NCBI RefSeq assembly: GCF_008727875.1
Contig: NZ_VTWS01000002.1
Coordinates: 372,001-436,000 of the forward strand
Reading direction: 5' to 3'
DNA: 64,000 bases
Origin: Larkinella humicola
Lineage (GTDB): Bacteria > Bacteroidota > Bacteroidia > Cytophagales > Spirosomataceae
Shown: positions 1 through 64,000 of the stretch, piece after piece
Layout of the letters: each line of letters begins with the position of its first letter
Position numbering within the stretch: the first letter of the stretch is position 1
Program-made: the position numbers and the translations under genes
The notes under the pieces: model-generated
The model's database searches: none
What the model was told of the DNA's origin: nothing
Seen by the model: the letters and a program-made list of their open reading frames with translations, nothing else

Positions 1-167
1 TAAACATTGTACGAAGTTGAGGGTTTTATTCCGACCTTACACCGGTATAACAAAATCGAGTTCCAGCCTGTATCTACGCGGGAATCAATCCAACGGTTTT
101 TAAAGAACAGAATCTATTTTAAGACGGTTCGCCGGAAAAAGAAATTGCCCGGCGTAACTCGTAAACC

Positions 168-1079
168 ATGACGATAAAACCCATGACGGAATCATTTGCC
201 CTGAAAACAGAGTCGTTTCGTTTCGATGGCCGCGGATCTGAAAAATTCGCCATCGCCGATGTCCCCACCAAACTAGACGATTTGTATGAAGATTCGGATC
301 ATTACGAGGTCTTGCTGCGCAACCTGACCACCGAACTGAATGAATTGCAGGAGAAAATGTACGCCCACAACCGCTACGGTTTGCTGACGGTTTTTCAGGC
401 GATGGATGCCGCCGGCAAAGACAGCACCATTCAGCACGTTTTTTCTGGTGTCAACCCGCTGGGGATGCGCGTCCATTCGTTCAAACGACCAACCGATCAG
501 GAACTGGATCACGATTTTCTCTGGCGTAACCTCATCAACCTGCCCGAACGCGGCACCATCGGCATTTTCAACCGCTCCTATTACGAAGAAGTGCTGGTGG
601 TGAAAGTCCACCCCGAAATTCTGACCCAATCCCAGCGGTTGCCCGAGGAACGCACCGTCGATCTGGACAAACTCTGGAAACAGCGGTATAAAGACATCAG
701 CAACTTCGAAACGTACCTGAACCGCAACGGTTTTCCGGTATTGAAATTTTTCCTGAACGTGTCGAAAAAAGAACAGGGCGAACGACTCATTAGCCGCATT
801 GAAGACCCGTCGAAGAACTGGAAATTTGATGATCAGGACGTGGTGGAGCGCGGTTTCTGGAACCAGTACATGCAGGCTTACGAGGATGCGATTAACGCAA
901 CGGCCAGCAAAAAAGCGCCCTGGTACATCATTCCGGCCGATGACAAGAAAAACATGCGGCTGATCGTCGCTAAAATTCTGGTCGAAGAAGTGAAAAATCT
1001 GAAAACTGACTACCCGAAAGTGAACAAGCGTCAGAAGAAAAGTTTGCAGGACCTGGTCGCCGTTATCAAGGGCGAGTAA
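168..1079 (+). CDS. PPK2-family polyphosphate kinase
   Basis: The 303-residue protein matches the polyphosphate kinase 2 family, cytoplasmic enzymes that transfer phosphate between polyphosphate and nucleotides. A P-loop-like motif MDAAGKDST lies at residues 79-87 (K84), followed by the family signature around FNRSYYEEVLV (N135, R136) in the lid/Walker B region. The length is normal for a one-domain PPK2. The subclass (AMP-, ADP- or NMP-using) cannot be settled by eye. ATG at 168 is used; a second in-frame ATG at 183 is possible. The gene is alone on its strand side and followed by a strong terminator. Confidence 0.93.
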   Translation: MTIKPMTESFALKTESFRFDGRGSEKFAIADVPTKLDDLYEDSDHYEVLLRNLTTELNELQEKMYAHNRYGLLTVFQAMDAAGKDSTIQHVFSGVNPLGMRVHSFKRPTDQELDHDFLWRNLINLPERGTIGIFNRSYYEEVLVVKVHPEILTQSQRLPEERTVDLDKLWKQRYKDISNFETYLNRNGFPVLKFFLNVSKKEQGERLISRIEDPSKNWKFDDQDVVERGFWNQYMQAYEDAINATASKKAPWYIIPADDKKNMRLIVAKILVEEVKNLKTDYPKVNKRQKKSLQDLVAVIKGE

Positions 1080-1105
1080 TCCGGCCTTCTTTTGCCAAAC
1101 CGTCT

Positions 1106-1134
1106 GAACCGGAGTGTCTTCCGGTTCTTTTTTT
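1106..1134 (+). terminator. Rho-independent terminator of the PPK2 gene
   Basis: An 8-bp perfect stem (GAACCGGA / TCCGGTTC) with a 6-nt loop is followed directly by seven T residues, 27 bp after the PPK2 stop codon. Confidence 0.85.
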
Positions 1135-1215
1135 CGTCTAAGCAACTGAGAGAAGTTCTTTCAGCCGGAACGGGCCGTCCGGCGGAGGTGCGGCCTTCCC
1201 CGTTGCCACGACGAT

Positions 1216-3288
1216 TTGAAATACCGTTCTACCCTTTGGCTGATCTGCGGTTTTCTGCTCATCCGGTCGTTTGCCGTCGCGCAGGAATACCGTCGGCGCG
1301 AAACCAACCTCACGGCGTTCATTCAGAACCTGTTTCCGGTTCAAACCGAAGGCATTGACTACCAGGCGGTTTACGAGAACCTGTACCAGCTTTACGCCAA
1401 CCCGCTCGATCTCAACACCGCCACCCGCGACGAGCTGGCGGGCACCTCCCTGCTGACCGAACGCCAGCTCAATAGCCTGGCGGAATACCGCACCCGCTTT
1501 GGCAGCTTGCTTTCAATTTATGAACTCCAGGCCGTCCCGGATTTCGACCTGCCCACCATCCGCCGATTGCTGCCTTTTGTTACCGTCGATGCCCAAAACC
1601 GCTCGCTTTCGGTTCGCAACCCCACCGACCATTACCTGATCATGCGGGTGGAACGCGTCCTGGAAAAGCAAAAGGGATTTACGTCGGCAGAACCGGACAA
1701 AAACGGCAACCTGCCCCGGCGCTACGACGGCAGTCGGCAGCAGTGGTACTGGCGGTATCGCTACAGCCGCCCGCGCGAGTTCAGCTTCGGGCTGACGCTG
1801 GAGCAGGACCCCGGCGAACCGTTTCGCTGGAAACCGGGCCATTATCAGTACGGCATCGACTACGTTTCGTTTCACGCCCAATTCCAGAACCGGGGCCGCT
1901 GGCGGAACCTGCTGATCGGCGATTACCAACTCCAAATCGGGCAGGGGCTCATCCTGGCGTCGGGCTTCTCGCTGGGCAAAGGCACCGAAACCGTCGCGGG
2001 CGTCCGGCGGCCCTCGCTGGGCGGACGGCCTTACAGTTCCCTGAGCGAATCCGGTTTTCTGCGCGGGCTGACGGCCACCTATTCCCTGCACAAAAACTGG
2101 GACATTACTTTGCTGGCCGCCCGCAACCGACGGGATGGCAACGTGGTGGAAGATCCTGAAAACCACGAAGACAAGATCAGTTCGCTCCAGACCAGCGGCC
2201 TGCACCGCACCACCGCCGAACTCGCCGACCGGGCCAGTCTGCTGGAACAGAATCTGGGCATTCACCTGCTACACCACCGGGAGCAACGGTGGCAACTGGG
2301 CGCGACGGTTCTGCACACGGTTTTCGACAAAACTTTGCAAAAACGCGATCTGCCGTATAACCGGTACGAGTTTTCGGGGAAACAAAACACGGTTTTCGGG
2401 TTGCACGGCAGTTATTTGTGGCAAAACGTCAATTTTTTTGGGGAAGCCGCCCGATCGTCGGGCGGGGGAGTTGGGGCCGTTGGGGGTGCCGTCGCCAGCC
2501 TGACCAAGCGGTTTGATGTCGCCATGCTGGGGCGGTATTATGCCCGAAATTTTCACAGTTTTTACGCCAATGCCTTCGGCGAAAACACGCGCAACAGCAA
2601 CGAACGCGGCCTTTACACCGGTTTGCGGTATGTCATCTACCGCAAGCTGACACTGGGAGCCTTCATGGACTACTACCGGTTTCCGTGGTGGAAATACCTG
2701 GTCGATAAACCGTCACAGGGATACGATTACCTGCTGCAAACCACCTACACACCCACCAAAAAGCTTACGGTCTACGGGATTTACCACGACGAACACAAGG
2801 AGAAAAACCTGCCGACGCGGCTTAGCAAAGGTCAGGAAACCGTTAAAACCGTCCGGAAAAACTACGCGTTCAACGCCGACTACTCCCCTTCCCGAATCTG
2901 GTCGTTTCGCACGCGGATTCAGTGGGGCGGTTTTCGTTACGCGGGTTATTCGGCTTCGAAGGGCCTGGCCATCGTGCAGGATGCCACGGCGGATTTTGGA
3001 CGGCTTTCCCTCAGCGGGCGGCTGGCGTGGTTCAGCACGAACGACTACGAAAGCCGCCAGTATGTCTACGAGCGGGATGTCTTATCGACGTTTTCGATCC
3101 CGGCTTACGCCAACAAAGGCATTCGGAATTACCTGTTGCTGCAATACACCCTCAACAAACACCTGGACGTCTGGCTCCGCTGGAGCCGAACCGATTTCCG
3201 ACAACAGGAAACCGTCGGCTCCGATCTGGACGAGATTGACAAACCGCATAAAAGCGAAGTGAAAGTGCAGGTGCGGTGGAAGCTATGA
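1216..3288 (+). CDS. Exported helix-hairpin-helix / beta-barrel protein
   Basis: This 690-residue protein has a signal peptide (about 1-22, ending AVAQ) and then tandem ComEA-like helix-hairpin-helix repeats at about 62-120 (NPLDLNTATRDEL, LNSLAEYRTRFG, LYELQAVPDF type motifs). The remaining ~560 residues have the alternating aromatic/polar pattern of an outer-membrane beta-barrel and end in VQVRWKL. HHH domains usually bind DNA, so a periplasmic or surface DNA-related role is possible, but no function is established from the sequence. The only start that preserves the signal peptide is TTG at 1216; no upstream ATG is in frame. Such proteins are seen in other Bacteroidota annotated only as HHH-domain proteins. 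Confidence 0.8.
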   Translation: MKYRSTLWLICGFLLIRSFAVAQEYRRRETNLTAFIQNLFPVQTEGIDYQAVYENLYQLYANPLDLNTATRDELAGTSLLTERQLNSLAEYRTRFGSLLSIYELQAVPDFDLPTIRRLLPFVTVDAQNRSLSVRNPTDHYLIMRVERVLEKQKGFTSAEPDKNGNLPRRYDGSRQQWYWRYRYSRPREFSFGLTLEQDPGEPFRWKPGHYQYGIDYVSFHAQFQNRGRWRNLLIGDYQLQIGQGLILASGFSLGKGTETVAGVRRPSLGGRPYSSLSESGFLRGLTATYSLHKNWDITLLAARNRRDGNVVEDPENHEDKISSLQTSGLHRTTAELADRASLLEQNLGIHLLHHREQRWQLGATVLHTVFDKTLQKRDLPYNRYEFSGKQNTVFGLHGSYLWQNVNFFGEAARSSGGGVGAVGGAVASLTKRFDVAMLGRYYARNFHSFYANAFGENTRNSNERGLYTGLRYVIYRKLTLGAFMDYYRFPWWKYLVDKPSQGYDYLLQTTYTPTKKLTVYGIYHDEHKEKNLPTRLSKGQETVKTVRKNYAFNADYSPSRIWSFRTRIQWGGFRYAGYSASKGLAIVQDATADFGRLSLSGRLAWFSTNDYESRQYVYERDVLSTFSIPAYANKGIRNYLLLQYTLNKHLDVWLRWSRTDFRQQETVGSDLDEIDKPHKSEVKVQVRWKL

Positions 3289-3323
3289 AGGTTACGCCAT
3301 CAGTCTGTAGTGTTTTGACATTT

Positions 3324-3357
3324 TTGTTAATAATTTTAAATAATATTATTATATTTG
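3324..3357 (+). promoter_or_regulatory. Candidate Bacteroidota promoter for the DUF3800 gene
   Basis: TATATTTG at 3350-3357 fits the TAnnTTTG -7 element. A TTG at 3324-3326 sits 23 bp upstream, at the long end of the usual -33 spacing. The region is very AT-rich. A short GGCCC/GGGCC hairpin at about 3371-3391 would lie in the 5' leader. Confidence 0.5.
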
Positions 3358-3424
3358 TAATGCAGTTGAGAGGCCCTGCCACTTTGGGCCGCGAGAACAT
3401 GGTTTCTCCTTGGCTGTTTTTTTT

Positions 3425-4117
3425 ATGCATTTACTTTACGCTGACGAGTCCGGGAGCGCGGCTGATCCTAGCCAAATACACTTTGTCCTGGCTGGAATTT
3501 CCTTCTTTGAAAGACAAACCTTCTGGATATCGAATGAACTCGACCGGATTGCCGAACGCTTCAATCCTGCAGAAATAAATTCCGTCGAGTTGCATGGCAG
3601 CCCCATGATGGGAGGACGGAATAGCTGGAAACCTTTTCCAAAACAAGACAGGATACAAGCGATCAAAGATGCCCTTTCTGTATTAGCAAATTCGCATCCA
3701 TCCAATCGTATTTTCGCTTGTGTGGTCAACAAAACAAGGGTGAGCCCACATGATCCTGTAGAGATGGCCTTTGAACAACTAGCCAGTAGATTTGATCATT
3801 ACTTGGGCCGCTTACATAAAAAGAATGATCCACAACGCGGCATCATTATTTTTGATAAATCCACTTACGAAAGCACTATTCAGGGATTAGCTACAAACTT
3901 CAGGACGTTAGGACATACATGGGGAGTTTTGCGTAATTTGTCAGAAGTACCTCTATTCCTTGATTCCCGCGCATCGCGGCTTATACAACTGGCCGACCTG
4001 GTGTCTTACGCAATATTCCGGTATTATGAACGTCAAGACGCCCAGTTTTTCTCCATTATTGCAGATCGATTCGACCAAGAGAGCGGTGTTCGTCATGGCC
4101 TTTGCGAACGGCTTTAA
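3425..4117 (+). CDS. DUF3800 domain protein
   Basis: A 230-residue protein of the DUF3800 family. The N-terminal MHLLYADESG carries the conserved Y-x-D-E-S-G signature, and the C-terminal SRASRLIQLADLVSYAIFRYYE carries the second conserved acidic site (L-A-D). The family is generally thought to have an RNase H-like fold; its substrate is unknown and it is often in variable genome regions. The open frame can be extended to a TTG at 3410, but family members start just before the YxDESG motif, so ATG 3425 is chosen. The gene is clearly more AT-rich than its neighbours, which suggests recent acquisition. It ends at a 19-bp hairpin before a convergent gene. Confidence 0.85.
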   Translation: MHLLYADESGSAADPSQIHFVLAGISFFERQTFWISNELDRIAERFNPAEINSVELHGSPMMGGRNSWKPFPKQDRIQAIKDALSVLANSHPSNRIFACVVNKTRVSPHDPVEMAFEQLASRFDHYLGRLHKKNDPQRGIIIFDKSTYESTIQGLATNFRTLGHTWGVLRNLSEVPLFLDSRASRLIQLADLVSYAIFRYYERQDAQFFSIIADRFDQESGVRHGLCERL

Positions 4118-4193
4118 GTTAAGTTCGCTGCATTTTCAGAAGACGAAAAATAATTGAAAAGTTTCTTACTCTAGGGTTGTTGATTAACATAGA

Positions 4194-4236
4194 CTACTTC
4201 GTTGTCGCTTGCGAAATGCAAGCGACAACGAAGTAG
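4194..4236. terminator. Perfect 19-bp hairpin between convergent genes
   Basis: Perfect inverted repeat: arms 4194-4212 and 4218-4236 with a 5-nt loop (GAAAT). It lies between the DUF3800 gene (+) and the DUF4249 gene (-), where it would act on both transcripts. No long T tract follows on either side. Confidence 0.7.
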
Positions 4237-4256
4237 GTGCATTTTCTATCCTCTTT

Positions 4257-5177
4257 TCAATCCTCGCTCGGCCGAATGTTTACCTCCTCCACTTTCACGG
4301 TCTTGCTGCTCACCGCCGAAACGCCGAAGAAACCGACGGCTTTAGGGCCACTGGCGTTACGGTTCACTACGTTGGTCGGCACGTTGGCGGGCGGTGAGGC
4401 AAACAACCCGCCGTTGTTGATCTGGGTGCTGAGCTGCTGAAAGAAGTAGAACGCGTCCGGCGTGATCGACAACACTTCCACTTTCACCGAATCGTTCCGG
4501 TTGTACAAACTGTCAGGGTTGATCGACGTCCGGATAGGACGGATAAACAACAACCCGTCGGTATCGGCGGAACCGTTGAACGAGCCATTATACGACACGA
4601 CAATGTCACTGGTTTCGTCGAGCCGCTTGCCGTTGCGATACGTCCGAATCCAGTAATAATCCGTCTGGTTCGGCAGGTCCGTTGCGTAAAACTCGCCCGC
4701 GAAACCTTTCCGATCCTCCAGCGGATTGGGTTTTTCTTCCCGGAAAACCAGCGAGTCGATGGCCGGAACGGCATTCATCTGGGAAATGGCGTAATATTCC
4801 TGCCCTTCAAACCGGATGCCCAAGAGGTATTTTTTACCGATTTTCCCGAATACTTCGCCGGGTTTTGGGGTCCAGACGTAGGTACCATTCCCTTTTACAT
4901 CGATAAATTGATGAATCACGCTGTCTTCGTCGGCCACAATAACCGTGGCCCCCAAAGCGGCCGGGGGCTGCGCTGCGTCAAAATACCCGGTGGTTTTCGT
5001 GAGTTTAATGGTTTGTGGCCCCGGCTGATCGGTCAGCCAGCCATCGATGGCCAATTGTGACGGACCGGTTTGCAGGTCAATATCGATCGGATCTTCGCAG
5101 GACGACAGCCCCAGCAGCAGCAACCCCAGCAGGATTACGTGGATGACCGAAAAACCGAATATGGGTGTATTTTTCAT
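4257..5177 (-). CDS. DUF4249 domain lipoprotein
   Basis: A 306-residue protein with a lipoprotein signal (LLLGLSSC, Cys27) followed by EDPIDIDL and the beta-rich DUF4249 pattern (LAIDGWLTDQPGPQTIKLTKTTGYFD). DUF4249 proteins are Bacteroidota lipoproteins usually encoded next to a TonB-dependent receptor and are believed to be receptor partners at the outer membrane. Here the receptor gene ends 15 bp upstream on the same strand, so the two are very likely one operon. The substrate is unknown. Confidence 0.88.
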   Translation of the reverse strand: MKNTPIFGFSVIHVILLGLLLLGLSSCEDPIDIDLQTGPSQLAIDGWLTDQPGPQTIKLTKTTGYFDAAQPPAALGATVIVADEDSVIHQFIDVKGNGTYVWTPKPGEVFGKIGKKYLLGIRFEGQEYYAISQMNAVPAIDSLVFREEKPNPLEDRKGFAGEFYATDLPNQTDYYWIRTYRNGKRLDETSDIVVSYNGSFNGSADTDGLLFIRPIRTSINPDSLYNRNDSVKVEVLSITPDAFYFFQQLSTQINNGGLFASPPANVPTNVVNRNASGPKAVGFFGVSAVSSKTVKVEEVNIRPSED

Positions 5178-5192
5178 GGCGGTTTCTATCGT

Positions 5193-7649
5193 CTAAAACT
5201 TGAAATTGTAGGTTGCCGACGGAATCAGCGTGGCAAAAACCGAATAGCGCACGGCTTCGGCAACCGGAATCTGCACCTGCTCGCCGTTCAGCGTCACCGT
5301 CCGCTTGTCTTCGGCCTGCCGGAAAAAGACCGAGAACGGGTTCTTCCGACCGTAGGCGTTGTAGACCGAAAACACCCAGTTGCTCTCCCATTTCTGCGTC
5401 GGTCTTTTCTTGCGGTTTTGCAACGTTGCCGCCAGGTCCAGGCGGTGGTAGGGCGGAATCCGGTAATTGTTCCGGGAATTCTCGGCGTTGTGCGGTACCA
5501 GATACCCCTGAAACAGGTAGCCGTTGGTGGGGAACGTGGCGGGTGTCCCCGTTGCAAAAGCGAAGGTTGCCGAGAAACTCCAGCGTTTGTTCAGATCATA
5601 CAAAGCCACGGCATTTAGCGTGTGCCGCTTGTCGAAACGCGTCGGAAACCAGCGGTTGTTGTTGATGCCGTCCACAAACCGTTCGGTTTTCGCCAGCGTG
5701 TAGCTCACCCAGCCTGTCAGGTCGCCTTTGTTCTTTTTCACGAAAAACTCCGCCCCGTAGGCACGGCCTTTGCCGTTCAGCAAGTCGCCTTCGAGGTATT
5801 TATTAAGCAGCAGGTCGGCACCGTCGATGTAGTCGACCTGGTTTTGCAGCCATTTGTAATAGAGTTCCACCGACACTTCATACTCCGTACCGGTTTTGCC
5901 CAGATTCCGGAAATAGCCCCCCGCAATCTGGTCGGCAATCTGCGGTTTGATGTTGTTGGTCGAGGGCGTCCAGACATCCAGGGGGGTGGAAGCCGTGGTG
6001 TTCGACACCAGGTGAATGTATTGCGCCAGCCGGTTGTAACTCATTTTCAACGAACTAACCTCATTCAACTCATACTTGGCCGAAAACCGGGGTTCCCAGT
6101 TGCCGTAGGTTTTGATGGTTTCGTTGCGGTCGTAGGTCGTGGTGGAAACCGGAAACCGACGCTGGTTGGGTGGTACATCGGTCTGAAATTCGTAAGCTTC
6201 GCCGGGGCCGAGGTAATTGTAGAGCGAATACCGCAACCCGTATTGCAACTGCAACCGCTTGGAAACCAGTTGCTCGTTGCCGATGTAGAGCGCACTTTCC
6301 AGGGCATATTTATTCTCCAGCCCAAACGTCCGCACATCGCCCCCGCTGGCGGCATTGGCCAACCCCGGCTGGAAATCGTAGACAATGGCCTGACCACCAA
6401 ACGTCAGGGTATTGTTTTTGAGAAACAACGTAAAGTCCGGTTTGATGCTGTAATTGACGATGGACGATTTCCAGTTGAAATAATCTTTGGGATCTTTCCG
6501 CTTCAAGTCACTGTCGAGCAGGTAGTCGTAATTGCTGTAAAAAGCCGTGGTGTTCAGAAACAGCTTGTCGCTGAATACGTGATTCCAGCGCAAACTGGTG
6601 GTCGTATTGCCCCAGTTAAACCCAAAATCGGCCCCAAACACATCGCGCCCCAGATAACCCGACAGGTAAATCGTGTTTTTGTCGTTGATGCGGTAATTGG
6701 CCTTGGCGGTGAGGTCGTAGAAGAAAAACCGGGAGCCTTTCAGATCGCCGGACAGGAACGGTTTGGCCAGAATGTCGGCATACGACCGGCGACCCGCAAT
6801 GATGAACGAACCCCGGGCCTGCCCGTCTTTATCTTTAAACAGCGGCTGCTCCAGCGTCAACCGGCTAAAAATCAATCCAATACCACCCGATACCGTGGTT
6901 TTCTTGGAATTCCCTTCCTTCATCCGAACGTCGAGGATCGATGAAATCCGCCCGCCATACACGGCCGGAATACCGCCCTTGACCAGTTTCACGTCCTTGA
7001 CCGCATCGGGGTTAAAAACCGAGAAAAAACCGAACAGGTGGGAGGAGTTGTAGACCGGCGCTTCGTCGAGCAACACCAGATTCTGATCGACGTTGCCGCC
7101 CCGGACGTTGAAACCCGTTGCGCCCTCGCCAACCGTCGAAACGCCCGGCAGCAGTTGGATGCTGCGGATAACGTCGACCTCGCCCAGCAACGCCGGAATT
7201 TTCTGAATCGTCTTCATTTCCACCGTATTGACGCTCATCGCAATGTCTTTTACATGGTCGTCTTCGCGTTTGGTCGAAACAATCACTTCCTGAAGGTCAC
7301 GCCCTTCTTCTTTCAGTTCAATATCCAGCCGGACGTTCTGGCTGGTCAGGTCGATGGTACGGTTCTGTTTGGTGAATCCAACGTAGGTATACACCAGGTT
7401 GTAGGTTCCCAGTGGTAAGGTCAGCGAGTAAAAGCCGTAGGAGTTGGTCGTAATACCGGAACCGGTTTCTTTCACGAATACCGAAACGCCAATCAGGCCT
7501 TCGCCGTTGGCCGCGTCTTTAATGTAGCCGCTCACGGTGGCCTGCGCGTTCGTTCGCCGGGTTGCGGGGGCCGGGTCGGGTGTTCCCTGCGCCCGAACGA
7601 CCGGGCCGACCAGCAGCAGCAGCAGGCCAATTTGTACGATTTTTTTCAT
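5193..7649 (-). CDS. TonB-dependent receptor with carboxypeptidase-regulatory-like N-domain
   Basis: An 818-residue outer-membrane receptor. After the signal peptide (MKKIVQIGLLLLLVGPVVRAQ) comes a CarboxypepD_reg-like beta-sandwich (about 40-120: VSGYIKDAANGEGLIGVSVFV), then the plug (VDVIRSIQLLPGVSTVGEGATGFNVRGG, about 155-270) and a long beta-barrel ending in a terminal aromatic strand (YNFKF). Unlike SusC-type receptors it lacks the SusC signature and is paired with DUF4249 rather than SusD. The open frame extends upstream to 7898, but the signal peptide fixes the start at ATG 7649. Imported substrate is not evident. Confidence 0.9.
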   Translation of the reverse strand: MKKIVQIGLLLLLVGPVVRAQGTPDPAPATRRTNAQATVSGYIKDAANGEGLIGVSVFVKETGSGITTNSYGFYSLTLPLGTYNLVYTYVGFTKQNRTIDLTSQNVRLDIELKEEGRDLQEVIVSTKREDDHVKDIAMSVNTVEMKTIQKIPALLGEVDVIRSIQLLPGVSTVGEGATGFNVRGGNVDQNLVLLDEAPVYNSSHLFGFFSVFNPDAVKDVKLVKGGIPAVYGGRISSILDVRMKEGNSKKTTVSGGIGLIFSRLTLEQPLFKDKDGQARGSFIIAGRRSYADILAKPFLSGDLKGSRFFFYDLTAKANYRINDKNTIYLSGYLGRDVFGADFGFNWGNTTTSLRWNHVFSDKLFLNTTAFYSNYDYLLDSDLKRKDPKDYFNWKSSIVNYSIKPDFTLFLKNNTLTFGGQAIVYDFQPGLANAASGGDVRTFGLENKYALESALYIGNEQLVSKRLQLQYGLRYSLYNYLGPGEAYEFQTDVPPNQRRFPVSTTTYDRNETIKTYGNWEPRFSAKYELNEVSSLKMSYNRLAQYIHLVSNTTASTPLDVWTPSTNNIKPQIADQIAGGYFRNLGKTGTEYEVSVELYYKWLQNQVDYIDGADLLLNKYLEGDLLNGKGRAYGAEFFVKKNKGDLTGWVSYTLAKTERFVDGINNNRWFPTRFDKRHTLNAVALYDLNKRWSFSATFAFATGTPATFPTNGYLFQGYLVPHNAENSRNNYRIPPYHRLDLAATLQNRKKRPTQKWESNWVFSVYNAYGRKNPFSVFFRQAEDKRTVTLNGEQVQIPVAEAVRYSVFATLIPSATYNFKF

Positions 7650-7901
7650 AAGGTGTATTTCATAGGATGGTGGTATGACGTATATCGTGCGTTGCAACGG
7701 CATTGACGGAATGACAGCAAAGGTCGACTTTCCCCCCATCCCGTAGGACAAAAAAATGATGAACCGCCAAAATTCAGGCCTGAAAGGCTTGGGGTGTAGT
7801 ATAAAATTAACTCTGCCTTTATTTGCGGGTTCCCAGGCCGATGACGTACGGTTGCGAAATACCTGTATCTTAGCCAGACGTATGAATTGAGAATACAAGC
7901 C

Positions 7902-9383
7902 ATGAAAAGGGAACTTGGACTCGTTTTGTTTTTTCTACTTTTCGGGTTCTGCCTGCACGCCCAGACGTTGCGCCCCGAACAGGCCCGCGCCGATTTTGAG
8001 TACCTGAAGAAAAAAATGGACCGGCTACATCCCGGAATTGGTCAGTATATCCCGGAAAAAACGTATGACCAGCTTTTCGATTCCCTGCACCGGCAACTGA
8101 CGCAACCCCTGACTTACCAAGCGTTCTTCCAAACAGCTACGCCCTTAATTACCAGCCTGCAAGACGGCCACACGGCCCTGTTGCACCGCAAAAAGTACTA
8201 CAACAAAAACCGCCGTTTGATTCCATTTTACATTCGAAACGTTGGACCGACCTACTACATTTCACACAACCTTTCATCCGACTCGACGCTCGTTCGGGGA
8301 ACCGAGCTCCTCTTGATCAACCAGCAGCCGGTGGCTGCGCTCCACCAGTTGCTTCAGGATGTCGACCGAAGCGGGTCTGATGGCGACAACCAGTCGGGCC
8401 GCCGGTCGCGGAGCCTCATCGCTTTTTCCAGTTATTATTACAACTGGTTTGGCCCCAGCGACTCGGTGCAGGTCGCCTTCCGTTTGCCCAACGACACCCT
8501 GATTCGGACCCGGTTTGTTCGCTGCGAAAACCGGAAAGTGATTGACGCATATTTGACCAAACGCTATAAAAAAGAACTCAACCAGACGCCCAACCTTTCA
8601 GTCAAACCGGTCGATAGCCTGGCGCATACGGCAGTCTTGCGCGTATCGACTTTCAACGGAAATCTGGCCGATTTTCTGACGGGGAAGTTCCCGCGAAAAC
8701 TCAAGCGGGCTTTTCGGGAAATTGAGCGCAAAGAAATAACGAATCTGGTGGTGGATGTACGCAGCAACGGTGGCGGGGCCGTCAAAAATTCGGCGCGGTT
8801 GCTGCAATACTGGATTCCGCGACCGTTCCGGTTGATGGAGCGGGAAACGATGAAGCGCGGGTTTCGGAGTGCGTTCGTCACCTGGTACAACCCTGTCACC
8901 TGGGTTCTGTTCCCGGTATTTTACAAAAAAGACCCTTCCGGAGGGTATAAAGAACGGTTTGCGGGCCGCCCCCACCAGCCAAAAACACGGTATGCCTACC
9001 GGGGCCACCTCTATTTTCTGGTTAACGGAGCGTCGTATTCCGCCACGGCTACGGTTCTGGCCCAAACCCTCAATAATCAGCTCGGCACATTCGTTGGCGA
9101 AGCTACGGGAGGAGCGTACTGGGGCGATTTTGCCGGTCAATTCAAGATGATTACCCTGCCCCATTCGGGTCTGCGGGTCCGGATTCCCCTGAAACGAATG
9201 GCACATGCCGTTGATCCCCGGCGTGCCAACGGTTTTACGGTTGAGCCGGATTTTCCGGTCGAACGAACCTACGATGACCTGCTGCACGGCCGGGATTTTG
9301 GCATGCAGTATACCCTTCAACTGATCAAAGAGGGCAAAGTGGCTGACCGGGGCCGGGCGTCAAAGTCTCTGTCTGAAAATTAA
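7902..9383 (+). CDS. Exported S41-family serine protease-like protein
   Basis: A 493-residue protein with a signal peptide (about 1-20, LFGFCLHAQ). The C-terminal half is an S41 (tail-specific protease) catalytic domain: VDVRSNGGGAVKN, then LVNGASYSATATVL where S378 or S380 is the probable nucleophile, and the closing region GEATGGAYWGDF. No PDZ domain is recognisable between the N-terminal helical part and the protease, unlike CtpA. The expected following catalytic lysine is not obvious. It could act on periplasmic proteins or peptides. ATG 7902 is preferred to an upstream TTG at 7887. The gene is divergent from the TonB receptor. Confidence 0.82.
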   Translation: MKRELGLVLFFLLFGFCLHAQTLRPEQARADFEYLKKKMDRLHPGIGQYIPEKTYDQLFDSLHRQLTQPLTYQAFFQTATPLITSLQDGHTALLHRKKYYNKNRRLIPFYIRNVGPTYYISHNLSSDSTLVRGTELLLINQQPVAALHQLLQDVDRSGSDGDNQSGRRSRSLIAFSSYYYNWFGPSDSVQVAFRLPNDTLIRTRFVRCENRKVIDAYLTKRYKKELNQTPNLSVKPVDSLAHTAVLRVSTFNGNLADFLTGKFPRKLKRAFREIERKEITNLVVDVRSNGGGAVKNSARLLQYWIPRPFRLMERETMKRGFRSAFVTWYNPVTWVLFPVFYKKDPSGGYKERFAGRPHQPKTRYAYRGHLYFLVNGASYSATATVLAQTLNNQLGTFVGEATGGAYWGDFAGQFKMITLPHSGLRVRIPLKRMAHAVDPRRANGFTVEPDFPVERTYDDLLHGRDFGMQYTLQLIKEGKVADRGRASKSLSEN

Positions 9384-9521
9384 TCGCCTGTTGGCTAGAC
9401 ACATACCGATCAATCTCAACAGTTATGCCGGTTTCTGGTTATGCTATAGCGTGTGTAAGGTTTTAGGGCCCGGAAGCGAAAACCGTTTCTCACGTTTCAT
9501 CTCCACAATCTGAACGGTATT

Positions 9522-10634
9522 ATGAGTGAACTAAAAGAATTGGGTTTAGGCATCATCGGTTTCGGCGGATTCGGCCTTTTTGCCGCCCAACATTTCCTCC
9601 AAACGCCCAATGTCAAGCTGATCGGCATTGCCGGTTCCCAGCGCGAGGAAGCCACCAAGGCCGCCAACCGCTTCGGAGCCACGCATTTCGACACCATCGA
9701 TGAATTACTGGACCAACCGGATCTGGATATCGTTTACATTGCCACGCCCCCTTTTCTGCACTACGAGCAGTCGATGCTGGCCCTGCGGGCCGGAAAACAC
9801 GTGATCTGCGAAAAACCGCTGGCGATGAATGCCGAACAGGGCCGCGAAATGGTCAGCTACGCCGAGAGCAAAGGCTTGCTGATGGTCACCAACCTGATGC
9901 AACGGTACAATCCAATGTTCGAGCGGGTTAAAAAACTGATTGACAAGAAGATACTCGGTGAATTTCTACACGGTTATTTCGAAAACTACGCGGGTGACGA
10001 AGGGCTTTCGCCCCAGCACTGGTTTTGGGACCGGGAACTCAGTGGCGGAATTTTTATCGAACACGGCGTTCACTTTTTTGACATGTTTGCGGGCTGGCTG
10101 GGCGAAGGCCAGGTGGAAGCCGCTCAGGTGTGCAAACGCGACGGCAGCGACCTCGAAGACCAGGTGAACGCGACCGTTCGCTACGGCGATGCGCTGGTGA
10201 ATTTCTACCACGGTTTTACGCAGGTGGGCCGGATGGACCGGCAGGAAATGCGGCTGCTGTTCGAGCGGGGCGACGTTACCTTGCAGGAATGGGTGCCTAC
10301 GCGGGCAATTATCCGAGGGCTGGTCGACGAAGCCGGGACGCGGGCGCTGATGGATTTATTTCCGGGTTCGGTTTTGGACATTACAGCCAATTATGGTGGC
10401 AAAGACCGGGCGGCCCGGGGACGAAACAAAGACTTCGAAATCGCCCAACAGGTGCAGATCCGCTACGGTTTCGACCACCAGAAAATGCACCTCTACGGGG
10501 AGCTGCTCCGGCAGATGTTCATCGACCAGACGTCGGCCATTCGCTACCCCGAAACCCACCGGAAAATTACCGAACAAAACGGGTTGGTTTCGCTGCTGAC
10601 GGCGGTGGATGCCGATCGGTTGGCGCGTTCCTGA
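9522..10634 (+). CDS. Gfo/Idh/MocA-family oxidoreductase
   Basis: A 370-residue NAD(P)-dependent dehydrogenase-like protein. The N-terminal Rossmann fold (about 8-135) begins GLGIIGFGGFG and contains the family motif HVICEKPLAMN (catalytic-type lysine in EKP). The C-terminal alpha/beta domain holds GIFIEHGVHFFDMFAGWLGE. Members oxidise or reduce sugars, inositols and related compounds; the substrate cannot be read here. There is no signal peptide, so it is cytoplasmic. No functionally related neighbours are visible. Confidence 0.9.
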   Translation: MSELKELGLGIIGFGGFGLFAAQHFLQTPNVKLIGIAGSQREEATKAANRFGATHFDTIDELLDQPDLDIVYIATPPFLHYEQSMLALRAGKHVICEKPLAMNAEQGREMVSYAESKGLLMVTNLMQRYNPMFERVKKLIDKKILGEFLHGYFENYAGDEGLSPQHWFWDRELSGGIFIEHGVHFFDMFAGWLGEGQVEAAQVCKRDGSDLEDQVNATVRYGDALVNFYHGFTQVGRMDRQEMRLLFERGDVTLQEWVPTRAIIRGLVDEAGTRALMDLFPGSVLDITANYGGKDRAARGRNKDFEIAQQVQIRYGFDHQKMHLYGELLRQMFIDQTSAIRYPETHRKITEQNGLVSLLTAVDADRLARS

Positions 10635-10998
10635 TGGTATTCCCAACCCTATTTAACCATCACCAACCATATCCAACCATCACCAATCCCATTCAACACC
10701 AACCGTATTCAATCATCCCCCCCCGGCCTATAAGCCGGGGCTAGTGATGTGAGCCTTTCAGGCTCGTGGGATGTATCATCGTATCGAAACCTGATCCGTA
10801 ACCCCTTGTAAATTATTCGGTTTGCCTTTACCTTTGCGACACTGCTGCATCGTATCATCACATATAGCCAACCTTCCCCGAAAAATCCTACCATAAACCG
10901 GTAGGGCGTTTTCGTATACCCTTTCTTTGGGGTAAATCAGGCTTCTCCTGGTTGCCTGACGGTTTTTTAGTTTCCTTCAATTCCTTCTTTTATTCCTC
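10635..10998. repeat. Intergenic repeat region, no gene
   Basis: This 364-bp stretch holds a low-complexity run of AACCATC/AACCA-like words (about 10650-10720), a GC hairpin CCCCGGC/GCCGGGG (10721-10740), and a second small hairpin GAGCCT/AGGCTC (10751-10765). The words CCTATAAGCCGGGG and GCCTTTCAGGC look like pieces of interspersed intergenic repeats; GCCTGAAAGGC also occurs near 7781-7793. No coding sequence is seen. Confidence 0.6.
10806..10836 (+). promoter_or_regulatory. Bacteroidota promoter for the SnoaL-like lipoprotein gene
   Basis: TTG at 10806-10808 and TACCTTTG at 10829-10836 with a 20-bp spacer match the TTG-N19-TAnnTTTG housekeeping consensus of this phylum. The start codon lies about 160 bp downstream. 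Confidence 0.6.
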
Positions 10999-11832
10999 AT
11001 GAAATCAAACGGTTTCATGGCTGCTCTGCTATACGCAGCGGTTCTCCGGATCGTTTCGTGTTCCAGTGCCATTTCTAAACAGACGCTGATCATGCAAAAT
11101 ACAGATTACAATAAATCCATTATCCGGGATTTCTACCGGCGCACGGTTGCCAACGGCGACCTCGATTATGCCGAACAAATCATCGCCGACGATTACATCC
11201 AACACAGCCTGATGGTAAAACCGGGCAAGGCGGGGCTACTGGAAGCCCTGAAAGCCATGCAGCAAATCCCTAAACCGCCTGCTTCGGCCAAACCGTTCAT
11301 GCGACTCATTGCGGAAGATGAGTATGTAGTGACAAACCTGCGCTTTGAATTTGGCGGGAAGCAAATGGTCGTCGTCGATCTGTTCCGGCTTCGGAGCGGG
11401 CAAGTCATCGAACATTGGGACGCTGTTCAGCAGCAGCCCGAAACGACCCTGAACGGGCATTCGATGATGGACGGAACCGTCGAGATAGAGGCTATTGAAG
11501 CGACCGAAGCGAATAAAAAATTTGTTGAAGTCTTCTGTCAACGCGTTCTGATCGAGCGGAATATCGAAACGCTTTCGGACTATGTTACGTCGGATCTGAT
11601 TCAGCACAAGCCGGAAATCGCCAACGGGCGGGATGGTTTATGGCAGTATTTACATCAAAAAGGCGGAGACTTCGCCATCCATAAAGTCCTTCAGATTATT
11701 GGCGAAGGCCAGTTTGTGGTGGTGCAATCCGAAGGGCAGCTTGATCAAAAACCGGTTACATTCTATGACGTTTTCCGGTTGATCCAGGGAAAAATTGTGG
11801 AGCAGTGGGGCGTTCAGCAGCTAATGCCCTAA
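10999..11832 (+). CDS. Tandem SnoaL-like (NTF2-fold) lipoprotein
   Basis: The 277-residue protein contains two consecutive SnoaL-like domains: about 35-150 (NKSIIRDFYRRTVANGDLDYAEQIIADDYIQH) and 165-277 (NKKFVEVFCQRVLIERNIETLSDYVTSDLIQH). Each has the helix-helix-strand pattern and the D-x-IQH feature of this NTF2-like family. The N-terminus (VLRIVSC, Cys21) looks like a lipoprotein signal. A start at ATG 11092 would give a cytoplasmic form of only the two domains. Family members are small-molecule cyclases/isomerases or have unknown roles; no activity is assigned. Confidence 0.78.
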   Translation: MKSNGFMAALLYAAVLRIVSCSSAISKQTLIMQNTDYNKSIIRDFYRRTVANGDLDYAEQIIADDYIQHSLMVKPGKAGLLEALKAMQQIPKPPASAKPFMRLIAEDEYVVTNLRFEFGGKQMVVVDLFRLRSGQVIEHWDAVQQQPETTLNGHSMMDGTVEIEAIEATEANKKFVEVFCQRVLIERNIETLSDYVTSDLIQHKPEIANGRDGLWQYLHQKGGDFAIHKVLQIIGEGQFVVVQSEGQLDQKPVTFYDVFRLIQGKIVEQWGVQQLMP

Positions 11833-11850
11833 TAGCATCCCCGGTTTTAA

Positions 11851-11893
11851 GTTACAGAATGAGTCATCCTTCCTGGATGACTCATTCTGTAAC
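11851..11893. terminator. Perfect 19-bp hairpin between convergent genes
   Basis: Arms 11851-11869 and 11875-11893 are perfectly complementary with a 5-nt loop (TTCCT). It separates the SnoaL-like gene (+) from copA (-). Its geometry (19-bp stem, 5-nt loop) is the same as that at 4194-4236, with unrelated sequence. Confidence 0.75.
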
Positions 11894-11898
11894 CGTCT

Positions 11899-14156
<2,258 letters not shown>

Positions 14157-14160
<4 letters not shown>

Positions 14161-14360
14161 ACGGGTTCGGCTTTATAACCGGCTTCTATCAGGGCTTCTT
14201 TCACCTGATCGACCGTGGCACCTTCCACCGTCAGCAGTTTGTCCGGGTTCTGGGTATCGACCTGCCAGTGTGTTTCGCCGACGGCTTTGTTCAAAAAGGG
14301 GGTTACGGTGGCTACGCAGCCTGCACACTTGATATTGGTTTTGAATTGAATCGTTTTCAT
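14157..14360 (-). CDS. Heavy-metal-associated domain copper chaperone
   Basis: A 67-residue single HMA domain ([24 protein letters not shown]) with the metal-binding C-A-G-C pair at about residues 12-15 and the ferredoxin-like HMA pattern. It would carry copper to CopA, with which it is translationally coupled. The frame extends to 14390, but MKTIQFK at 14360 is the natural start of the fold. Confidence 0.9.
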
Positions 14361-14387
14361 GCTCTTGTTTTTTGTGATTTGACACTG

Positions 14388-14415
14388 CAAAGATCAGTAT
14401 TAGAACAAGAGCCAA
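14388..14415 (-). promoter_or_regulatory. Candidate promoter of the copper chaperone-copA operon
   Basis: On the minus strand TTG (14413-14415) and GATCTTTG (14388-14395) are 17 bp apart, one base from the TAnnTTTG consensus. A 9-bp inverted repeat GCTCTTGTT (14361-14369) / AACAAGAGC (14404-14412) flanks the -7 element and could be an operator. Confidence 0.5.
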
Positions 14416-14481
14416 TGGTACAGAATTCCGGTTGGTTCGTATAGAATTGTGTTACATAGCCAGGAATAACGGAATGGTCTC

Positions 14482-14913
14482 TTAATATTCGGCCAAACGG
14501 GGCAGTTCTACCGTCCGTAACCAATACCGCAAGGTGGTTTGCAACTGTTCCTGCCAGTCTTCAAACAAAACCGGCTTGGTGTGAAACGCCCGCGCGCCGA
14601 GCCGGTAGGCCTGGCTGATGTCTTCGGGCCGCGACGATCCTGACCACATCACGACGGGAATCTGCTGGTAGTTTTCGTTGGCTTTCAGTTGCCGGAGGGT
14701 TTTCAGTCCGTCCAGAACCGGCATGAAAAAATCCAGCATGATCAGCGACGGATATTCTTCCGGAAGAATGCTCTGAAGATGCGTCAACAGGGCCGCACCG
14801 TGCAAAAACCGGCGGATTTTCAGATCCGGCTGTATTTCATGAATCGCCCGATCAATGTAACTAAAATCGGTTTGATCGTCTTCCACAACGTAAAAAGTGA
14901 TACTCGTTTCCAT
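14482..14913 (-). CDS. Single-domain response regulator
   Basis: A 143-residue stand-alone receiver domain. The acidic pocket is at the N-terminus (VVEDDQTD), the phospho-acceptor Asp is in LIMLDFFMPVLDG, and a lysine follows in HTKPV. There is no output domain, so it should act as a phosphotransfer shuttle or by protein contact. It lies at the downstream end of the two-component gene cluster at 14.5-21.2 kb on the same strand, suggesting it works with those kinases. Confidence 0.9.
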   Translation of the reverse strand: METSITFYVVEDDQTDFSYIDRAIHEIQPDLKIRRFLHGAALLTHLQSILPEEYPSLIMLDFFMPVLDGLKTLRQLKANENYQQIPVVMWSGSSRPEDISQAYRLGARAFHTKPVLFEDWQEQLQTTLRYWLRTVELPRLAEY

Positions 14914-15040
14914 AGCGTTTTTGCCCTTCTAGATAATAGAAATTAGACCAGAGACAAAAGACTTTACAATCAGGCATTGAGAAATTTGTTTTCACTCCGG
15001 CCCCTCTTTGTGCCTGTGTCGCTTGTCTTTTGTCTTCTGC

Positions 15041-16153
15041 TTACTTCATCCAATCAAAATAAAATGTACTTCCTTTGCCCAATTCCGATTCCACCCACAC
15101 CTTGCCCCCCTGCTCTTCGACCAGCATTTTCAGGATAAACAACCCGACGCCGGTGCTGCTTTCGGCCTGGGCCACGTTGGAGGTGGTGCGAAATAACTTA
15201 AAGATCGCTTCGTGTTCATCCGGTGCAATTCCCGGGCCATTGTCTTTGACGTAAAATTCGATGGAGCGGCCCCGGTCGTGGCACCCGATTTCAATGTGAC
15301 CAACGGGCTTGTCATTGTATTTGATCGCATTGCTGATCAGGTTTTGAAAGATCTGATGCAGCTTGATTTTTTTGGTAGTCATAACGGGCAATCGCCCGAT
15401 GATCTCGATGGAAATGTGCCGGGGCGGAAAAATCAGCAGGGCAATCTGATCGACCAGCTCGTGAACATCCACGGCTTCAACGGTTTGCTGCGCTACATTT
15501 TTCCGCGAATACTCCAGCAGGGAATTGATCATGTCGGACAGGTGAAAAGCCGCCGATTTCGCGTGGCCCACATATTCCTGAATTTCTTCGCGCGGAACCA
15601 CCTCTTCCTCATTTTTCATTTCGAGCAACGACAGGGCCGCAATCATGCCCACCAGGGGCGACTTCAAATCGTGCGCGACGATGTAGACAAATTTCTCCAG
15701 TTGCTTGTTTATTTTCTCAAGCTGGAGCGCGGTCTGCTTTAGTTCCTGCTGGTAGTGATACAATTGCTCGAACACATTCACTTTCGCTTTGGTCACATTG
15801 ACGTCCAGCGGTTTTTGCAGATAATCCACCGCCCCTTCGTCAAACCCTTTCAGAATATACTGCTCCTCTTTGTTGATGGCGGTAACGAAAATGATGGAAA
15901 TGTCCCTGGTTTTCGGGTTGGATTTCAGAATCCGGGCCACTTCAAAACCGTCCATTTCGGGCATTTGAACATCCAGCATGACCAGACCAATCCGGTCGTT
16001 TTTCAAGGCATACCGCAACGCTTCGTTGCCCGACGTGGCCTTGATGAACGTTCGCTGGTCGTTCGCCAGCATTTCTTCGAGCACAAGCAAGTTCTCCTCG
16101 CGGTCGTCGACCAGCATGATCGTCATATCCGGAGAGTGGTTCGCTGTTACCAT
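15041..16153 (-). CDS. REC-histidine kinase hybrid (receiver at N-terminus)
   Basis: A 370-residue cytoplasmic protein. Residues 10-125 form a receiver domain (D61 in LVMLDVQMPEMDG; K in LQKPLD), a short coiled coil follows (about 127-155), then a HisKA domain with H161 in IVAHDLKSPL and a HATPase_c domain with DNGPGIAPDE and GVGLFI motifs. Input is therefore a phosphorelay signal rather than a sensed ligand. It ends 11 bp before cheB on the same strand, so cotranscription with the cheB gene is likely. Confidence 0.92.
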   Translation of the reverse strand: MVTANHSPDMTIMLVDDREENLLVLEEMLANDQRTFIKATSGNEALRYALKNDRIGLVMLDVQMPEMDGFEVARILKSNPKTRDISIIFVTAINKEEQYILKGFDEGAVDYLQKPLDVNVTKAKVNVFEQLYHYQQELKQTALQLEKINKQLEKFVYIVAHDLKSPLVGMIAALSLLEMKNEEEVVPREEIQEYVGHAKSAAFHLSDMINSLLEYSRKNVAQQTVEAVDVHELVDQIALLIFPPRHISIEIIGRLPVMTTKKIKLHQIFQNLISNAIKYNDKPVGHIEIGCHDRGRSIEFYVKDNGPGIAPDEHEAIFKLFRTTSNVAQAESSTGVGLFILKMLVEEQGGKVWVESELGKGSTFYFDWMK

Positions 16154-16164
16154 TCGTTTTTCAG

Positions 16165-16734
16165 TTAATCGTTGAGTGTGTGTAAAAAAGATGCAATGTG
16201 TTCGGGTGCCAAAACGACGGCATTCTGATTCCGGTCAATGGCGGCCTGGGGCATCACGGGATACTCGGCTGTGGCCGGGTCCTGAACGATGGCCGTCCCG
16301 CCCTGTCGAACGATGGCCAGCAACCCATCGGCACCGTCCTGGTTGGCTCCACTCAGCAGAATCGCCACCGCGCTTCCGGCGTAGGCCATCGCAATGCTTT
16401 CAAACGTGACGTCAATCGACGGTCGGCTGTAATGAACCGGCTCGGAATAATCCAGACTGATCGTCCGGTCGGCTTCAATCAGCAAATGATAGTTCTGCGG
16501 AGCCAGATAGACGCGGTGCGCCAGAATAGCCTCCTTGTCGTCGGGTTCACCAATCACAAGCCCCCGGCCTTTGCTGGTCAGGATGGTGTCCATGCTGCTG
16601 GTAACGTTCTTCAGCCGGTGCAAAACCACGAAAACCGCAAACGGAAAGTTCGCCGGCAGGGCCTGCAACAAAGCCGTCACGACCGGTATACTACCCGCCG
16701 AACCGCCAATCGCCACCACTTTACATCCGGTCAT
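16165..16734 (-). CDS. cheB: CheB-type methylesterase domain protein
   Basis: A 189-residue stand-alone CheB C-terminal (methylesterase) domain: the catalytic triad is visible as S12 (GGSAGS), H39 (VLHR) and D132 (NQDGADG). The regulatory receiver domain of chemotaxis CheB is absent. No methyl-accepting chemoreceptor, CheA or CheW is nearby, so the substrate may be a sensor kinase such as the adjacent 1159-residue hybrid kinase (inference). Confidence 0.92.
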   Translation of the reverse strand: MTGCKVVAIGGSAGSIPVVTALLQALPANFPFAVFVVLHRLKNVTSSMDTILTSKGRGLVIGEPDDKEAILAHRVYLAPQNYHLLIEADRTISLDYSEPVHYSRPSIDVTFESIAMAYAGSAVAILLSGANQDGADGLLAIVRQGGTAIVQDPATAEYPVMPQAAIDRNQNAVVLAPEHIASFLHTLND

Positions 16735-16755
16735 CGTTTTTCAGTTTAAGGTTTT

Positions 16756-16845
16756 CGGTATACGGTTTTCGGTGCGGTTCCCCGCCGAGACTGACGCATT
16801 CGAAGCCGCACGCGCCAGCGACCGAAAACTGTAAACCGTATACCG
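16756..16845. repeat. Imperfect inverted repeat between cheB and cheR
   Basis: CGGTATACGGTTTTCGGT...GCGG (16756-16777) is mirrored, with two short insertions, by 16806-16845. It is built of recurring ACCGTA/AAACCG words and lies in the 116-bp gap between cheR and cheB. Confidence 0.55.
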
Positions 16846-16850
16846 ACCAT

Positions 16851-17678
16851 TTATAACTTACTCCGGTAAATCCGAACTGCCGGACTCACGACATCGAACT
16901 GGTCCCGGGCTTCCGAAAACAGCAGCGATTCTTTCATGCCCAGCGCCAGATACCCCAGCGGAGCCAGGCTGTTGCTGAACAATGTCATGACCCGGTTTTG
17001 CAACTCCCGGTTGAAATAGATCAGTACATTCCGGCAACAAACCAGTTGAAACTCATTGAAAACCTGATCAGTTGCCAGATTATGGGTCGCAAATACGATG
17101 TTCTTCCGGTATTCCTTGTGAATAATCGCGTTCTCGTACCGGGCTGTATAATACGACGAAAAATCGTTCGTTCCGCCCGACTGAATGTAGTTGGACGTAT
17201 ACTCTTTCATGTTCTGCAACGGCACGATGCCCTGCCGCGCCCGCTCCAGATTGGCCGGATTCAGGTCGGTGGCATACAGGCGAGCCCGGTTGAGTAAACC
17301 CGCTTCGTGCAACAGGATCGCCATCGAAAATACCTCCTCGCCGGTTGAGCAGCCCGCATGCCAGATTTTCAGGATCGGATACGACGCCAGTTTCGGCAAC
17401 ACGGTATTCCTCAATTCTTTGTAAAACGCCGGATCGCGAAACATCTCCGTGACATTCACCGTCAGCGACTCGATAAACCAGGCAAAAAACCGGTCATCGT
17501 TCGTCAGTTGGTACTTCAGCTCGTAGGCCGTCAGACAGCCCGCTTTCTGCATACACCGGATGACGCGACGCTGGAGCGACGCCCGGGCGTAGTCGCCAAA
17601 ATCGTAGCCATACTGCCGCCGAACCAGGTGAACGACCTCCTCCAGATCCTCCGCTGAAATGTGAATCGGCGCGGTCAT
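16851..17678 (-). CDS. cheR: CheR-type protein-glutamate methyltransferase
   Basis: A 275-residue CheR: N-terminal helical domain (about 1-75) then a SAM-dependent methyltransferase domain with IWHAGCSTGEEVFSMAI (SAM-binding motif), YATDLNPANLERARQG, and FQLVCCRNVLIYFNRELQ, all characteristic of CheR. It methylates glutamates in signalling proteins. Its start overlaps the stop of the upstream hybrid kinase gene by 4 bp, so kinase and methyltransferase are coupled. Confidence 0.95.
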   Translation of the reverse strand: MTAPIHISAEDLEEVVHLVRRQYGYDFGDYARASLQRRVIRCMQKAGCLTAYELKYQLTNDDRFFAWFIESLTVNVTEMFRDPAFYKELRNTVLPKLASYPILKIWHAGCSTGEEVFSMAILLHEAGLLNRARLYATDLNPANLERARQGIVPLQNMKEYTSNYIQSGGTNDFSSYYTARYENAIIHKEYRKNIVFATHNLATDQVFNEFQLVCCRNVLIYFNRELQNRVMTLFSNSLAPLGYLALGMKESLLFSEARDQFDVVSPAVRIYRSKL

Positions 17679-20600
17679 GCTTTAACGGATAACCAGACGC
17701 GCATCAACGAAAATAACCGGCCGCTGTCGATCGGTTTGGTAATGTAATCCGACGCCCCCGCTTCGATGGTTTTTTCGCGGTCGCCGGGCATGGCCTTGGC
17801 CGTCAGCGCAATTACCGGCAAATGCAGCAGTTTCAAATCCGAGCGAATCCGGCGGGTGGCTTCATACCCGTCCATTTCGGGCATCATGATGTCCATCAGC
17901 ACAATGTCGGTATCCGGGTGTTGCTGCAATACTTCCAGCGCTTCCCGGCCGTCGACGGCGGTCAGAACATTCATTTGCTGGTCTTCCAGCAAGGTACTCA
18001 GTGCAAAAACGTTCCGCATGTCGTCGTCCACCAGCAACACTTTTTTCCCCTGCAGGCTCTGGTCGTTGATTAAGGTCAGCGGTTTGGGCAACTCCTTCTT
18101 CTCGACTTCCTGCACTTTATACAGAAAGAGTTCCAGTTCGTCCATCAGCCGGTCGATGGCCTGCGACGACTCCCGAATCACAACGTCGGACAGTTTTTTG
18201 AGCTGCCATTCGTCCGCCGGTTTCAAATCCTTGTCCATGTAAATGATCACCGGCAGCGATTCCATCGGCATGGCTTGCCGCAGGTCTTTTAATTGCCGGA
18301 CACCTTTTTCCAGATCGCCCCCCATGTCGACAATCAGGCAGTCATACGGTTCTTTCCGCAGTTTTTTCAGGGCTTCCGCATTGGTGGCGACGTATTCGCA
18401 TTCCAGATCAAACTTCCGCTGTCCGATAAATTGCCGCAGCGAATCGTCGTTGAGGTAGTTGCCCGACAACACCAGCACCTTCTTGATCTGACCCTGCAAG
18501 TGGTCGCTGATCCGCTCGAATGCCTTTTCCAGATCGTCTTTTTCGACCGGTTTCCGGATGTACGCCAGCGCACTCCCGATGCCCAGTTTCGGCTCGTCGG
18601 CCGCCGACATCACGTGCACCGGAATGGATTTCAGGCTCTCGTCGTTTTTCAGCCAGTTGATAACGCTCCAGCCATCCACCACCGGCAGTTGCATGTCCAG
18701 AATAATGGCCGACGGTTTGTATTTTCGGGCGTAATAAATCCCCTCATCGCCCCGCAGAGCCACAATCGTTTTGTACTTTTTGCTGCGGGCAAAATCCTGC
18801 ACAACCCCGGCAAAAATGGGGTCGTCTTCCACAATCAGCATCACTTTATCGCCTTTTTCCAGCGTATTCCGGTCGTCTTTCAACGTGTTCTGTTCAACAA
18901 TTCCGTTTTGCAAACGCGGTAACGCTCCGTTCAAAGGCGTCGAAGGTGCGCTTTCTTTTTTCGGTTCGGGGGCAACGGGGCTGGGTTGATCGCCGGTTTG
19001 TGCTTCGGTCAGCGGCAAATAAACCGTGAATGTGCTCCCTTGCCCTTCTTCGCTTTGCAGCCGCATTTCGCCACCGAGCCGCTTCACCAGTTCTTTGCTG
19101 ATGGAAAGTCCGAGACCCGTGCCGCCATACTTGCGGCTGGTCGAACCGTCGGCCTGCTGAAACGCTTCAAAAATAACCTGCTGCTTGTCCGGCGAAATGC
19201 CGATGCCGGTGTCTTTAACGGCAATGACCAACCATCGGTCGGCTTTCAGGAGGGGTTCGTTGGCAAAACCGTCCATCGGACGTCTGGTGTTGAACGACAA
19301 CGTGACCACTCCGCGTTGGGGTGTAAACTTAAAGGCGTTGGACAACAGGTTTTTAATAACCTGCTCCAGTCGCTGTTTGGCAATAAACAAGACCGGTGGC
19401 ACCGACTCGTCGACTTCGGTGATGAGGGTAACGCCTTTCTGCTCCGCCACCACGCTAAACAACTGCTCCTGATCGTAGACCATGCCACTGACCGTCGCGT
19501 TTTCGGCCACCATGTCAATTTTTCCGGCTTCAATCTTGGACAAATCCAGAATATCGTTGATCAGATTGAGCAGATCCGAACCCGATTTGTGAATGACATT
19601 GGCGTACTCGACCTGTTTGCCGGTCAAATTACTGGCCTTATTCTCAGACAGCATTTTGGCCAGAATCAGGACGCTGTTCAGCGGAGTCCGCAGTTCGTGC
19701 GACATATTGGCCAGAAATTCCGACTTGTAGCGACCGGTTTCTTCCAGCTCACGCGCCTTCAGGGCGAGCGTCTGCCGACCCACTTCCACAGCCTCATTTT
19801 TCTCTTCCAGTTCGGCGTTGATCTGCCGCAATTCTTCCTCCTGCACCTTCAGTTCTTCTTCCGATGCCTGCAAAATTTCGGCCTGCCGCGTCAGTTCTTC
19901 GTTCGATTGCCGGAGTTCTTCCTGCTGGTTTTCCAGAATTTCTTTCTGCTCCTGCACCTGTTCCAGCAAGCGGTTTACCCTTCGGCGGGCATCGGCTGCG
20001 TTCAGCGCAATGGCAATGTTGTTGGCAACGGATTTCAGCAAATCGAGTTGCGTGGGGGTCAGCGGCTGGAACGTCGCCAGTTCGATCACGCCTTTCAGTT
20101 CTTTTTTGTACCAGAGCGGTACACAGATCACCTGCCCCGGAACAGCTTTGCCGCTGCCCGACTGAATGGCCCAATAATCGGCTGGAACGTGGCTGGTCAC
20201 CACCACATCAGACTCTGTTGCCGACTGCCCCACCAGGCCTTCCCCAATCGCATAATACCGGGTTGCGTGGGCCGACAGCGCAACCGATGCGTTCAGTTCC
20301 AGGTGTTGTTTTTCGTCGTCGTAGCAGTAAAAACCGCCCGCCTGAACGTCGAGGTACCGCGTCAGATTTCGCAGGACTTCCTGCGCCAGCGACTCCGATT
20401 CGCCCACTTCCTGAACCGAATCGTTTACCACCGTCATCCCGGTCAGCAGCCAGTTTTTTTCCATGCTGACCTGGTTGAGCTGTTCGACTTCTTCCAGATT
20501 CTGAACCAGCCGGGCTTCCGCTTTCTGGCGCTTATTCATCTCATACCAAAACAGATAAGAAACGACAACTCCCAGAATAAACAGAATAACCGCCCCAACA

Positions 20601-21154
20601 CTGAAGACATAAATAGCCGTTATTACGGCTTTATCGCTTTCTTTTTCGCGGTTCGTCAGGAGCAATTCCTCCGCCCGAATCATCTCGTCCAGTGCTCTCC
20701 GGACCTGGTCCATGCGTTCTTTTTCGCCGTCGGTTACGCGGACAATATCGGCTCTTGTATAGCGCGCAGCATCATCGCCCAATCCTTTCCAGTATTGTAA
20801 TAATTCCCGGATATGCCTTTCGGCTTCCACCACCCGCTCCGTCTGTTCAGGACTGTCGACCACCAGCTTTCGAATCGCGTCAGCCGATCCCTCGATTTTC
20901 CCGACGGCCTCGTAATACGGTTTTAGGAACCGCTTTTCGTTCGTGCCCCGGAAGCCCCGCCGACCGGTTTCCATGTCAACCAGCAACTGTTCCGTAATGG
21001 CAATACTTTTCAGAACCTGATAGCTGTGCCGAACCCACTGGGCTTCTTCAAACTGACTTCGAATGGTGCGGAAGGCGATGACACCCAGCACGACAAAGAG
21101 AAAAAGGGCCAGAACAATCCCGATATACAACCGGTTGGTCGACGATAATTTCAT
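17675..21154 (-). CDS. CHASE3-GAF hybrid histidine kinase with three receiver modules
   Basis: A 1159-residue membrane kinase: TM helix (about 8-30), CHASE3 periplasmic domain to about 180 ([19 protein letters not shown]), second TM (about 180-205), GAF domain (about 255-395), long coiled coil of Glu/Leu-rich heptads (395-475), HisKA with H486 in [11 protein letters not shown], HATPase_c ([24 protein letters not shown]), receiver 1 with D820 ([12 protein letters not shown]), a degenerate receiver-like module (about 880-1010, [12 protein letters not shown]) and receiver 3 with D1088 ([11 protein letters not shown]). The architecture is typical of large Bacteroidota phosphorelay kinases. It is coupled to cheR by a 4-bp overlap. 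Confidence 0.93.
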
Positions 21155-21489
21155 AGAGTTGAAGCGTCAAAACGGCGGGCAACAGAGGCAGAATGTGCGC
21201 GAAGTATTTTCACAAAATGAGTGGCAAACGCGAGATGTAACAATCCCGGCTCATCAGTCACACGATCCAGTTGGCATACGATTAAATCCGATTGTACAGC
21301 CATTTAATAAATTACGGAAAGGCAAAAATCGTACCGCTATTGTTACTACATTTACAAAACTGTAGATTTCATACCATTCCCTAAAGCTAGTAAGGAATTC
21401 AGTTTGTCAGACAAAGAATCATTAAAAAATATCAGACTATTGTTCCTGAAACTAGTGTTGTGTATTTTGCCGGTATCCCGATTTCGAAT
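21155..21489. other. Divergent regulatory gap between phosphorelay genes
   Basis: This 335-bp stretch separates the divergent hybrid kinase (-) and REC-HPt (+) genes. It is AT-rich toward the REC-HPt side. A TTG (21440-21442) 20 bp before TATTTTGC is a weak promoter candidate for the plus-strand gene. No coding sequence or RNA gene is recognised. Confidence 0.4.
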
Positions 21490-22239
21490 ATGAACCCTCC
21501 AGGTGTGCAACAAACCAGAAAAACTGACTTGACTGTTCGGGTTCTGATCGTTGAAGACAATTTTATTAACCAGACATTTTTATCCACCCTCCTCCGCAAA
21601 TACGGTATTCCAAGTGTGGTGGTCAACAATGGACTGGAAGCGGTGAATTTCCTGAAAAAAGAAACCGTCGATTTGATCCTGATGGACATCCAGATGCCGG
21701 TGATGGACGGCCTGACGGCTACCCAGCAGATTCGGGAAGAATTAGGCTTATCGATTCCGGTGGTGGCCGTTACGTCCAATCCGGAATTTGAGGTGCGGCC
21801 CCGGTGTCAGGAAGCCGGCATGAATGATTTTCTGGCGAAACCGATTCAAAAAAAACAACTGGAGGCCATTCTGGAGCGGTTTTTACCCCAAAAAGACGAT
21901 CAAACGTCGGTGGTCGATCAAACGTATCTGCGGGAAATCACCGGCGGTGACCGCGAGTTAATCAACGACCTGATTGCTTTCTTTAAAGAAGAACTTCCCA
22001 TCAACAAGCAAGCCCTGTTTGAGGCTCTGGACCAGAATAACCGCGATGAGTTCGACCACCTGGCCCACCGTTTCCGCTCATCGCTCAACTCCGTCGCCAT
22101 GCTCGACATTGCTGCCGGGCTAAAGAAAATCGAGAAAAATCCGGCACTGACCGACCAGGAAGTTCGGGAAAGCCTGACGGATCTGTTCCGCCAAATTGCC
22201 GTGGGGCTGGAAACGCTCGAAGTATTGATCAAGCGGTAA
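21490..22239 (+). CDS. Receiver-HPt phosphotransfer protein
   Basis: A 249-residue protein with an N-terminal receiver (about 16-132; D66 in LILMDIQMPVMDG, K117 in AKPIQKK) and a C-terminal histidine phosphotransfer domain (about 145-245) with the candidate phospho-histidine H193 in DHLAHRFRSSLNSV. This is the missing HPt step for the multi-receiver hybrid kinase encoded divergently next door. The frame reaches back to a GTG at 21460, but ATG 21490 is preferred. A very long hairpin follows the gene. Confidence 0.9.
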   Translation: MNPPGVQQTRKTDLTVRVLIVEDNFINQTFLSTLLRKYGIPSVVVNNGLEAVNFLKKETVDLILMDIQMPVMDGLTATQQIREELGLSIPVVAVTSNPEFEVRPRCQEAGMNDFLAKPIQKKQLEAILERFLPQKDDQTSVVDQTYLREITGGDRELINDLIAFFKEELPINKQALFEALDQNNRDEFDHLAHRFRSSLNSVAMLDIAAGLKKIEKNPALTDQEVRESLTDLFRQIAVGLETLEVLIKR

Positions 22240-22297
22240 GCCGGTTAAATCGATCCGCGAACAGGATATGTGGGATTGCGTAAGAAAAGAACGCTAT

Positions 22298-22406
22298 ATG
22301 TAAACCGGGTCGCCGGAGCGATGATGAATGCCAAATGTAAAAGTAGCTCCCAATCCAGCACTTTTACATTTGGCATTCATCATCGCTCCGGCGACCCGGT
22401 TTACAT
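22298..22406. terminator. 47-bp perfect hairpin between convergent genes
   Basis: Arms 22298-22344 and 22360-22406 are perfect reverse complements over 47 bp with a 15-nt loop; a T-rich run follows on the plus strand (22408-22416). It lies between the REC-HPt gene (+) and the pseudouridine synthase gene (-) and should terminate both. The stem is far longer than a terminator needs. Confidence 0.8.
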
Positions 22407-22453
22407 TCTTTTTTTTATTGAATTCTGAAGGGGAGTGAAATCCTAAACAGGTT

Positions 22454-24397
22454 CTACAACAGAAATTTCAGCCGAATCACTTCCTTCTCGTTCAGATACC
22501 GCCACGTACCGCGCGGCAGTTCTTTTTTGTTCAAGCCCGCGTAAACCGTCCGGTCCAGTTTCGTTACAACGTAGTCGAAATGCTCAAAAATCCGGCGGAC
22601 AATGCGGTTGCGGCCGCTGTGGATTTCGATGCCGATCACCTGGGCATCCGGCGTCACAATTCCCAGATCGTCGGGTTTGATGTAGCCGTCTTCCAGTTCA
22701 AAACCGTCCCGAATCGCTTCGAAATGTTCGTTGGTCAGCGGTTTGTCGAGTTCAACCTGGTATACTTTCTTGATTTCGTTCGATGGATGGGTCAGTTTCT
22801 CGACCAGTTCGCCGTCGTTCGTCAGCAGCAGCAGACCGGTGGTGTTGCGGTCCAGACGGCCCACCGGATAAATCCGGTACGGCGTGGCGCCCGCCACCAG
22901 ATCCATCACCGTGTTGCGGTCTTCCGGATCTTCCGTCGTCGTGATGTAATCTTTCGGTTTATTCAACAACACGTAGGTCATTTTCTCCGGATTCAAAACC
23001 CGGGTACCGTATTTGATGACATCCGTCGGCTGCACTTTGTAGCCCATTTCGGTCACCACTTTGCCGTTCACGCTGACGTCTCCTTTGGCAATCAACTCAT
23101 CCGCATCCCGGCGCGAACAAATCCCGGCGTTGGCAACATACCGGTTCAGGCGAATCAATCCCGAGTCGGCATCGCGCGGTTTTTTATCACGGTCACCGCT
23201 GCCGGCTTGCTCACGAACTTTCTCGTGACCCACCCGCTTCGGTCGTTTGTCGCGCGAACCGCGGCTTCCCAGTGCCTGCTCCTTCATCTTGTCGATGTCG
23301 TACTCCGGTGCCCGCGAACGGCCTACCTGACGACCCCGGCTGTCTTCAATTTTACGTTTGGTGGCATCATCGCTATCGTCCCGACGTGGACGGTCATAAC
23401 GCGAAGGTTGATCCTCCTGACGCGGACGGTCAAACTCCCGGCGTTCCCGGTCGCCCGGACGACGGTCCCGGCTGAATCCTTTGCTTTCGTCACGCGATTC
23501 CCGCGGACGGTCGAAATCCCGGCGTTCCCGGTCGGCGGGACGTTCATCGCGCGATCCGCGATCATCCCGGCGCGGACGGTCAAACTCCCGGCGCTCACCG
23601 CCAGACGGGCGGTCGTCCCGGCGGGGCCGGTCAAATTCCCGGCGTTCGCGCGGTTCGGCTCCGGGCTCGGTGTTGCGGTCATCGCGCGGTTCACCCTCGC
23701 GGCTCCGTTCAGGGCGCTCACCGTAGCTGCGTTCCGACCCAAACCGGCTTTCCCGGCGCTCGGGCCGGTCAGACTGCGGTCTTGAATCAGTATTCCGCGA
23801 CCGGTCACCGTGCGATTTCTCACTACCAAAGCGGCTGTTGCGGGTTTCCGACTGACCGCCGTTGCGGCCATACCGGGGTTTGTCATCCCGGGAATCCGAA
23901 CCGCCAAACCGGCTGCTGCGGTTATCCGGGCGGTCATCCCGGCGAAACTCTTTATTTTCATCCCGTGGTCCGCGCGGACGGTCAAAATCCCGGCGGGGTC
24001 CACCGCCTTCAAACCGGCCACCACGCGGGCTATCGCTGCGCGGACGTTCGTCCCGGTTCCGATCCGGGCGATCCGATGACGGGCCGGACGACCGACGATC
24101 ATCACTGCGTTCAAAACGCGGACGATCCGGGCGCGAACCCGCGTAATTTGAGCCACCCGTCCGGGGTCGTTCCGATCGTTTATCATCAAACCGGCGTTCA
24201 CCGGACGCAGGACGTTCTCCCCGCGGTTTGTCGAAACCCGGTTTATCGAAACTGCGCTCTTTACGCTCATCCTTACGGTCTCCGGAGTCCTTGCGTTTGA
24301 CGACGTTGCTGTAGAATTTATTCGTCGTCTCCGTCTGACCGTAGCCTCCCGATCTGCCTTCCCGGCGGCCCTGGGGTTCTTCTCTTTTTTTGCTCAT
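22454..24397 (-). CDS. RluB/RsuA-family rRNA pseudouridine synthase with long disordered N-terminal tail
   Basis: A 647-residue protein. Only the last ~240 residues are the enzyme: an S4 RNA-binding domain (about 408-465, IRLNRYVANAGICSRRDADELI) and the RsuA/RluB catalytic domain with D516 in GRLDRNTTGLLLL and the closing SGRNRIVRRIFEHF. The first ~400 residues are low complexity, dominated by Arg, Asp, Glu, Gly, Pro and Ser in repeats such as EFDRPRRDDRPS. The tail is probably unstructured and RNA-binding. Charged extensions of this enzyme occur in other Bacteroidota, but this one is long. A -7 element TAACTTTG lies 83 bp upstream. Confidence 0.92.
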   Translation of the reverse strand: MSKKREEPQGRREGRSGGYGQTETTNKFYSNVVKRKDSGDRKDERKERSFDKPGFDKPRGERPASGERRFDDKRSERPRTGGSNYAGSRPDRPRFERSDDRRSSGPSSDRPDRNRDERPRSDSPRGGRFEGGGPRRDFDRPRGPRDENKEFRRDDRPDNRSSRFGGSDSRDDKPRYGRNGGQSETRNSRFGSEKSHGDRSRNTDSRPQSDRPERRESRFGSERSYGERPERSREGEPRDDRNTEPGAEPRERREFDRPRRDDRPSGGERREFDRPRRDDRGSRDERPADRERRDFDRPRESRDESKGFSRDRRPGDRERREFDRPRQEDQPSRYDRPRRDDSDDATKRKIEDSRGRQVGRSRAPEYDIDKMKEQALGSRGSRDKRPKRVGHEKVREQAGSGDRDKKPRDADSGLIRLNRYVANAGICSRRDADELIAKGDVSVNGKVVTEMGYKVQPTDVIKYGTRVLNPEKMTYVLLNKPKDYITTTEDPEDRNTVMDLVAGATPYRIYPVGRLDRNTTGLLLLTNDGELVEKLTHPSNEIKKVYQVELDKPLTNEHFEAIRDGFELEDGYIKPDDLGIVTPDAQVIGIEIHSGRNRIVRRIFEHFDYVVTKLDRTVYAGLNKKELPRGTWRYLNEKEVIRLKFLL

Positions 24398-24479
24398 GAA
24401 AGTTGCAGTATCACTACTGTAGTTATTATAGACACTCTTGATTATCAGCCAGTTCGAAAACGCATCCTGAAATGGGCTG

Positions 24480-24487
24480 CAAAGTTA
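24480..24487 (-). promoter_or_regulatory. -7 element for the pseudouridine synthase gene
   Basis: TAACTTTG on the minus strand, followed by CA, matches TAnnTTTG exactly. No TTG is present at the -33 position. The same TAACTTTGCA word precedes ffh. Confidence 0.45.
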
Positions 24488-24585
24488 GCGTATTTTAATG
24501 TAACTTCTGTCTTTGTTCTGAAACGGAACACCATTTCGTCCGGAAACAATTCCTAACCTCACAACAATTCTGATTCCCCTTACCA

Positions 24586-26643
24586 ATGGCTTCTGCAACG
24601 ACTTCTATACCACCCGACTCCAAAGAACCCATCTGGAAACCTGACCGGCGCCTGATCGACCAATCGCAGATGAAACGCTACCTCGACTGGTTGTTCGTCA
24701 AGAAAGGGCTGTATTTCCGCGATTACCACGACTTGTGGGACTGGTCGACCACCGACCTCGAAGATTTCTGGCGCAGCATCTGGCAGTTTTTCAATGTCCA
24801 AAGCCACCGCGACTACCAGGACGTGATCGAAAAACCGGCTTCGGGCATGATCGGAACTCGCTGGTTTACCGGAGCCACGCTGAACTACGCCGAACACATT
24901 TTCCGCAACAAAACCAGCGAACGCCCGGCCATCCTTTTCCAGTCGGAACAACAGTCACTGACGTCGCTGAGTTGGTCGGAACTGGAACAACAGGTGACAG
25001 CCATTGCCCACTACTTACGCGAAAACAACGTCCGGCCCGGCGACCGCGTCGTGTCGGTGTTGCCCAACATCCCTGAAGCCGTCGTGGCCTTTCTGGCTAC
25101 CAACAGCGTAGGCGCCATCTGGTCGAGTTGTTCACCGGATTTTGGTACGCCCAGCATCATCGACCGCTTCCGACAAATCGAGCCGAAAGTGCTCTTTGCC
25201 ATCGACGGATATCACTATAACGGAAAACCGATCGACAAAACCGACGCGCTGAGCGACTTGCAAACGGCATTGCCCACGTTGAAAAAAGTGGTTTGGGTAG
25301 CTAATCTCGATCCTGATTTCGAACCGACGACCGGCCCCCGCAGCAAGTCGATTCTGTGGAATTCCGTCTTACAAACTAACACAGCGATTCCCCTGGTTTT
25401 TGAACCGGTGCCGTTCGAACACCCAATCTGGATTCTGTTTTCGTCGGGAACAACCGGCAAACCGAAGGCCATTACCCACAGCGTCGGGGGCTGTTTGCTC
25501 GAACACCTGAAAGCGCTGGCCCTGCACCAGGACGTTCAGCCCGGCGACCGGTATTTCTGGTACTCCACAACGGGCTGGATGATGTGGAATTATTCGGTGG
25601 CATCGCTGCTGGTCGGGGCCACGCTGGTGATCTACGACGGTTCGGCGGGGTATCCAAACATGGACGTACTCTGGAATCTGGCCGAGCGCGCGCGGGTCAA
25701 TCATTTCGGAGCAGGAGCCGCGTATCTGCTGGCCTGTATGCGGGCGGGGCTGTCCTACGTCGGAAGTTCAAAGTTAGTTCACCTCAAAACCATCGGCTCC
25801 ACGGGTTCGCCCCTGCCGCCCGAAGGCTTCCGCTGGGTGTATGAATCGGTCAAAAAAGACGTCTGGCTGGTGTCGCTCAGTGGCGGCACGGACATTTGCA
25901 GCGGTTTTGTCGGCGGTTGTCCGCTGCTACCGGTTTACGAAGGCGAAATTCAGTGCCGGATGCTGGGGTGTAAACTCGAATCGTTCGACGAAAACGCGAA
26001 ACCGATCCGCAACGAACTGGGCGAAATGGTGATTCTGGAACCCATGCCGTCGATGCCGATCTATTTCTGGAATGACAACCACAACGATTCTGCGGGTAAC
26101 CAGCGCTACAAATCCAGCTACTTTGACCAGTACGACGGCATCTGGCGGCACGGCGACTGGATCAAAATTACCGACCGAAAAACCGTCATCATCTACGGTC
26201 GCTCCGACGCCACGCTCAACCGCGACGGCGTTCGGATCGGCACGAGCGAGGTGTATAGCGCCGTCGAGAGCGTTCCCGACGTAGCCGACAGCCTCGTGGT
26301 TTGCCTCGAACTCCCCGGCGGACGGTATTTTATGCCGCTCTTTGTGGTGCTCAAAGGCCAGACCACCGATCCGGCGACCGAACTCAACGCGGAAATGGCG
26401 CAGCGAATCCGTTTGGCACTCCGGACGCAATACAGCCCCCGGCACGTTCCCGACGCCATTTTTCAGGTACCGGAAATACCGTATACGATCAGCGGGAAAA
26501 AAGTGGAAGCGCCCGTTAAAAAGATTCTGATGGGCATCTCGCCCGAACGGGTGACGAGTCGCGATACGCTCCGGAATCCGTCGGCACTGGATACTTTTAT
26601 TCTGTTGGCAGACAGTATGAAATCTGATTTATTGGTGAAATAG
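24586..26643 (+). CDS. Acetoacetate-CoA ligase
   Basis: A 685-residue member of the ANL adenylating-enzyme superfamily, closest by pattern to acetoacetyl-CoA synthetase. Visible elements are the N-terminal ACS-type region (YLDWLFVKKGLYFRDYHDLWDWSTTDLEDFW), the P-loop FSSGTTGKPKAITHSVGG, YSTTGWMMWNYSVASLL, the A5 region SLSGGTDICSGFVGG, HGDWIKITDRKTVIIYGRSDATLNRDGVRIGTSEVYSAVE, and the C-terminal lysine region ISGKKVEAPVKK. It activates acetoacetate to acetoacetyl-CoA in the cytoplasm, for ketone body or polyhydroxybutyrate-related carbon use. It is divergent from the pseudouridine synthase gene and stands alone. Confidence 0.9.
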   Translation: MASATTSIPPDSKEPIWKPDRRLIDQSQMKRYLDWLFVKKGLYFRDYHDLWDWSTTDLEDFWRSIWQFFNVQSHRDYQDVIEKPASGMIGTRWFTGATLNYAEHIFRNKTSERPAILFQSEQQSLTSLSWSELEQQVTAIAHYLRENNVRPGDRVVSVLPNIPEAVVAFLATNSVGAIWSSCSPDFGTPSIIDRFRQIEPKVLFAIDGYHYNGKPIDKTDALSDLQTALPTLKKVVWVANLDPDFEPTTGPRSKSILWNSVLQTNTAIPLVFEPVPFEHPIWILFSSGTTGKPKAITHSVGGCLLEHLKALALHQDVQPGDRYFWYSTTGWMMWNYSVASLLVGATLVIYDGSAGYPNMDVLWNLAERARVNHFGAGAAYLLACMRAGLSYVGSSKLVHLKTIGSTGSPLPPEGFRWVYESVKKDVWLVSLSGGTDICSGFVGGCPLLPVYEGEIQCRMLGCKLESFDENAKPIRNELGEMVILEPMPSMPIYFWNDNHNDSAGNQRYKSSYFDQYDGIWRHGDWIKITDRKTVIIYGRSDATLNRDGVRIGTSEVYSAVESVPDVADSLVVCLELPGGRYFMPLFVVLKGQTTDPATELNAEMAQRIRLALRTQYSPRHVPDAIFQVPEIPYTISGKKVEAPVKKILMGISPERVTSRDTLRNPSALDTFILLADSMKSDLLVK

Positions 26644-26824
26644 GAGAGTCGGAATAAATTCTATATCTTTCATTCAGTTTCGGCAAACATTTTGCCCGTA
26701 TTTTATCGTTATGCAGTAAGTGCTCACGGACTTCCGGGCGGTCCGGTTTTGTGCGTATTATTCGAGTAAACTAGTATCAACAACCTATAGAATGTTTTGC
26801 GGACGACTGTCCGTGGGTACGACT

Positions 26825-28507
26825 ATGAGAGAACCTGAACGCGAAAAAATTCAGAACGACAAGGCGACCGTCCGGTTGCCGATGCTCCTGGGCATCACGC
26901 TGGCAGCCGGCGTATTGATCGGCGCTACGTTTTTTAGTGGCGGAAAAAGCCTCAACAACATCGGACGCGGGTATTCAAAGTTCAAGGAAGTTCTTCAACT
27001 GATTGAGAATAACTACGTTGACTCGGTCAACACGGACGATCTGGTGGATTATTCCATATCCAAAATGCTGGAGAAACTGGATCCCCATACCACCTACATG
27101 AACCCGACCGATGCCGTGGCCGCCCGCACCCAACTGGAAGGTGGTTTTGACGGGATCGGCGTCGAATTCAACATTTATAAAGACACGGTTTATGTCGTAA
27201 CGCCGATGGCCGGTGGCCCGTCCGAAACCGCCGGGATCTTGAGTGGTGATAAAATCATCAAGGTCGACGAGACCGATATGACCGGTAGCAAACTGGACAA
27301 TGCCCTCGTTTTCAAAAAACTGCGTGGTAAAAAGGGTTCATCCGTCAAATTATTCGTTCTGCGCAAAGGCGAGAAGAAACCGCTGACGTTCACGGTGCAA
27401 CGCGACCGGATTCCGACCTATTCCGTCGATGCCGCTTACATGATTGATAATAAAACCGGGTATATCAAGGTAAACCGGTTCTCGGAAACGACCTATGACG
27501 AGTTCAAGAAAGCCCTGGGAAGCCTGAAGCAAAAAGGCATGAGCCAGATGGTGCTCGACCTGCGCAACAACCCCGGCGGCTACATGGACCGGGCCACGAG
27601 TCTGGCCGATGAGTTCATTTCGGGCGACAAACTGCTGGTGTATACCGATGGCAAGGATGACCGCTACGACCGCCAGACCAAAGCCCGCATTGCCGGTCAG
27701 TTTGAAGAAGGCCCGGTGATCGTGCTGATGGACGAAGGCAGCGCGTCGGCGTCGGAGATTGTGGCCGGTGCCTTGCAGGATCAGGACCGGGCGCTGATTG
27801 TCGGACGGCGGTCGTTTGGCAAAGGGCTGGTGCAAATGCCGGTCATGCTGTCCGATGGTTCCGAATTGCGGCTGACGATCTCCCGGTATTACACGCCAAG
27901 CGGCCGGAGCATTCAGAAACCGTATGTGGCCGGTCACGGTGAAGATTACGAAAAAGAACTGGAAGCCCGTTCGAAGAGCGGGGAATATTACATTGCCGAC
28001 AGCATCAAGAACAACGCAAAATACAAATTTAAAACGTCGGGTGGCCGGACGGTTTTCGGAGCTGGTGGCATCACACCTGATGTGTTCGTACCCCGCGATA
28101 CGCTGTTCATGACCAAGTATCTGATTCAGTTGTTCAACAAAAACATTGTTCGGGAACAGGCGATGGAATACGCCAACGATCACCGCAAACAACTGGAAAA
28201 AGACGGTTTTAGCAGCTACAAGAAGAATTTCGTGATCACAGACGCCATGCTGAAACGCCTGACCGACGACGCCACGGCGCAGGGCATCAAGTTTAACGAA
28301 GCCGAATACAAGCGGTCGAAGAAATACATCCAGACGCAATTGAAAGCCTACATCGCACAGTATGCGTGGCGGCAGGGCCACCGCGACGGTCTCAACAACG
28401 AATTCTTCGAAATGCTGTCGGAGGGCGACGAAACGTACAAGAAAGCCCTGACCCTCTTCGATCAGGCGCGGTTACTGGAAAAAGGCGGGTATGCTTCCCA
28501 CAAATAA
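26825..28507 (+). CDS. CtpA-like S41 C-terminal processing peptidase
   Basis: A 560-residue protease with an N-terminal TM anchor (about 18-38, LPMLLGITLAAGVLIGATFF), the S41 N-terminal helical region, a PDZ domain (FDGIGVEFNIYKDTVYVVTPMAGGPSETAGILSGDKIIKVD), and the catalytic core: LDLRNNPGGYMD, nucleophile serine in DEGSASASEIVAG, and lysine in GRRSFGKGLVQ. It acts in the periplasm on C-termini of proteins. The frame continues up to a GTG at 26720 and an ATG at 26792, but the extra residues do not resemble the family; ATG 26825 is chosen. Confidence 0.92.
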   Translation: MREPEREKIQNDKATVRLPMLLGITLAAGVLIGATFFSGGKSLNNIGRGYSKFKEVLQLIENNYVDSVNTDDLVDYSISKMLEKLDPHTTYMNPTDAVAARTQLEGGFDGIGVEFNIYKDTVYVVTPMAGGPSETAGILSGDKIIKVDETDMTGSKLDNALVFKKLRGKKGSSVKLFVLRKGEKKPLTFTVQRDRIPTYSVDAAYMIDNKTGYIKVNRFSETTYDEFKKALGSLKQKGMSQMVLDLRNNPGGYMDRATSLADEFISGDKLLVYTDGKDDRYDRQTKARIAGQFEEGPVIVLMDEGSASASEIVAGALQDQDRALIVGRRSFGKGLVQMPVMLSDGSELRLTISRYYTPSGRSIQKPYVAGHGEDYEKELEARSKSGEYYIADSIKNNAKYKFKTSGGRTVFGAGGITPDVFVPRDTLFMTKYLIQLFNKNIVREQAMEYANDHRKQLEKDGFSSYKKNFVITDAMLKRLTDDATAQGIKFNEAEYKRSKKYIQTQLKAYIAQYAWRQGHRDGLNNEFFEMLSEGDETYKKALTLFDQARLLEKGGYASHK

Positions 28508-28508
28508 T

Positions 28509-28542
28509 AAAACCGGGCGGGGTCATTCCCGCCCGGTTTTTT
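28509..28542 (+). terminator. Rho-independent terminator of the CtpA-like gene
   Basis: A perfect 13-bp stem (28509-28521 / 28528-28540, AAAACCGGGCGGG) with a 6-nt loop, ending in a T run. It follows the stop codon by 1 bp and may also serve ffh, which ends at 28570 on the other strand. Confidence 0.88.
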
Positions 28543-28569
28543 ATGTCCAACAGGCCAACTCCTTTTGGC

Positions 28570-29889
28570 TTACTTCATCATTTTACTGAGCTTGCCCGAC
28601 GACTGCATCTGATTCATTTTCTTCATCATCTTCCGCATTTCGTCAAACTGTTTCAGCAGGTTGTTCACTTCCTGAATCGACGTACCGCTTCCGTTCGCAA
28701 TCCGTTTTTTGCGGTTTCCGTCGATAATATCGGGGCGTTCGCGTTCGATGGGCGTCATGGAGCCAATGATGGCTTCGATGGGCTTGAACGAATCGTTATC
28801 GATATCGACATCCTTCATCATTTTGCCCATGCCGGGAATCATACCGATGAGGTCTTTGATGTTCCCCATCTTTTTGATTTGCTGCAACTGCCCCCGGAAG
28901 TCGTTGAAATCGAACTTGTTCTGACGCATTTTTGAGCTAATGCGCTTGGCTTCGTCTTCATCAAAAGCCTGTTGCGCCCGCTCAACGAGTGAAATCACGT
29001 CACCCATGCCCAGAATCCGGCTGGCCATCCGGTCGGGGTAGAAGATGTCCAGAGCTTCCATCTTCTCGCCCGTACTCATGAACTTGATCGGTTTCTGGAC
29101 GACGCCCCGAATCGAGAGTGCGGCCCCACCGCGGGCGTCACCGTCGAGTTTGGTCAGCACCACGCCGTCGAAGTTCAGCCGGTCGTTGAAGGTCTTGGCC
29201 GTATTGACCGCATCCTGCCCCGTCATCGAATCCACCACGAATAGCGTTTCCGACGGATTCAGGGCTTTTTTGAGGTTTTCCACCTCTTTCATCATCACCT
29301 CATCCACGGCCAGACGACCGGCGGTATCGACGATGACGACTTTCTTGCCGGTTTTGCGGGCGTGCGCCAGGGCGTTCTGGGCAATCTCGACGGCATTTTT
29401 GTTTTCCGGTTCGGCATAAACCTCCACACCCACCTGCTCGCCCAGCACTTTCAACTGGTCGATGGCGGCCGGGCGGTAAATGTCGCAGGCCGTTAACAGC
29501 ACGTTGCGGCCCTGTTTTTTCAGGAAAGCTGCCAGTTTGCCCGAGAACGTCGTTTTACCGGAACCCTGCAAACCCGCAATCAGGATGATGGCCGGATCGC
29601 CTTTGAGGTTGATGCCTTCGGCCTCGCCCCCCATCAGTTCGGTCAGTTCTTCCTGAACGATCTTGACGAACAGTTGCCCCGGCTCAACGGCGATCAGCAC
29701 CTTGCGGTCGAGGGCTTTCTCCTTGACGCGGTCGGTAACCTCTTTGGCAACTTTGTAGTTTACGTCGGCGTCGGTCAAGGCCCGGCGCACTTCCTTAACG
29801 GTCGCGGCAACGTTGATTTCGGTAATCCGACCCTGTCCTTTTAAGGTCTTGAAAGCCTGATTAAGCTTATCCTGAAGATTTTCAAACAT
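28570..29889 (-). CDS. ffh: Signal recognition particle GTPase
   Basis: A 439-residue SRP54/Ffh protein. The N domain (1-90) precedes the GTPase domain with G1 at 106-114 (GLQGSGKTT), DTAGR, and TKLDGDARGG; the methionine-rich M domain (about 300-439) binds 4.5S RNA and signal peptides and ends in a run of Met/Lys-rich helices (MRKMMKKMNQMQSSGKLSKMM). It targets membrane proteins to the translocon. Length is normal. Confidence 0.97.
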   Translation of the reverse strand: MFENLQDKLNQAFKTLKGQGRITEINVAATVKEVRRALTDADVNYKVAKEVTDRVKEKALDRKVLIAVEPGQLFVKIVQEELTELMGGEAEGINLKGDPAIILIAGLQGSGKTTFSGKLAAFLKKQGRNVLLTACDIYRPAAIDQLKVLGEQVGVEVYAEPENKNAVEIAQNALAHARKTGKKVVIVDTAGRLAVDEVMMKEVENLKKALNPSETLFVVDSMTGQDAVNTAKTFNDRLNFDGVVLTKLDGDARGGAALSIRGVVQKPIKFMSTGEKMEALDIFYPDRMASRILGMGDVISLVERAQQAFDEDEAKRISSKMRQNKFDFNDFRGQLQQIKKMGNIKDLIGMIPGMGKMMKDVDIDNDSFKPIEAIIGSMTPIERERPDIIDGNRKKRIANGSGTSIQEVNNLLKQFDEMRKMMKKMNQMQSSGKLSKMMK

Positions 29890-29907
29890 GATTCGATGCT
29901 TATTTAC

Positions 29908-30002
29908 CTCTGATTATCGCTGGTATTCTCTGATTAGCTCTGTGTAATAGTTGGCCCAATTTTCACACAGAGTTGATCAGAGAATATCAGAGGGAATCAG
30001 AG
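29908..30002. repeat. Large imperfect palindrome in the ffh leader
   Basis: Arms 29908-29945 and 29965-30002 pair at about 31 of 38 positions around a 19-nt loop. The arms are made of repeated CTCTGATT/ATTCTCTGAT words. It lies between the ffh -7 element and its start codon, so it would be part of the ffh 5' untranslated RNA. Confidence 0.6.
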
Positions 30003-30007
30003 AATTG

Positions 30008-30015
30008 CAAAGTTA
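30008..30015 (-). promoter_or_regulatory. -7 element for ffh
   Basis: TAACTTTG followed by CA on the minus strand fits TAnnTTTG. No TTG occurs at the expected -33 distance. The resulting leader would be about 110 nt and contain the palindrome at 29908-30002. Confidence 0.45.
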
Positions 30016-30108
30016 ATGAATTTTAGGAGAGGGAGGAAATACCTGTTTGGTTGGTTAACGCTGACTTAATCGCAAATCTATCGTCTAAAGAGATATTAAA
30101 ATGCGGCA

Positions 30109-30525
30109 ATGATGAATGGAAGGCTACTCAAGCAAATTTCTGAAGTACGAATCAAAGAAGCGGCTGTCTTGTTATCAACAAAAAACTATTGTGGTGCCTA
30201 TTATTTGGCTGGATATGCCATAGAATGTGCGCTGAAAGCCTGTATCGCTCAAAAGACAAAAAGACATGATTTTCCGGATAAGAACTTTGCCCAAAAATGC
30301 TATACCCATGATTTAAAAGAATTGGTAAAACTAGCAGATTTAGAGGCACAACGACTAAATTTGGAAAAGCACAACAGCACCTTCGCTACCAATTGGACCA
30401 TCGTGAAAGACTGGAACGAAAGTAGCCGGTATCGAATGATTACAAAAGCCGAGGCTAAAAATTTACTTGATTCAGTAACCGACCCGATTAGTGGAATATT
30501 AATATGGATACAGCACTATTGGTAA
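30109..30525 (+). CDS. HEPN domain protein
   Basis: A 138-residue all-helical HEPN protein; the helix-2 signature GAYYLAGYAIECALKACIAQKTKRHDFP (residues 29-56) is typical. The catalytic R-x4-6-H motif of HEPN ribonucleases is not clear: the nearest His/Arg sites are R52, H53 and H67 in CYTHDL. ATG 30109 or 30112 can start it. The gene overlaps the next by 22 bp, and both are more AT-rich than the surroundings, which suggests a transferred two-gene unit. HEPN proteins commonly work with a partner in toxin-antitoxin or nucleotide-handling pairs. Confidence 0.82.
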   Translation: MMNGRLLKQISEVRIKEAAVLLSTKNYCGAYYLAGYAIECALKACIAQKTKRHDFPDKNFAQKCYTHDLKELVKLADLEAQRLNLEKHNSTFATNWTIVKDWNESSRYRMITKAEAKNLLDSVTDPISGILIWIQHYW

Positions 30526-30884
30526 ATAAACAACTGGAAGAAGGAAAGAAACTTCTCGAAAAGCTGGATGCATCGGGTGCTTCCATTCCGGTTGCTCTCT
30601 GGATTAATCTTCCGGATACCGAAAATTGGCGTTTATTGTTTGCCATGAAAGGTATTGATCGGGACGGATCAAGAATGGCCTACACTAAAATATACAAGGT
30701 CATCAAGGAAAATGAAATCGACCTTTCATTGGGTGATGTATCAGTCATTGATACGCATAATACGTTGTGCCGTCAATTGAAACACATGATCCATACTGAA
30801 CCCGGAATCAGTAACATTCCATTTTTTGGCAACTACATACACGGTCAGCGGTTTCCTGATTCGGTGCTTTATCGGGTAAATTGA
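30504..30884 (+). CDS. Unknown partner of the HEPN protein
   Basis: A 126-residue cytoplasmic protein I do not recognise. It starts with a helical stretch (MDTALLVNKQLEEGKKLLEKLD), then an ALWINLPDTENWRLLFAMKGID strand-rich part with Trp residues, and a C-terminal FFGNYIHGQRFPDSVLYRVN. It overlaps the HEPN gene by 22 bp in another frame, so the two are cotranslated. It does not show the GSxxRG...D signature of MNT nucleotidyltransferases that usually accompany HEPN proteins. Confidence 0.7.
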   Translation: MDTALLVNKQLEEGKKLLEKLDASGASIPVALWINLPDTENWRLLFAMKGIDRDGSRMAYTKIYKVIKENEIDLSLGDVSVIDTHNTLCRQLKHMIHTEPGISNIPFFGNYIHGQRFPDSVLYRVN

Positions 30885-30919
30885 TAGACCATACCCTATT
30901 GCCCAAACACCTGCGGTTT

Positions 30920-31480
30920 TCACAACAACAACCCATGCCAGCCTTCCCGCAACTTATTTACCGCGCGGTGCAGCAGATTGCCGACGGACTGGTAACTGAG
31001 TCCCATGACTTCAGCAATTTTATCGTTCGGCAGAGCTGCAAAAAACTTCAGGTGAACGGCTTCCTGCTGGCGGTCGGTCAGGGTTTTCAGGAGCGTATCC
31101 AGGCGGCTGCGCTGATAGGCCGATAATTCCGTTCGGATCAGTTCGTCTTCGAAGCTCTCGGACTGAAGAAAACCGTCGGCCATCCCGTCTTCAAAAGGCT
31201 CTGTTTGGCCCCTTCGGAGGGCATCTTTATACAGTTTCCGGCGTAACGATTTGAACAGATACACCCGCACATACTCCGTCTGCGCAATGTTTCGGCGGTA
31301 GGCCCAGAGTTCCACAAACAAGTCCTGTATGCAATCTTTCAGCAAATCAGCGTCGCGGGTGAACTTAAAACCGTAGTGGTGCAACGGGCGGTAGAAACGC
31401 CGGATCAGCTCTTCAAAAGCCACTTCGTCCCCCATTCGAACCTGATTCCACAGATCCGGGTCCGGTATCGTTTCTTTCAT
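30920..31480 (-). CDS. ECF RNA polymerase sigma factor (FecI type)
   Basis: A 186-residue ECF sigma-70 factor of the Bacteroidota type. Region 2 is at about 22-90 (AFEELIRRFYRPLHHYGFKFTRDADLLKDCIQDLFVELW), and region 4 at about 125-180 (LLKTLTDRQQEAVHLKFFAALPNDKIAEVMGLSYQSVGNLLHRAVNKLRE). It probably directs transcription of the fecR-susC-susD genes encoded divergently. Its gene is separated from fecR by 311 bp rather than placed upstream in one operon. Confidence 0.92.
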   Translation of the reverse strand: MKETIPDPDLWNQVRMGDEVAFEELIRRFYRPLHHYGFKFTRDADLLKDCIQDLFVELWAYRRNIAQTEYVRVYLFKSLRRKLYKDALRRGQTEPFEDGMADGFLQSESFEDELIRTELSAYQRSRLDTLLKTLTDRQQEAVHLKFFAALPNDKIAEVMGLSYQSVGNLLHRAVNKLREGWHGLLL

Positions 31481-31517
31481 ACGGACGGAGAATTAAGCAT
31501 ACAACTGAATCAGTTCA

Positions 31518-31547
31518 CGAAGATAACCCAAATGCCGTTCTTCTCAA
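31518..31547 (-). promoter_or_regulatory. Promoter of the sigma factor gene
   Basis: On the minus strand TTG (31545-31547) is exactly 19 bp before TATCTTCG (31518-31525), one mismatch from TTG-N19-TAnnTTTG. The leader is about 30 nt. Confidence 0.55.
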
Positions 31548-31607
31548 AAAGTAGTAGTTTATCCGTAAAAATTTGCAGCAAGCTGCGAAAATGAGTGACT
31601 TTCACAG

Positions 31608-31700
31608 CCCCAACCCCCTAAAGGCCGGTCGGCCGGTGCCGGGCTTTTCATCCGGCTTCTTAAGCCCGGCACCGGCCGACCGACCTTTAGGAGGTTGGGG
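31608..31700. repeat. 39-bp GC-rich hairpin in the sigma/fecR intergenic region
   Basis: Arms 31608-31646 and 31662-31700 are complementary over 39 bp with two mismatches and a 15-nt loop. Both arms contain GGTCGGCCGGTGCCGGGCTT. It is placed between two divergent genes, upstream of both promoters, not at a gene end. Confidence 0.75.
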
Positions 31701-31791
31701 GCAATTCAGCAAAAAAAGTTAACGTCCTTGGGTATGAACTCCCAAAACCGTTCTATCTACCTAAACAAGACCGGAGAACTCACCCCGTTAC

Positions 31792-32889
31792 ATGCAGGCG
31801 TATCATTCCTACAAAGCCGAAGACTTTCTGACCGACGATTCCTTCATCGCCTGGGTTTACAACCGCGACGCAGCGGCTTCGGCTTTCTGGTCCGGCTGGA
31901 TGGCGCAACCGCAGCCGAACCGGGCGGAAGCCCTGCTTGCCAAAGACATTCTGGAAGCCCTGAATCGGGCGGAAACGGAAGTGACCGAGGCCACCCTCAC
32001 GCACGAAACCGGGCAGATTTTACGGCGGGTCAGCCAGCAGTCGGAAACCCGTAAACTTCCGGTTTTTCGGAGATCCTGGTGGCTGGCGGCCGCAACCCTC
32101 CTTGTGTTGCTGGGTGCAGGCTGGCTGGTGTGGCGGATTCCCCAAAAGTCCCAACTGCTGACGAGCCTGTTGCCGGATGCGCGGCCCAAGGACGGCGTCG
32201 TGGAGCAGGCCAATCGCACCAGCAAACCGGTTCGGGTGACGTTGCCGGATGGCAGCACGGTTCGGCTCCAGCCCAACAGCCGGATTCAGCACGTCGCCGG
32301 TTTTGGACAACAGGTTCGGGCCGTCGTGCTGACGGGGGAAGCATTTTTCGACGTGGTTCCCAATCCGAAAGTGCCATTTCTGGTCTACGCCCGCGACGTG
32401 GTGACGCGCGTAGTCGGAACCAGTTTCACGGTGAAAGCCTACGACGATCTGCCGCAGGTGACGGTGGCCGTGCGAACCGGACGCGTGACGGTGTATTCCC
32501 GAAAAGAACTGGAGCAACAGCGCAACGTGGAAAAACCGGAGGTGACCGGCGTGGTGCTGACGCCCAATCAGCAGGTGGTTTTTAACGCGAAACAGGAGAT
32601 TTTTCGCAAGGAACTGGTCGAAAATCCGGCCTATATCGCTAAAAACGCCACTGCGATTTCCTTTGAATTTGACGACGTTCCGCTTACCGAAGTGTTTCGG
32701 CGCATCGAGGAAACGTACGAAATCGACATTGTATACAATGAATCCCTCCTGCAAAAATGCAGCCTGACAGCGTCCCTGACCGGTTTGTCGCTGTATGAAC
32801 AGCTTCGTTTGATCAGCAAATCGCTCCAGGGTTCCTACGAAGTAACCGATGGAAAAGTCCTCATCCTGGCAACCGGATGTGGCGAATAA
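31792..32889 (+). CDS. FecR-family anti-sigma factor
   Basis: A 365-residue single-pass inner-membrane protein. The cytoplasmic N-terminal part (1-96) should bind the sigma factor, a TM helix is at about 97-115 (WLAAATLLVLLGAGWLVW), the FecR domain follows (about 140-245, VTLPDGSTVRLQPNSRIQHV ... GEAFFDVVPNPKVPFLVY), and a DUF4974 (STN-like) domain closes it (about 285-362, FEFDDVPLTEVFRRIEETYEIDIVY). It relays the state of the downstream SusC receptor to the ECF sigma factor. Confidence 0.93.
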   Translation: MQAYHSYKAEDFLTDDSFIAWVYNRDAAASAFWSGWMAQPQPNRAEALLAKDILEALNRAETEVTEATLTHETGQILRRVSQQSETRKLPVFRRSWWLAAATLLVLLGAGWLVWRIPQKSQLLTSLLPDARPKDGVVEQANRTSKPVRVTLPDGSTVRLQPNSRIQHVAGFGQQVRAVVLTGEAFFDVVPNPKVPFLVYARDVVTRVVGTSFTVKAYDDLPQVTVAVRTGRVTVYSRKELEQQRNVEKPEVTGVVLTPNQQVVFNAKQEIFRKELVENPAYIAKNATAISFEFDDVPLTEVFRRIEETYEIDIVYNESLLQKCSLTASLTGLSLYEQLRLISKSLQGSYEVTDGKVLILATGCGE

Positions 32890-32930
32890 ACCTTAATCAG
32901 TACCAATGCGACACCTTTAGTTTATAAACC

Positions 32931-35900
32931 ATGAAAAAACGACTACCAACCCGACCGTTTGGGTCTTACCTCCGTCGGATGACGTACCTGCTCCTGCTGA
33001 TCACGGTCAGCCACGCCGGTTTTTCGTTCAACCCGGATCAGGCCACGAAAGAATTGCTCAGCCAGCGCGTCAGTTTACAACTGAAAAACAAATCGCTGAA
33101 ACAGGTTTTGGCCACGATTGAAAAGCAGGCCCAGGTCAAATTTGTTTACATCCCGCAAAACATCCGGGTCGACCGCGACCTTTCCGTGACCGCGACCAAT
33201 GAGCTGCTATCCGGTGTGCTGGAACGCCTGTTTACGCCCCTTGGCATCACGTATGAAGTAACCGAAAACCGCATCATTCTGACCAAAGGCAAGACCAGCG
33301 ACCTGCAACCCATCGAACCCGCCACCACCCTCTCGACCGTTGATCAGGCGGTTTCGGGAACGGTCTCCGACGACAAAGGCGAGGGCTTGCCGGGCGTCAG
33401 CATCACCGTCAAAGGCACCACGCAGGGAACGACCACCGACGCGCAGGGGGCATTCAAGCTCAACGTGGCCGATGGCAATGCGGTGCTGGTTTTCAGCTTC
33501 GTGGGCTATGCCAAACAGGAAATTACCGTTGGCACCCAGAGTGTCCTTACGGTTCGTTTGATGCCCGGCGACCAGACGCTGAACGAAGTGGTCGTGACCG
33601 CCCTGGGGATCAAACGCGAGAAAAAAGCGCTGACCTATGCCGCCGGTGAAATCAAAGGCAGCGATCTGGCGCAGGCCAATGTGACGAACCTGGGTACGGC
33701 TTTGTCCGGGAAAGTATCGGGAGTTCAGGTCACCTCGTCGGCGGGTGGGATGTCCGGTTCGTCGCGGATCGTGATTCGGGGCAACTCGTCGCTGTCGGGC
33801 AACTCGCAGCCGCTGTACGTGATTGACGGCGTTCCGATCGACAACTCCAACCGCCGGGCCATCAGCTCGTTTCAGTTGCAGGGCGGTCTGGACGGCGGTG
33901 ATGGTATTTCCAACATCAACCCCAACGACATCGAATCCATGACCATCCTGAAAGGCCCCAACGGTGCGGCTTTGTACGGTCAGTTGGGTGCCAACGGGGT
34001 GGTGATTATCACGACCAAATCCGGTCGGCGGAATCGGCGGCCTTCCATTCAGTACAGCGGCAGTTATTCCGTCGGCAACGCGCTCGTCAAACCGGATTAT
34101 CAGAACGAATACGGACAGGGTTACAACGGCCAGTTTACGTTTTACCGGCAGGCCAACGGCGTCGTTGTACCATTCAATGCAGCATTAACGGGTGGTGTGC
34201 CTAAGCTCAGTGCGGGCCGGAATCCGACGACACGCGGAAGCTGGGGACCTAAAATGCAGGGGCAAACCGTCGAAGACATGTGGGGTGATACGGTGAGTTA
34301 TTCGCCCATTGCTGACCCCTATTCGGCTTTTTTCCGTCCGGAAAAACAGGCCATGAATACCGTGAGCGTCGATGGCGGGGGGGAGAAAGTGAACTATTAT
34401 TTTTCGCTGACCAACCTGACCAACGACGGTTTTACGCCCACCAACAAGCTGAACCGTAACTCGGTGACGGTAAAACTTTCGGCGGACATTGCCAAAGGAC
34501 TGAACCTGGATACGAAAGTCAATTACGTCAACCAGTTTGTGAATAACCGCCCGTATGTGGGTGACGACGGTCTGAACCCGGTTTACCGGTTTTTGTACGT
34601 TCCCCGTAGCCTGAACATGGACGGTTTGAAGCGGTATGAATACTCGGCCAAGGACATTCGCTATTCGCAGGACCTCGGCGGCAACGGGTATTTTGTCGGC
34701 GGTGAGAAAATCTTTGAGAGTAATTCCGTGACATCCAACCCGTTCTGGACCATCAACAACACGCACAACGAAGATACCCGCGACCGCATCATTGCCTACG
34801 CCAAGCTCAATTACGAGTTTATGAAGGGCGTCAACCTGCAGGTGCGCTACGGAACGGATTTGTATTACGAACGCCAGTATGGCTGGAAAGCCGTCGGAAC
34901 GCGGATCTCGCAAACCGGGGATGTGTTTGAGAATGTGGAGTTTAGCAAAACCGAAAACGTGGACGCCTTGCTGATGATCAACAAAGAAGTCGGCGACTTT
35001 TCAATCAACGCCAACTTCGGGGCGAATCACCTGAGCAACAAATACCGGATTACGGGCAATACCGGCACGCAATTGAGCATACCGGGCTTGTATGCCGTGG
35101 GTCGGACGGTGTTGAACACGCCCCGGCTGGGGGTTTCCGAATCCATCATCAACTCGGTGTATGGGCAGGCCAGCGTCGGTTTCCGCAATTACCTGTTCCT
35201 CGACGTCTCGGCACGAAACGACTGGTCGTCGACCTTACCAATCTCCAACAGCTCGTTTTTCTACCCATCGGTCGGGTTGAGTTGGGCCGTAACGGATGCG
35301 ATTCCGCTGAACATTCCGGCGCTGGATTACTTCAAACTCCGGGCTTCCTACGCGCAGGCCGGCCGTTCAGGCGATCCGTATTCGACCACGGGCTATTACG
35401 GCCTGAATGCCAACACGTTCCTGAACCAGCCGCTGGCGACCTACACCAGCACAATTGTGGACCCGAACCTGAAAAACGAACTAAAAACGTCGTACGAAGC
35501 CGGGGCGGAACTACGGTTTTTCAAAAACCGCCTGAACCTGGATTTTACGTATTATCATTCCGTAACGAGCAACCAGATTTTACCGATTGTCATCTCGCAA
35601 TCAACCGGTTACAGCAGCAAACTGACCAATGCCGGACGGATCGAGAACAAGGGAATCGAATTCCTGATTGCCGGAACGCCCATCAAACTGGCGAACGGTT
35701 TTGCGTGGGATGCCGGTTTTAACTTCTCCGCCAACCGCAACAAAGTGCTTGAACTGATCGACGGCGTGAACGAAATCGTGGTCGGTTCCGACCGCAACAT
35801 CCGGGTTGTGGCCGCGCCGGGACAACCCTACGGCCAGTTGAAAGCCGCTGATTATGCCTGGCTCAAAGATGCCAATGGTAACCGGCTGATCGATGACAAG

Positions 35901-36515
35901 GGATTGCCCATTGTCCAGAGCATCGGAACCGTATCCATCGGTAATGCCACCCCCAAATGGATTGGCGGCTTTACCAACAGCTTCTCGTTCAAAGGCTTAT
36001 CGCTGAGTAGCCTGATCGACATTCGGCAGGGTGGTCAGATTTTCTCGCAGGGACGCGTGCAGGAAGCCGCTTACGGTACGTCCAAACGGACGCTGGAAGG
36101 ACGCGAAGGCGGTTTGATTGCCGCCGGGGTGAAAGCACGCCGGGAAGGCAACCAGTGGATCAGCACGGGTCAGGCCAACGACATTCCGGTGACGGCACAG
36201 GCCTACTGGAACCGCGTGGCTTCGGACAAGGGTTTCGCGGTGGCCGAAGAATTTCTGTACGACGCCAGCTACATTGCCATTCGGGAATTGCGGCTTTCCT
36301 ACCAGCTTCCATCGGCTATTCTCAAAAACAACAAGGTGGTTCGGGGCGCATCGCTGGCAGTCTATGGCCGGAACCTGGGCTACATCGAGCGGCATACCGA
36401 CGGTTTTTCACCGGAAAATTCATCCATCAACGTCAACTCCGGAACGATGGGCATGGAACAACACTCGCTCCCGTTGCTGCGAACCATTGGTGTAGACCTC
36501 AACCTGAACTTCTGA
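32931..36515 (+). CDS. SusC/RagA-type TonB-linked outer membrane receptor with STN domain
   Basis: A 1194-residue transporter. After the signal sequence (about 1-32) comes an STN domain (48-97, SLQLKNKSLKQVLATIEKQAQVKFVY), which marks signal-transducing receptors that talk to FecR. Next are a carboxypeptidase-regulatory-like domain (about 138-215, VSGTVSDDKGEGLPGVSITVKGTTQGTTTD), the plug (LNEVVVTALGIKREKKALTYA; SGSSRIVIRGNSSLSGNSQPLYVIDGVPIDN) and a 22-strand type barrel ending LNLNF. It lies 41 bp after fecR and 25 bp before susD, so the three form an operon. The substrate is not evident. Confidence 0.96.
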   Translation: MKKRLPTRPFGSYLRRMTYLLLLITVSHAGFSFNPDQATKELLSQRVSLQLKNKSLKQVLATIEKQAQVKFVYIPQNIRVDRDLSVTATNELLSGVLERLFTPLGITYEVTENRIILTKGKTSDLQPIEPATTLSTVDQAVSGTVSDDKGEGLPGVSITVKGTTQGTTTDAQGAFKLNVADGNAVLVFSFVGYAKQEITVGTQSVLTVRLMPGDQTLNEVVVTALGIKREKKALTYAAGEIKGSDLAQANVTNLGTALSGKVSGVQVTSSAGGMSGSSRIVIRGNSSLSGNSQPLYVIDGVPIDNSNRRAISSFQLQGGLDGGDGISNINPNDIESMTILKGPNGAALYGQLGANGVVIITTKSGRRNRRPSIQYSGSYSVGNALVKPDYQNEYGQGYNGQFTFYRQANGVVVPFNAALTGGVPKLSAGRNPTTRGSWGPKMQGQTVEDMWGDTVSYSPIADPYSAFFRPEKQAMNTVSVDGGGEKVNYYFSLTNLTNDGFTPTNKLNRNSVTVKLSADIAKGLNLDTKVNYVNQFVNNRPYVGDDGLNPVYRFLYVPRSLNMDGLKRYEYSAKDIRYSQDLGGNGYFVGGEKIFESNSVTSNPFWTINNTHNEDTRDRIIAYAKLNYEFMKGVNLQVRYGTDLYYERQYGWKAVGTRISQTGDVFENVEFSKTENVDALLMINKEVGDFSINANFGANHLSNKYRITGNTGTQLSIPGLYAVGRTVLNTPRLGVSESIINSVYGQASVGFRNYLFLDVSARNDWSSTLPISNSSFFYPSVGLSWAVTDAIPLNIPALDYFKLRASYAQAGRSGDPYSTTGYYGLNANTFLNQPLATYTSTIVDPNLKNELKTSYEAGAELRFFKNRLNLDFTYYHSVTSNQILPIVISQSTGYSSKLTNAGRIENKGIEFLIAGTPIKLANGFAWDAGFNFSANRNKVLELIDGVNEIVVGSDRNIRVVAAPGQPYGQLKAADYAWLKDANGNRLIDDKGLPIVQSIGTVSIGNATPKWIGGFTNSFSFKGLSLSSLIDIRQGGQIFSQGRVQEAAYGTSKRTLEGREGGLIAAGVKARREGNQWISTGQANDIPVTAQAYWNRVASDKGFAVAEEFLYDASYIAIRELRLSYQLPSAILKNNKVVRGASLAVYGRNLGYIERHTDGFSPENSSINVNSGTMGMEQHSLPLLRTIGVDLNLNF

Positions 36516-36540
36516 TCGGAACCCAAACGGCATCACAATC

Positions 36541-38043
36541 ATGAAACGATTCTCTAAAAAAATACGCTTTTCGGTACTGGGTTTGCTCCTGACGGCATCG
36601 GCCTGTACCAACAACTTCGAGGAAATCAACATCTCTCCCACCCAGCCCCGCAGCGTTCCGGCCGAGTACCTGTATTCGCAGGCGCAACTCAGCGGTTTTC
36701 TGGCCGATGGCACCAACTGGTGGCAGGTCGGTTCGTGGGTACAGCAGTGGGCAAGCGGCTCATTATCAGCCCCTTCGCAGTATCTCGAAGACCGCGATAT
36801 TTACGAAACCAACAACTGGACGGCCCATTATGAACTCATTAAGAATCTGTCGCAGATTCGGAATCAACTCCTGAAAGGCCAGGAAGCTACGCCCACCGGC
36901 CGGACGAAACTGGCCATTGCCAAAATTACGGAGATTTATTTCTGGCAACGCATGACCGATTTCTGGGGCGACATTCCGTATACCCAGGCCGGTTTGCCCG
37001 ACGACAACCTGATCCTGCTGCCGAAATATGACAAGCAGGAAGACATTTACAAATCCCTCATCACGGAGCTGGATGCGGCTGTCGCCCAACTGACGGCCAC
37101 GGATGTGTCGTATGGCAACGCGGATTTTGTGTACAAGGGCGATGTTACCAAATGGCGCAAGTTTGCCAACTCGCTGAAACTCCGGATGGGCATGCGGCTC
37201 CGTTTTGCCGATGCCGCCCTGGCCCGCAAAACCGTCGAAGAAGCTCTGAAAGCTCCGTTGATCGAAAGCAACGCCGACAACGGGGCCATGCCGACGGTGA
37301 CGCAGGACGGCAATCCGTTTGGTTACCACCCGATTATTGGCGGTTACAATGGTAGCAAGGAATTGAACCAGATGGGGGCTCCGTTTATCGATATGCTGCT
37401 GGCGAAGAACGATCCGCGTCTGCCGCGCATTGCCGAGCCAACCGAAAACTCGAAAAAAGCTGGCAAACCGATTTACCGGGGCCTGGGCGTTGCCCTGGGC
37501 GGAAGTGTCATCATCAACCGCGACGACTATTCGTACGGTAACATTGCCATTTACAACGACCGGAAAGCCACCTTCCCGTACGTTTTTCTGGCGTATTCCG
37601 ACAACCTGTTTTTCAAGGCCGAAGCGGCCTTGCTGGGCTGGGGCGGACTGACGCCGGCGCAGGCTGAAGGCTTTTACCAGGCCGCCATTCGGGCCACGAT
37701 GCAGATTCAGCCGTATGCCATCGCCGAAACCGCCATTACGGAATACATTGGTCGGGAAGGTAAACTGACGGGCACCGAGGAACAGCAGTTGGAGCAGATC
37801 ATGAACCAGAAGTGGATCAGCCTGTTCATGCGGCATTACGAAGCCTATGCCGAATGGCGACGCACGGGCTACCCCAAACTGAAACCCGGTCCGAATCCCG
37901 GCACGACCAACGGCCAGATTCCGCGCCGGGGGGTGTACTCCAGCACCGAGCGGCTCCGAAATGCCACCAACTACAACGAGGCTTCGTCGAGAATGGCCAA
38001 CGGCGATACGTATTTGAGCAAGGTCTGGTGGGATAAGCGGTAA
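36541..38043 (+). CDS. SusD/RagB-type lipoprotein (SusD-like 2 group)
   Basis: A 500-residue surface lipoprotein: LLLTASAC lipobox with Cys22, then the SusD-like pattern beginning NNFEEINISPTQPRSVPAEYLYSQAQLSGFLADGTNWWQ and the closing WRRTGYPKLKP segment seen in this subgroup. It forms the lid of the SusC transporter and binds ligand. No glycoside hydrolase is adjacent, so this does not look like a full polysaccharide utilisation locus; peptide or other ligands are possible. Confidence 0.93.
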   Translation: MKRFSKKIRFSVLGLLLTASACTNNFEEINISPTQPRSVPAEYLYSQAQLSGFLADGTNWWQVGSWVQQWASGSLSAPSQYLEDRDIYETNNWTAHYELIKNLSQIRNQLLKGQEATPTGRTKLAIAKITEIYFWQRMTDFWGDIPYTQAGLPDDNLILLPKYDKQEDIYKSLITELDAAVAQLTATDVSYGNADFVYKGDVTKWRKFANSLKLRMGMRLRFADAALARKTVEEALKAPLIESNADNGAMPTVTQDGNPFGYHPIIGGYNGSKELNQMGAPFIDMLLAKNDPRLPRIAEPTENSKKAGKPIYRGLGVALGGSVIINRDDYSYGNIAIYNDRKATFPYVFLAYSDNLFFKAEAALLGWGGLTPAQAEGFYQAAIRATMQIQPYAIAETAITEYIGREGKLTGTEEQQLEQIMNQKWISLFMRHYEAYAEWRRTGYPKLKPGPNPGTTNGQIPRRGVYSSTERLRNATNYNEASSRMANGDTYLSKVWWDKR

Positions 38044-38068
38044 TCTTTCTTTGAGAGTAAAGAGCATT

Positions 38069-38112
38069 GACAAGAGAGTAGAGACGTTTCGCGCAGTCTT
38101 TACTCTCTTGTC
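38069..38112 (+). terminator. Hairpin terminator after susD
   Basis: A 17-bp stem (38069-38085 / 38096-38112, one G-U pair) with a 10-nt loop is followed by the T-rich TCTTTTCTTTTGTCTT. The words GTCTCTTGTCTTTTGTC also occur in the gap at 14951-15035. Confidence 0.7.
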
Positions 38113-38139
38113 TCTTTTCTTTTGTCTTAAAACCCTTTT

Positions 38140-38147
38140 TATCTTTG
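38140..38147 (+). promoter_or_regulatory. -7 element for the LytTR regulator gene
   Basis: TATCTTTG fits TAnnTTTG; a TTTG at 38121-38124 is 15 bp upstream, shorter than usual. The start codon used is 25 bp downstream. Confidence 0.4.
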
Positions 38148-38171
38148 CGTTCAGGTTAACAACTCCGGAAT

Positions 38172-38975
38172 TTGAACGCGGTTTTTCACAGGAAACGATG
38201 GGTCTGGCTGGTGTATCTCCTCATCGCGTTGACCGTGGTGCTGGTGACGAACGATACGCCGTTCCGCGAGCGAATCTGGCTGCCGAGTTTCTACACCGAT
38301 GTGCTGTTCGCCCTGGCCTACACCTTTGCCATAGGCTGGTACCTGAACCGGGTGACGGAAAAACTGAATCAAAAATACCCCTGGACCACCAACCGACCGA
38401 ACCGGGTCCGGTGGCAGGTGCTTTGGGGCATTGCAATCCCCCTGCTCGTTCTGGTGGTTCTGGAGGTCGTTTACGTCCGGTTTTTCCTGCAACTGCGCCC
38501 GAATTTTAGCTCCCTTTTTCTGACCGAATTACCCCTCTCCGCCACGTTCTTGTTGCTGCTGAACATGCTGCATTCACTGGTTTCGCTGCCCGCTCCCGCC
38601 CAGCCGATCCCGCTTCCGGTTTTGGAAAAACCGCAGATGGCACCGTCGTTTCTGGTCAGCACAGGACACACCCAAAAACCGGTGTTGATGGATGACATTG
38701 CCTACTTTATCATCCTCGACAAAGTGGTTTATCTGGTCAGCATCCGACAGGAAAAATTTGTGGTGTGGGAAACGCTGGACGAGGTCATGGAGAAGGTCGA
38801 TGCCACCCGGTTTTTCAAGCTGAATCGCCAGGTCATCGCCCAGATTCGCAGCATCGAGTCCGTCGAACAGACGCCTACCCGAAAACTGCTCGTGACGCTC
38901 TGCCCGCCCATTCCGGAAGCGGTGTATGTCTCCAAAGACCGGGCCACGGTTTTTCTGACGTGGCTGGGGAAATAG
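38172..38975 (+). CDS. Membrane-anchored LytTR-domain transcription regulator
   Basis: A 267-residue protein with four predicted TM helices in the first ~140 residues (WVWLVYLLIALTVVLV; TDVLFALAYTFAIGWYL; WGIAIPLLVLVVLEVVYV; LPLSATFLLLLNMLHSLV) and a C-terminal LytTR DNA-binding domain (about 175-267, DDIAYFIILDKVVYLVSIRQEKFVVWETLDEVMEKVDATRFFKLNRQVIAQIRSIESV). There is no receiver domain, so the signal must come through the membrane part. The start is uncertain; TTG 38172 gives the intact first TM. Targets are unknown; it may control the following genes. Confidence 0.82.
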   Translation: MNAVFHRKRWVWLVYLLIALTVVLVTNDTPFRERIWLPSFYTDVLFALAYTFAIGWYLNRVTEKLNQKYPWTTNRPNRVRWQVLWGIAIPLLVLVVLEVVYVRFFLQLRPNFSSLFLTELPLSATFLLLLNMLHSLVSLPAPAQPIPLPVLEKPQMAPSFLVSTGHTQKPVLMDDIAYFIILDKVVYLVSIRQEKFVVWETLDEVMEKVDATRFFKLNRQVIAQIRSIESVEQTPTRKLLVTLCPPIPEAVYVSKDRATVFLTWLGK

Positions 38976-39122
38976 CCGTCCGTTTCAGCGGCTATTTTGC
39001 CGGTTTGGGTTGCATTCTCCCTCCGAAACCCCCGCTGTGCGCCATCAGACCGGTATTTTTGCAGCGCAATTCAGACATCCCGTTCCGAACGGCCCGACTG
39101 TAAACAACACCCTCATTCGCAC

Positions 39123-39740
39123 ATGAAACAGTTTCCGACCTTCCTGAAGGCGCTTCTATGGGCTGGCTTTCTGGGAGCCGCCAGCCCGGTTTTAGCCCAG
39201 AAAACGAGCGATTCGCTCCCCCTTCGCCTGACCCTTTTTTCCGAAAGCACGTCCATTCCGTTTGCCGACGGCCTGGTTACCCAACCGCTCCATCCCGGCG
39301 TGTCGATCGGGACCGAATGGGCGTTGAAACGACGGTCAACATCCCGCCTGGTTCAGGGTCTAACCGCCGGGTATTACCATCACAAAGAAGTAGCGCAGGG
39401 CCTTTTTCTGGGTACGGATTTTCGCTATGAACGGCAATTGCCGCTTTCACTGTATGCTTCCATCGGGCTCGGCATCGGCTATCTGCATACGTTCCGAACG
39501 CAGGACGAATTCCGGCTGGAAGAGGGGCGTTATGTCCTGAAAAAAGACCGGGGGACGCCCCACGTCCTGCTTTCCGTTCCGCTGGAAATCGGGTTCCGGC
39601 TTCGTCCTGACAGCCCCCGGTCTCCCCGGATTTTTGGGCAGTATCAACCCTGGATCGAGTACCCGTTTTCTCCGGATTTCATCCCCCTCATGACGCACAC
39701 CAATCTAGCGGTTGGGTATCAATTCTTCCCTTTTCGTTAA
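39123..39740 (+). CDS. Small exported beta-barrel-like protein
   Basis: A 205-residue protein with a signal peptide (about 1-24, GFLGAASPVLAQ). The rest alternates strands with aromatic girdle residues (GVSIGTEWALKRR, LVQGLTAGYYHHKE, LFLGTDFRYERQLPLSLYASIGLGIGYLHTF) and ends NLAVGYQFFPFR with a C-terminal aromatic, as in small outer-membrane barrels. Function is unknown. An upstream extension of the frame to 38997 lacks any signal feature, so ATG 39123 is used. Confidence 0.72.
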   Translation: MKQFPTFLKALLWAGFLGAASPVLAQKTSDSLPLRLTLFSESTSIPFADGLVTQPLHPGVSIGTEWALKRRSTSRLVQGLTAGYYHHKEVAQGLFLGTDFRYERQLPLSLYASIGLGIGYLHTFRTQDEFRLEEGRYVLKKDRGTPHVLLSVPLEIGFRLRPDSPRSPRIFGQYQPWIEYPFSPDFIPLMTHTNLAVGYQFFPFR

Positions 39741-39746
39741 CCCCAC

Positions 39747-39835
39747 TTCGTTATTCATGATTCGCTATTTAGTATTCGCTATTTCCATCGACGCAATGCA
39801 TAGCGAATCATGAATTCCGAATGGCGAATAACGAA
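39747..39835. repeat. Word-repeat inverted repeat before the serine hydrolase gene
   Basis: TTCATGATTCGCTA (39754-39767) is perfectly mirrored at 39801-39814, and TTCGTTATTC (39747-39756) at 39826-39835, so overlapping arms share bases. The region is built of ATTCGCTATT/GTTATTCA words and probably ends the preceding transcript. Confidence 0.6.
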
Positions 39836-39856
39836 ATACATAACCATCACACCCCC

Positions 39857-41053
39857 ATGAACACAACCACCCCTTTACTCAGATCCTTCCCGCTTTTCCT
39901 GCTGGCCTTCCTGTTGAGTTGCACCCACTCGGAAGTCATTGCCCCGGCGACCTTCGCTTGTTCCGTCGATTTCAACGACCAGAGCGACACGCACCCCAAA
40001 CGAAACCGTTTTCAGGCCCTGCTCGACCAGAAAGTCCGTCAGGGCGTACCGGGCATTCTGTTGTCCGTTCAGGACCCGGTCAACGACGAATGGCTGGGAG
40101 CCGCCGGGATGGCCGACCTCTACAACCAGATTCCCTTGCAGAAATGCAACATCACCCGCGTCGGCAGCACCGTGAAAACGTTCACCGCCGTGACGGTTTT
40201 GATGCTTTACGACGAAGGACTTCTGTCACTGGATGATGCCGTTAGCCAATACCTGCCGAATTCGGTGCTCAACAAGCTCGACAATGGCACGAAAGTGACC
40301 GTTCGCCAGCTCCTGAATCACTCGAGCGGACTATATAATTACATCCAGAATCTGCAATTCCAGACGGCTTCGTTGAATGACTTGAAGAAAGAATGGTCGC
40401 CCGACGAATTGCTGGCCTATGCGAACGGGAAGAAAGCCTATTTCGCACCGGGAACCGACATGCGGTATTCCAACACCAATTACATTTTGCTGGGAATGCT
40501 CATCGAGCAGATCACACAGAAGCCTTTTTATCAGGTTTTTGAAGAAAAAATCTTCCAGCCGTTGCACCTGACCAGCACACAGTTTGCCGCCCGAAACCCG
40601 GTTCCGAAAACGATTATCCGGGGTTATGTCGATCTGTACAATGACCTGAATGTGGTCGAAAGCACGTATTACAGCGGCTGGGATTATTACACGGCCGATG
40701 GCGGACTGATTTCCAATCCGCACGACATGGCGTTTTTTTTGCACGCGTTATTCGACGGAAAGCTGCTCAAACCGGCCACCCTGGCCGAAGCCATGCAGTG
40801 GAAAGAACCGCTCAAACAGGAACCGGAAACCTACAAAACAGCCGCCGGTTTGGGATTTTTCAGGATTGAAACGCCTTACGGAATCGCGTATACCCACAGC
40901 GGAGATGCCATTGGTTATTACGCCAACATGCTCTATTTTCCGCAACAAAAAACGACGGTGGTCTACGGTGTCAACGGCAACTACGGGCAAATCGACCCAC
41001 TGGTTTCGTCGCCGGAAGCCATCAATGGCCTGCTGGAAACGGTGTTTCGGTGA
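39857..41053 (+). CDS. Class C beta-lactamase-fold serine hydrolase (lipoprotein)
   Basis: A 398-residue member of the serine beta-lactamase-like/AmpC-ClbP-esterase superfamily. The lipobox LLSC gives Cys22. Catalytic motifs are S104-x-x-K107 (STVK), Y204-S-N206 and H347-S-G349. Proteins of this type include esterases, D-aminopeptidases and penicillin-binding protein-like enzymes; true beta-lactamase activity cannot be claimed. An ATG at 39821 is in frame but falls inside the inverted repeat and would bury the lipoprotein signal. Confidence 0.88.
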   Translation: MNTTTPLLRSFPLFLLAFLLSCTHSEVIAPATFACSVDFNDQSDTHPKRNRFQALLDQKVRQGVPGILLSVQDPVNDEWLGAAGMADLYNQIPLQKCNITRVGSTVKTFTAVTVLMLYDEGLLSLDDAVSQYLPNSVLNKLDNGTKVTVRQLLNHSSGLYNYIQNLQFQTASLNDLKKEWSPDELLAYANGKKAYFAPGTDMRYSNTNYILLGMLIEQITQKPFYQVFEEKIFQPLHLTSTQFAARNPVPKTIIRGYVDLYNDLNVVESTYYSGWDYYTADGGLISNPHDMAFFLHALFDGKLLKPATLAEAMQWKEPLKQEPETYKTAAGLGFFRIETPYGIAYTHSGDAIGYYANMLYFPQQKTTVVYGVNGNYGQIDPLVSSPEAINGLLETVFR

Positions 41054-41070
41054 CCCCGCTCAGGACGAAA

Positions 41071-42795
41071 TCAAATCCCGGCGGTCAGGCTTTCGTCGGC
41101 GTGTTTCCAGGCTTCGTCCAGCCGGGCTTTGGTTTGTACGGCTTTGGCCGTAGCGCCCTGCCCCTGTTGCGCTTTATACAGCCCCGACAGCGCCCAGCCA
41201 TTGTTCGGAAACTCCTGCAAATCCTGCCGAAACACCTGCTCGGCCTGAGCAAACTGCCCGGCTTTCAGCAAAACCGCACCGAGGGTGTGGCGCACCGAGA
41301 AAAACCAGTCCGGCGGTTCGTTGTAATTCAACTGGTCTTCAATGGCTACCGCTTCGCGCAACAGGGCCAGGCTGGCGGGCAATTTCCCTTCCCGGGTCAG
41401 CAGTTCGGCCTTTAGCACCCGGCGGGCAATGTCGAGAATGGAACCCATCGAGTTGATGTCCCAGATGGTCATGGCCCGAACTTCCGGGTCGGCGGCCAGT
41501 TTTTCGAGTTGTACCAATTCAGTTCTGGCCTGCTCGAATTGGTGTTTTCCGGCGAAAGCCATACCCCGGGCGTAGTGGCGGATGGCCGTCGGATACTTGA
41601 GCGTAACCGTATCTTTTTCACTCGTTTGCAGGATTTCGTCCCATCGGGAAAACTTGATGGCGACGTTGTACACAATGGTGTAGTAGTGTTGAAGCGTGGT
41701 CCAGCCCGGCTCACTCATCAGCTTCTTTTTGGTCGATTCGGTCACTTTCCGGGCGGCTGTCATGGCCCACTGGCTGTTGCCTTCCAGCGTAGCGGTGGCG
41801 GCCCAGAAATGGTAGTTGTGTGGCAGGAGCATCAGCGGATACGAGCCCTGCGCGTGGCAGGCCGTCAGGTACGCGCTGTCTACCTCCACGGCCCGCTGAT
41901 TCGTCAGGGAGCCCTTGTGGTAGTGGCCCGTGCGGATGTAAATGTGCGACGGCATATGCACCAGATGTCCGGCATTAGGCGCCAGACTGGCCAGAATATC
42001 CGCACTTTTCAGTCCGCGCTCCGGCGTTTTGGAAGCCTCCACGGCGTGAATGTAAAAATGATTGGCTCCAATGTGTTGGGGGTTTCGTCGGATCAGATCT
42101 TCCAGCAGATTCGTAATTTCCGGTGTCCATGGTTTGTGTTTCCCCGATTTTTCCCACAGATCCCAGGGGTGCAGATCCATCAGCGATTCGGCGTAGAGTG
42201 CGGCCATATCGATATCATCCGCAAACTGGGTGTGAACCTGCTTCATGGCGTTGGCATAGGCGATATCGTACGGTTTTCGATCATCGACCGGCTGGGCCGG
42301 GTAGCGTTTGGCCAGCGCCATAATAAGCATTTTTTCCCGGGCCGTACAGGGTCCCGATAAACGAAGGGCTTGCTGAATGGCGCTATACGCCCGCTCATAA
42401 TTGTCCTTTTCCATCCCGGCGTTGTAGTTGGGGCCCAACACATACGCAAACCCCCAGTGTGCCATCGCGCAGGTCGAATCCAGGCGCATCGCTTCGTAAA
42501 AAGACCGGGCGGCTTCCGCGTGATTAAACCCGTAGGACAGCATAAAGCCCTGATCAAAATACCGTTGCGCTTCCGCATTCCGGGTTGTGATCGGGAAATG
42601 CAGATTTCCCAGGCTATCAAGTTTCGGCGCTTTCAGCCCGGAGATATACCAGTTTTGATCGGTGGGCTCGGTGCGGCAAATCAGGTGCGAAATGGTGGTG
42701 GAACTGGTTTCACCAGTCGCAGCCTTTTGTTGCGGCTGGCAGGCTTCGATCAGGCTGATCACCAGGCCGATCAGGAGCAAAATAGAAGGTTTCAT
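41071..42795 (-). CDS. TPR-repeat lipoprotein
   Basis: A 574-residue exported protein with a lipoprotein signal (ISLIEAC, Cys19). The body consists of tetratricopeptide-like helices, clearest at AQRYFDQGFMLSYGFNHAEAARSFYEAMRLDSTCAMAHWGFAYV (about 72-115) and near the C-terminus (GAVLLKAGQFAQAEQVFRQDLQEFPNNGWALSGLYKA). A conserved-looking central part (HIGANHFYIHAVEASKTPERGLKSADILASLAPNAGHLVHMPSHIYIRTGHYH) contains many His residues. The function is unknown; a scaffold or substrate-handling role is only a guess. Confidence 0.82.
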   Translation of the reverse strand: MKPSILLLIGLVISLIEACQPQQKAATGETSSTTISHLICRTEPTDQNWYISGLKAPKLDSLGNLHFPITTRNAEAQRYFDQGFMLSYGFNHAEAARSFYEAMRLDSTCAMAHWGFAYVLGPNYNAGMEKDNYERAYSAIQQALRLSGPCTAREKMLIMALAKRYPAQPVDDRKPYDIAYANAMKQVHTQFADDIDMAALYAESLMDLHPWDLWEKSGKHKPWTPEITNLLEDLIRRNPQHIGANHFYIHAVEASKTPERGLKSADILASLAPNAGHLVHMPSHIYIRTGHYHKGSLTNQRAVEVDSAYLTACHAQGSYPLMLLPHNYHFWAATATLEGNSQWAMTAARKVTESTKKKLMSEPGWTTLQHYYTIVYNVAIKFSRWDEILQTSEKDTVTLKYPTAIRHYARGMAFAGKHQFEQARTELVQLEKLAADPEVRAMTIWDINSMGSILDIARRVLKAELLTREGKLPASLALLREAVAIEDQLNYNEPPDWFFSVRHTLGAVLLKAGQFAQAEQVFRQDLQEFPNNGWALSGLYKAQQGQGATAKAVQTKARLDEAWKHADESLTAGI

Positions 42796-43107
42796 GTTGG
42801 CAAGTGTGTGTGTGAGAATGAAAGCGTACTCATCACTTCGAAATGGTTTCGACCGCCGTTATGCTATTTGACGAAGGGAACAACGGCCCTTTGATTTTTT
42901 TGGCGATGCCGTAGTAGCATCGTGTCCTGGCATTACCAACGCTAATGTACGAAGAAATGCGGGCTGTGGACAGCCCCGGAAAACCGAACGGGTGATCGCT
43001 GCCTCAGTGCTTCCGGAGGAGGGTAACGCAGACCACTCCATCAATTCAGCAGGCAGTGGGAACATTACGGTTTAGGGTATCGTTAGAAAAAACCGTTAGT
43101 TTGTTCC
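42796..43107. other. Intergenic region, nothing recognised
   Basis: This 312-bp gap between the divergent TPR lipoprotein and dinB genes contains no convincing ORF, RNA gene or repeat. It should hold the promoters of both genes, but no clear TAnnTTTG element was found. Confidence 0.4.
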
Positions 43108-44187
43108 GTGGAGCAGCCCGTAATCCGAAAAATAATCCACATCGACATGGATGCGTTTTACGCATCGGTGGAGCAGCGCGACAATCCTGCGTTGCGCCAG
43201 AAACCCGTGGCCGTCGGCGGATCGCGCCAGCGGGGCGTCGTGGCAGCGGCCAGTTATGAAGCCCGGCAATTTGGCGTTCGTTCCGCCATGGCGTCGTCGG
43301 TTGCCCTCCGCAAATGTCCCGACCTGATTTTTGTCAAACCCCGGTTCGATGTCTACAAGGCCGTTTCCAGCGAAATCCGCGCCATTTTTGCGGAATATAC
43401 GCCCCTCATCGAACCCTTATCGCTGGACGAAGCCTATCTGGATGTGACGGATAACTTAAAAAACATGCCTTCAGCCACGCAGATCGCGGAGGAAATCCGG
43501 GCTAAAATCCTTGAAAAAACGCAACTGACGGCTTCTGCCGGGATTTCGTACAACAAGTTTCTGGCCAAACTGGCCTCCGATTATCGCAAACCCAACGGTC
43601 AGTATGTGATTAAACCGTCACAGGGTCTGGCGTTTGTCGAAACCCTGACCGTCGGGCAATTCCACGGCATTGGCCGCGTCACGGCCGCCAGGCTCAACCA
43701 GCTTGGTATTTTTACCGGCTGGGATTTGCGGCAACAGTCCGAAGCCTTCCTGAAACAGCACTTTGGGAAAGCGGGCAGTTACTATTACACCATCGCCCGC
43801 GCCATCGACAACCGGCCCGTGACGCCCGACCGGCTTCGGAAATCTATTGGGTCGGAAACGACCTTCGACCGGGATTTAACCACCGAAGCCGACCTCCTCG
43901 CGGGTTTGCAACCCCTGCTCGATTCGGTCTGGCGGTTGTGCGAACGCATTCAGGTGGTGGGGCGCACGGTTACGCTGAAAGTAAAATTTGCCGATTTTGA
44001 GCAAATTACCCGCAGCCGCACCACGCTGAGGCCGGTTTCACAGAAAACTTTTCTGGATCGCATCGGCGTCGAATTACTCACAGCACTTTTCCCCCTTTCC
44101 AAAGGCGTCCGGCTCCTGGGCATTTCACTCTCCAACCTCGACGCTTCCGACCAACCATCCAGCCAGCAATTGGTGCTTCCCTTTTAG
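43108..44187 (+). CDS. dinB: DNA polymerase IV (Y family)
   Basis: A 359-residue translesion polymerase. Catalytic acids are in HIDMDAFYASVE (D13, D15 region) and LSLDEAYLDV (D107, E108); the helix-hairpin-helix GIGRVTAARLNQLGI and the little-finger domain (TLKVKFADFEQITRSRT) follow. It ends in a beta-clamp-binding-like QQLVLPF. The start is GTG at 43108, giving the normal N-terminus MEQPVIRKIIHIDMD. It bypasses damaged bases. Confidence 0.96.
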   Translation: MEQPVIRKIIHIDMDAFYASVEQRDNPALRQKPVAVGGSRQRGVVAAASYEARQFGVRSAMASSVALRKCPDLIFVKPRFDVYKAVSSEIRAIFAEYTPLIEPLSLDEAYLDVTDNLKNMPSATQIAEEIRAKILEKTQLTASAGISYNKFLAKLASDYRKPNGQYVIKPSQGLAFVETLTVGQFHGIGRVTAARLNQLGIFTGWDLRQQSEAFLKQHFGKAGSYYYTIARAIDNRPVTPDRLRKSIGSETTFDRDLTTEADLLAGLQPLLDSVWRLCERIQVVGRTVTLKVKFADFEQITRSRTTLRPVSQKTFLDRIGVELLTALFPLSKGVRLLGISLSNLDASDQPSSQQLVLPF

Positions 44188-44400
44188 CCGCTGACGGGTC
44201 TGAAACCGGGTAAAAAGCGCCATTCTTCCGAATACTGGAATTCGTCCGTTTATTTTCGCCGTTCGATAAATAGATCGCTTTCTGTACAGATTGTTTCGCC
44301 TAAATTATAGTCGGTTTTGAACCGGTTGTAAAAACGTACCTCATCTCCGATTTTTCCGAAAATCCGACCGGTCTTCCCGGCCCTTCTCCCTACCTCAACC

Positions 44401-47400
44401 ATGAACACGACTCCTAAACCGAAACTCTACGCCCTGATCGTGGGCATCAACGACTACCGGGCTGACTTAATTTTGCAGGGGCAAATCCGGTTTCCAGCCC
44501 TCGGTGGCTGCGTCATGGATGCCCTCAAGGTGCAGCGATACCTGAAAAACGATCCCGCTTTCGAACCGCACGTTTTGCTATTGCAGGACAAAAAAGCCGA
44601 CAAAGCCAGCGTGGTTCATGCTTTTCGTGAGCATTTGGGCCAGGCGAAAGAGGGCGATGTAGCCCTGTTCTATTTCTCCGGACACGGCACGCAGGAATGG
44701 GCCGATCCAACCGTTTGGAAACACGAAACCGATGGTCGGCTGGAGTGTCTGGCCTGTCATTATGACGAACAAACCACTTCCGATTTTCTACTGGCAGACA
44801 AGGAGTTGCGGTATCTCATCCAGGAACTATCGGCCAAAAAACCGCACGTCGTTACCATTTTCGACTGCTGCCATTCGGGCGACAATACCCGCAACGGGGC
44901 ACTGGTGCAAACCGTGTTCAAAGACGAAGCTCCCCGCGAAAAACGCATACCGTTTGCGTTTGCCAAACGCCCCTGGGAGCAGTTTATTTTCGGACAGACG
45001 ATCGCTGCGGATACGATCCGGCAGCAGGGCGATGCGGTTGCCTTGCCCGAAGGAACGCACGTCCAGTTGTCCGCCTGCGAATCCGACGAATCGGCGGTAG
45101 AGGTCAGTGGCGAAGGCGTTTTTACCAAAACACTGCTGACGGTTTTGCGAGCGTCGGCGGGCGACCTGAGCTACTACACACTGCGGAGTCGGGTCCGGCA
45201 ATATCTGCGGAATGTGTACGAGCAAAAACCACGCATTTACGTCGCCAACGGGGATGATTCGCTGCTGCATACCACCTTTCTCAACCGACCGGGTCAACGG
45301 GGGCAATCGGCCATTGGCGAGGTGACCTACAACCGAAAAACCGGCTGGCAGTTGAACCTGGGCGCGATTCACGGCATTACAGTCGAAACCAAATCCATCA
45401 CGGTTTTCAATCCCGACGACCCCGGCCAGAAATACTCCGCCCAACCGGGCCTCATTCGGGTCGACTCGACGCAATTGCGGTTTGATCAGGCGGTCAATCT
45501 GAACCAGAATGCGGTTTTTCAGGCCACCATCGACGGCCTGATGATGCTTCCGCTGCCCATTACCCTCAAAAACAGGGGCGGTTTGCCGGAAAACCAGCAG
45601 ATGCTGCTTGACAAGCTCTCCAGCGAAAGCGGAGGGCTCATTGTGACCGAAGAACGGGAAGAGTTGGCAAAGTATGTGGTTCACGATCAGGATGGTCGCT
45701 ATTACATCACCTACCCCAACGACCCTTACCGCCCGCTGACGAACGTGATTGAAACCGCATCCGAAACGGCCATCCCGGAACTGGTGGAACAGTTGAAACA
45801 CCTGTCCCGCTGGGAATTTATGAACAGTCTGACCAATTCGGGCACCAACCAGCTACCGGGAAAACCGCTGACGGTTGAATTTGCCCGGATTGGGGCAGAC
45901 GGGCAACCAACGGCGATTTCTCCGAACAATGACCTCCTTCCGATCCACTATGAAAAACAGGCCAATGGCCGTTGGCAAAGCAACCTTCAGGTCAAGATCA
46001 CCAATCCAGCCAGCAACCAGCGTTCGCTCTATTGCTCGGCGCTGTATCTCTCGTCTACGTTTGAATCGTTCACCGGTTTTCTGAACCCCAAAGCGTATTT
46101 GCTGGAACCGGGCAATTCGGTTTATCTGGGTCTGAACAAAATGGACTACCTGCCCGCCACGTTGCAGGACACAATGCGGTTTTACAACTGGCCAATCCGT
46201 TTGGAACACATCAAACTGATTGTCAGCACCGATGAGTTCGACCCACAGGCACTGACGCTGGCCACGCTGCCCGATCCGCCCCTGCCCGGCGATGAAAACC
46301 GGGGCGGCAACCGGGGCGGTTTTGCAACCGATGACGTATCGGACCGTTCGATTCAACTGACGGGCTGGACGACGCAGTCCTATACCCTGGAACTGGTCAA
46401 TCCGGAGCCCAATGTGATTCTGGATACCGACCTCAACGCGATGCTCCACGATCCGGTTACAACGCCCTTTGCGTTGGGAATCTATTTCGATGCCCGTCCG
46501 GGAACGAACTGGGAAACCGATTACCAGCTCAAACCGGACATTACAGTGCTGGATTCGGCGCACCTGGACGAACGCGGGCTGATCAGCGACCTGGGTCTGG
46601 CTGCGGCCAACACGCTGGCCAACCGGTTGCGCAACCGGCAGTATGCGCAGGTAACCAAACGCTTCCCCAACCGCGTCCGGCTGGTTTCGGAGGGCGATTC
46701 GTGGTTTCAGCATCCGCTCGTGACCGACACCATCGACCACCTTTCCCGGGCGTTCGCCATCTATTGCGTGGCAGCCGCGGGCGATACGCTCCGAAATTAC
46801 CAGAAAACCGGTGAATACCTCGACGCCATCGATGAACAGAATCCGGCGTTTTTTCTCATCAGCGGGGGCGGCAACGACATTCTCGGCGATCAGTTCCGCA
46901 CGTTTCTGAAAGAAAATCCGGATATGAGCGAGCCGCCGGGCCAGAATCCGCGTCGGTTTCTGAATGACAAGGTGTTCGCCGAGCTGGATGCGTTGCGCGA
47001 CCTGTACAAAACAATGTTTGGTCACCTGAAAATCTATAAACCGGACCTCCAGATTCTGGTGCATGGCTACGACTACGTGATTCCGCTGCAAGTGACCAAC
47101 AAAGGCTGGCTGGGACGCTACATGATCGAAAAAGGCATCAATCGGCAGGAGGACCGATTTGCCACGATCCAATTTATTCTGGACGAGTTCAACAGCCGGA
47201 TCAAAACGGTGGCCGAAGCTTTCGAAAATGTTTCCTACCTCGACCTCCGCAAAACCGTCCGGCCCGACCAGTGGTACGACGAAATTCACCCGAACAGCGA
47301 CGGTTATCAACAGGTGGCGATGAAGTTCATGGAGCGCATCAACGCCGTACTTACCAAACGACCGGAACTCGCGCAGCCCCTGAACCAGAGCCGGGGCGAG

Positions 47401-48645
47401 GACTTTTTTTTCCCCCTCAGTGGTCGGGGACAGGTAGTGGCAAAGCCTCAATCAGGACCTACGCGGGAGATTGATTCTCCTGCTCCGGAAAAAAACCGCA
47501 GCGGTGGACGGGGCATTACCATCAACACGGCGAATGTCGAATATGAAACAGCCCCTTCCAGGTCGTCGCACATTCCCCCACCCGCCTTTACGCCCCCGCC
47601 CGCTCCGCCGATCAACAGCCCGGCTGAAGCCAACTCAACGGCCTCTTCGCTTCGCGAAGGCCAGCTTGATTATGACATTCCCGGTTCCATGAAGGTGAAT
47701 GCGCAAACGACCTGTACGGTGCGGATTGCAGGAAAGGAAGTGGAAGCGGCCTTGTTGAAGATTAGCGAAGAGAGTGTCCATCAGGACATTATCATCGGCA
47801 ACGAAATGAGTGTTCGGCTGGTCGATAGCTCGGGCGGGGAGTATTTCAAAATTACAACCACCAGCACCGAGCGGCAGGAAATCTGGACCGGCGACGACAC
47901 CCAGTGGAAGTTTTTTGTCCGACCGCTCAAAGCTGGTCGCCATCCGTTGCTGCTTCAGGTCACCGTACATCTGGGGAGCCGCTCCCGCGATCTGGACGTA
48001 CTGGAAAAAGAAGTACTGATCAGCAGTGACGATTCGGCCGTTCCCACACCCGACACGAAAGCCTGGAAACGGATTTTATTTCTTTCGGCCAACCCCATCA
48101 CCCACGAACCGTTGCGGCTGGGTGCCGAAGCCCGCGAGATCCAAGAGGAGCTGCGGGGGAGCGACGGGATTCTGTTTTCCACCAGCCTCGCCGTCACCCC
48201 CCGCACGTTGACGCGCTCCATTTTGCAGGAAAAACCGACCATCGTACATTTTTCCGGCCACGGCACCAGCGAAGGGCTGTGTCTGGAAACGGAAAGCGGG
48301 CAGTTGAAAACCGTCAGCGCCGAGGCTTTGGGACGACTTTTTGCGGTTTTCGACGACTCCGTGCAGTGCGTGCTGTTGAACGCCTGTTACTCCGAAACCC
48401 AGGCCCGTGCCATCGGCGAACACATTCCGTACGTGATCGGGATGCAACGTTCGATTGGCGACGAAGCCGCCATTGCTTTTTCGGCGACGTTTTACCAGGC
48501 CCTGGGTTCGGGGCTGTCGATTGTGGATGCCTATGATCTGGCCGTCGCCGGGATGGGCCTGGAAGACAACCGACAGGCATCGATCCCGGTTTTGCTAAAA
48601 AAGAACCCCGTCAGCGCCGGTCCGTCGCAAGGTCAAAGACCCTGA
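44401..48645 (+). CDS. Caspase-SGNH-CHAT multidomain protein
   Basis: A 1414-residue cytoplasmic protein without signal peptide or TM helix. Residues 8-300 are a caspase/metacaspase-like clan CD protease: H95 in YFSGHGTQE and C157 in DCCHSG. Residues about 320-740 are beta-rich; the part around LYCSALYLSSTFESFTGF ... LLEPGNSVYL resembles the DUF4384-like beta domain often found with bacterial caspases. Residues about 755-985 are an SGNH/GDSL hydrolase with S767 (EGDSWFQ), N825 (GGGND) and D960-x-x-H963. A Pro-rich linker (about 1040-1080) leads to a beta-sandwich (about 1085-1210) and a C-terminal CHAT protease domain (about 1215-1405) with H1287 (HFSGHG) and C1329 (LLNACYS). The last 13 residues are encoded by an interspersed repeat. 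All three catalytic centres look intact. The role is unknown; a protease-triggered stress or defence function is inference. Confidence 0.87.
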   Translation: MNTTPKPKLYALIVGINDYRADLILQGQIRFPALGGCVMDALKVQRYLKNDPAFEPHVLLLQDKKADKASVVHAFREHLGQAKEGDVALFYFSGHGTQEWADPTVWKHETDGRLECLACHYDEQTTSDFLLADKELRYLIQELSAKKPHVVTIFDCCHSGDNTRNGALVQTVFKDEAPREKRIPFAFAKRPWEQFIFGQTIAADTIRQQGDAVALPEGTHVQLSACESDESAVEVSGEGVFTKTLLTVLRASAGDLSYYTLRSRVRQYLRNVYEQKPRIYVANGDDSLLHTTFLNRPGQRGQSAIGEVTYNRKTGWQLNLGAIHGITVETKSITVFNPDDPGQKYSAQPGLIRVDSTQLRFDQAVNLNQNAVFQATIDGLMMLPLPITLKNRGGLPENQQMLLDKLSSESGGLIVTEEREELAKYVVHDQDGRYYITYPNDPYRPLTNVIETASETAIPELVEQLKHLSRWEFMNSLTNSGTNQLPGKPLTVEFARIGADGQPTAISPNNDLLPIHYEKQANGRWQSNLQVKITNPASNQRSLYCSALYLSSTFESFTGFLNPKAYLLEPGNSVYLGLNKMDYLPATLQDTMRFYNWPIRLEHIKLIVSTDEFDPQALTLATLPDPPLPGDENRGGNRGGFATDDVSDRSIQLTGWTTQSYTLELVNPEPNVILDTDLNAMLHDPVTTPFALGIYFDARPGTNWETDYQLKPDITVLDSAHLDERGLISDLGLAAANTLANRLRNRQYAQVTKRFPNRVRLVSEGDSWFQHPLVTDTIDHLSRAFAIYCVAAAGDTLRNYQKTGEYLDAIDEQNPAFFLISGGGNDILGDQFRTFLKENPDMSEPPGQNPRRFLNDKVFAELDALRDLYKTMFGHLKIYKPDLQILVHGYDYVIPLQVTNKGWLGRYMIEKGINRQEDRFATIQFILDEFNSRIKTVAEAFENVSYLDLRKTVRPDQWYDEIHPNSDGYQQVAMKFMERINAVLTKRPELAQPLNQSRGEDFFFPLSGRGQVVAKPQSGPTREIDSPAPEKNRSGGRGITINTANVEYETAPSRSSHIPPPAFTPPPAPPINSPAEANSTASSLREGQLDYDIPGSMKVNAQTTCTVRIAGKEVEAALLKISEESVHQDIIIGNEMSVRLVDSSGGEYFKITTTSTERQEIWTGDDTQWKFFVRPLKAGRHPLLLQVTVHLGSRSRDLDVLEKEVLISSDDSAVPTPDTKAWKRILFLSANPITHEPLRLGAEAREIQEELRGSDGILFSTSLAVTPRTLTRSILQEKPTIVHFSGHGTSEGLCLETESGQLKTVSAEALGRLFAVFDDSVQCVLLNACYSETQARAIGEHIPYVIGMQRSIGDEAAIAFSATFYQALGSGLSIVDAYDLAVAGMGLEDNRQASIPVLLKKNPVSAGPSQGQRP

Positions 48646-48653
48646 CAGCGGTT
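48604..48653 (+). repeat. Interspersed ~50-bp element, copy 1
   Basis: This 50-bp unit is about 88% identical to the one at 48700-48748 (opposite strand). It encodes the final NPVSAGPSQGQRP and the TGA stop of the caspase-CHAT gene. Perfect 22-bp inverted repeats surround it (48586-48607 and 48650-48671); the left arm is coding sequence and the right arm its reverse complement. Confidence 0.8.
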
Positions 48654-48699
48654 CTTTTTTAGCAAAACCGGAACCAAACTAAAGATTGCGTTATTGTCT

Positions 48700-48748
48700 A
48701 ACCCTGTCAGGGTCTTCGACCGTACGACGGACCGGCGCTGACAGGGTT
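48700..48748 (-). repeat. Interspersed ~50-bp element, copy 2
   Basis: Reverse-oriented copy of the same unit at the 3' end of the convergent gene, encoding NPVSAGPSYGRRP and its TGA stop. It is bounded by perfect 29-bp inverted repeats (48682-48710 and 48738-48766) that include the CCCTGTCAG/CTGACAGGG ends of the element plus about 20 bp of gene-specific sequence. Confidence 0.8.
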
Positions 48749-50584
48749 AGACAATAACGCAATCTTCCCGTCCATCGTCGTCACCAGCACCTGCTTGTTC
48801 TTCAACGGCCAGACGCGATTGAGCATCGCATTCGACAGTTTGTGCGACCAGAGCAGCTTGCGGTTCCGGCGGTCAATGACGTACAACGCGCCCTCGTCGG
48901 TCGGTACGTAAACCAGTCCGTCGCGCTCGGTCAGCGGCCCCGGACTGATTTCGTAGCCGTACCGGCAATTGACAAACCATGCGCCTTGCCCATTGGCCGA
49001 GTTGGTGGGAATGGCCCAGACGGAATCCTGCATACACTTGACGTAAATCAGCGAACGGTCTGCCGACACGCCCATCGACTCGAAGCCTTTGTGCTGGCTG
49101 GTTTTCCAGATTTCCTTGCCGGTTTCGGCATCGATGGCCGTCACGGTGCGGTCGGGTGTCTGGATGAACAGGCGGTTTTTGACCAGAACCGGCACACAGG
49201 CTGCGGGCGAGAAATTACGCATTTTCCCGTTGGTCCACCGCCAGACCGAATCACCGGTTTTCTTGTTCAGGGCATACAATGACGAGCCCCACGAACCGAA
49301 ATACACGCGCTTTTTGTCGACCACCGGCACCGATTCCACAAAACCTTTGACGCCCGTGAACGTCCAGCGTACCGCGCCATCCGCCAGCGACAACGCCCGG
49401 AATTTCCCTTCCGAACTGCCGATAAAAACCACCTTGCCATCGATCACCGGCGACGCCACGATGGGTTGGCCGGTTTCCTGCTTCCAGAGCAGGGTGCCGC
49501 TGCGTTTGTCGAGGCAATACACGGTGCCATCGGTTGAAGCGACCACGACCCGGTTTTTGCGAACCGCCGGGGTTGAATAGACTTTCCCGCCCGTGGCAAA
49601 CCGCCAGCGCACCGCTCCGTCGGCCGTAGAGAGTGCCACGATCTGCCCGCTGGTGTTGGGATAGATGCAGAAACCGTCGCTTTCAACGATACCCGCCCCA
49701 ATGTCGCTGCTGTCCTGTTTGGCCCAGACCGGTTTTACGTTGGCGTATTGCTCGTTCAGGCTATAGTCGGGACGCGGGTAGGATTTGGCCGTTTGCTGGC
49801 TGAAATGATGGTTTTCCAGCACGATGGTGCGCCAGGCGGTTTTTGTTGCCAGGCCGGGCGTCCGTTCGGCAAACGTCATGGTATCGTTTCGCATCGTGAC
49901 GATGTTGTACCCACCCACTTGATCCTTCGCCCGCAGGTTGGAACGGCCCATCGTTCCCGGAATGCCTTCAAAATTGAGTTCGCGGTTGGCGTGTCCGTGG
50001 CCGCAGAAAGCTGCCTGAACGTTGGTTTTCTTGAGTTCGTCAATCAGCAAATACCAGTTTTCCAGCGACTCATCGAGTGGATAGTGGTTCATGAAAATAA
50101 CCGGCTGGTCGGAACCCTTCAGTTTCCCGACCTCAGACCGGAGCCACAGCACGTCTTCGCGGGCCACCAGCCCCGGCGACATCCGCATGTTGGGACCACT
50201 GCCGCAGCCGATAAACCGGTATTTCCCGACGGTGAACGCAAACCGTTCTGCTCCGAATACCTTCCGGAAACTGTTGCAGCCGTTCTCCGACCATTTCGTG
50301 TCGTGATTGCCCGGAAAAATGTACCACTTCTTGTTCAGCCCGTCCAGAATCTGTTTGGCAATCCGGAACTCTTCATCCGAGCCAAAATCGGTGACATCGC
50401 CCGTAAAAACCGCAAAATCGAGATCGGTCTGGGCATTGATGTCGTTGACAGTTCGCTGTAAATCTTCGGCAGCGGTGGCGGGTGCGCCGACGTGGGTGTC
50501 GGTTACAAACGCAAACCGGATGGGTTGGGTGAGTGCCGGTTTTAACCCGAGCAGGGAAACCAGCAGGAGGGCGAGATACTTCAT
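48707..50584 (-). CDS. Metallophosphoesterase fused to PQQ-like beta-propeller
   Basis: A 625-residue exported protein (signal peptide about 1-19). Residues 22-260 are a calcineurin-like metallophosphoesterase with D29-x-H31, GDVTD (D63), GNHD (N93, H94), H167 and GHGH (H196, H198). Residues about 290-615 are WD/PQQ-like propeller blades (e.g. AVRWRFATGGKVYSTPAVRKNRVVVASTDGTVYCLDKRSGTLLWKQETGQPIVASPVIDGKVVFIGSSEGKFRAL). It could hydrolyse a phosphoester in the periplasm, with the propeller as a binding platform. The start is at 50584, the first Met of the signal peptide. The C-terminus comes from the repeat element. Confidence 0.86.
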   Translation of the reverse strand: MKYLALLLVSLLGLKPALTQPIRFAFVTDTHVGAPATAAEDLQRTVNDINAQTDLDFAVFTGDVTDFGSDEEFRIAKQILDGLNKKWYIFPGNHDTKWSENGCNSFRKVFGAERFAFTVGKYRFIGCGSGPNMRMSPGLVAREDVLWLRSEVGKLKGSDQPVIFMNHYPLDESLENWYLLIDELKKTNVQAAFCGHGHANRELNFEGIPGTMGRSNLRAKDQVGGYNIVTMRNDTMTFAERTPGLATKTAWRTIVLENHHFSQQTAKSYPRPDYSLNEQYANVKPVWAKQDSSDIGAGIVESDGFCIYPNTSGQIVALSTADGAVRWRFATGGKVYSTPAVRKNRVVVASTDGTVYCLDKRSGTLLWKQETGQPIVASPVIDGKVVFIGSSEGKFRALSLADGAVRWTFTGVKGFVESVPVVDKKRVYFGSWGSSLYALNKKTGDSVWRWTNGKMRNFSPAACVPVLVKNRLFIQTPDRTVTAIDAETGKEIWKTSQHKGFESMGVSADRSLIYVKCMQDSVWAIPTNSANGQGAWFVNCRYGYEISPGPLTERDGLVYVPTDEGALYVIDRRNRKLLWSHKLSNAMLNRVWPLKNKQVLVTTMDGKIALLSNPVSAGPSYGRRP

Positions 50585-50704
50585 ACCGCAAATTACAACC
50601 GACAAAACCAGAAACAAGACGCGGGATGAAACCGATCGGCGGGAAGTTCAGTTATGGGAAATACCCGCCGATTGCTTATCTTTTGATTCTCAAACCGCTT
50701 TTTC

Positions 50705-52096
50705 ATGGATTGCCTGACCGAACTGAAAAACAATCCGAAATTTACGGGTGTTCCGGACGAACAGCTCCTCTGGCTGGTCGATCGCTCGGAATGCCGCGAG
50801 TATCCGGCTGATGCCCTGATTTATAAGCCCGGCGACCCGACCGATCATTTTTTGATTGTGCTGAAAGGCCATATCCGGTTTTACCTCATCCAGCAAGGGC
50901 AACAGCAGGAATTGCGGGTGTCGGAAGACGGCTCGCTGGAGGGCGTCCTGCCGTTTTCGCGCATGGTAGAATCGGTGGCCTTCTGGCAAACCATCGGCCC
51001 AACGGCGGTTTTGGCCCTGCACCGCGACCACTTCCGCGAAATGATTCAGACACAATTCGAACTGACCGAAACGCTGGTGCATGTCATGACCACCCGGGTG
51101 CGCGAAACGACCCGGCAGTTGCAGCAAAACGATAAAATGATGGCGCTGGGACGGATGTCGGCGGGGCTGGCCCACGAGCTGAACAACCCGGTTTCGGCCA
51201 TTGTCCGAAGTTCCGACACGCTGAAATCACATTTGCACAACACCCCGCAACGGTTCAAGGACGTGATGGCGCTGCGGGTTACCGACGAGATGGTCGACCG
51301 GGTCAGCAACCTGCTGTTCCGCAAAACGAAAGGCCCGGCGGAGGGAAAACGCTTATCGCTGATGGAACGCAGCAGCCTGGAAGATGAACTGCTCGACTGG
51401 TTTGACGATAACGACGTGGCGGATGGCAGCGAGCTGGCCGAATCGCTGGTTGATTTTGGCTTTACGACCGACGATCTGGACACCCTCCTGGTGGACGTTG
51501 CACCGGATAACCGGGCCACGGTTCTGAACTGGCTGGTCAATAATCTGGTGACGGAGCGGCTGGTCACCGACATCGAGGAAGCGTCCAAACGCATTGCCAT
51601 TCTGGTGGATGCCATCAAGTCGTATACGCACATGGACCGCGGAACCGGTCGGGAGTGCATTCATCTGCGCGAAGGCATCGACAGCACGCTCGTTTTGCTG
51701 AAACATAAACTGAAAGAAAAAAACATTCAGGTTGAAGTCAGTATCGCGGACAACTTGCCGCAGATCGAAGCGTTTCCCAGCGAACTGAACCAGATCTGGA
51801 CCAACCTGATCGACAACGCCATCGACGCCATGAACGAAGGCGGTCACTTACAGATTACCGGCGAAGTGGACCACGAATTTGAACTGATTCGCGTGATCGA
51901 CGATGGCTCGGGGATTCCGGCTGAACACCTCGACCATATTTTCGATCCGTTTTATACCACCAAAGCCATTGGCAAAGGAACCGGGCTCGGCCTCGACATC
52001 GTGCAGGGCATCGTCCGTCACCACAATGGCCGGATTTACGTCAACTCCAAACCGGGAAGAACCGAATTCAAAGTCTGTCTGCCCATTACATCCTAA
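50705..52096 (+). CDS. Cyclic-nucleotide-binding-domain histidine kinase
   Basis: A 463-residue cytoplasmic sensor kinase. Residues about 10-125 form a cNMP-binding (CAP_ED) fold (LIYKPGDPTDHFLIVLKGHIRFYLIQQGQQQELRV), then HisKA with H157 in MSAGLAHELNNPVSAI and a HATPase_c domain with NLIDNAIDAMNEGG, DDGSGIPAEHLDHIFDPFYTTKAIGKGTGLGLDIV. It is 3 bp upstream of the REC-flavoprotein gene, so kinase and receiver are very likely a cognate pair. Confidence 0.92.
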   Translation: MDCLTELKNNPKFTGVPDEQLLWLVDRSECREYPADALIYKPGDPTDHFLIVLKGHIRFYLIQQGQQQELRVSEDGSLEGVLPFSRMVESVAFWQTIGPTAVLALHRDHFREMIQTQFELTETLVHVMTTRVRETTRQLQQNDKMMALGRMSAGLAHELNNPVSAIVRSSDTLKSHLHNTPQRFKDVMALRVTDEMVDRVSNLLFRKTKGPAEGKRLSLMERSSLEDELLDWFDDNDVADGSELAESLVDFGFTTDDLDTLLVDVAPDNRATVLNWLVNNLVTERLVTDIEEASKRIAILVDAIKSYTHMDRGTGRECIHLREGIDSTLVLLKHKLKEKNIQVEVSIADNLPQIEAFPSELNQIWTNLIDNAIDAMNEGGHLQITGEVDHEFELIRVIDDGSGIPAEHLDHIFDPFYTTKAIGKGTGLGLDIVQGIVRHHNGRIYVNSKPGRTEFKVCLPITS

Positions 52097-52099
52097 CGC

Positions 52100-53761
52100 A
52101 TGAAACTCCCCATCATCCTTGCCGTTGACGACGATCAGGCGGTTTTGCAGGCCATCCAGCGGGATTTGCGGCAGCAATACCGGAAAAACTACAAGATTCT
52201 GGCCACCACCTCCGCCAGCGAAGGGCTGGAGACGCTGGTTGAGCTGAAGAAGAAAAACGAAGAAGTAGCCCTGTTTCTGTCGGATCAGCGGATGCCGGAA
52301 ATGCTGGGCGTCGACTTTCTGCTCAAAGCCCGCAAGACGTTTCCGAACGCCAAAACCGTGTTGCTGACCGCCTATTCCGACATCGAAGCCGCCATCCGGG
52401 CCATCAACGACGTTCAACTGGATTACTACCTGAACAAACCCTGGGACCCGCCCACGGAAAAGCTGTACCCGATTCTGGACGAATTGCTGAGCGACTGGCA
52501 GTCGAATTACCGCCCGGCGTTTGAAGGGCTTAAGCTGATCGGGTACCAGTTTTCGCCCCAGACACATGAGTTGAAAGACTTTCTGGCGGGCAATCTCTTT
52601 CCCTACCAATGGCTTGATTTTGAAACGAATCCGGAAGCCAAACGGCTGGCCGAGTTACACGGTATTCAACCGAACGATCTGCCCGCCGTGTTGTTGGAAA
52701 ACGGAGCGGTTCTGAAACAGCCGACGATGCCGGTCGTTGGTGAAAAACTGGGGCTGAGTGCCAAAGCCACCCAATCGCTCTACGACCTGGCGATTATTGG
52801 CGCGGGCCCGGCGGGTTTGGCAGCCGCCGTTTACGCCGGATCGGAAGGGCTTCGGGCCATCCTGATCGACAAACGCGCGCCCGGCGGACAAGCCGGAACC
52901 AGTTCACGGATTGAGAATTACCTCGGTTTCCCGTCAGGATTGAGCGGTTCTGAACTGGCGCGTCGGGCCATTACGCAGGCCACCCGCTTTGGCGTCGAGT
53001 TTCTGGCTCCGCACGAGGTGGTTGCCATCAAACCGAAAGGCCAGTACAAACACATCGAGCTGAGCGATGGAAGCGAGGTGGTAGCCCGGAGTATTGTGCT
53101 GAGCACCGGCGTTGCTTATCACAAACTGGACTGTCCGGGGCTGGATAAACTGACGGGCGCGGGGGTATATTACGGTGCCGCCACCACGGAAGCCTATGCC
53201 TTCAAGGGCAAGCCGGTTTACGTCGTGGGCGGAGGCAATTCGGCCGGACAGGGAGCCATGTACCTTTCCCGAATGGCTTCCGCGGTACACATCATCATCC
53301 GGCGTCCCGACCTGACGGCTACCATGTCGCAGTACCTGATCGACCAGATCGAAAAAACGCCGAACATCCACGTTCATCCCTGCACTGCCATTGCCGAAGG
53401 ACTGGGCGAATCGCACCTGGAATGTCTGATTCTGGAGGATATACAAACCCAGGAGCGAACGAAGGTTCCGGCCAGCGCCCTATTCATTTTTATCGGGACC
53501 AAACCGTATACCGACTGGATTCAAATGAACATCATTAAGGACCCGAAAGGCTTTATTGAAACGGGCCGCGACCTGGCGCGATACGACGATTACAAGGAAT
53601 TCTGGAAGTTAGACCGCGATCCGTTCCTGCTCGAAACGTGCAGCGTAGGCATTTTTGCCGCGGGCGACGTACGTGCCGGAGCCATGAACCGCGTAGCGTC
53701 GGCGGTGGGCGAAGGAGCGATGGCGGTCAGTTTTGTTCATAAATATTTAGCCGAAACCTAG
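52100..53761 (+). CDS. Receiver / glutaredoxin-like / thioredoxin reductase-like flavoprotein
   Basis: A 553-residue fusion. Residues 4-130 are a receiver domain (D62 in FLSDQRMP). Residues about 143-218 (LKLIGYQFSPQTHELKDFLAGNLFPYQWLDFE ... LPAVLLENGAVLKQP) have a glutaredoxin-like pattern, but with SPQT where a CxxC would lie. Residues 228-553 form a thioredoxin reductase-type FAD/NAD(P)H unit: GAGPAG at 234-239, GGQAGTSSRIENYLGFP, NAD(P)-site GGGNSAGQ at 376-383, and the C-terminal FAD motif GIFAAGDVRAG. The CATC disulfide of TrxR is replaced by GAATTEA (358-364). It is therefore probably not a classical thioredoxin reductase. Confidence 0.92.
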   Translation: MKLPIILAVDDDQAVLQAIQRDLRQQYRKNYKILATTSASEGLETLVELKKKNEEVALFLSDQRMPEMLGVDFLLKARKTFPNAKTVLLTAYSDIEAAIRAINDVQLDYYLNKPWDPPTEKLYPILDELLSDWQSNYRPAFEGLKLIGYQFSPQTHELKDFLAGNLFPYQWLDFETNPEAKRLAELHGIQPNDLPAVLLENGAVLKQPTMPVVGEKLGLSAKATQSLYDLAIIGAGPAGLAAAVYAGSEGLRAILIDKRAPGGQAGTSSRIENYLGFPSGLSGSELARRAITQATRFGVEFLAPHEVVAIKPKGQYKHIELSDGSEVVARSIVLSTGVAYHKLDCPGLDKLTGAGVYYGAATTEAYAFKGKPVYVVGGGNSAGQGAMYLSRMASAVHIIIRRPDLTATMSQYLIDQIEKTPNIHVHPCTAIAEGLGESHLECLILEDIQTQERTKVPASALFIFIGTKPYTDWIQMNIIKDPKGFIETGRDLARYDDYKEFWKLDRDPFLLETCSVGIFAAGDVRAGAMNRVASAVGEGAMAVSFVHKYLAET

Positions 53762-53800
53762 TTCCGTTGCCGGAAATCCGGCGACTGTTTTTTCTTTATC

Positions 53801-54088
53801 ATGAGACAAAAAGCCTGCTCCCATCTCAGTGCCGTTGAATCCGTTACGCTACCGGACCGGCCGGCGGTTTGCGTGGAATGTGTCAAAACCGGAGATCGTT
53901 GGGTACATCTGCGAACCTGCCAGACTTGCGGGCAGACACACTGCTGCGATTCGTCGCCCAACCAACACGCCACCAAGCACTTTTACGCCACCAGCCACCC
54001 GGTTATTGCCTCGGCCGAACCCGGCGAGTCGTGGCTGTGGTGCTTTGTCGATGAGCAGATTATGCCGTATACTGCACCTGCGGTCTGA
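53801..54088 (+). CDS. UBP-type zinc finger protein
   Basis: A 95-residue protein that is essentially one UBP (ubiquitin-hydrolase-type) zinc finger: C6/H8, C24-x-x-C27, C40-x-x-C43, C48/C49, H56, H60 and H66. In eukaryotes this fold binds the free C-terminus of ubiquitin; bacterial versions have no known ligand. It lies 39 bp after the flavoprotein gene on the same strand, forming a three-gene set with the kinase. It ends 13 bp before the convergent GH43 gene. Confidence 0.88.
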   Translation: MRQKACSHLSAVESVTLPDRPAVCVECVKTGDRWVHLRTCQTCGQTHCCDSSPNQHATKHFYATSHPVIASAEPGESWLWCFVDEQIMPYTAPAV

Positions 54089-54101
54089 AGGTTTGGGAAC
54101 G

Positions 54102-55127
54102 TCATTTCGGAACCGGCAGGGTCACGTCAAGTGCGAGCGGCTGGCCGAACTGCGGCATTCCGTCGGAGGTCCATGTAAATTTTTGCGCCCGGGGTGATCG
54201 ATTGGTGCCGCAACCCTGCCCCGGTTCGGGGTTGGCGTGGTACAAAATCCAGTCTTCCGTGCCGTCGGGCGATTTGAAAAAGGAGTTGTGCCCGGCGGCA
54301 TTCGTTCCCGAAACGTTCACGGCTTTAAAAACCGGCTGATTCAGTTTGGTCCAGTTCCGGGTGTCCATCAGGTCTTTGTCACCGTCGATATACAGCATGC
54401 CCAGGGCGTAACTGTCGGTCCAGCAGCCGCTGGCCGAAAACACCACAAACAGGCGGTTGCCGTGCGTCAGGGGCTGCGGCCCTTCGTTGACGAGCACCAC
54501 CGGCTTGTCGTCTGGCCCCGGTTTCGGAATCTTGCCGTCCACTTCCCAGGCGTAGGTCGGCGACGAAATGCGGACGCGCTGGCCCGTCGCCGTCCAGGGG
54601 TTTTCCATCTGGCACAGGTAAATGTCCTGTTCTCCATTTTCGTCCCCTTCCCAGCCCGACCAGGTCAGGTATAGTTTGCCTTTGTGCTCAAAAACCGACC
54701 CGTCGATCGCCCATTTGTCGTCGGGTGTTTTAATCTGGCCTTTCATCGTCCAGGTGCCCAGCAAGGGATCGGCAGAGTCATTTTCCAGCACCCACAGGCG
54801 GTGGTTGCGGTTTTGACCATCATCGGCGGCAAAAATCAGGTACCATTTCCCCCGGATAGAATGCAGTTCGGGTGCCCAAATCTGTTTGGAATAGGGACCC
54901 GATGCCGGGGGTGTCCAGACGATTTTCTTCTCAGCGGTTTTCAAATCCGCCAGCGAACGCGTTTTCCAGAGCGTCAGGTTGCGCCCGGTGGTGTGCGTGT
55001 AGTAATAAAACCCGTCTTTGTGAATGCTCCACGGATCGGCCCCCGACGGCAACAACGGATTGGACAAGGTTTGGCTAAAGCCAATTGACGCCCAGAGCAG
55101 GAATACGAAAAGAAGTATTTTTTTCAT
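54102..55127 (-). CDS. Glycoside hydrolase family 43 protein
   Basis: A 341-residue exported five-bladed propeller glycosidase (signal peptide about 1-18, ASIGFSQ). The GH43 acidic triad is visible as D31 (GADPW), D142 (WAIDGSVF) and E215 (LVNEGPQ). The family includes arabinanases, arabinofuranosidases and xylosidases; the substrate is not settled. No SusC/SusD pair adjoins it. Confidence 0.9.
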   Translation of the reverse strand: MKKILLFVFLLWASIGFSQTLSNPLLPSGADPWSIHKDGFYYYTHTTGRNLTLWKTRSLADLKTAEKKIVWTPPASGPYSKQIWAPELHSIRGKWYLIFAADDGQNRNHRLWVLENDSADPLLGTWTMKGQIKTPDDKWAIDGSVFEHKGKLYLTWSGWEGDENGEQDIYLCQMENPWTATGQRVRISSPTYAWEVDGKIPKPGPDDKPVVLVNEGPQPLTHGNRLFVVFSASGCWTDSYALGMLYIDGDKDLMDTRNWTKLNQPVFKAVNVSGTNAAGHNSFFKSPDGTEDWILYHANPEPGQGCGTNRSPRAQKFTWTSDGMPQFGQPLALDVTLPVPK

Positions 55128-55209
55128 CTATGCAAATGCCCAAAGGGGTCAAAATGGCAGTAGTCCATTTATTTTTTCAGGGCGGTGGAATGGTTGTAGT
55201 TACAAAACT

Positions 55210-55357
55210 AACCCCGGAGGGGTAGAATGTTAATCGTTACGCTAACAGGAAAGAAATTTAAGCTCCGGAGGAGCGTCCTACCCTTTGAGGACGCTCCTCC
55301 GGAGCTTGGAAAAATACGGGGCGCTGTTCCCTATTTACATTTTATCCCTCCGGGGTT
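55210..55357. repeat. Nested double hairpin between two minus-strand genes
   Basis: An outer 21-bp stem (55210-55230 / 55337-55357, AACCCCGGAGGG type, two G-U pairs) encloses an inner perfect 19-bp stem (55260-55278 / 55289-55307, AAGCTCCGGAGGAGCGTCC, 10-nt loop). It follows the dehydrogenase gene and precedes GH43. The CTCCGGAGGAGCG and CCCCGGAGGGGT words look like interspersed repeats. Confidence 0.75.
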
Positions 55358-55391
55358 CATACGTACCATTGATGTTCTTTCCAAGAATGCT

Positions 55392-56321
55392 TCAATACCC
55401 TTTCGACAACTCAACCTGGTTTTCCAGCGGTTTTCCGTTGATAAACCGGTTCAGATTCTGAAAAAACAGGTCTACTTTCCCTTTGTCTTCCGTCGCCTGC
55501 CCTCCGCCTGTGTGCTGCGTCAGAATCACGTTGGGCATCTCCCACAGCGGGTTGTCGAGCGGAAGCGGTTCTACTTCGGTTACGTCCAGCACCGCACCGG
55601 CTAATTGTCCACTTTGCAGGGCGTCGATCAGGGCCTTTTCGTCGGTCGTGCTGCCCCGGCCAATGTTGGCATAAACACTACCGGTTTTCATAGCCGCAAT
55701 CAGCTCCGCCGAGAAAAAACCTTTGGCCGTTCCGGGTAAGCAGTTGACCACCAGATCGGTTTCGGGAAGAGCGGCTTTCAGTTCTTCGGGTGTGTGGAGT
55801 TCGGCTTCCGGATTGGTTCGGGCCAGAAATTTAACCTCGCACTGAAAACCGGTTAGCATTTGCCGAACGGCCTGCCCAATGGTTCCCGACCCCAGAATGA
55901 TCACTTTCTTGTTTTTGAGTAAACCCAGTTTAAAACGCAGCGGTACACCCACCCATTTCTTCTGCGTTTGCAGCACCGCCAGTCCGTGAATATCCCGGTA
56001 AAACGCGATGATCCCGGCCACAATCGTTTCGGCGCAGGGCCAGGCGAAATAATCGCCCATGTTGGTCACCGGCGCGTTGAGCTGAATATTTTTATACCCG
56101 TCGAACCCGGCAGAATCTAACTGCCACCATTTCAGATTGGTACCGCCCGAAAACCAGGCCGGGGGCGGGTTGCCCAGCACCAGATCGGCGCGTTGAAAAG
56201 CCGCTGGCTGTTCGCTTTCGGGAAGGTCTTTTTTGAAAATTACGTCATACTGATCAGGCAGTTGTGCACGGAAATACGCTTTATCGGACTCGTTCAAGGG
56301 GGTGTTTACAAAAACAATCAT
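55392..56321 (-). CDS. D-2-hydroxyacid dehydrogenase
   Basis: A 309-residue NAD-dependent dehydrogenase. The dinucleotide site GSGTIG is at 144-149. The catalytic set is complete: R222 (NIGRGSTTDE), E251 (DVTEVEPLP) and H270 (QHTGG). It reduces 2-keto acids or oxidises D-2-hydroxyacids in the cytoplasm; the exact substrate (glyoxylate, hydroxypyruvate or other) is not readable. Confidence 0.92.
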   Translation of the reverse strand: MIVFVNTPLNESDKAYFRAQLPDQYDVIFKKDLPESEQPAAFQRADLVLGNPPPAWFSGGTNLKWWQLDSAGFDGYKNIQLNAPVTNMGDYFAWPCAETIVAGIIAFYRDIHGLAVLQTQKKWVGVPLRFKLGLLKNKKVIILGSGTIGQAVRQMLTGFQCEVKFLARTNPEAELHTPEELKAALPETDLVVNCLPGTAKGFFSAELIAAMKTGSVYANIGRGSTTDEKALIDALQSGQLAGAVLDVTEVEPLPLDNPLWEMPNVILTQHTGGGQATEDKGKVDLFFQNLNRFINGKPLENQVELSKGY

Positions 56322-56369
56322 GCCAGCGGTGTTAGGTGTATGAGGGTAAAAGTAATCAATCCCCTTTTT

Positions 56370-58634
56370 TTACTTCGACAAAACTACCTTCTGGTGCCGC
56401 ACCGGTTGCCCCTCGCGCATCAGCCGGATCAAATAAACGCCCATCGGCAGGGTTCCCAAATCCAGCGTAGCTTCCGTATGTGCCTGCACCGCCTGCCGGG
56501 TCGTCACGGGTTGACCGAGCAGATTCATGACCTGAACGACGCCGTTGTTGGGCGACTTAACCCGCAAAAACCGGTCGGTCGGACTTGGATATACCCACGG
56601 CAGCCTGTCTTCTTCGTCTTCAAGACCCGTAATGATCACTTTCTCCGACGTGTTGCGAAGATACCGGACCCCACCGGCGCTGGTTCCGGCCAACACATCC
56701 GCCAAACCGTCGTCGTTCAGATCGGCAGCCGTCAGGGCCAGATTAGCGCCGGGCGTAGTCTTGTCCGTGGTCTGGGTAATCTCGTTGATCACCAGCGTGG
56801 AGTCCAGCAATACCATTTTGTCGGTGGGTTTTTCCGGCAGTTGGTAGAGCCGCAGGCTGCCGTCGCGGGTGCCGGTCAGCAGTTCGGGGCGCTGGTCGCC
56901 GTTGAGATCGATGACGACAATAGAGGGGCTGGTCGCGCCAGGCACCACGTTGATCTGTCCGTAATTCTGCTGTTGTAGCTCATATTTGGGTGCCGTTGTC
57001 GTGCCGGTATTGCGGTGATACTCAATCGTTCCGTTCTGTTTTCCGATCAGCAAGTCGGTTTTTCCGTCCCGATCCACGTCATACCAGGTCGGCAGGTCGA
57101 TCACGCCCAGGCGGTCGGGCGTCGGGATTTGCTGCACCTTGGTCGGGTCGAGTTGAAAAGCCGCTCCCCGTCCGGCCTGATTCAGAATGTAGCGGATTTC
57201 CGGTGCGCGGTTGATCGAATTCCCGGTAAAAATCAGGTCGAAGCTGTTGTTTCCGTCGATATCAGCCACGGCCACTTTCAGGTCCGTCAACAGAAATTGC
57301 TCCGACAGTTTCAGATAATCCGTCGTTCGCAGTTCAAAAACCGGTTTGCTTTTGGTGCCGGTATTTTCGAAGTGCGCGATGCTGGCCCGGTAGCCCGTGG
57401 CGGACCGAACGCCCGCATTGCCCACCAGCAGATCCATGTCGCCATCGCCGTCGAGATCGGCCAGAACCGGAGTCGCTCCTTCGCCCAAATCAATCATGTC
57501 TTCCTGCAAAAAACTCTTGCTGACATACTGAAAATTGGGAAGTTGATTGGTTCCGGCATTTTTATAAAACCAGTTGGATGCCCGGTAATCGATCAGGTTG
57601 CCTTCATTCCCGTACGTATTGGGCGAGGCAACGAGGTCTTTAATCCCATCAAAATCAAGATCTTCGGCGTAAAGGGCCGGAAAAATATCGAAAGAAATTG
57701 GAGTGACCGCCGGAAAGCGGCTGGTCGACGTAATGAAACGGGCCGAAGCACCATTGCCACCGACGTTGGTCAGCATCGAAACGTTGGGACAGGTGACGTG
57801 GGCCGTCAGCAAATCTTTGTTGCCATCGCCGTCGAGGTCGATCACAAGCATGGAATTTCCGTTGTGCTTCACCCGCGCGCCCGAATTGTCGCCCCCGGTT
57901 TCGTTGCCGACGTAGACACAATCCAGTCCGAAAATGAATTCGTCGCAGTGATCGTCGCTTTTGAAATTGCCCCAACAAAATCCGATTCGCTTGAAATCCA
58001 GGCCATTCGGGTCGTTTTTCCGCTCGACGCTCATGTTCTGGTACAGATTCGCCGTTCCTCCGTTGATGTCGTAGGTCAGAATGTCGATGTCGCCGTCGTT
58101 GTCGGCATCCAGAATCGCCGGGATGTCAACCGAGTTGATGTATAAATTCAGCGTACCGGAAAGTCCTTCGTGATAAACCGGGTCGGCAATGGTTTTCCAC
58201 GACAATTGGCCATTTGCCGAGGTATTTTGCAGAATCCGAAGCCCGCCGTTGGTGTGCGTAAAGAGGTCTTTTTTGCCGTCGTGGTCGTAGTCGGCCAACA
58301 GCATCCAGGTACCGAACGTAATGGCCGGAAACTGTTCCTCATACTGCGGAGCATACCGCCAGACGTAGCTCGCATCAGCCTGTCTTTCAGCTACAAAGGC
58401 CATAATTCGACTGGTCTGCCGGTCGTATACCACCAGGTCTTCAACGGTATCGGTGTTGAGGTGGAGGGTGGAATATTGCGCCCCGTTGGTGCCACCCGCC
58501 CACGGATTAGCCAGGTTCCGGCCCACGATTTTGACGGTAGCCCCGGCCTCGTAGCGAAAGGAAAAAGAACCGCTGGTTTGAGCCCGCGCGATTTGAAGAA
58601 TCAGAAAACAAAGTACGGTAAACAGCTTTTTCAT
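56370..58634 (-). CDS. FG-GAP/VCBS-repeat protein with type IX sorting domain
   Basis: A 754-residue secreted protein: signal peptide (MKKLFTVLCFLILQIARAQ), many FG-GAP/VCBS propeller repeats with calcium-type DxDxDG loops (ADYDHDGKKDLFTH, DADNDGDIDILTY, DLDGDGNKDLLTA, DLDGDGDMDLLVG, DVDRDGKTDLLIG, DLNDDGLADVLAG), and a C-terminal ~75-residue type A sorting domain for the type IX secretion system (VYPSPTDRFLRVKS ... LGTLPMGVYLIRLMREG). It is probably cell-surface attached or released. The start at 58634 is the signal-peptide Met. Confidence 0.9.
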   Translation of the reverse strand: MKKLFTVLCFLILQIARAQTSGSFSFRYEAGATVKIVGRNLANPWAGGTNGAQYSTLHLNTDTVEDLVVYDRQTSRIMAFVAERQADASYVWRYAPQYEEQFPAITFGTWMLLADYDHDGKKDLFTHTNGGLRILQNTSANGQLSWKTIADPVYHEGLSGTLNLYINSVDIPAILDADNDGDIDILTYDINGGTANLYQNMSVERKNDPNGLDFKRIGFCWGNFKSDDHCDEFIFGLDCVYVGNETGGDNSGARVKHNGNSMLVIDLDGDGNKDLLTAHVTCPNVSMLTNVGGNGASARFITSTSRFPAVTPISFDIFPALYAEDLDFDGIKDLVASPNTYGNEGNLIDYRASNWFYKNAGTNQLPNFQYVSKSFLQEDMIDLGEGATPVLADLDGDGDMDLLVGNAGVRSATGYRASIAHFENTGTKSKPVFELRTTDYLKLSEQFLLTDLKVAVADIDGNNSFDLIFTGNSINRAPEIRYILNQAGRGAAFQLDPTKVQQIPTPDRLGVIDLPTWYDVDRDGKTDLLIGKQNGTIEYHRNTGTTTAPKYELQQQNYGQINVVPGATSPSIVVIDLNGDQRPELLTGTRDGSLRLYQLPEKPTDKMVLLDSTLVINEITQTTDKTTPGANLALTAADLNDDGLADVLAGTSAGGVRYLRNTSEKVIITGLEDEEDRLPWVYPSPTDRFLRVKSPNNGVVQVMNLLGQPVTTRQAVQAHTEATLDLGTLPMGVYLIRLMREGQPVRHQKVVLSK

Positions 58635-58635
58635 G

Positions 58636-58643
58636 TAACTTTG
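58636..58643 (+). promoter_or_regulatory. Possible -7 element for murF
   Basis: TAACTTTG fits TAnnTTTG, about 94 bp before the murF start and at the very start of the divergent gene. No TTG is found at -33. Confidence 0.3.
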
Positions 58644-58736
58644 GCTCATTAACCGCGTGTAAGCGGCCGACTAGGAGGTCGTGCGGTTAACTGATAACGA
58701 ACAGACTCATAACGTTGGTTTACTTCTTTCCGGAAA

Positions 58737-60020
58737 ATGGTTATATCCATTCCTGAATTGTACGATCGCTTCCGCGAATGCGCGGGCGTATCGACTGATA
58801 CCCGTAAAATTACAGAAGGTTGTCTGTATGTCGCACTCAAAGGCGAGAAGTTCGACGGAAATTTATTCGCGAATGATGCGCTGGAAAAAGGCGCACGTTA
58901 CGCCCTGGTCGATACGCCGGAACTGGCGACCGACAGCCGGTATTTGCTGGTCGACGATGGCCTTACGGCGTTGCAGGAACTGGCTCGCTACCACCGGAAT
59001 ACGCTGACCATTCCCGTTATCGGCCTGACCGGTTCGAACGGAAAAACGACCACCAAAGAACTGATCGCCAGCGTCGTGTCCCGCAAATACCGGACGTATG
59101 CGACGCAGGGAAATCTCAACAACCACATTGGTGTGCCGCTCACTTTGCTGGCCATCGATGCGGCTTACGAGATGGCGGTCGTGGAAATGGGGGCCAATCA
59201 CCAGGGCGAAATCCGGCTTCTCTGCTCCATCGCCCAACCGACGCACGGCATGATTACCAACGTCGGAAAAGCCCATCTGGAAGGGTTCGGGGGCGTTGAG
59301 GGGGTGCGCAAAGGCAAAGGCGAGCTGTTCGATTTTCTGGCCGAAACGGGCGGAACGGTTTTTATCAACGCCCACAGCCCGGTTTTGATGGAGATGGCGG
59401 CCGAACGGCTGTTCCGCGAGGCTGTTTTTTACCAGCTCACCGGTCAGTACGAGATCCTCAGCGACAATCCGGTGGTATATAAAGACGAGGTCGGTCAGGT
59501 CATCACCACGCATCTGCCGGGTCGTTACAACTTTGACAATATGGCGGCCGCGCTCTGCATCGGGAAGTTTTTTGGCGTTCCGGCGGAGGAAGCGAACGAA
59601 GCGGTGGCGGGGTATAATCCGACCAACAACCGCTCGCAGTTCATCCGGAAAGGCAGCAACACCATTTTGATGGATGCCTATAACGCCAATCCGAGTTCGA
59701 TGGCTGCGGCCATTCAGCACTTTATGAAGCAGGATGCCGCCCATAAAGTCGTGATTCTGGGCGATATGTACGAGCTCGGACCTGAAAGCCCCGCCGAACA
59801 CGCGGCTTTGGGCGAGTTGATTGCCCAGGGGAAATTCGACACCGTGATTCTGGCCGGGCAGGACATGCGGTATGCGCTGAGTGCGTTGCCGAAAGCGTAT
59901 TATTTCCCCGACAAATTTTCGTTACACAACTGGATTATGGACAATCCGTTTCAGGACACGGCCATCTTGATCAAAGGGTCGCGCGGCATGGGGTTGGAGT
60001 CGGTTGTGCAGTTTTTGTAA
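58737..60020 (+). CDS. murF: UDP-MurNAc-tripeptide--D-Ala-D-Ala ligase
   Basis: A 427-residue Mur ligase. The N-terminal substrate domain (VSTDTRKITEGCLYVALKGEKFDGN) precedes the ATP-binding GLTGSNGKTTTKEL (97-110), VVEMGANHQGEI, the PTNNRSQF loop and DAYNANPSSM. It adds D-Ala-D-Ala to the peptidoglycan precursor in the cytoplasm. The gene is outside any dcw cluster, as is common in this phylum. Confidence 0.96.
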   Translation: MVISIPELYDRFRECAGVSTDTRKITEGCLYVALKGEKFDGNLFANDALEKGARYALVDTPELATDSRYLLVDDGLTALQELARYHRNTLTIPVIGLTGSNGKTTTKELIASVVSRKYRTYATQGNLNNHIGVPLTLLAIDAAYEMAVVEMGANHQGEIRLLCSIAQPTHGMITNVGKAHLEGFGGVEGVRKGKGELFDFLAETGGTVFINAHSPVLMEMAAERLFREAVFYQLTGQYEILSDNPVVYKDEVGQVITTHLPGRYNFDNMAAALCIGKFFGVPAEEANEAVAGYNPTNNRSQFIRKGSNTILMDAYNANPSSMAAAIQHFMKQDAAHKVVILGDMYELGPESPAEHAALGELIAQGKFDTVILAGQDMRYALSALPKAYYFPDKFSLHNWIMDNPFQDTAILIKGSRGMGLESVVQFL

Positions 60021-60051
60021 GGCACCAAAATTGACAAGGCATAAAAAACAG

Positions 60052-60200
60052 CCCACGGTTTTAACCGTGGGTTACAACGAAACAGCGGACAACCACAACA
60101 ACCGTTTTAACGGTTTTGGCCATTGACCACGGAAAAAACCGTTAAAACGGTTAGCGTAAAGTAGGGAATTACAAACCTACTCCACGGTTTTAACCGTGGG
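60052..60200. repeat. Cluster of four related palindromes
   Basis: CCCACGGTTTTAACCGTGGG occurs at 60052-60071 and, but for its first base, again in the same orientation at 60182-60200. Between them AACCGTTTTAACGGTT (60100-60115) and its exact reverse complement (60137-60152) form a further pair. All share the AACCGTTTTAACGGTT core. The cluster follows murF. Confidence 0.8.
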
Positions 60201-60251
60201 CTTATACAAAAAAGCGAATGCCATTTTTGTTTTATTCCTAAATGATCCTTT

Positions 60252-60908
60252 ATGAAAAAATACCCGCTCCTGTTTCTGTTAACCGTTGTTATTCAATATA
60301 TTGCGCTCGCTCAGGAAGTCGTTCCTTTTGAAAACGAGATCAAGGCTTTTGAGGAACAGGACCGTAGCGCGTCGCCCCCCCAGGATGTGATTCTGTTTAC
60401 CGGCAGTTCGTCCATCAAGCTCTGGCAAACCCTCCAGGCCGATTTTCCGGACAAGAAGGTGCTCAACCGTGGTTTTGGCGGTTCCAAATTGCCCGATGTC
60501 ATTTACTTCGCCGACCGCGTGACGGTTCCTTACAAACCTAAACAGATTGTGATTTACGCCGGCGAAAACGACGTCGCCAGCGGCACCGTGACGGCTCAGG
60601 AAGTGCGCGACCGGTTTGTTACGCTGTTTACGAAAATCCGGAAATCGTTGCCCAAAACGCCCATCGTTTTCATTTCGATGAAGCCCAGCCCGTCGCGCCG
60701 GAAGTTTTTACCGGTTACGATGGAAGCCAACGACCTCATTAAGAACTACATTGCCAAACAAAAACAGGCGCAATACCTCGATATTTATACGCCCATGCTC
60801 GATGCCAACGGCCAGATCCGGGGCGAACTGTTCCGGGCCGACAGCCTGCACATGAGTCCGAAAGGCTACGAAATCTGGACGGCTAAACTGAAACCGCTCC
60901 TGAAGTAA
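60252..60908 (+). CDS. Exported SGNH/GDSL-family hydrolase
   Basis: A 218-residue protein with signal peptide (about 1-21, YIALAQ). SGNH blocks: FTGSSSIKLW (nucleophile among S52-S54), NRGFGG (block II glycine), GENDVASG (N106 block III) and DSLHMSPKGY (D197, H200). It would hydrolyse an ester in the periplasm or outside; carbohydrate esters are a common substrate for this group. It lies 21 bp before the heptose kinase gene. Confidence 0.9.
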   Translation: MKKYPLLFLLTVVIQYIALAQEVVPFENEIKAFEEQDRSASPPQDVILFTGSSSIKLWQTLQADFPDKKVLNRGFGGSKLPDVIYFADRVTVPYKPKQIVIYAGENDVASGTVTAQEVRDRFVTLFTKIRKSLPKTPIVFISMKPSPSRRKFLPVTMEANDLIKNYIAKQKQAQYLDIYTPMLDANGQIRGELFRADSLHMSPKGYEIWTAKLKPLLK

Positions 60909-60929
60909 GAAGGATTAAAACCAAACGCA

Positions 60930-61940
60930 TTGACCAGTACCGCATTGATTAACACCGCATCCCTGGAAGAAATTTTTGAAGCGTTCAATTCGCTCCGTGT
61001 CCTGATCGTCGGCGACGTGATGCTCGACTCCTACGTCTGGGGTCGCGTGGATCGGATTTCGCCGGAAGCGCCCGTGCCGGTTGTAACCGTCCAACGGCGG
61101 GAATTACGGCTGGGCGGGGCCGGTAATGTGATTCTGAATGTCCGGGCGCTGGGTGCCGAACCCATCATTTGCTCGGTGATTGGAACCGACGAACCGGGCG
61201 ACCGGCTGATCGGTCAACTCCAGGAAAGCGGCTTATACTGCGACGGACTGATTCGGAGCGATTCCCGCATGACCACCATTAAGGAGCGGATCATGGCCGG
61301 TTCGCAGCAGGTGGTTCGGGTGGATACGGAAACCGATCAATACATCTCCGAATCGGAACGGAATCTTCTGATTGCGAAAGCCAAAGAGCTAATCCCGACG
61401 TGTCAGGTAGTTATTTTTCAGGATTACGACAAGGGTGTTCTGAGCCCGGAAGCCATTGCCGAAATTACGGATTTTGCCAACGAACAGGGTGTTCCGACGG
61501 TGGTGGACCCAAAAAAACGGAATTTTCTGGCCTACCACCACACCACGCTTTTCAAGCCCAACCTGAAAGAATTGAAAGAGGGGCTTAAAATTGACTTCGA
61601 TGTAACGAAAACCGGTGAATTTCAGGCGGCTATCGACCAGTTGAAAGCCCGAATGAGTCTGAAAGGGGCGTTGATTACCCTCTCGGAGCGGGGCGTTTTT
61701 ATCGATTTTCAGGGCGAAATTCACCGGTTTCCAGCCCACATCCGCCAGATTTCGGATGTGTCGGGCGCGGGCGATACCGTCATTAGCGTGGCGGCCTGTT
61801 GCGTGGCCCTCGGATTGGCGCCCCGTTTCATCGCCGGTCTGTCGAATCTGGCCGGAGGACTGGTCTGCGAATCGCTCGGCGTCGTACCCATCAACAAGCA
61901 ACGGCTGAAAACGGAAGCCATCAAGGAAGCATTATTGTAA
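60930..61940 (+). CDS. rfaE1: D-glycero-beta-D-manno-heptose-7-phosphate kinase
   Basis: A 336-residue PfkB-family kinase matching the first domain of HldE (RfaE domain I): VLIVGDVMLDSYVWGRVDRISPEAPVPVV, LGGAGNVILNVRALGAEP, and the catalytic GAGDT with D282. It phosphorylates heptose-7-phosphate for lipopolysaccharide core synthesis. The nucleotidyltransferase half of HldE is absent, so a separate gene must supply it. The start is TTG at 60930, as no ATG gives a complete N-terminus. Confidence 0.9.
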   Translation: MTSTALINTASLEEIFEAFNSLRVLIVGDVMLDSYVWGRVDRISPEAPVPVVTVQRRELRLGGAGNVILNVRALGAEPIICSVIGTDEPGDRLIGQLQESGLYCDGLIRSDSRMTTIKERIMAGSQQVVRVDTETDQYISESERNLLIAKAKELIPTCQVVIFQDYDKGVLSPEAIAEITDFANEQGVPTVVDPKKRNFLAYHHTTLFKPNLKELKEGLKIDFDVTKTGEFQAAIDQLKARMSLKGALITLSERGVFIDFQGEIHRFPAHIRQISDVSGAGDTVISVAACCVALGLAPRFIAGLSNLAGGLVCESLGVVPINKQRLKTEAIKEALL

Positions 61941-61944
61941 ACCG

Positions 61945-62385
61945 ATGGAAGTTCAAAAAGAAAACTACACCATTTCGACCGATCCGGCGCGGCTTCAATT
62001 TGAGGTCATTTACGATTTTCTAACCAATCGCTCCTACTGGGCCACCGGCATCAGCCGCGAAACGCTGCAAAAGCAACTGGACCACACAACCTTGCATTTT
62101 GGCCTCTATGATGGTGAAAACCAAATTGGCTATGCCCAGGTGTTGACCAATTTCACGTCCTTCGCCTACCTCGGCAACGTTTTTGTGCTGGAAGACTACC
62201 GTGGACAGGGACTGTCGAAGTGGCTTATGGCGACTATTTTGGCCCATCCTGAGTTGCAAGTCATCCGGCGCTGGCTCCTGGCCACCCGCGATGCCCACGG
62301 GTTATACCGGCAATTCGGTTTCACGGAACTCACCAAACCGGAAACCATGATGGAGAGATTCGACGATTCGGCCATTCGGCGGTAA
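61945..62385 (+). CDS. GNAT-family N-acetyltransferase
   Basis: A 146-residue acetyltransferase of the GNAT fold. The acetyl-CoA loop is at FVLEDYRGQGLSKWLMATILAH (Q/R-x-x-G-x-G/A), with the closing ATRDAHGLYRQFGFTEL segment. Its gene begins 4 bp after the heptose kinase stop, so the two are probably cotranscribed, though no functional link is evident. Confidence 0.9.
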   Translation: MEVQKENYTISTDPARLQFEVIYDFLTNRSYWATGISRETLQKQLDHTTLHFGLYDGENQIGYAQVLTNFTSFAYLGNVFVLEDYRGQGLSKWLMATILAHPELQVIRRWLLATRDAHGLYRQFGFTELTKPETMMERFDDSAIRR

Positions 62386-62392
62386 CGAAACG

Positions 62393-62860
62393 CTACCCGT
62401 TCTCTTCTTTTAACTTTTCCCGGGTTTCCTTGATTGCTTCCTCTACGGAATGCGACTTGCGCAGGTCACTGGTTTTTTTGGTCAGTTCCGCCATGGTGCA
62501 GTAGTGCCGGTACAAAACTGCCAGTTCTTCTTCACTCAGGTCTTCGCTGTCAATCAGGCGATTGCTGGCGCCTTTGGTCGCGGCAATGAGTTCATTGAGT
62601 TTAAGCTGAACAGAGAGCGACTCTTTATTTTGCGCTTTCTGAATCACAAAAACCATCAGAAACGTAACAATGGTGGTTCCCGTGTTGATAATCAGTTGCC
62701 AGCTTTCCGAATAATTGAACAAAGGGCCGGTGATGCCCCAGATCAGCACAGTTGCCAGGGCCATTACAAAAGCCATCGACGAACCAGTTGCTTTGGCGAC
62801 ACCCAATGAGAACCGCTCAAAAAAGCCTTTATTGGAATGCGAAGTCGTTATCTTTTTCAT
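62393..62860 (-). CDS. Low-affinity iron permease-family membrane protein
   Basis: A 155-residue protein with two TM helices (about 29-48, SMAFVMALATVLIWGITGPLF, and 55-75, WQLIINTGTTIVTFLMVFVIQ) followed by QKAQNKESLSVQLKLNELIAAT, the characteristic block of the low-affinity iron permease family (PF04120), and a charged helical tail. Transport by the bacterial members is not proven. Confidence 0.85.
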   Translation of the reverse strand: MKKITTSHSNKGFFERFSLGVAKATGSSMAFVMALATVLIWGITGPLFNYSESWQLIINTGTTIVTFLMVFVIQKAQNKESLSVQLKLNELIAATKGASNRLIDSEDLSEEELAVLYRHYCTMAELTKKTSDLRKSHSVEEAIKETREKLKEENG

Positions 62861-63036
62861 GAACTAACTGTTTAAGGTATATCCTGCCGAGCCTGCTTTT
62901 AGTTAAGCCCGAACGTACCCCCTAAACGAGGGAGTTGGATGATATACCTCAATCAGCCGGTTTTTGTTTGAGAAGATGAGTGTAGCGATTCACGTACCCG
63001 CTCATCGGTTCCGGTTGGTCAGGCCACTTACTCCGC

Positions 63037-63270
63037 CTACCCTGCCTGTCTTCTGATTTCGTTGATGTAATCGTCGGTGTAGTCTTTGCCCCGGTTGTTG
63101 TGGTACCGCCACACCACCTTGTAATTAAAAATCACCGCGACCGGCTGAATCGTCTTCTCCCTGGCTCCTTGCTCCAGGAATTGAATCGCTTCTTCTGAGG
63201 TATCGAACGGTTGAATTTCCGCTTCGGAATGCCGGGTAAATACGGCGTCGGCTTTCTTCTTCTCGCTCAT
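63037..63270 (-). CDS. Small conserved-looking hypothetical protein coupled to hemE
   Basis: A 77-residue soluble protein that I do not recognise. It has a central beta pattern ([19 protein letters not shown]) and charged ends. Its start overlaps the hemE stop by 4 bp (ATGA), so it is translated with hemE; this supports it being a real gene. Confidence 0.6.
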
Positions 63271-64000
63271 GCGGTGAATTCTTTTACGGTTTCGATAAAA
63301 TACTTAACCTTCTGCGGATCGGTATCGGGATAAACCCCATGACCCAGATTGGCAATGTACCGCTGCGTTCCGAAAGTCTGCAGCATCTTCGTCACTTCCG
63401 CTTTGATCTGACCATAATCGGCATACAAAACACAGGGATCGAGATTGCCTTGCAGGGTTTTGTCCGGAATCAACTGCCGCGATTCGGCCGCGTCCATGTT
63501 CCAGTCCAGCCCCACCACCGAGCAGCTCAACTGCCCGATTTCCTGGCGGGCAAAAAAGGCGCCTTTCGCAAAAACCGTTACCGGAACGCCGGTGGTTTCG
63601 GCCAGGGCATCGCAAATCTGTTTGATGTAAGGCAATGAGAACGTCCGGTATTGATCGGGCGACAAAATGCCTGCCCAGGAATCGAAGATTTGCACTAAAT
63701 CGGCACCCGCCCGGATTTGAGCTTTCAGGTAATCAATGGTGCTATCCGTAATTTTTTGCAGCAAAGCGTGCGAAAAGGCCGGATCGGCATACAGCAATTT
63801 CTTCGCCACTGAGAAGGTTTTGGAGCCTTTGCCTTCGGTCATGTAGCAAAATATCGTGAACGGCGCCCCCGCAAAACCGATCAGCGGAACCCGGCCTTTT
63901 AACTCTTTTTTAACGATTTTGATGGCATCCAGCACATAGGCCAGATCGCTCTCGGCATCAGCAACCTTGATGCGATCCAGCTCCTGCCGATTGCGAACGG
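63267..64000 (-). CDS. hemE: Uroporphyrinogen decarboxylase (5' part outside window)
   Basis: The last ~244 residues of HemE; the reading frame is open to the window edge, so the N-terminus is missing. Recognisable are [82 protein letters not shown] and [26 protein letters not shown]. It makes coproporphyrinogen III in haem synthesis. A small gene overlaps its 3' end. Confidence 0.95.

Follow-up and report, generated by a model that had tools for sequence, protein, structure and literature searches.

A single-chain caspase–SGNH–CHAT protein of Larkinella with conserved basic-Gly dipeptides at its predicted joints and an EF-Tu switch-I-like linker segment

The partner of SAVED-CHAT is a prokaryotic caspase (the PCaspase cascade). 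To our knowledge, the known bacterial CHAT–caspase pathways consist of separate proteins. The protein studied here is encoded in a 64,000-nt stretch of Larkinella humicola DNA (the window). It differs from SAVED-CHAT (PDB 8tl0) in that a single chain holds the caspase and CHAT domains on either side of an SGNH hydrolase and lacks SAVED (Table 1). Pfam detects no SAVED domain in the 1414-aa chain, and the SAVED_CHAT model of PADLOC matches at profile positions 347–452 of 498 only (E 0.0045). A search of the genome for a SAVED gene gives no match, and the control genomes are likewise silent.

TPR-CHAT of the type III-E CRISPR effector Craspase shares with our protein a separase-like CHAT His-Cys protease (PMC9729208). 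However, our chain contains no TPR (Pfam, E up to 1), the caspase is fused in cis, and none of the flanking genes scanned is a CRISPR gene. A CRISPR link was rejected, the Csm1 model giving one weak match (20.7 bits vs 170). The EACC1/EACC2 conflict systems attach variable domains to a caspase module that stays constant, and autopeptidase activation has been proposed for them (PMC8195603). Our family also combines a constant caspase with variable domains, but our protein carries catalytic modules rather than an EACC domain and receptors, and the model of the EACC1-associated caspase (NF047832) scores 51.1 bits, below the NCBIfam cut-off of 140.

The original prediction placed Peptidase_C14, SGNH, and CHAT domains with intact catalytic residues in one 1414-aa chain, and both points are confirmed. 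All three domains exceed the Pfam cut-offs (78.9 vs 21.4 bits for Peptidase_C14, 41.2 vs 32.9 for SGNH, and 52.5 vs 24 for CHAT), and the residues named are conserved across the aligned homologues. The H95/C157 dyad is kept in 29/29 aligned rows with a caspase. N825, D960, and H963 are retained in all 19 rows having Ser at position 767, and the CHAT dyad is present in 30/30 (H1287) and 29/30 (C1329) rows. PADLOC recognizes the protein with its caspase (242 bits) and chat (56.9 bits) models, and the C-terminal domain has the CHAT fold. Among solved structures, the folds nearest to that of the N-terminal domain include metacaspases, the MALT1 paracaspase, and GSU0716. Metacaspases and MALT1 have P1 specificity for Arg/Lys or Arg. 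Our protein differs from them in being bacterial and fused to a hydrolase and CHAT. Judging from the nearest folds and the joint sites described below, its Peptidase_C14 domain would prefer Arg or Lys at P1.

Table 1 Features of the caspase–SGNH–CHAT gene (positions in the window; residues of the 1414-aa protein)
Feature	Residues	Position	Strand	Basis or remark
Caspase–SGNH–CHAT gene		44401..48645	+	1414 aa ORF
Caspase-like (Peptidase_C14) domain	10–281	44428..45243	+	Profile, alignment, fold comparison
H95 and C157 codons	95; 157	44683–44685; 44869–44871	+	Caspase-like domain dyad
Beta-rich middle region	300–624	45298..46272	+	Secondary structure of predicted model
Flexible joint	626–655	46276..46365	+	RG at 634 and 638; model and alignment
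R725-G726, joint ahead of SGNH domain	725–726	46573..46578	+	Low-confidence segment 721–727
SGNH (GDSL) hydrolase domain	760–986	46678..47358	+	S767, N825, D960, H963
Long linker	991–1085	47371..47655	+	Mostly pLDDT <50; RG at 998, 1009, 1037
Short linear motif A, RGQVVAKPQ		47425..47451	+	Type RGxx[RKV][AS]KP[PQ]
EF-Tu switch-I-like segment, RGITINTANVEYETA	1037–1051	47509..47553	+	
Beta-sandwich preceding CHAT	1087–1205	47659..48015	+	
CHAT protease domain	1221–1400	48061..48600	+	
H1287 and C1329 codons	1287; 1329	48259–48261; 48385–48387	+	CHAT dyad

The fusion is not a sequencing artefact, the circumstance that would have undermined the original prediction: CHAT occurs together with C14 by Pfam in 22 of the best 120 homologues listed. 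P0030 and P0086 have CHAT by alignment, though not by Pfam. The family is built from modules: the caspase core is joined to amidase, SGNH, and CHAT in many combinations. Its distribution is patchy. A sandwich-plus-CHAT query matches in 14 of 222 family genomes, and among those 14 a fused frame of more than 1400 aa is present in five Larkinella genomes (our own included) and one other. Relatives split into three frames (G213, L163) or two (a Persicitalea MAG, L074) are excluded as evidence, because broken or frameshifted copies are indistinguishable from true separate genes. The 29-row counts leave out P0125, which has no caspase, as well as P0156 and P0195, which have caspase and CHAT and were identified later.

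Conserved basic-Gly dipeptides are positioned at the predicted flexible joints of the family. In the joint 624–656, [KR]G is present in 112 of 125 proteins and missing from 13 (counts by alignment over all 125; an initial pattern-extracted subset comprised 45/125), and residue 638 begins RG or KG in 95 of 124 aligned proteins. After thinning to <60% identity, 38 of 43 proteins retain [KR]G, compared with a mean of 16.5 and a maximum of 26 in 2000 shuffles. The enrichment is specific for orientation: in these 43 proteins RG and KG occur 39 and 27 times (10.2 and 9.3 expected), whereas the reversed GR and GK each occur 6 times (10.5 and 9.6 expected). The joint 716–737 contains [KR]G in 104 of 114 proteins having the SGNH Ser, and in 31 of 39 after thinning (2000 shuffles: mean 7.3, maximum 16). 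Column 725 is divided equally between RG and KG, with 52 each (104 of 117 aligned proteins).

In the CHAT linker, RG is the most over-represented of the 400 dipeptides (30 vs 8.8 expected in 29 proteins, reached in 0/2000 shuffles), also after thinning (18 vs 6.6 in 20 proteins, 0/1000 shuffles). The same 20 proteins show no excess of RG in the caspase domain (17 vs 22 expected) or in the sandwich plus CHAT (4 vs 21). Not all joints conform: in the amidase–caspase joint of relatives, RG ranks only fifth (5 vs 0.9 expected; 14 thinned of 32). Within the 1414-aa protein itself, 7 of 9 RG dipeptides fall among the low-pLDDT residues (125/1414; binomial p 4e-5, Arg placement allowed for), and the linker 991–1085 is left unplaced by AlphaFold2. 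R300 and R1252 are not conserved beyond near relatives (6/89 and 6/29 in all proteins, 1/29 and 1/13 after thinning). A loose pattern of motif A matches in 11 of 29 linkers.

The free exchange of Arg and Lys at the joint [KR]G is compatible with cutting by an Arg/Lys-specific metacaspase-like protease, and therefore self-processing is, in our reading, the best-supported mechanism. We propose that the protein would cut itself after Arg/Lys before Gly at the conserved joint sites and thereby free the SGNH hydrolase and the CHAT protease, a proposal whose chances we consider even. Either the metacaspase-type caspase domain or CHAT would do the cutting, which would turn the modules from silent to active. 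Freed CHAT might then damage the proteins of the cell, and freed SGNH its ester bonds, in membrane lipid or cell wall. Self-processing had been suggested earlier; the orientation-specific [KR]G in the predicted flexible joints lends it independent, sequence-derived support.

The dipeptides may instead have a structural role, act as flexible hinges, or be RG motifs that bind nucleic acids weakly, in a protein that works as an intact enzyme complex. RG repeats are known from RNA-binding proteins. In the predicted model, R725-G726 opens a helix, so a structural reason for the conserved [KR]G at 725 is possible. However, residue 638 lies within a low-confidence variable joint, and both the equal use of Arg and Lys at 725 and the lack of GR and GK enrichment in the joint 624–656 are more consistent with a P1-P1′ site than with an RGG box. 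We consider an intact complex of this kind rather doubtful.

Instead of a conflict effector, the protein could also be a housekeeping enzyme that serves in stress or cell-wall turnover and whose SGNH and amidase modules are under the control of caspase and CHAT. The flanking genes are housekeeping-like (dinB, a metallophosphatase/PQQ-propeller protein, a histidine kinase, and a response-regulator oxidoreductase), synteny is stable across five Larkinella genomes, and many relatives carry cell-wall amidase modules. However, the patchy distribution argues against this role, and the effector modules are shuffled like those of known conflict systems; we judge it unlikely. The defence link suggested by the original prediction is a conjecture that gains nothing from these neighbours; PADLOC gives only weak partial matches for two of the six window neighbours scanned (best 19.1 bits).

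In addition, the linker preceding CHAT holds RGITINTANVEYETA, which closely resembles EF-Tu switch I. In a search with a profile of six linkers, EF-Tu scores 30.9 bits and the next of 7256 frames (the family's own removed) 11.9. Outside the family, nothing else in the sequence searched matches strongly. Over 100 column shuffles, EF-Tu reaches at most 2.1 and the other frames at most 18.7. With RGITIN fixed, EF-Tu scores 34.8 in that run, whereas 200 shuffles give no more than 21.4. In the 222 family genomes, the matches listed beyond four family proteins are EF-Tu-sized frames, except for two of 254 and 152 aa, with E-values of 1e-8 to 2e-6. The six linkers of the profile (A1) were chosen by likeness to the motif of the window, which somewhat flatters its E-values. 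The linkers of P0038 and P0002 also stand alone against EF-Tu (pairwise scores 75 and 77; shuffle maximum 48). In some members the likeness is far beyond chance. Of the 29 linkers, only 7 carry the motif, and one of these, P0030, does so weakly; L. rosea P0003 lacks it, and the close relative P0001 has lost part of it. The match of the chain to the EF-Tu GTPase domain is limited to residues 1023–1061 (E 0.0057, 15.5 bits vs 452).

Several extensions were rejected. Recent copying of tuf DNA is not indicated, the 15-residue core sharing with the organism's own tuf 32/45 nucleotides, 5/15 codons, and 6/15 third positions. R59 is not singled out as a substrate site of EF-Tu, ranking third of its eight [KR]G sites by the weight matrix of the joint 624–656, with a score that 6.4% of 329 background sites also reach. 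In P0046 and P0124, a further stretch resembling EF-Tu, here its domain II (DVFSISGRGT), scores 47 and 43 against a shuffle maximum of 48, and P0044 and P0121 resemble the EF-Tu N-terminus over just six residues (FTRSKP; scores 27 and 26). The SGRG of DVFSISGRGT overlaps the family motif RGxx[RKV][AS]KP.

One of the two proteases may cut EF-Tu itself, or the segment may be bait for an EF-Tu attacker. Plant receptors bear decoys of effector targets. Lit of E. coli is an unrelated protease whose cut site in EF-Tu, G59-I60, lies within the switch I region. Our linker resembles that region, but no Lit-like domain is among the Pfam matches of the protein. An integrated bait, by which a phage or competitor factor attacking EF-Tu switch I would hit the linker, free CHAT, and kill the cell, is distinctly unlikely on our analysis. 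In its favour, the likeness extends beyond RGITIN, the tree places the prominent motif in two separate clades with non-carriers in between, as a variable bait would show, and Lit cuts EF-Tu upon activation by a phage capsid peptide (PMC9712102). Against it, 22 of 29 linkers are free of the motif, which is also drifting in P0001, and there is no known attacker of EF-Tu in this setting.

Joining self-processing to the EF-Tu segment, we tentatively consider a polyprotein-type death protein, a reading on the doubtful side: the metacaspase-type domain would cut its own Arg/Lys-Gly joints and free SGNH and CHAT, and the copy of switch I would be there because EF-Tu is either the target, for translation shut-off, or guarded by an integrated decoy. 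We found no published description of such a caspase–CHAT–SGNH protein or of an EF-Tu link in a full-text search judged by titles and the starts of abstracts, most subscription journals lying outside its scope. A caspase, CHAT, and a hydrolase in one chain with conserved basic-Gly joints make a compact, testable protease switch with exact predicted cut sites. The EF-Tu likeness, if functional, would name a cellular target or guarded protein of a caspase-like system, or an integrated decoy in bacterial immunity.

The family of caspase proteins is modular. In the Pfam content of the best 120 of 592 homologues, Peptidase_C14 is present in all 120 proteins, and beside it are found amidase and SGNH (49 proteins), SGNH (37), amidase (9), SGNH and CHAT (8), amidase, SGNH and CHAT (6), amidase and CHAT (6), CHAT alone (2), or none of the three (3). 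The original prediction placed caspase-like and CHAT protease domains in one chain with an SGNH hydrolase between them; by Pfam, CHAT accompanies C14 in 22 of these 120 homologues. In members whose layout was inspected, the order is amidase, caspase, SGNH, CHAT. The closest homologues of the window's protein are from Larkinella punicea (94% identity), L. knui (81%), L. rosea (77%), and L. bovis (75%). Outside the main homologue set, a Nostoc linckia protein (P0156) combines caspase, sigma-70 region 4, and CHAT within 920 residues, and P0195 is another caspase–CHAT chain.

A query of the CHAT domain and the beta-sandwich in front of it matches in 14 of 222 genomes of the host's taxonomic family. 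The gene is present in five of the nine Larkinella genomes, own included, and in the other four carriers it is flanked by dinB and the metallophosphatase/PQQ-propeller (PQQ) gene, as in the window; in L. rosea, two extra frames separate dinB from the caspase gene. Two genomes (G138 and G140) retain the PQQ and histidine kinase genes, and neither the caspase gene nor dinB was found within the 14 kb fetched. The caspase gene of Persicitalea shares its 3' end with a second gene, whose likeness to CHAT is weak (22 bits against a cut-off of 24); after this overlapping gene comes one further small gene. Another relative is spread over three frames; the other strand carries an nSTAND1 NTPase gene. 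The host's own genome contains 14 Peptidase_C14 matches, six of them clustered.

Coordinates of the features discussed (residues are those of the window's 1414-residue protein)
Feature	Position	Remark
First joint	residues 624-656	predicted flexible
Site before SGNH	residue 725	
CHAT linker	residues 991-1085	pLDDT < 50 in large part
Other stretches with pLDDT < 50	residues 299-304, 632-639, 642-654, 721-727	AlphaFold2 model
Further sites	residues 300 and 1252	
EF-Tu match, whole-protein search	about residues 1023-1061	weak; best E 0.0057 (NCBIfam), 0.023 (PDB)
Second CHAT linker motif	window 47425-47451	RGxx[RKV][AS]KP[PQ]
Nested inverted repeats	window 48586-48766	
Weakly CHAT-like gene, Persicitalea	L070:10980-12843	
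Relative in three frames, same family	L163:1337-9999	genome G213
Six Peptidase_C14 matches, own genome	G000:C16:416370-459072	about 43 kb of contig 16

Nine RG dipeptides occur in the window's protein, and seven of them fall among its 125 low-confidence residues. Family-wide, the first joint contains RG or KG in 112 of 125 proteins, and in 38 of 43 after thinning to below 60% identity (shuffle mean 16.5, maximum 26); the reversed dipeptides GR and GK are not enriched there. Column 638 reads RG in 75 and KG in 20 of 124 proteins, and column 725 reads RG in 52 and KG in 52 of 117. In the CHAT linker, RG ranks first among the 400 dipeptides, and the folded parts show no comparable RG excess. Arg and Lys swap freely before a constant Gly, resembling the P1-P1' site of a basic-specific protease. 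Metacaspases are basic-specific proteases. Separase, a relative of a CHAT protease, cuts after ExxR (PMC9729208). Judged from sequence, the dipeptides at the joints are candidate cut sites. Four observations count against this reading: site 725 lies at the start of a helix in the model, the amidase joint follows the basic-Gly rule only weakly, 13 of 125 proteins carry neither RG nor KG in the first joint, and conservation of sites 300 and 1252 ends at near relatives.

In some members, the CHAT linker also resembles EF-Tu. The segment RGITINTANVEYETA is identical to RGITINTSHVEYSTA of the own-genome EF-Tu at 12 of 15 residues. Pairwise scores with EF-Tu are 72 for the window's protein, 77 for the homologue P0002, and 75, over 29 residues, for P0038 of a different clade; the maximum among 580 shuffles is 48. 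A profile of six linkers, built without any EF-Tu sequence, gives EF-Tu 30.9 bits and the next best frame 11.9, and for column-shuffled profiles the highest scores are 2.1 against EF-Tu and 18.7 against all remaining frames. With RGITIN fixed during shuffling, EF-Tu scores 34.8 in that run versus a shuffle maximum of 21.4, indicating that the likeness extends beyond RGITIN. The linker profile matches in 200 of the 222 family genomes; among the matches listed, four caspase-family proteins aside, all are EF-Tu-sized frames except two shorter ones. When 29 proteins were scanned against NCBIfam, EF-Tu models matched two of them, with E 0.0012 at best; other families stay at E 0.028 or worse, excepting the caspase model and an AmpD model, which reflects the amidase module. 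The EF-Tu-like motif occurs in 7 of 29 linkers, the weak P0030 counted, and is conspicuous in two separate clades; the L. rosea linker is without it. A role of the segment tied to EF-Tu seems rather improbable to us; the copy might serve as the recognition sequence of a protease with EF-Tu as its cellular target, or as bait.

The second CHAT linker motif, as a loose pattern, matches 11 of the 29 linkers across clades. Where two convergent genes end, the nested inverted repeats give both proteins NPVSAGPS-type tails; the 18-base core has 10 genome matches at ≤2 mismatches (control, 0), with facing pairs on contigs C13 and C14, as in a REP-like element.

The window's protein may work like SAVED-CHAT, Craspase, and EACC1, but is not a member of any of them, because it was tested for their extra domains or cut-offs and lacked or fell short of them. 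Systems that pair an unchanging caspase module with exchangeable parts, and for which autopeptidase activation is proposed, are already published (PMC8195603); full-text literature searches found no description of a single-chain caspase-SGNH-CHAT protein, basic-Gly joints, or the EF-Tu likeness. The reading we favor, at about an even chance, is a self-cutting switch. In the intact chain, the modules would be kept silent. A trigger would activate the caspase (or CHAT), which would cut the basic-Gly joints, and the released SGNH hydrolase and CHAT protease would act on the cell.
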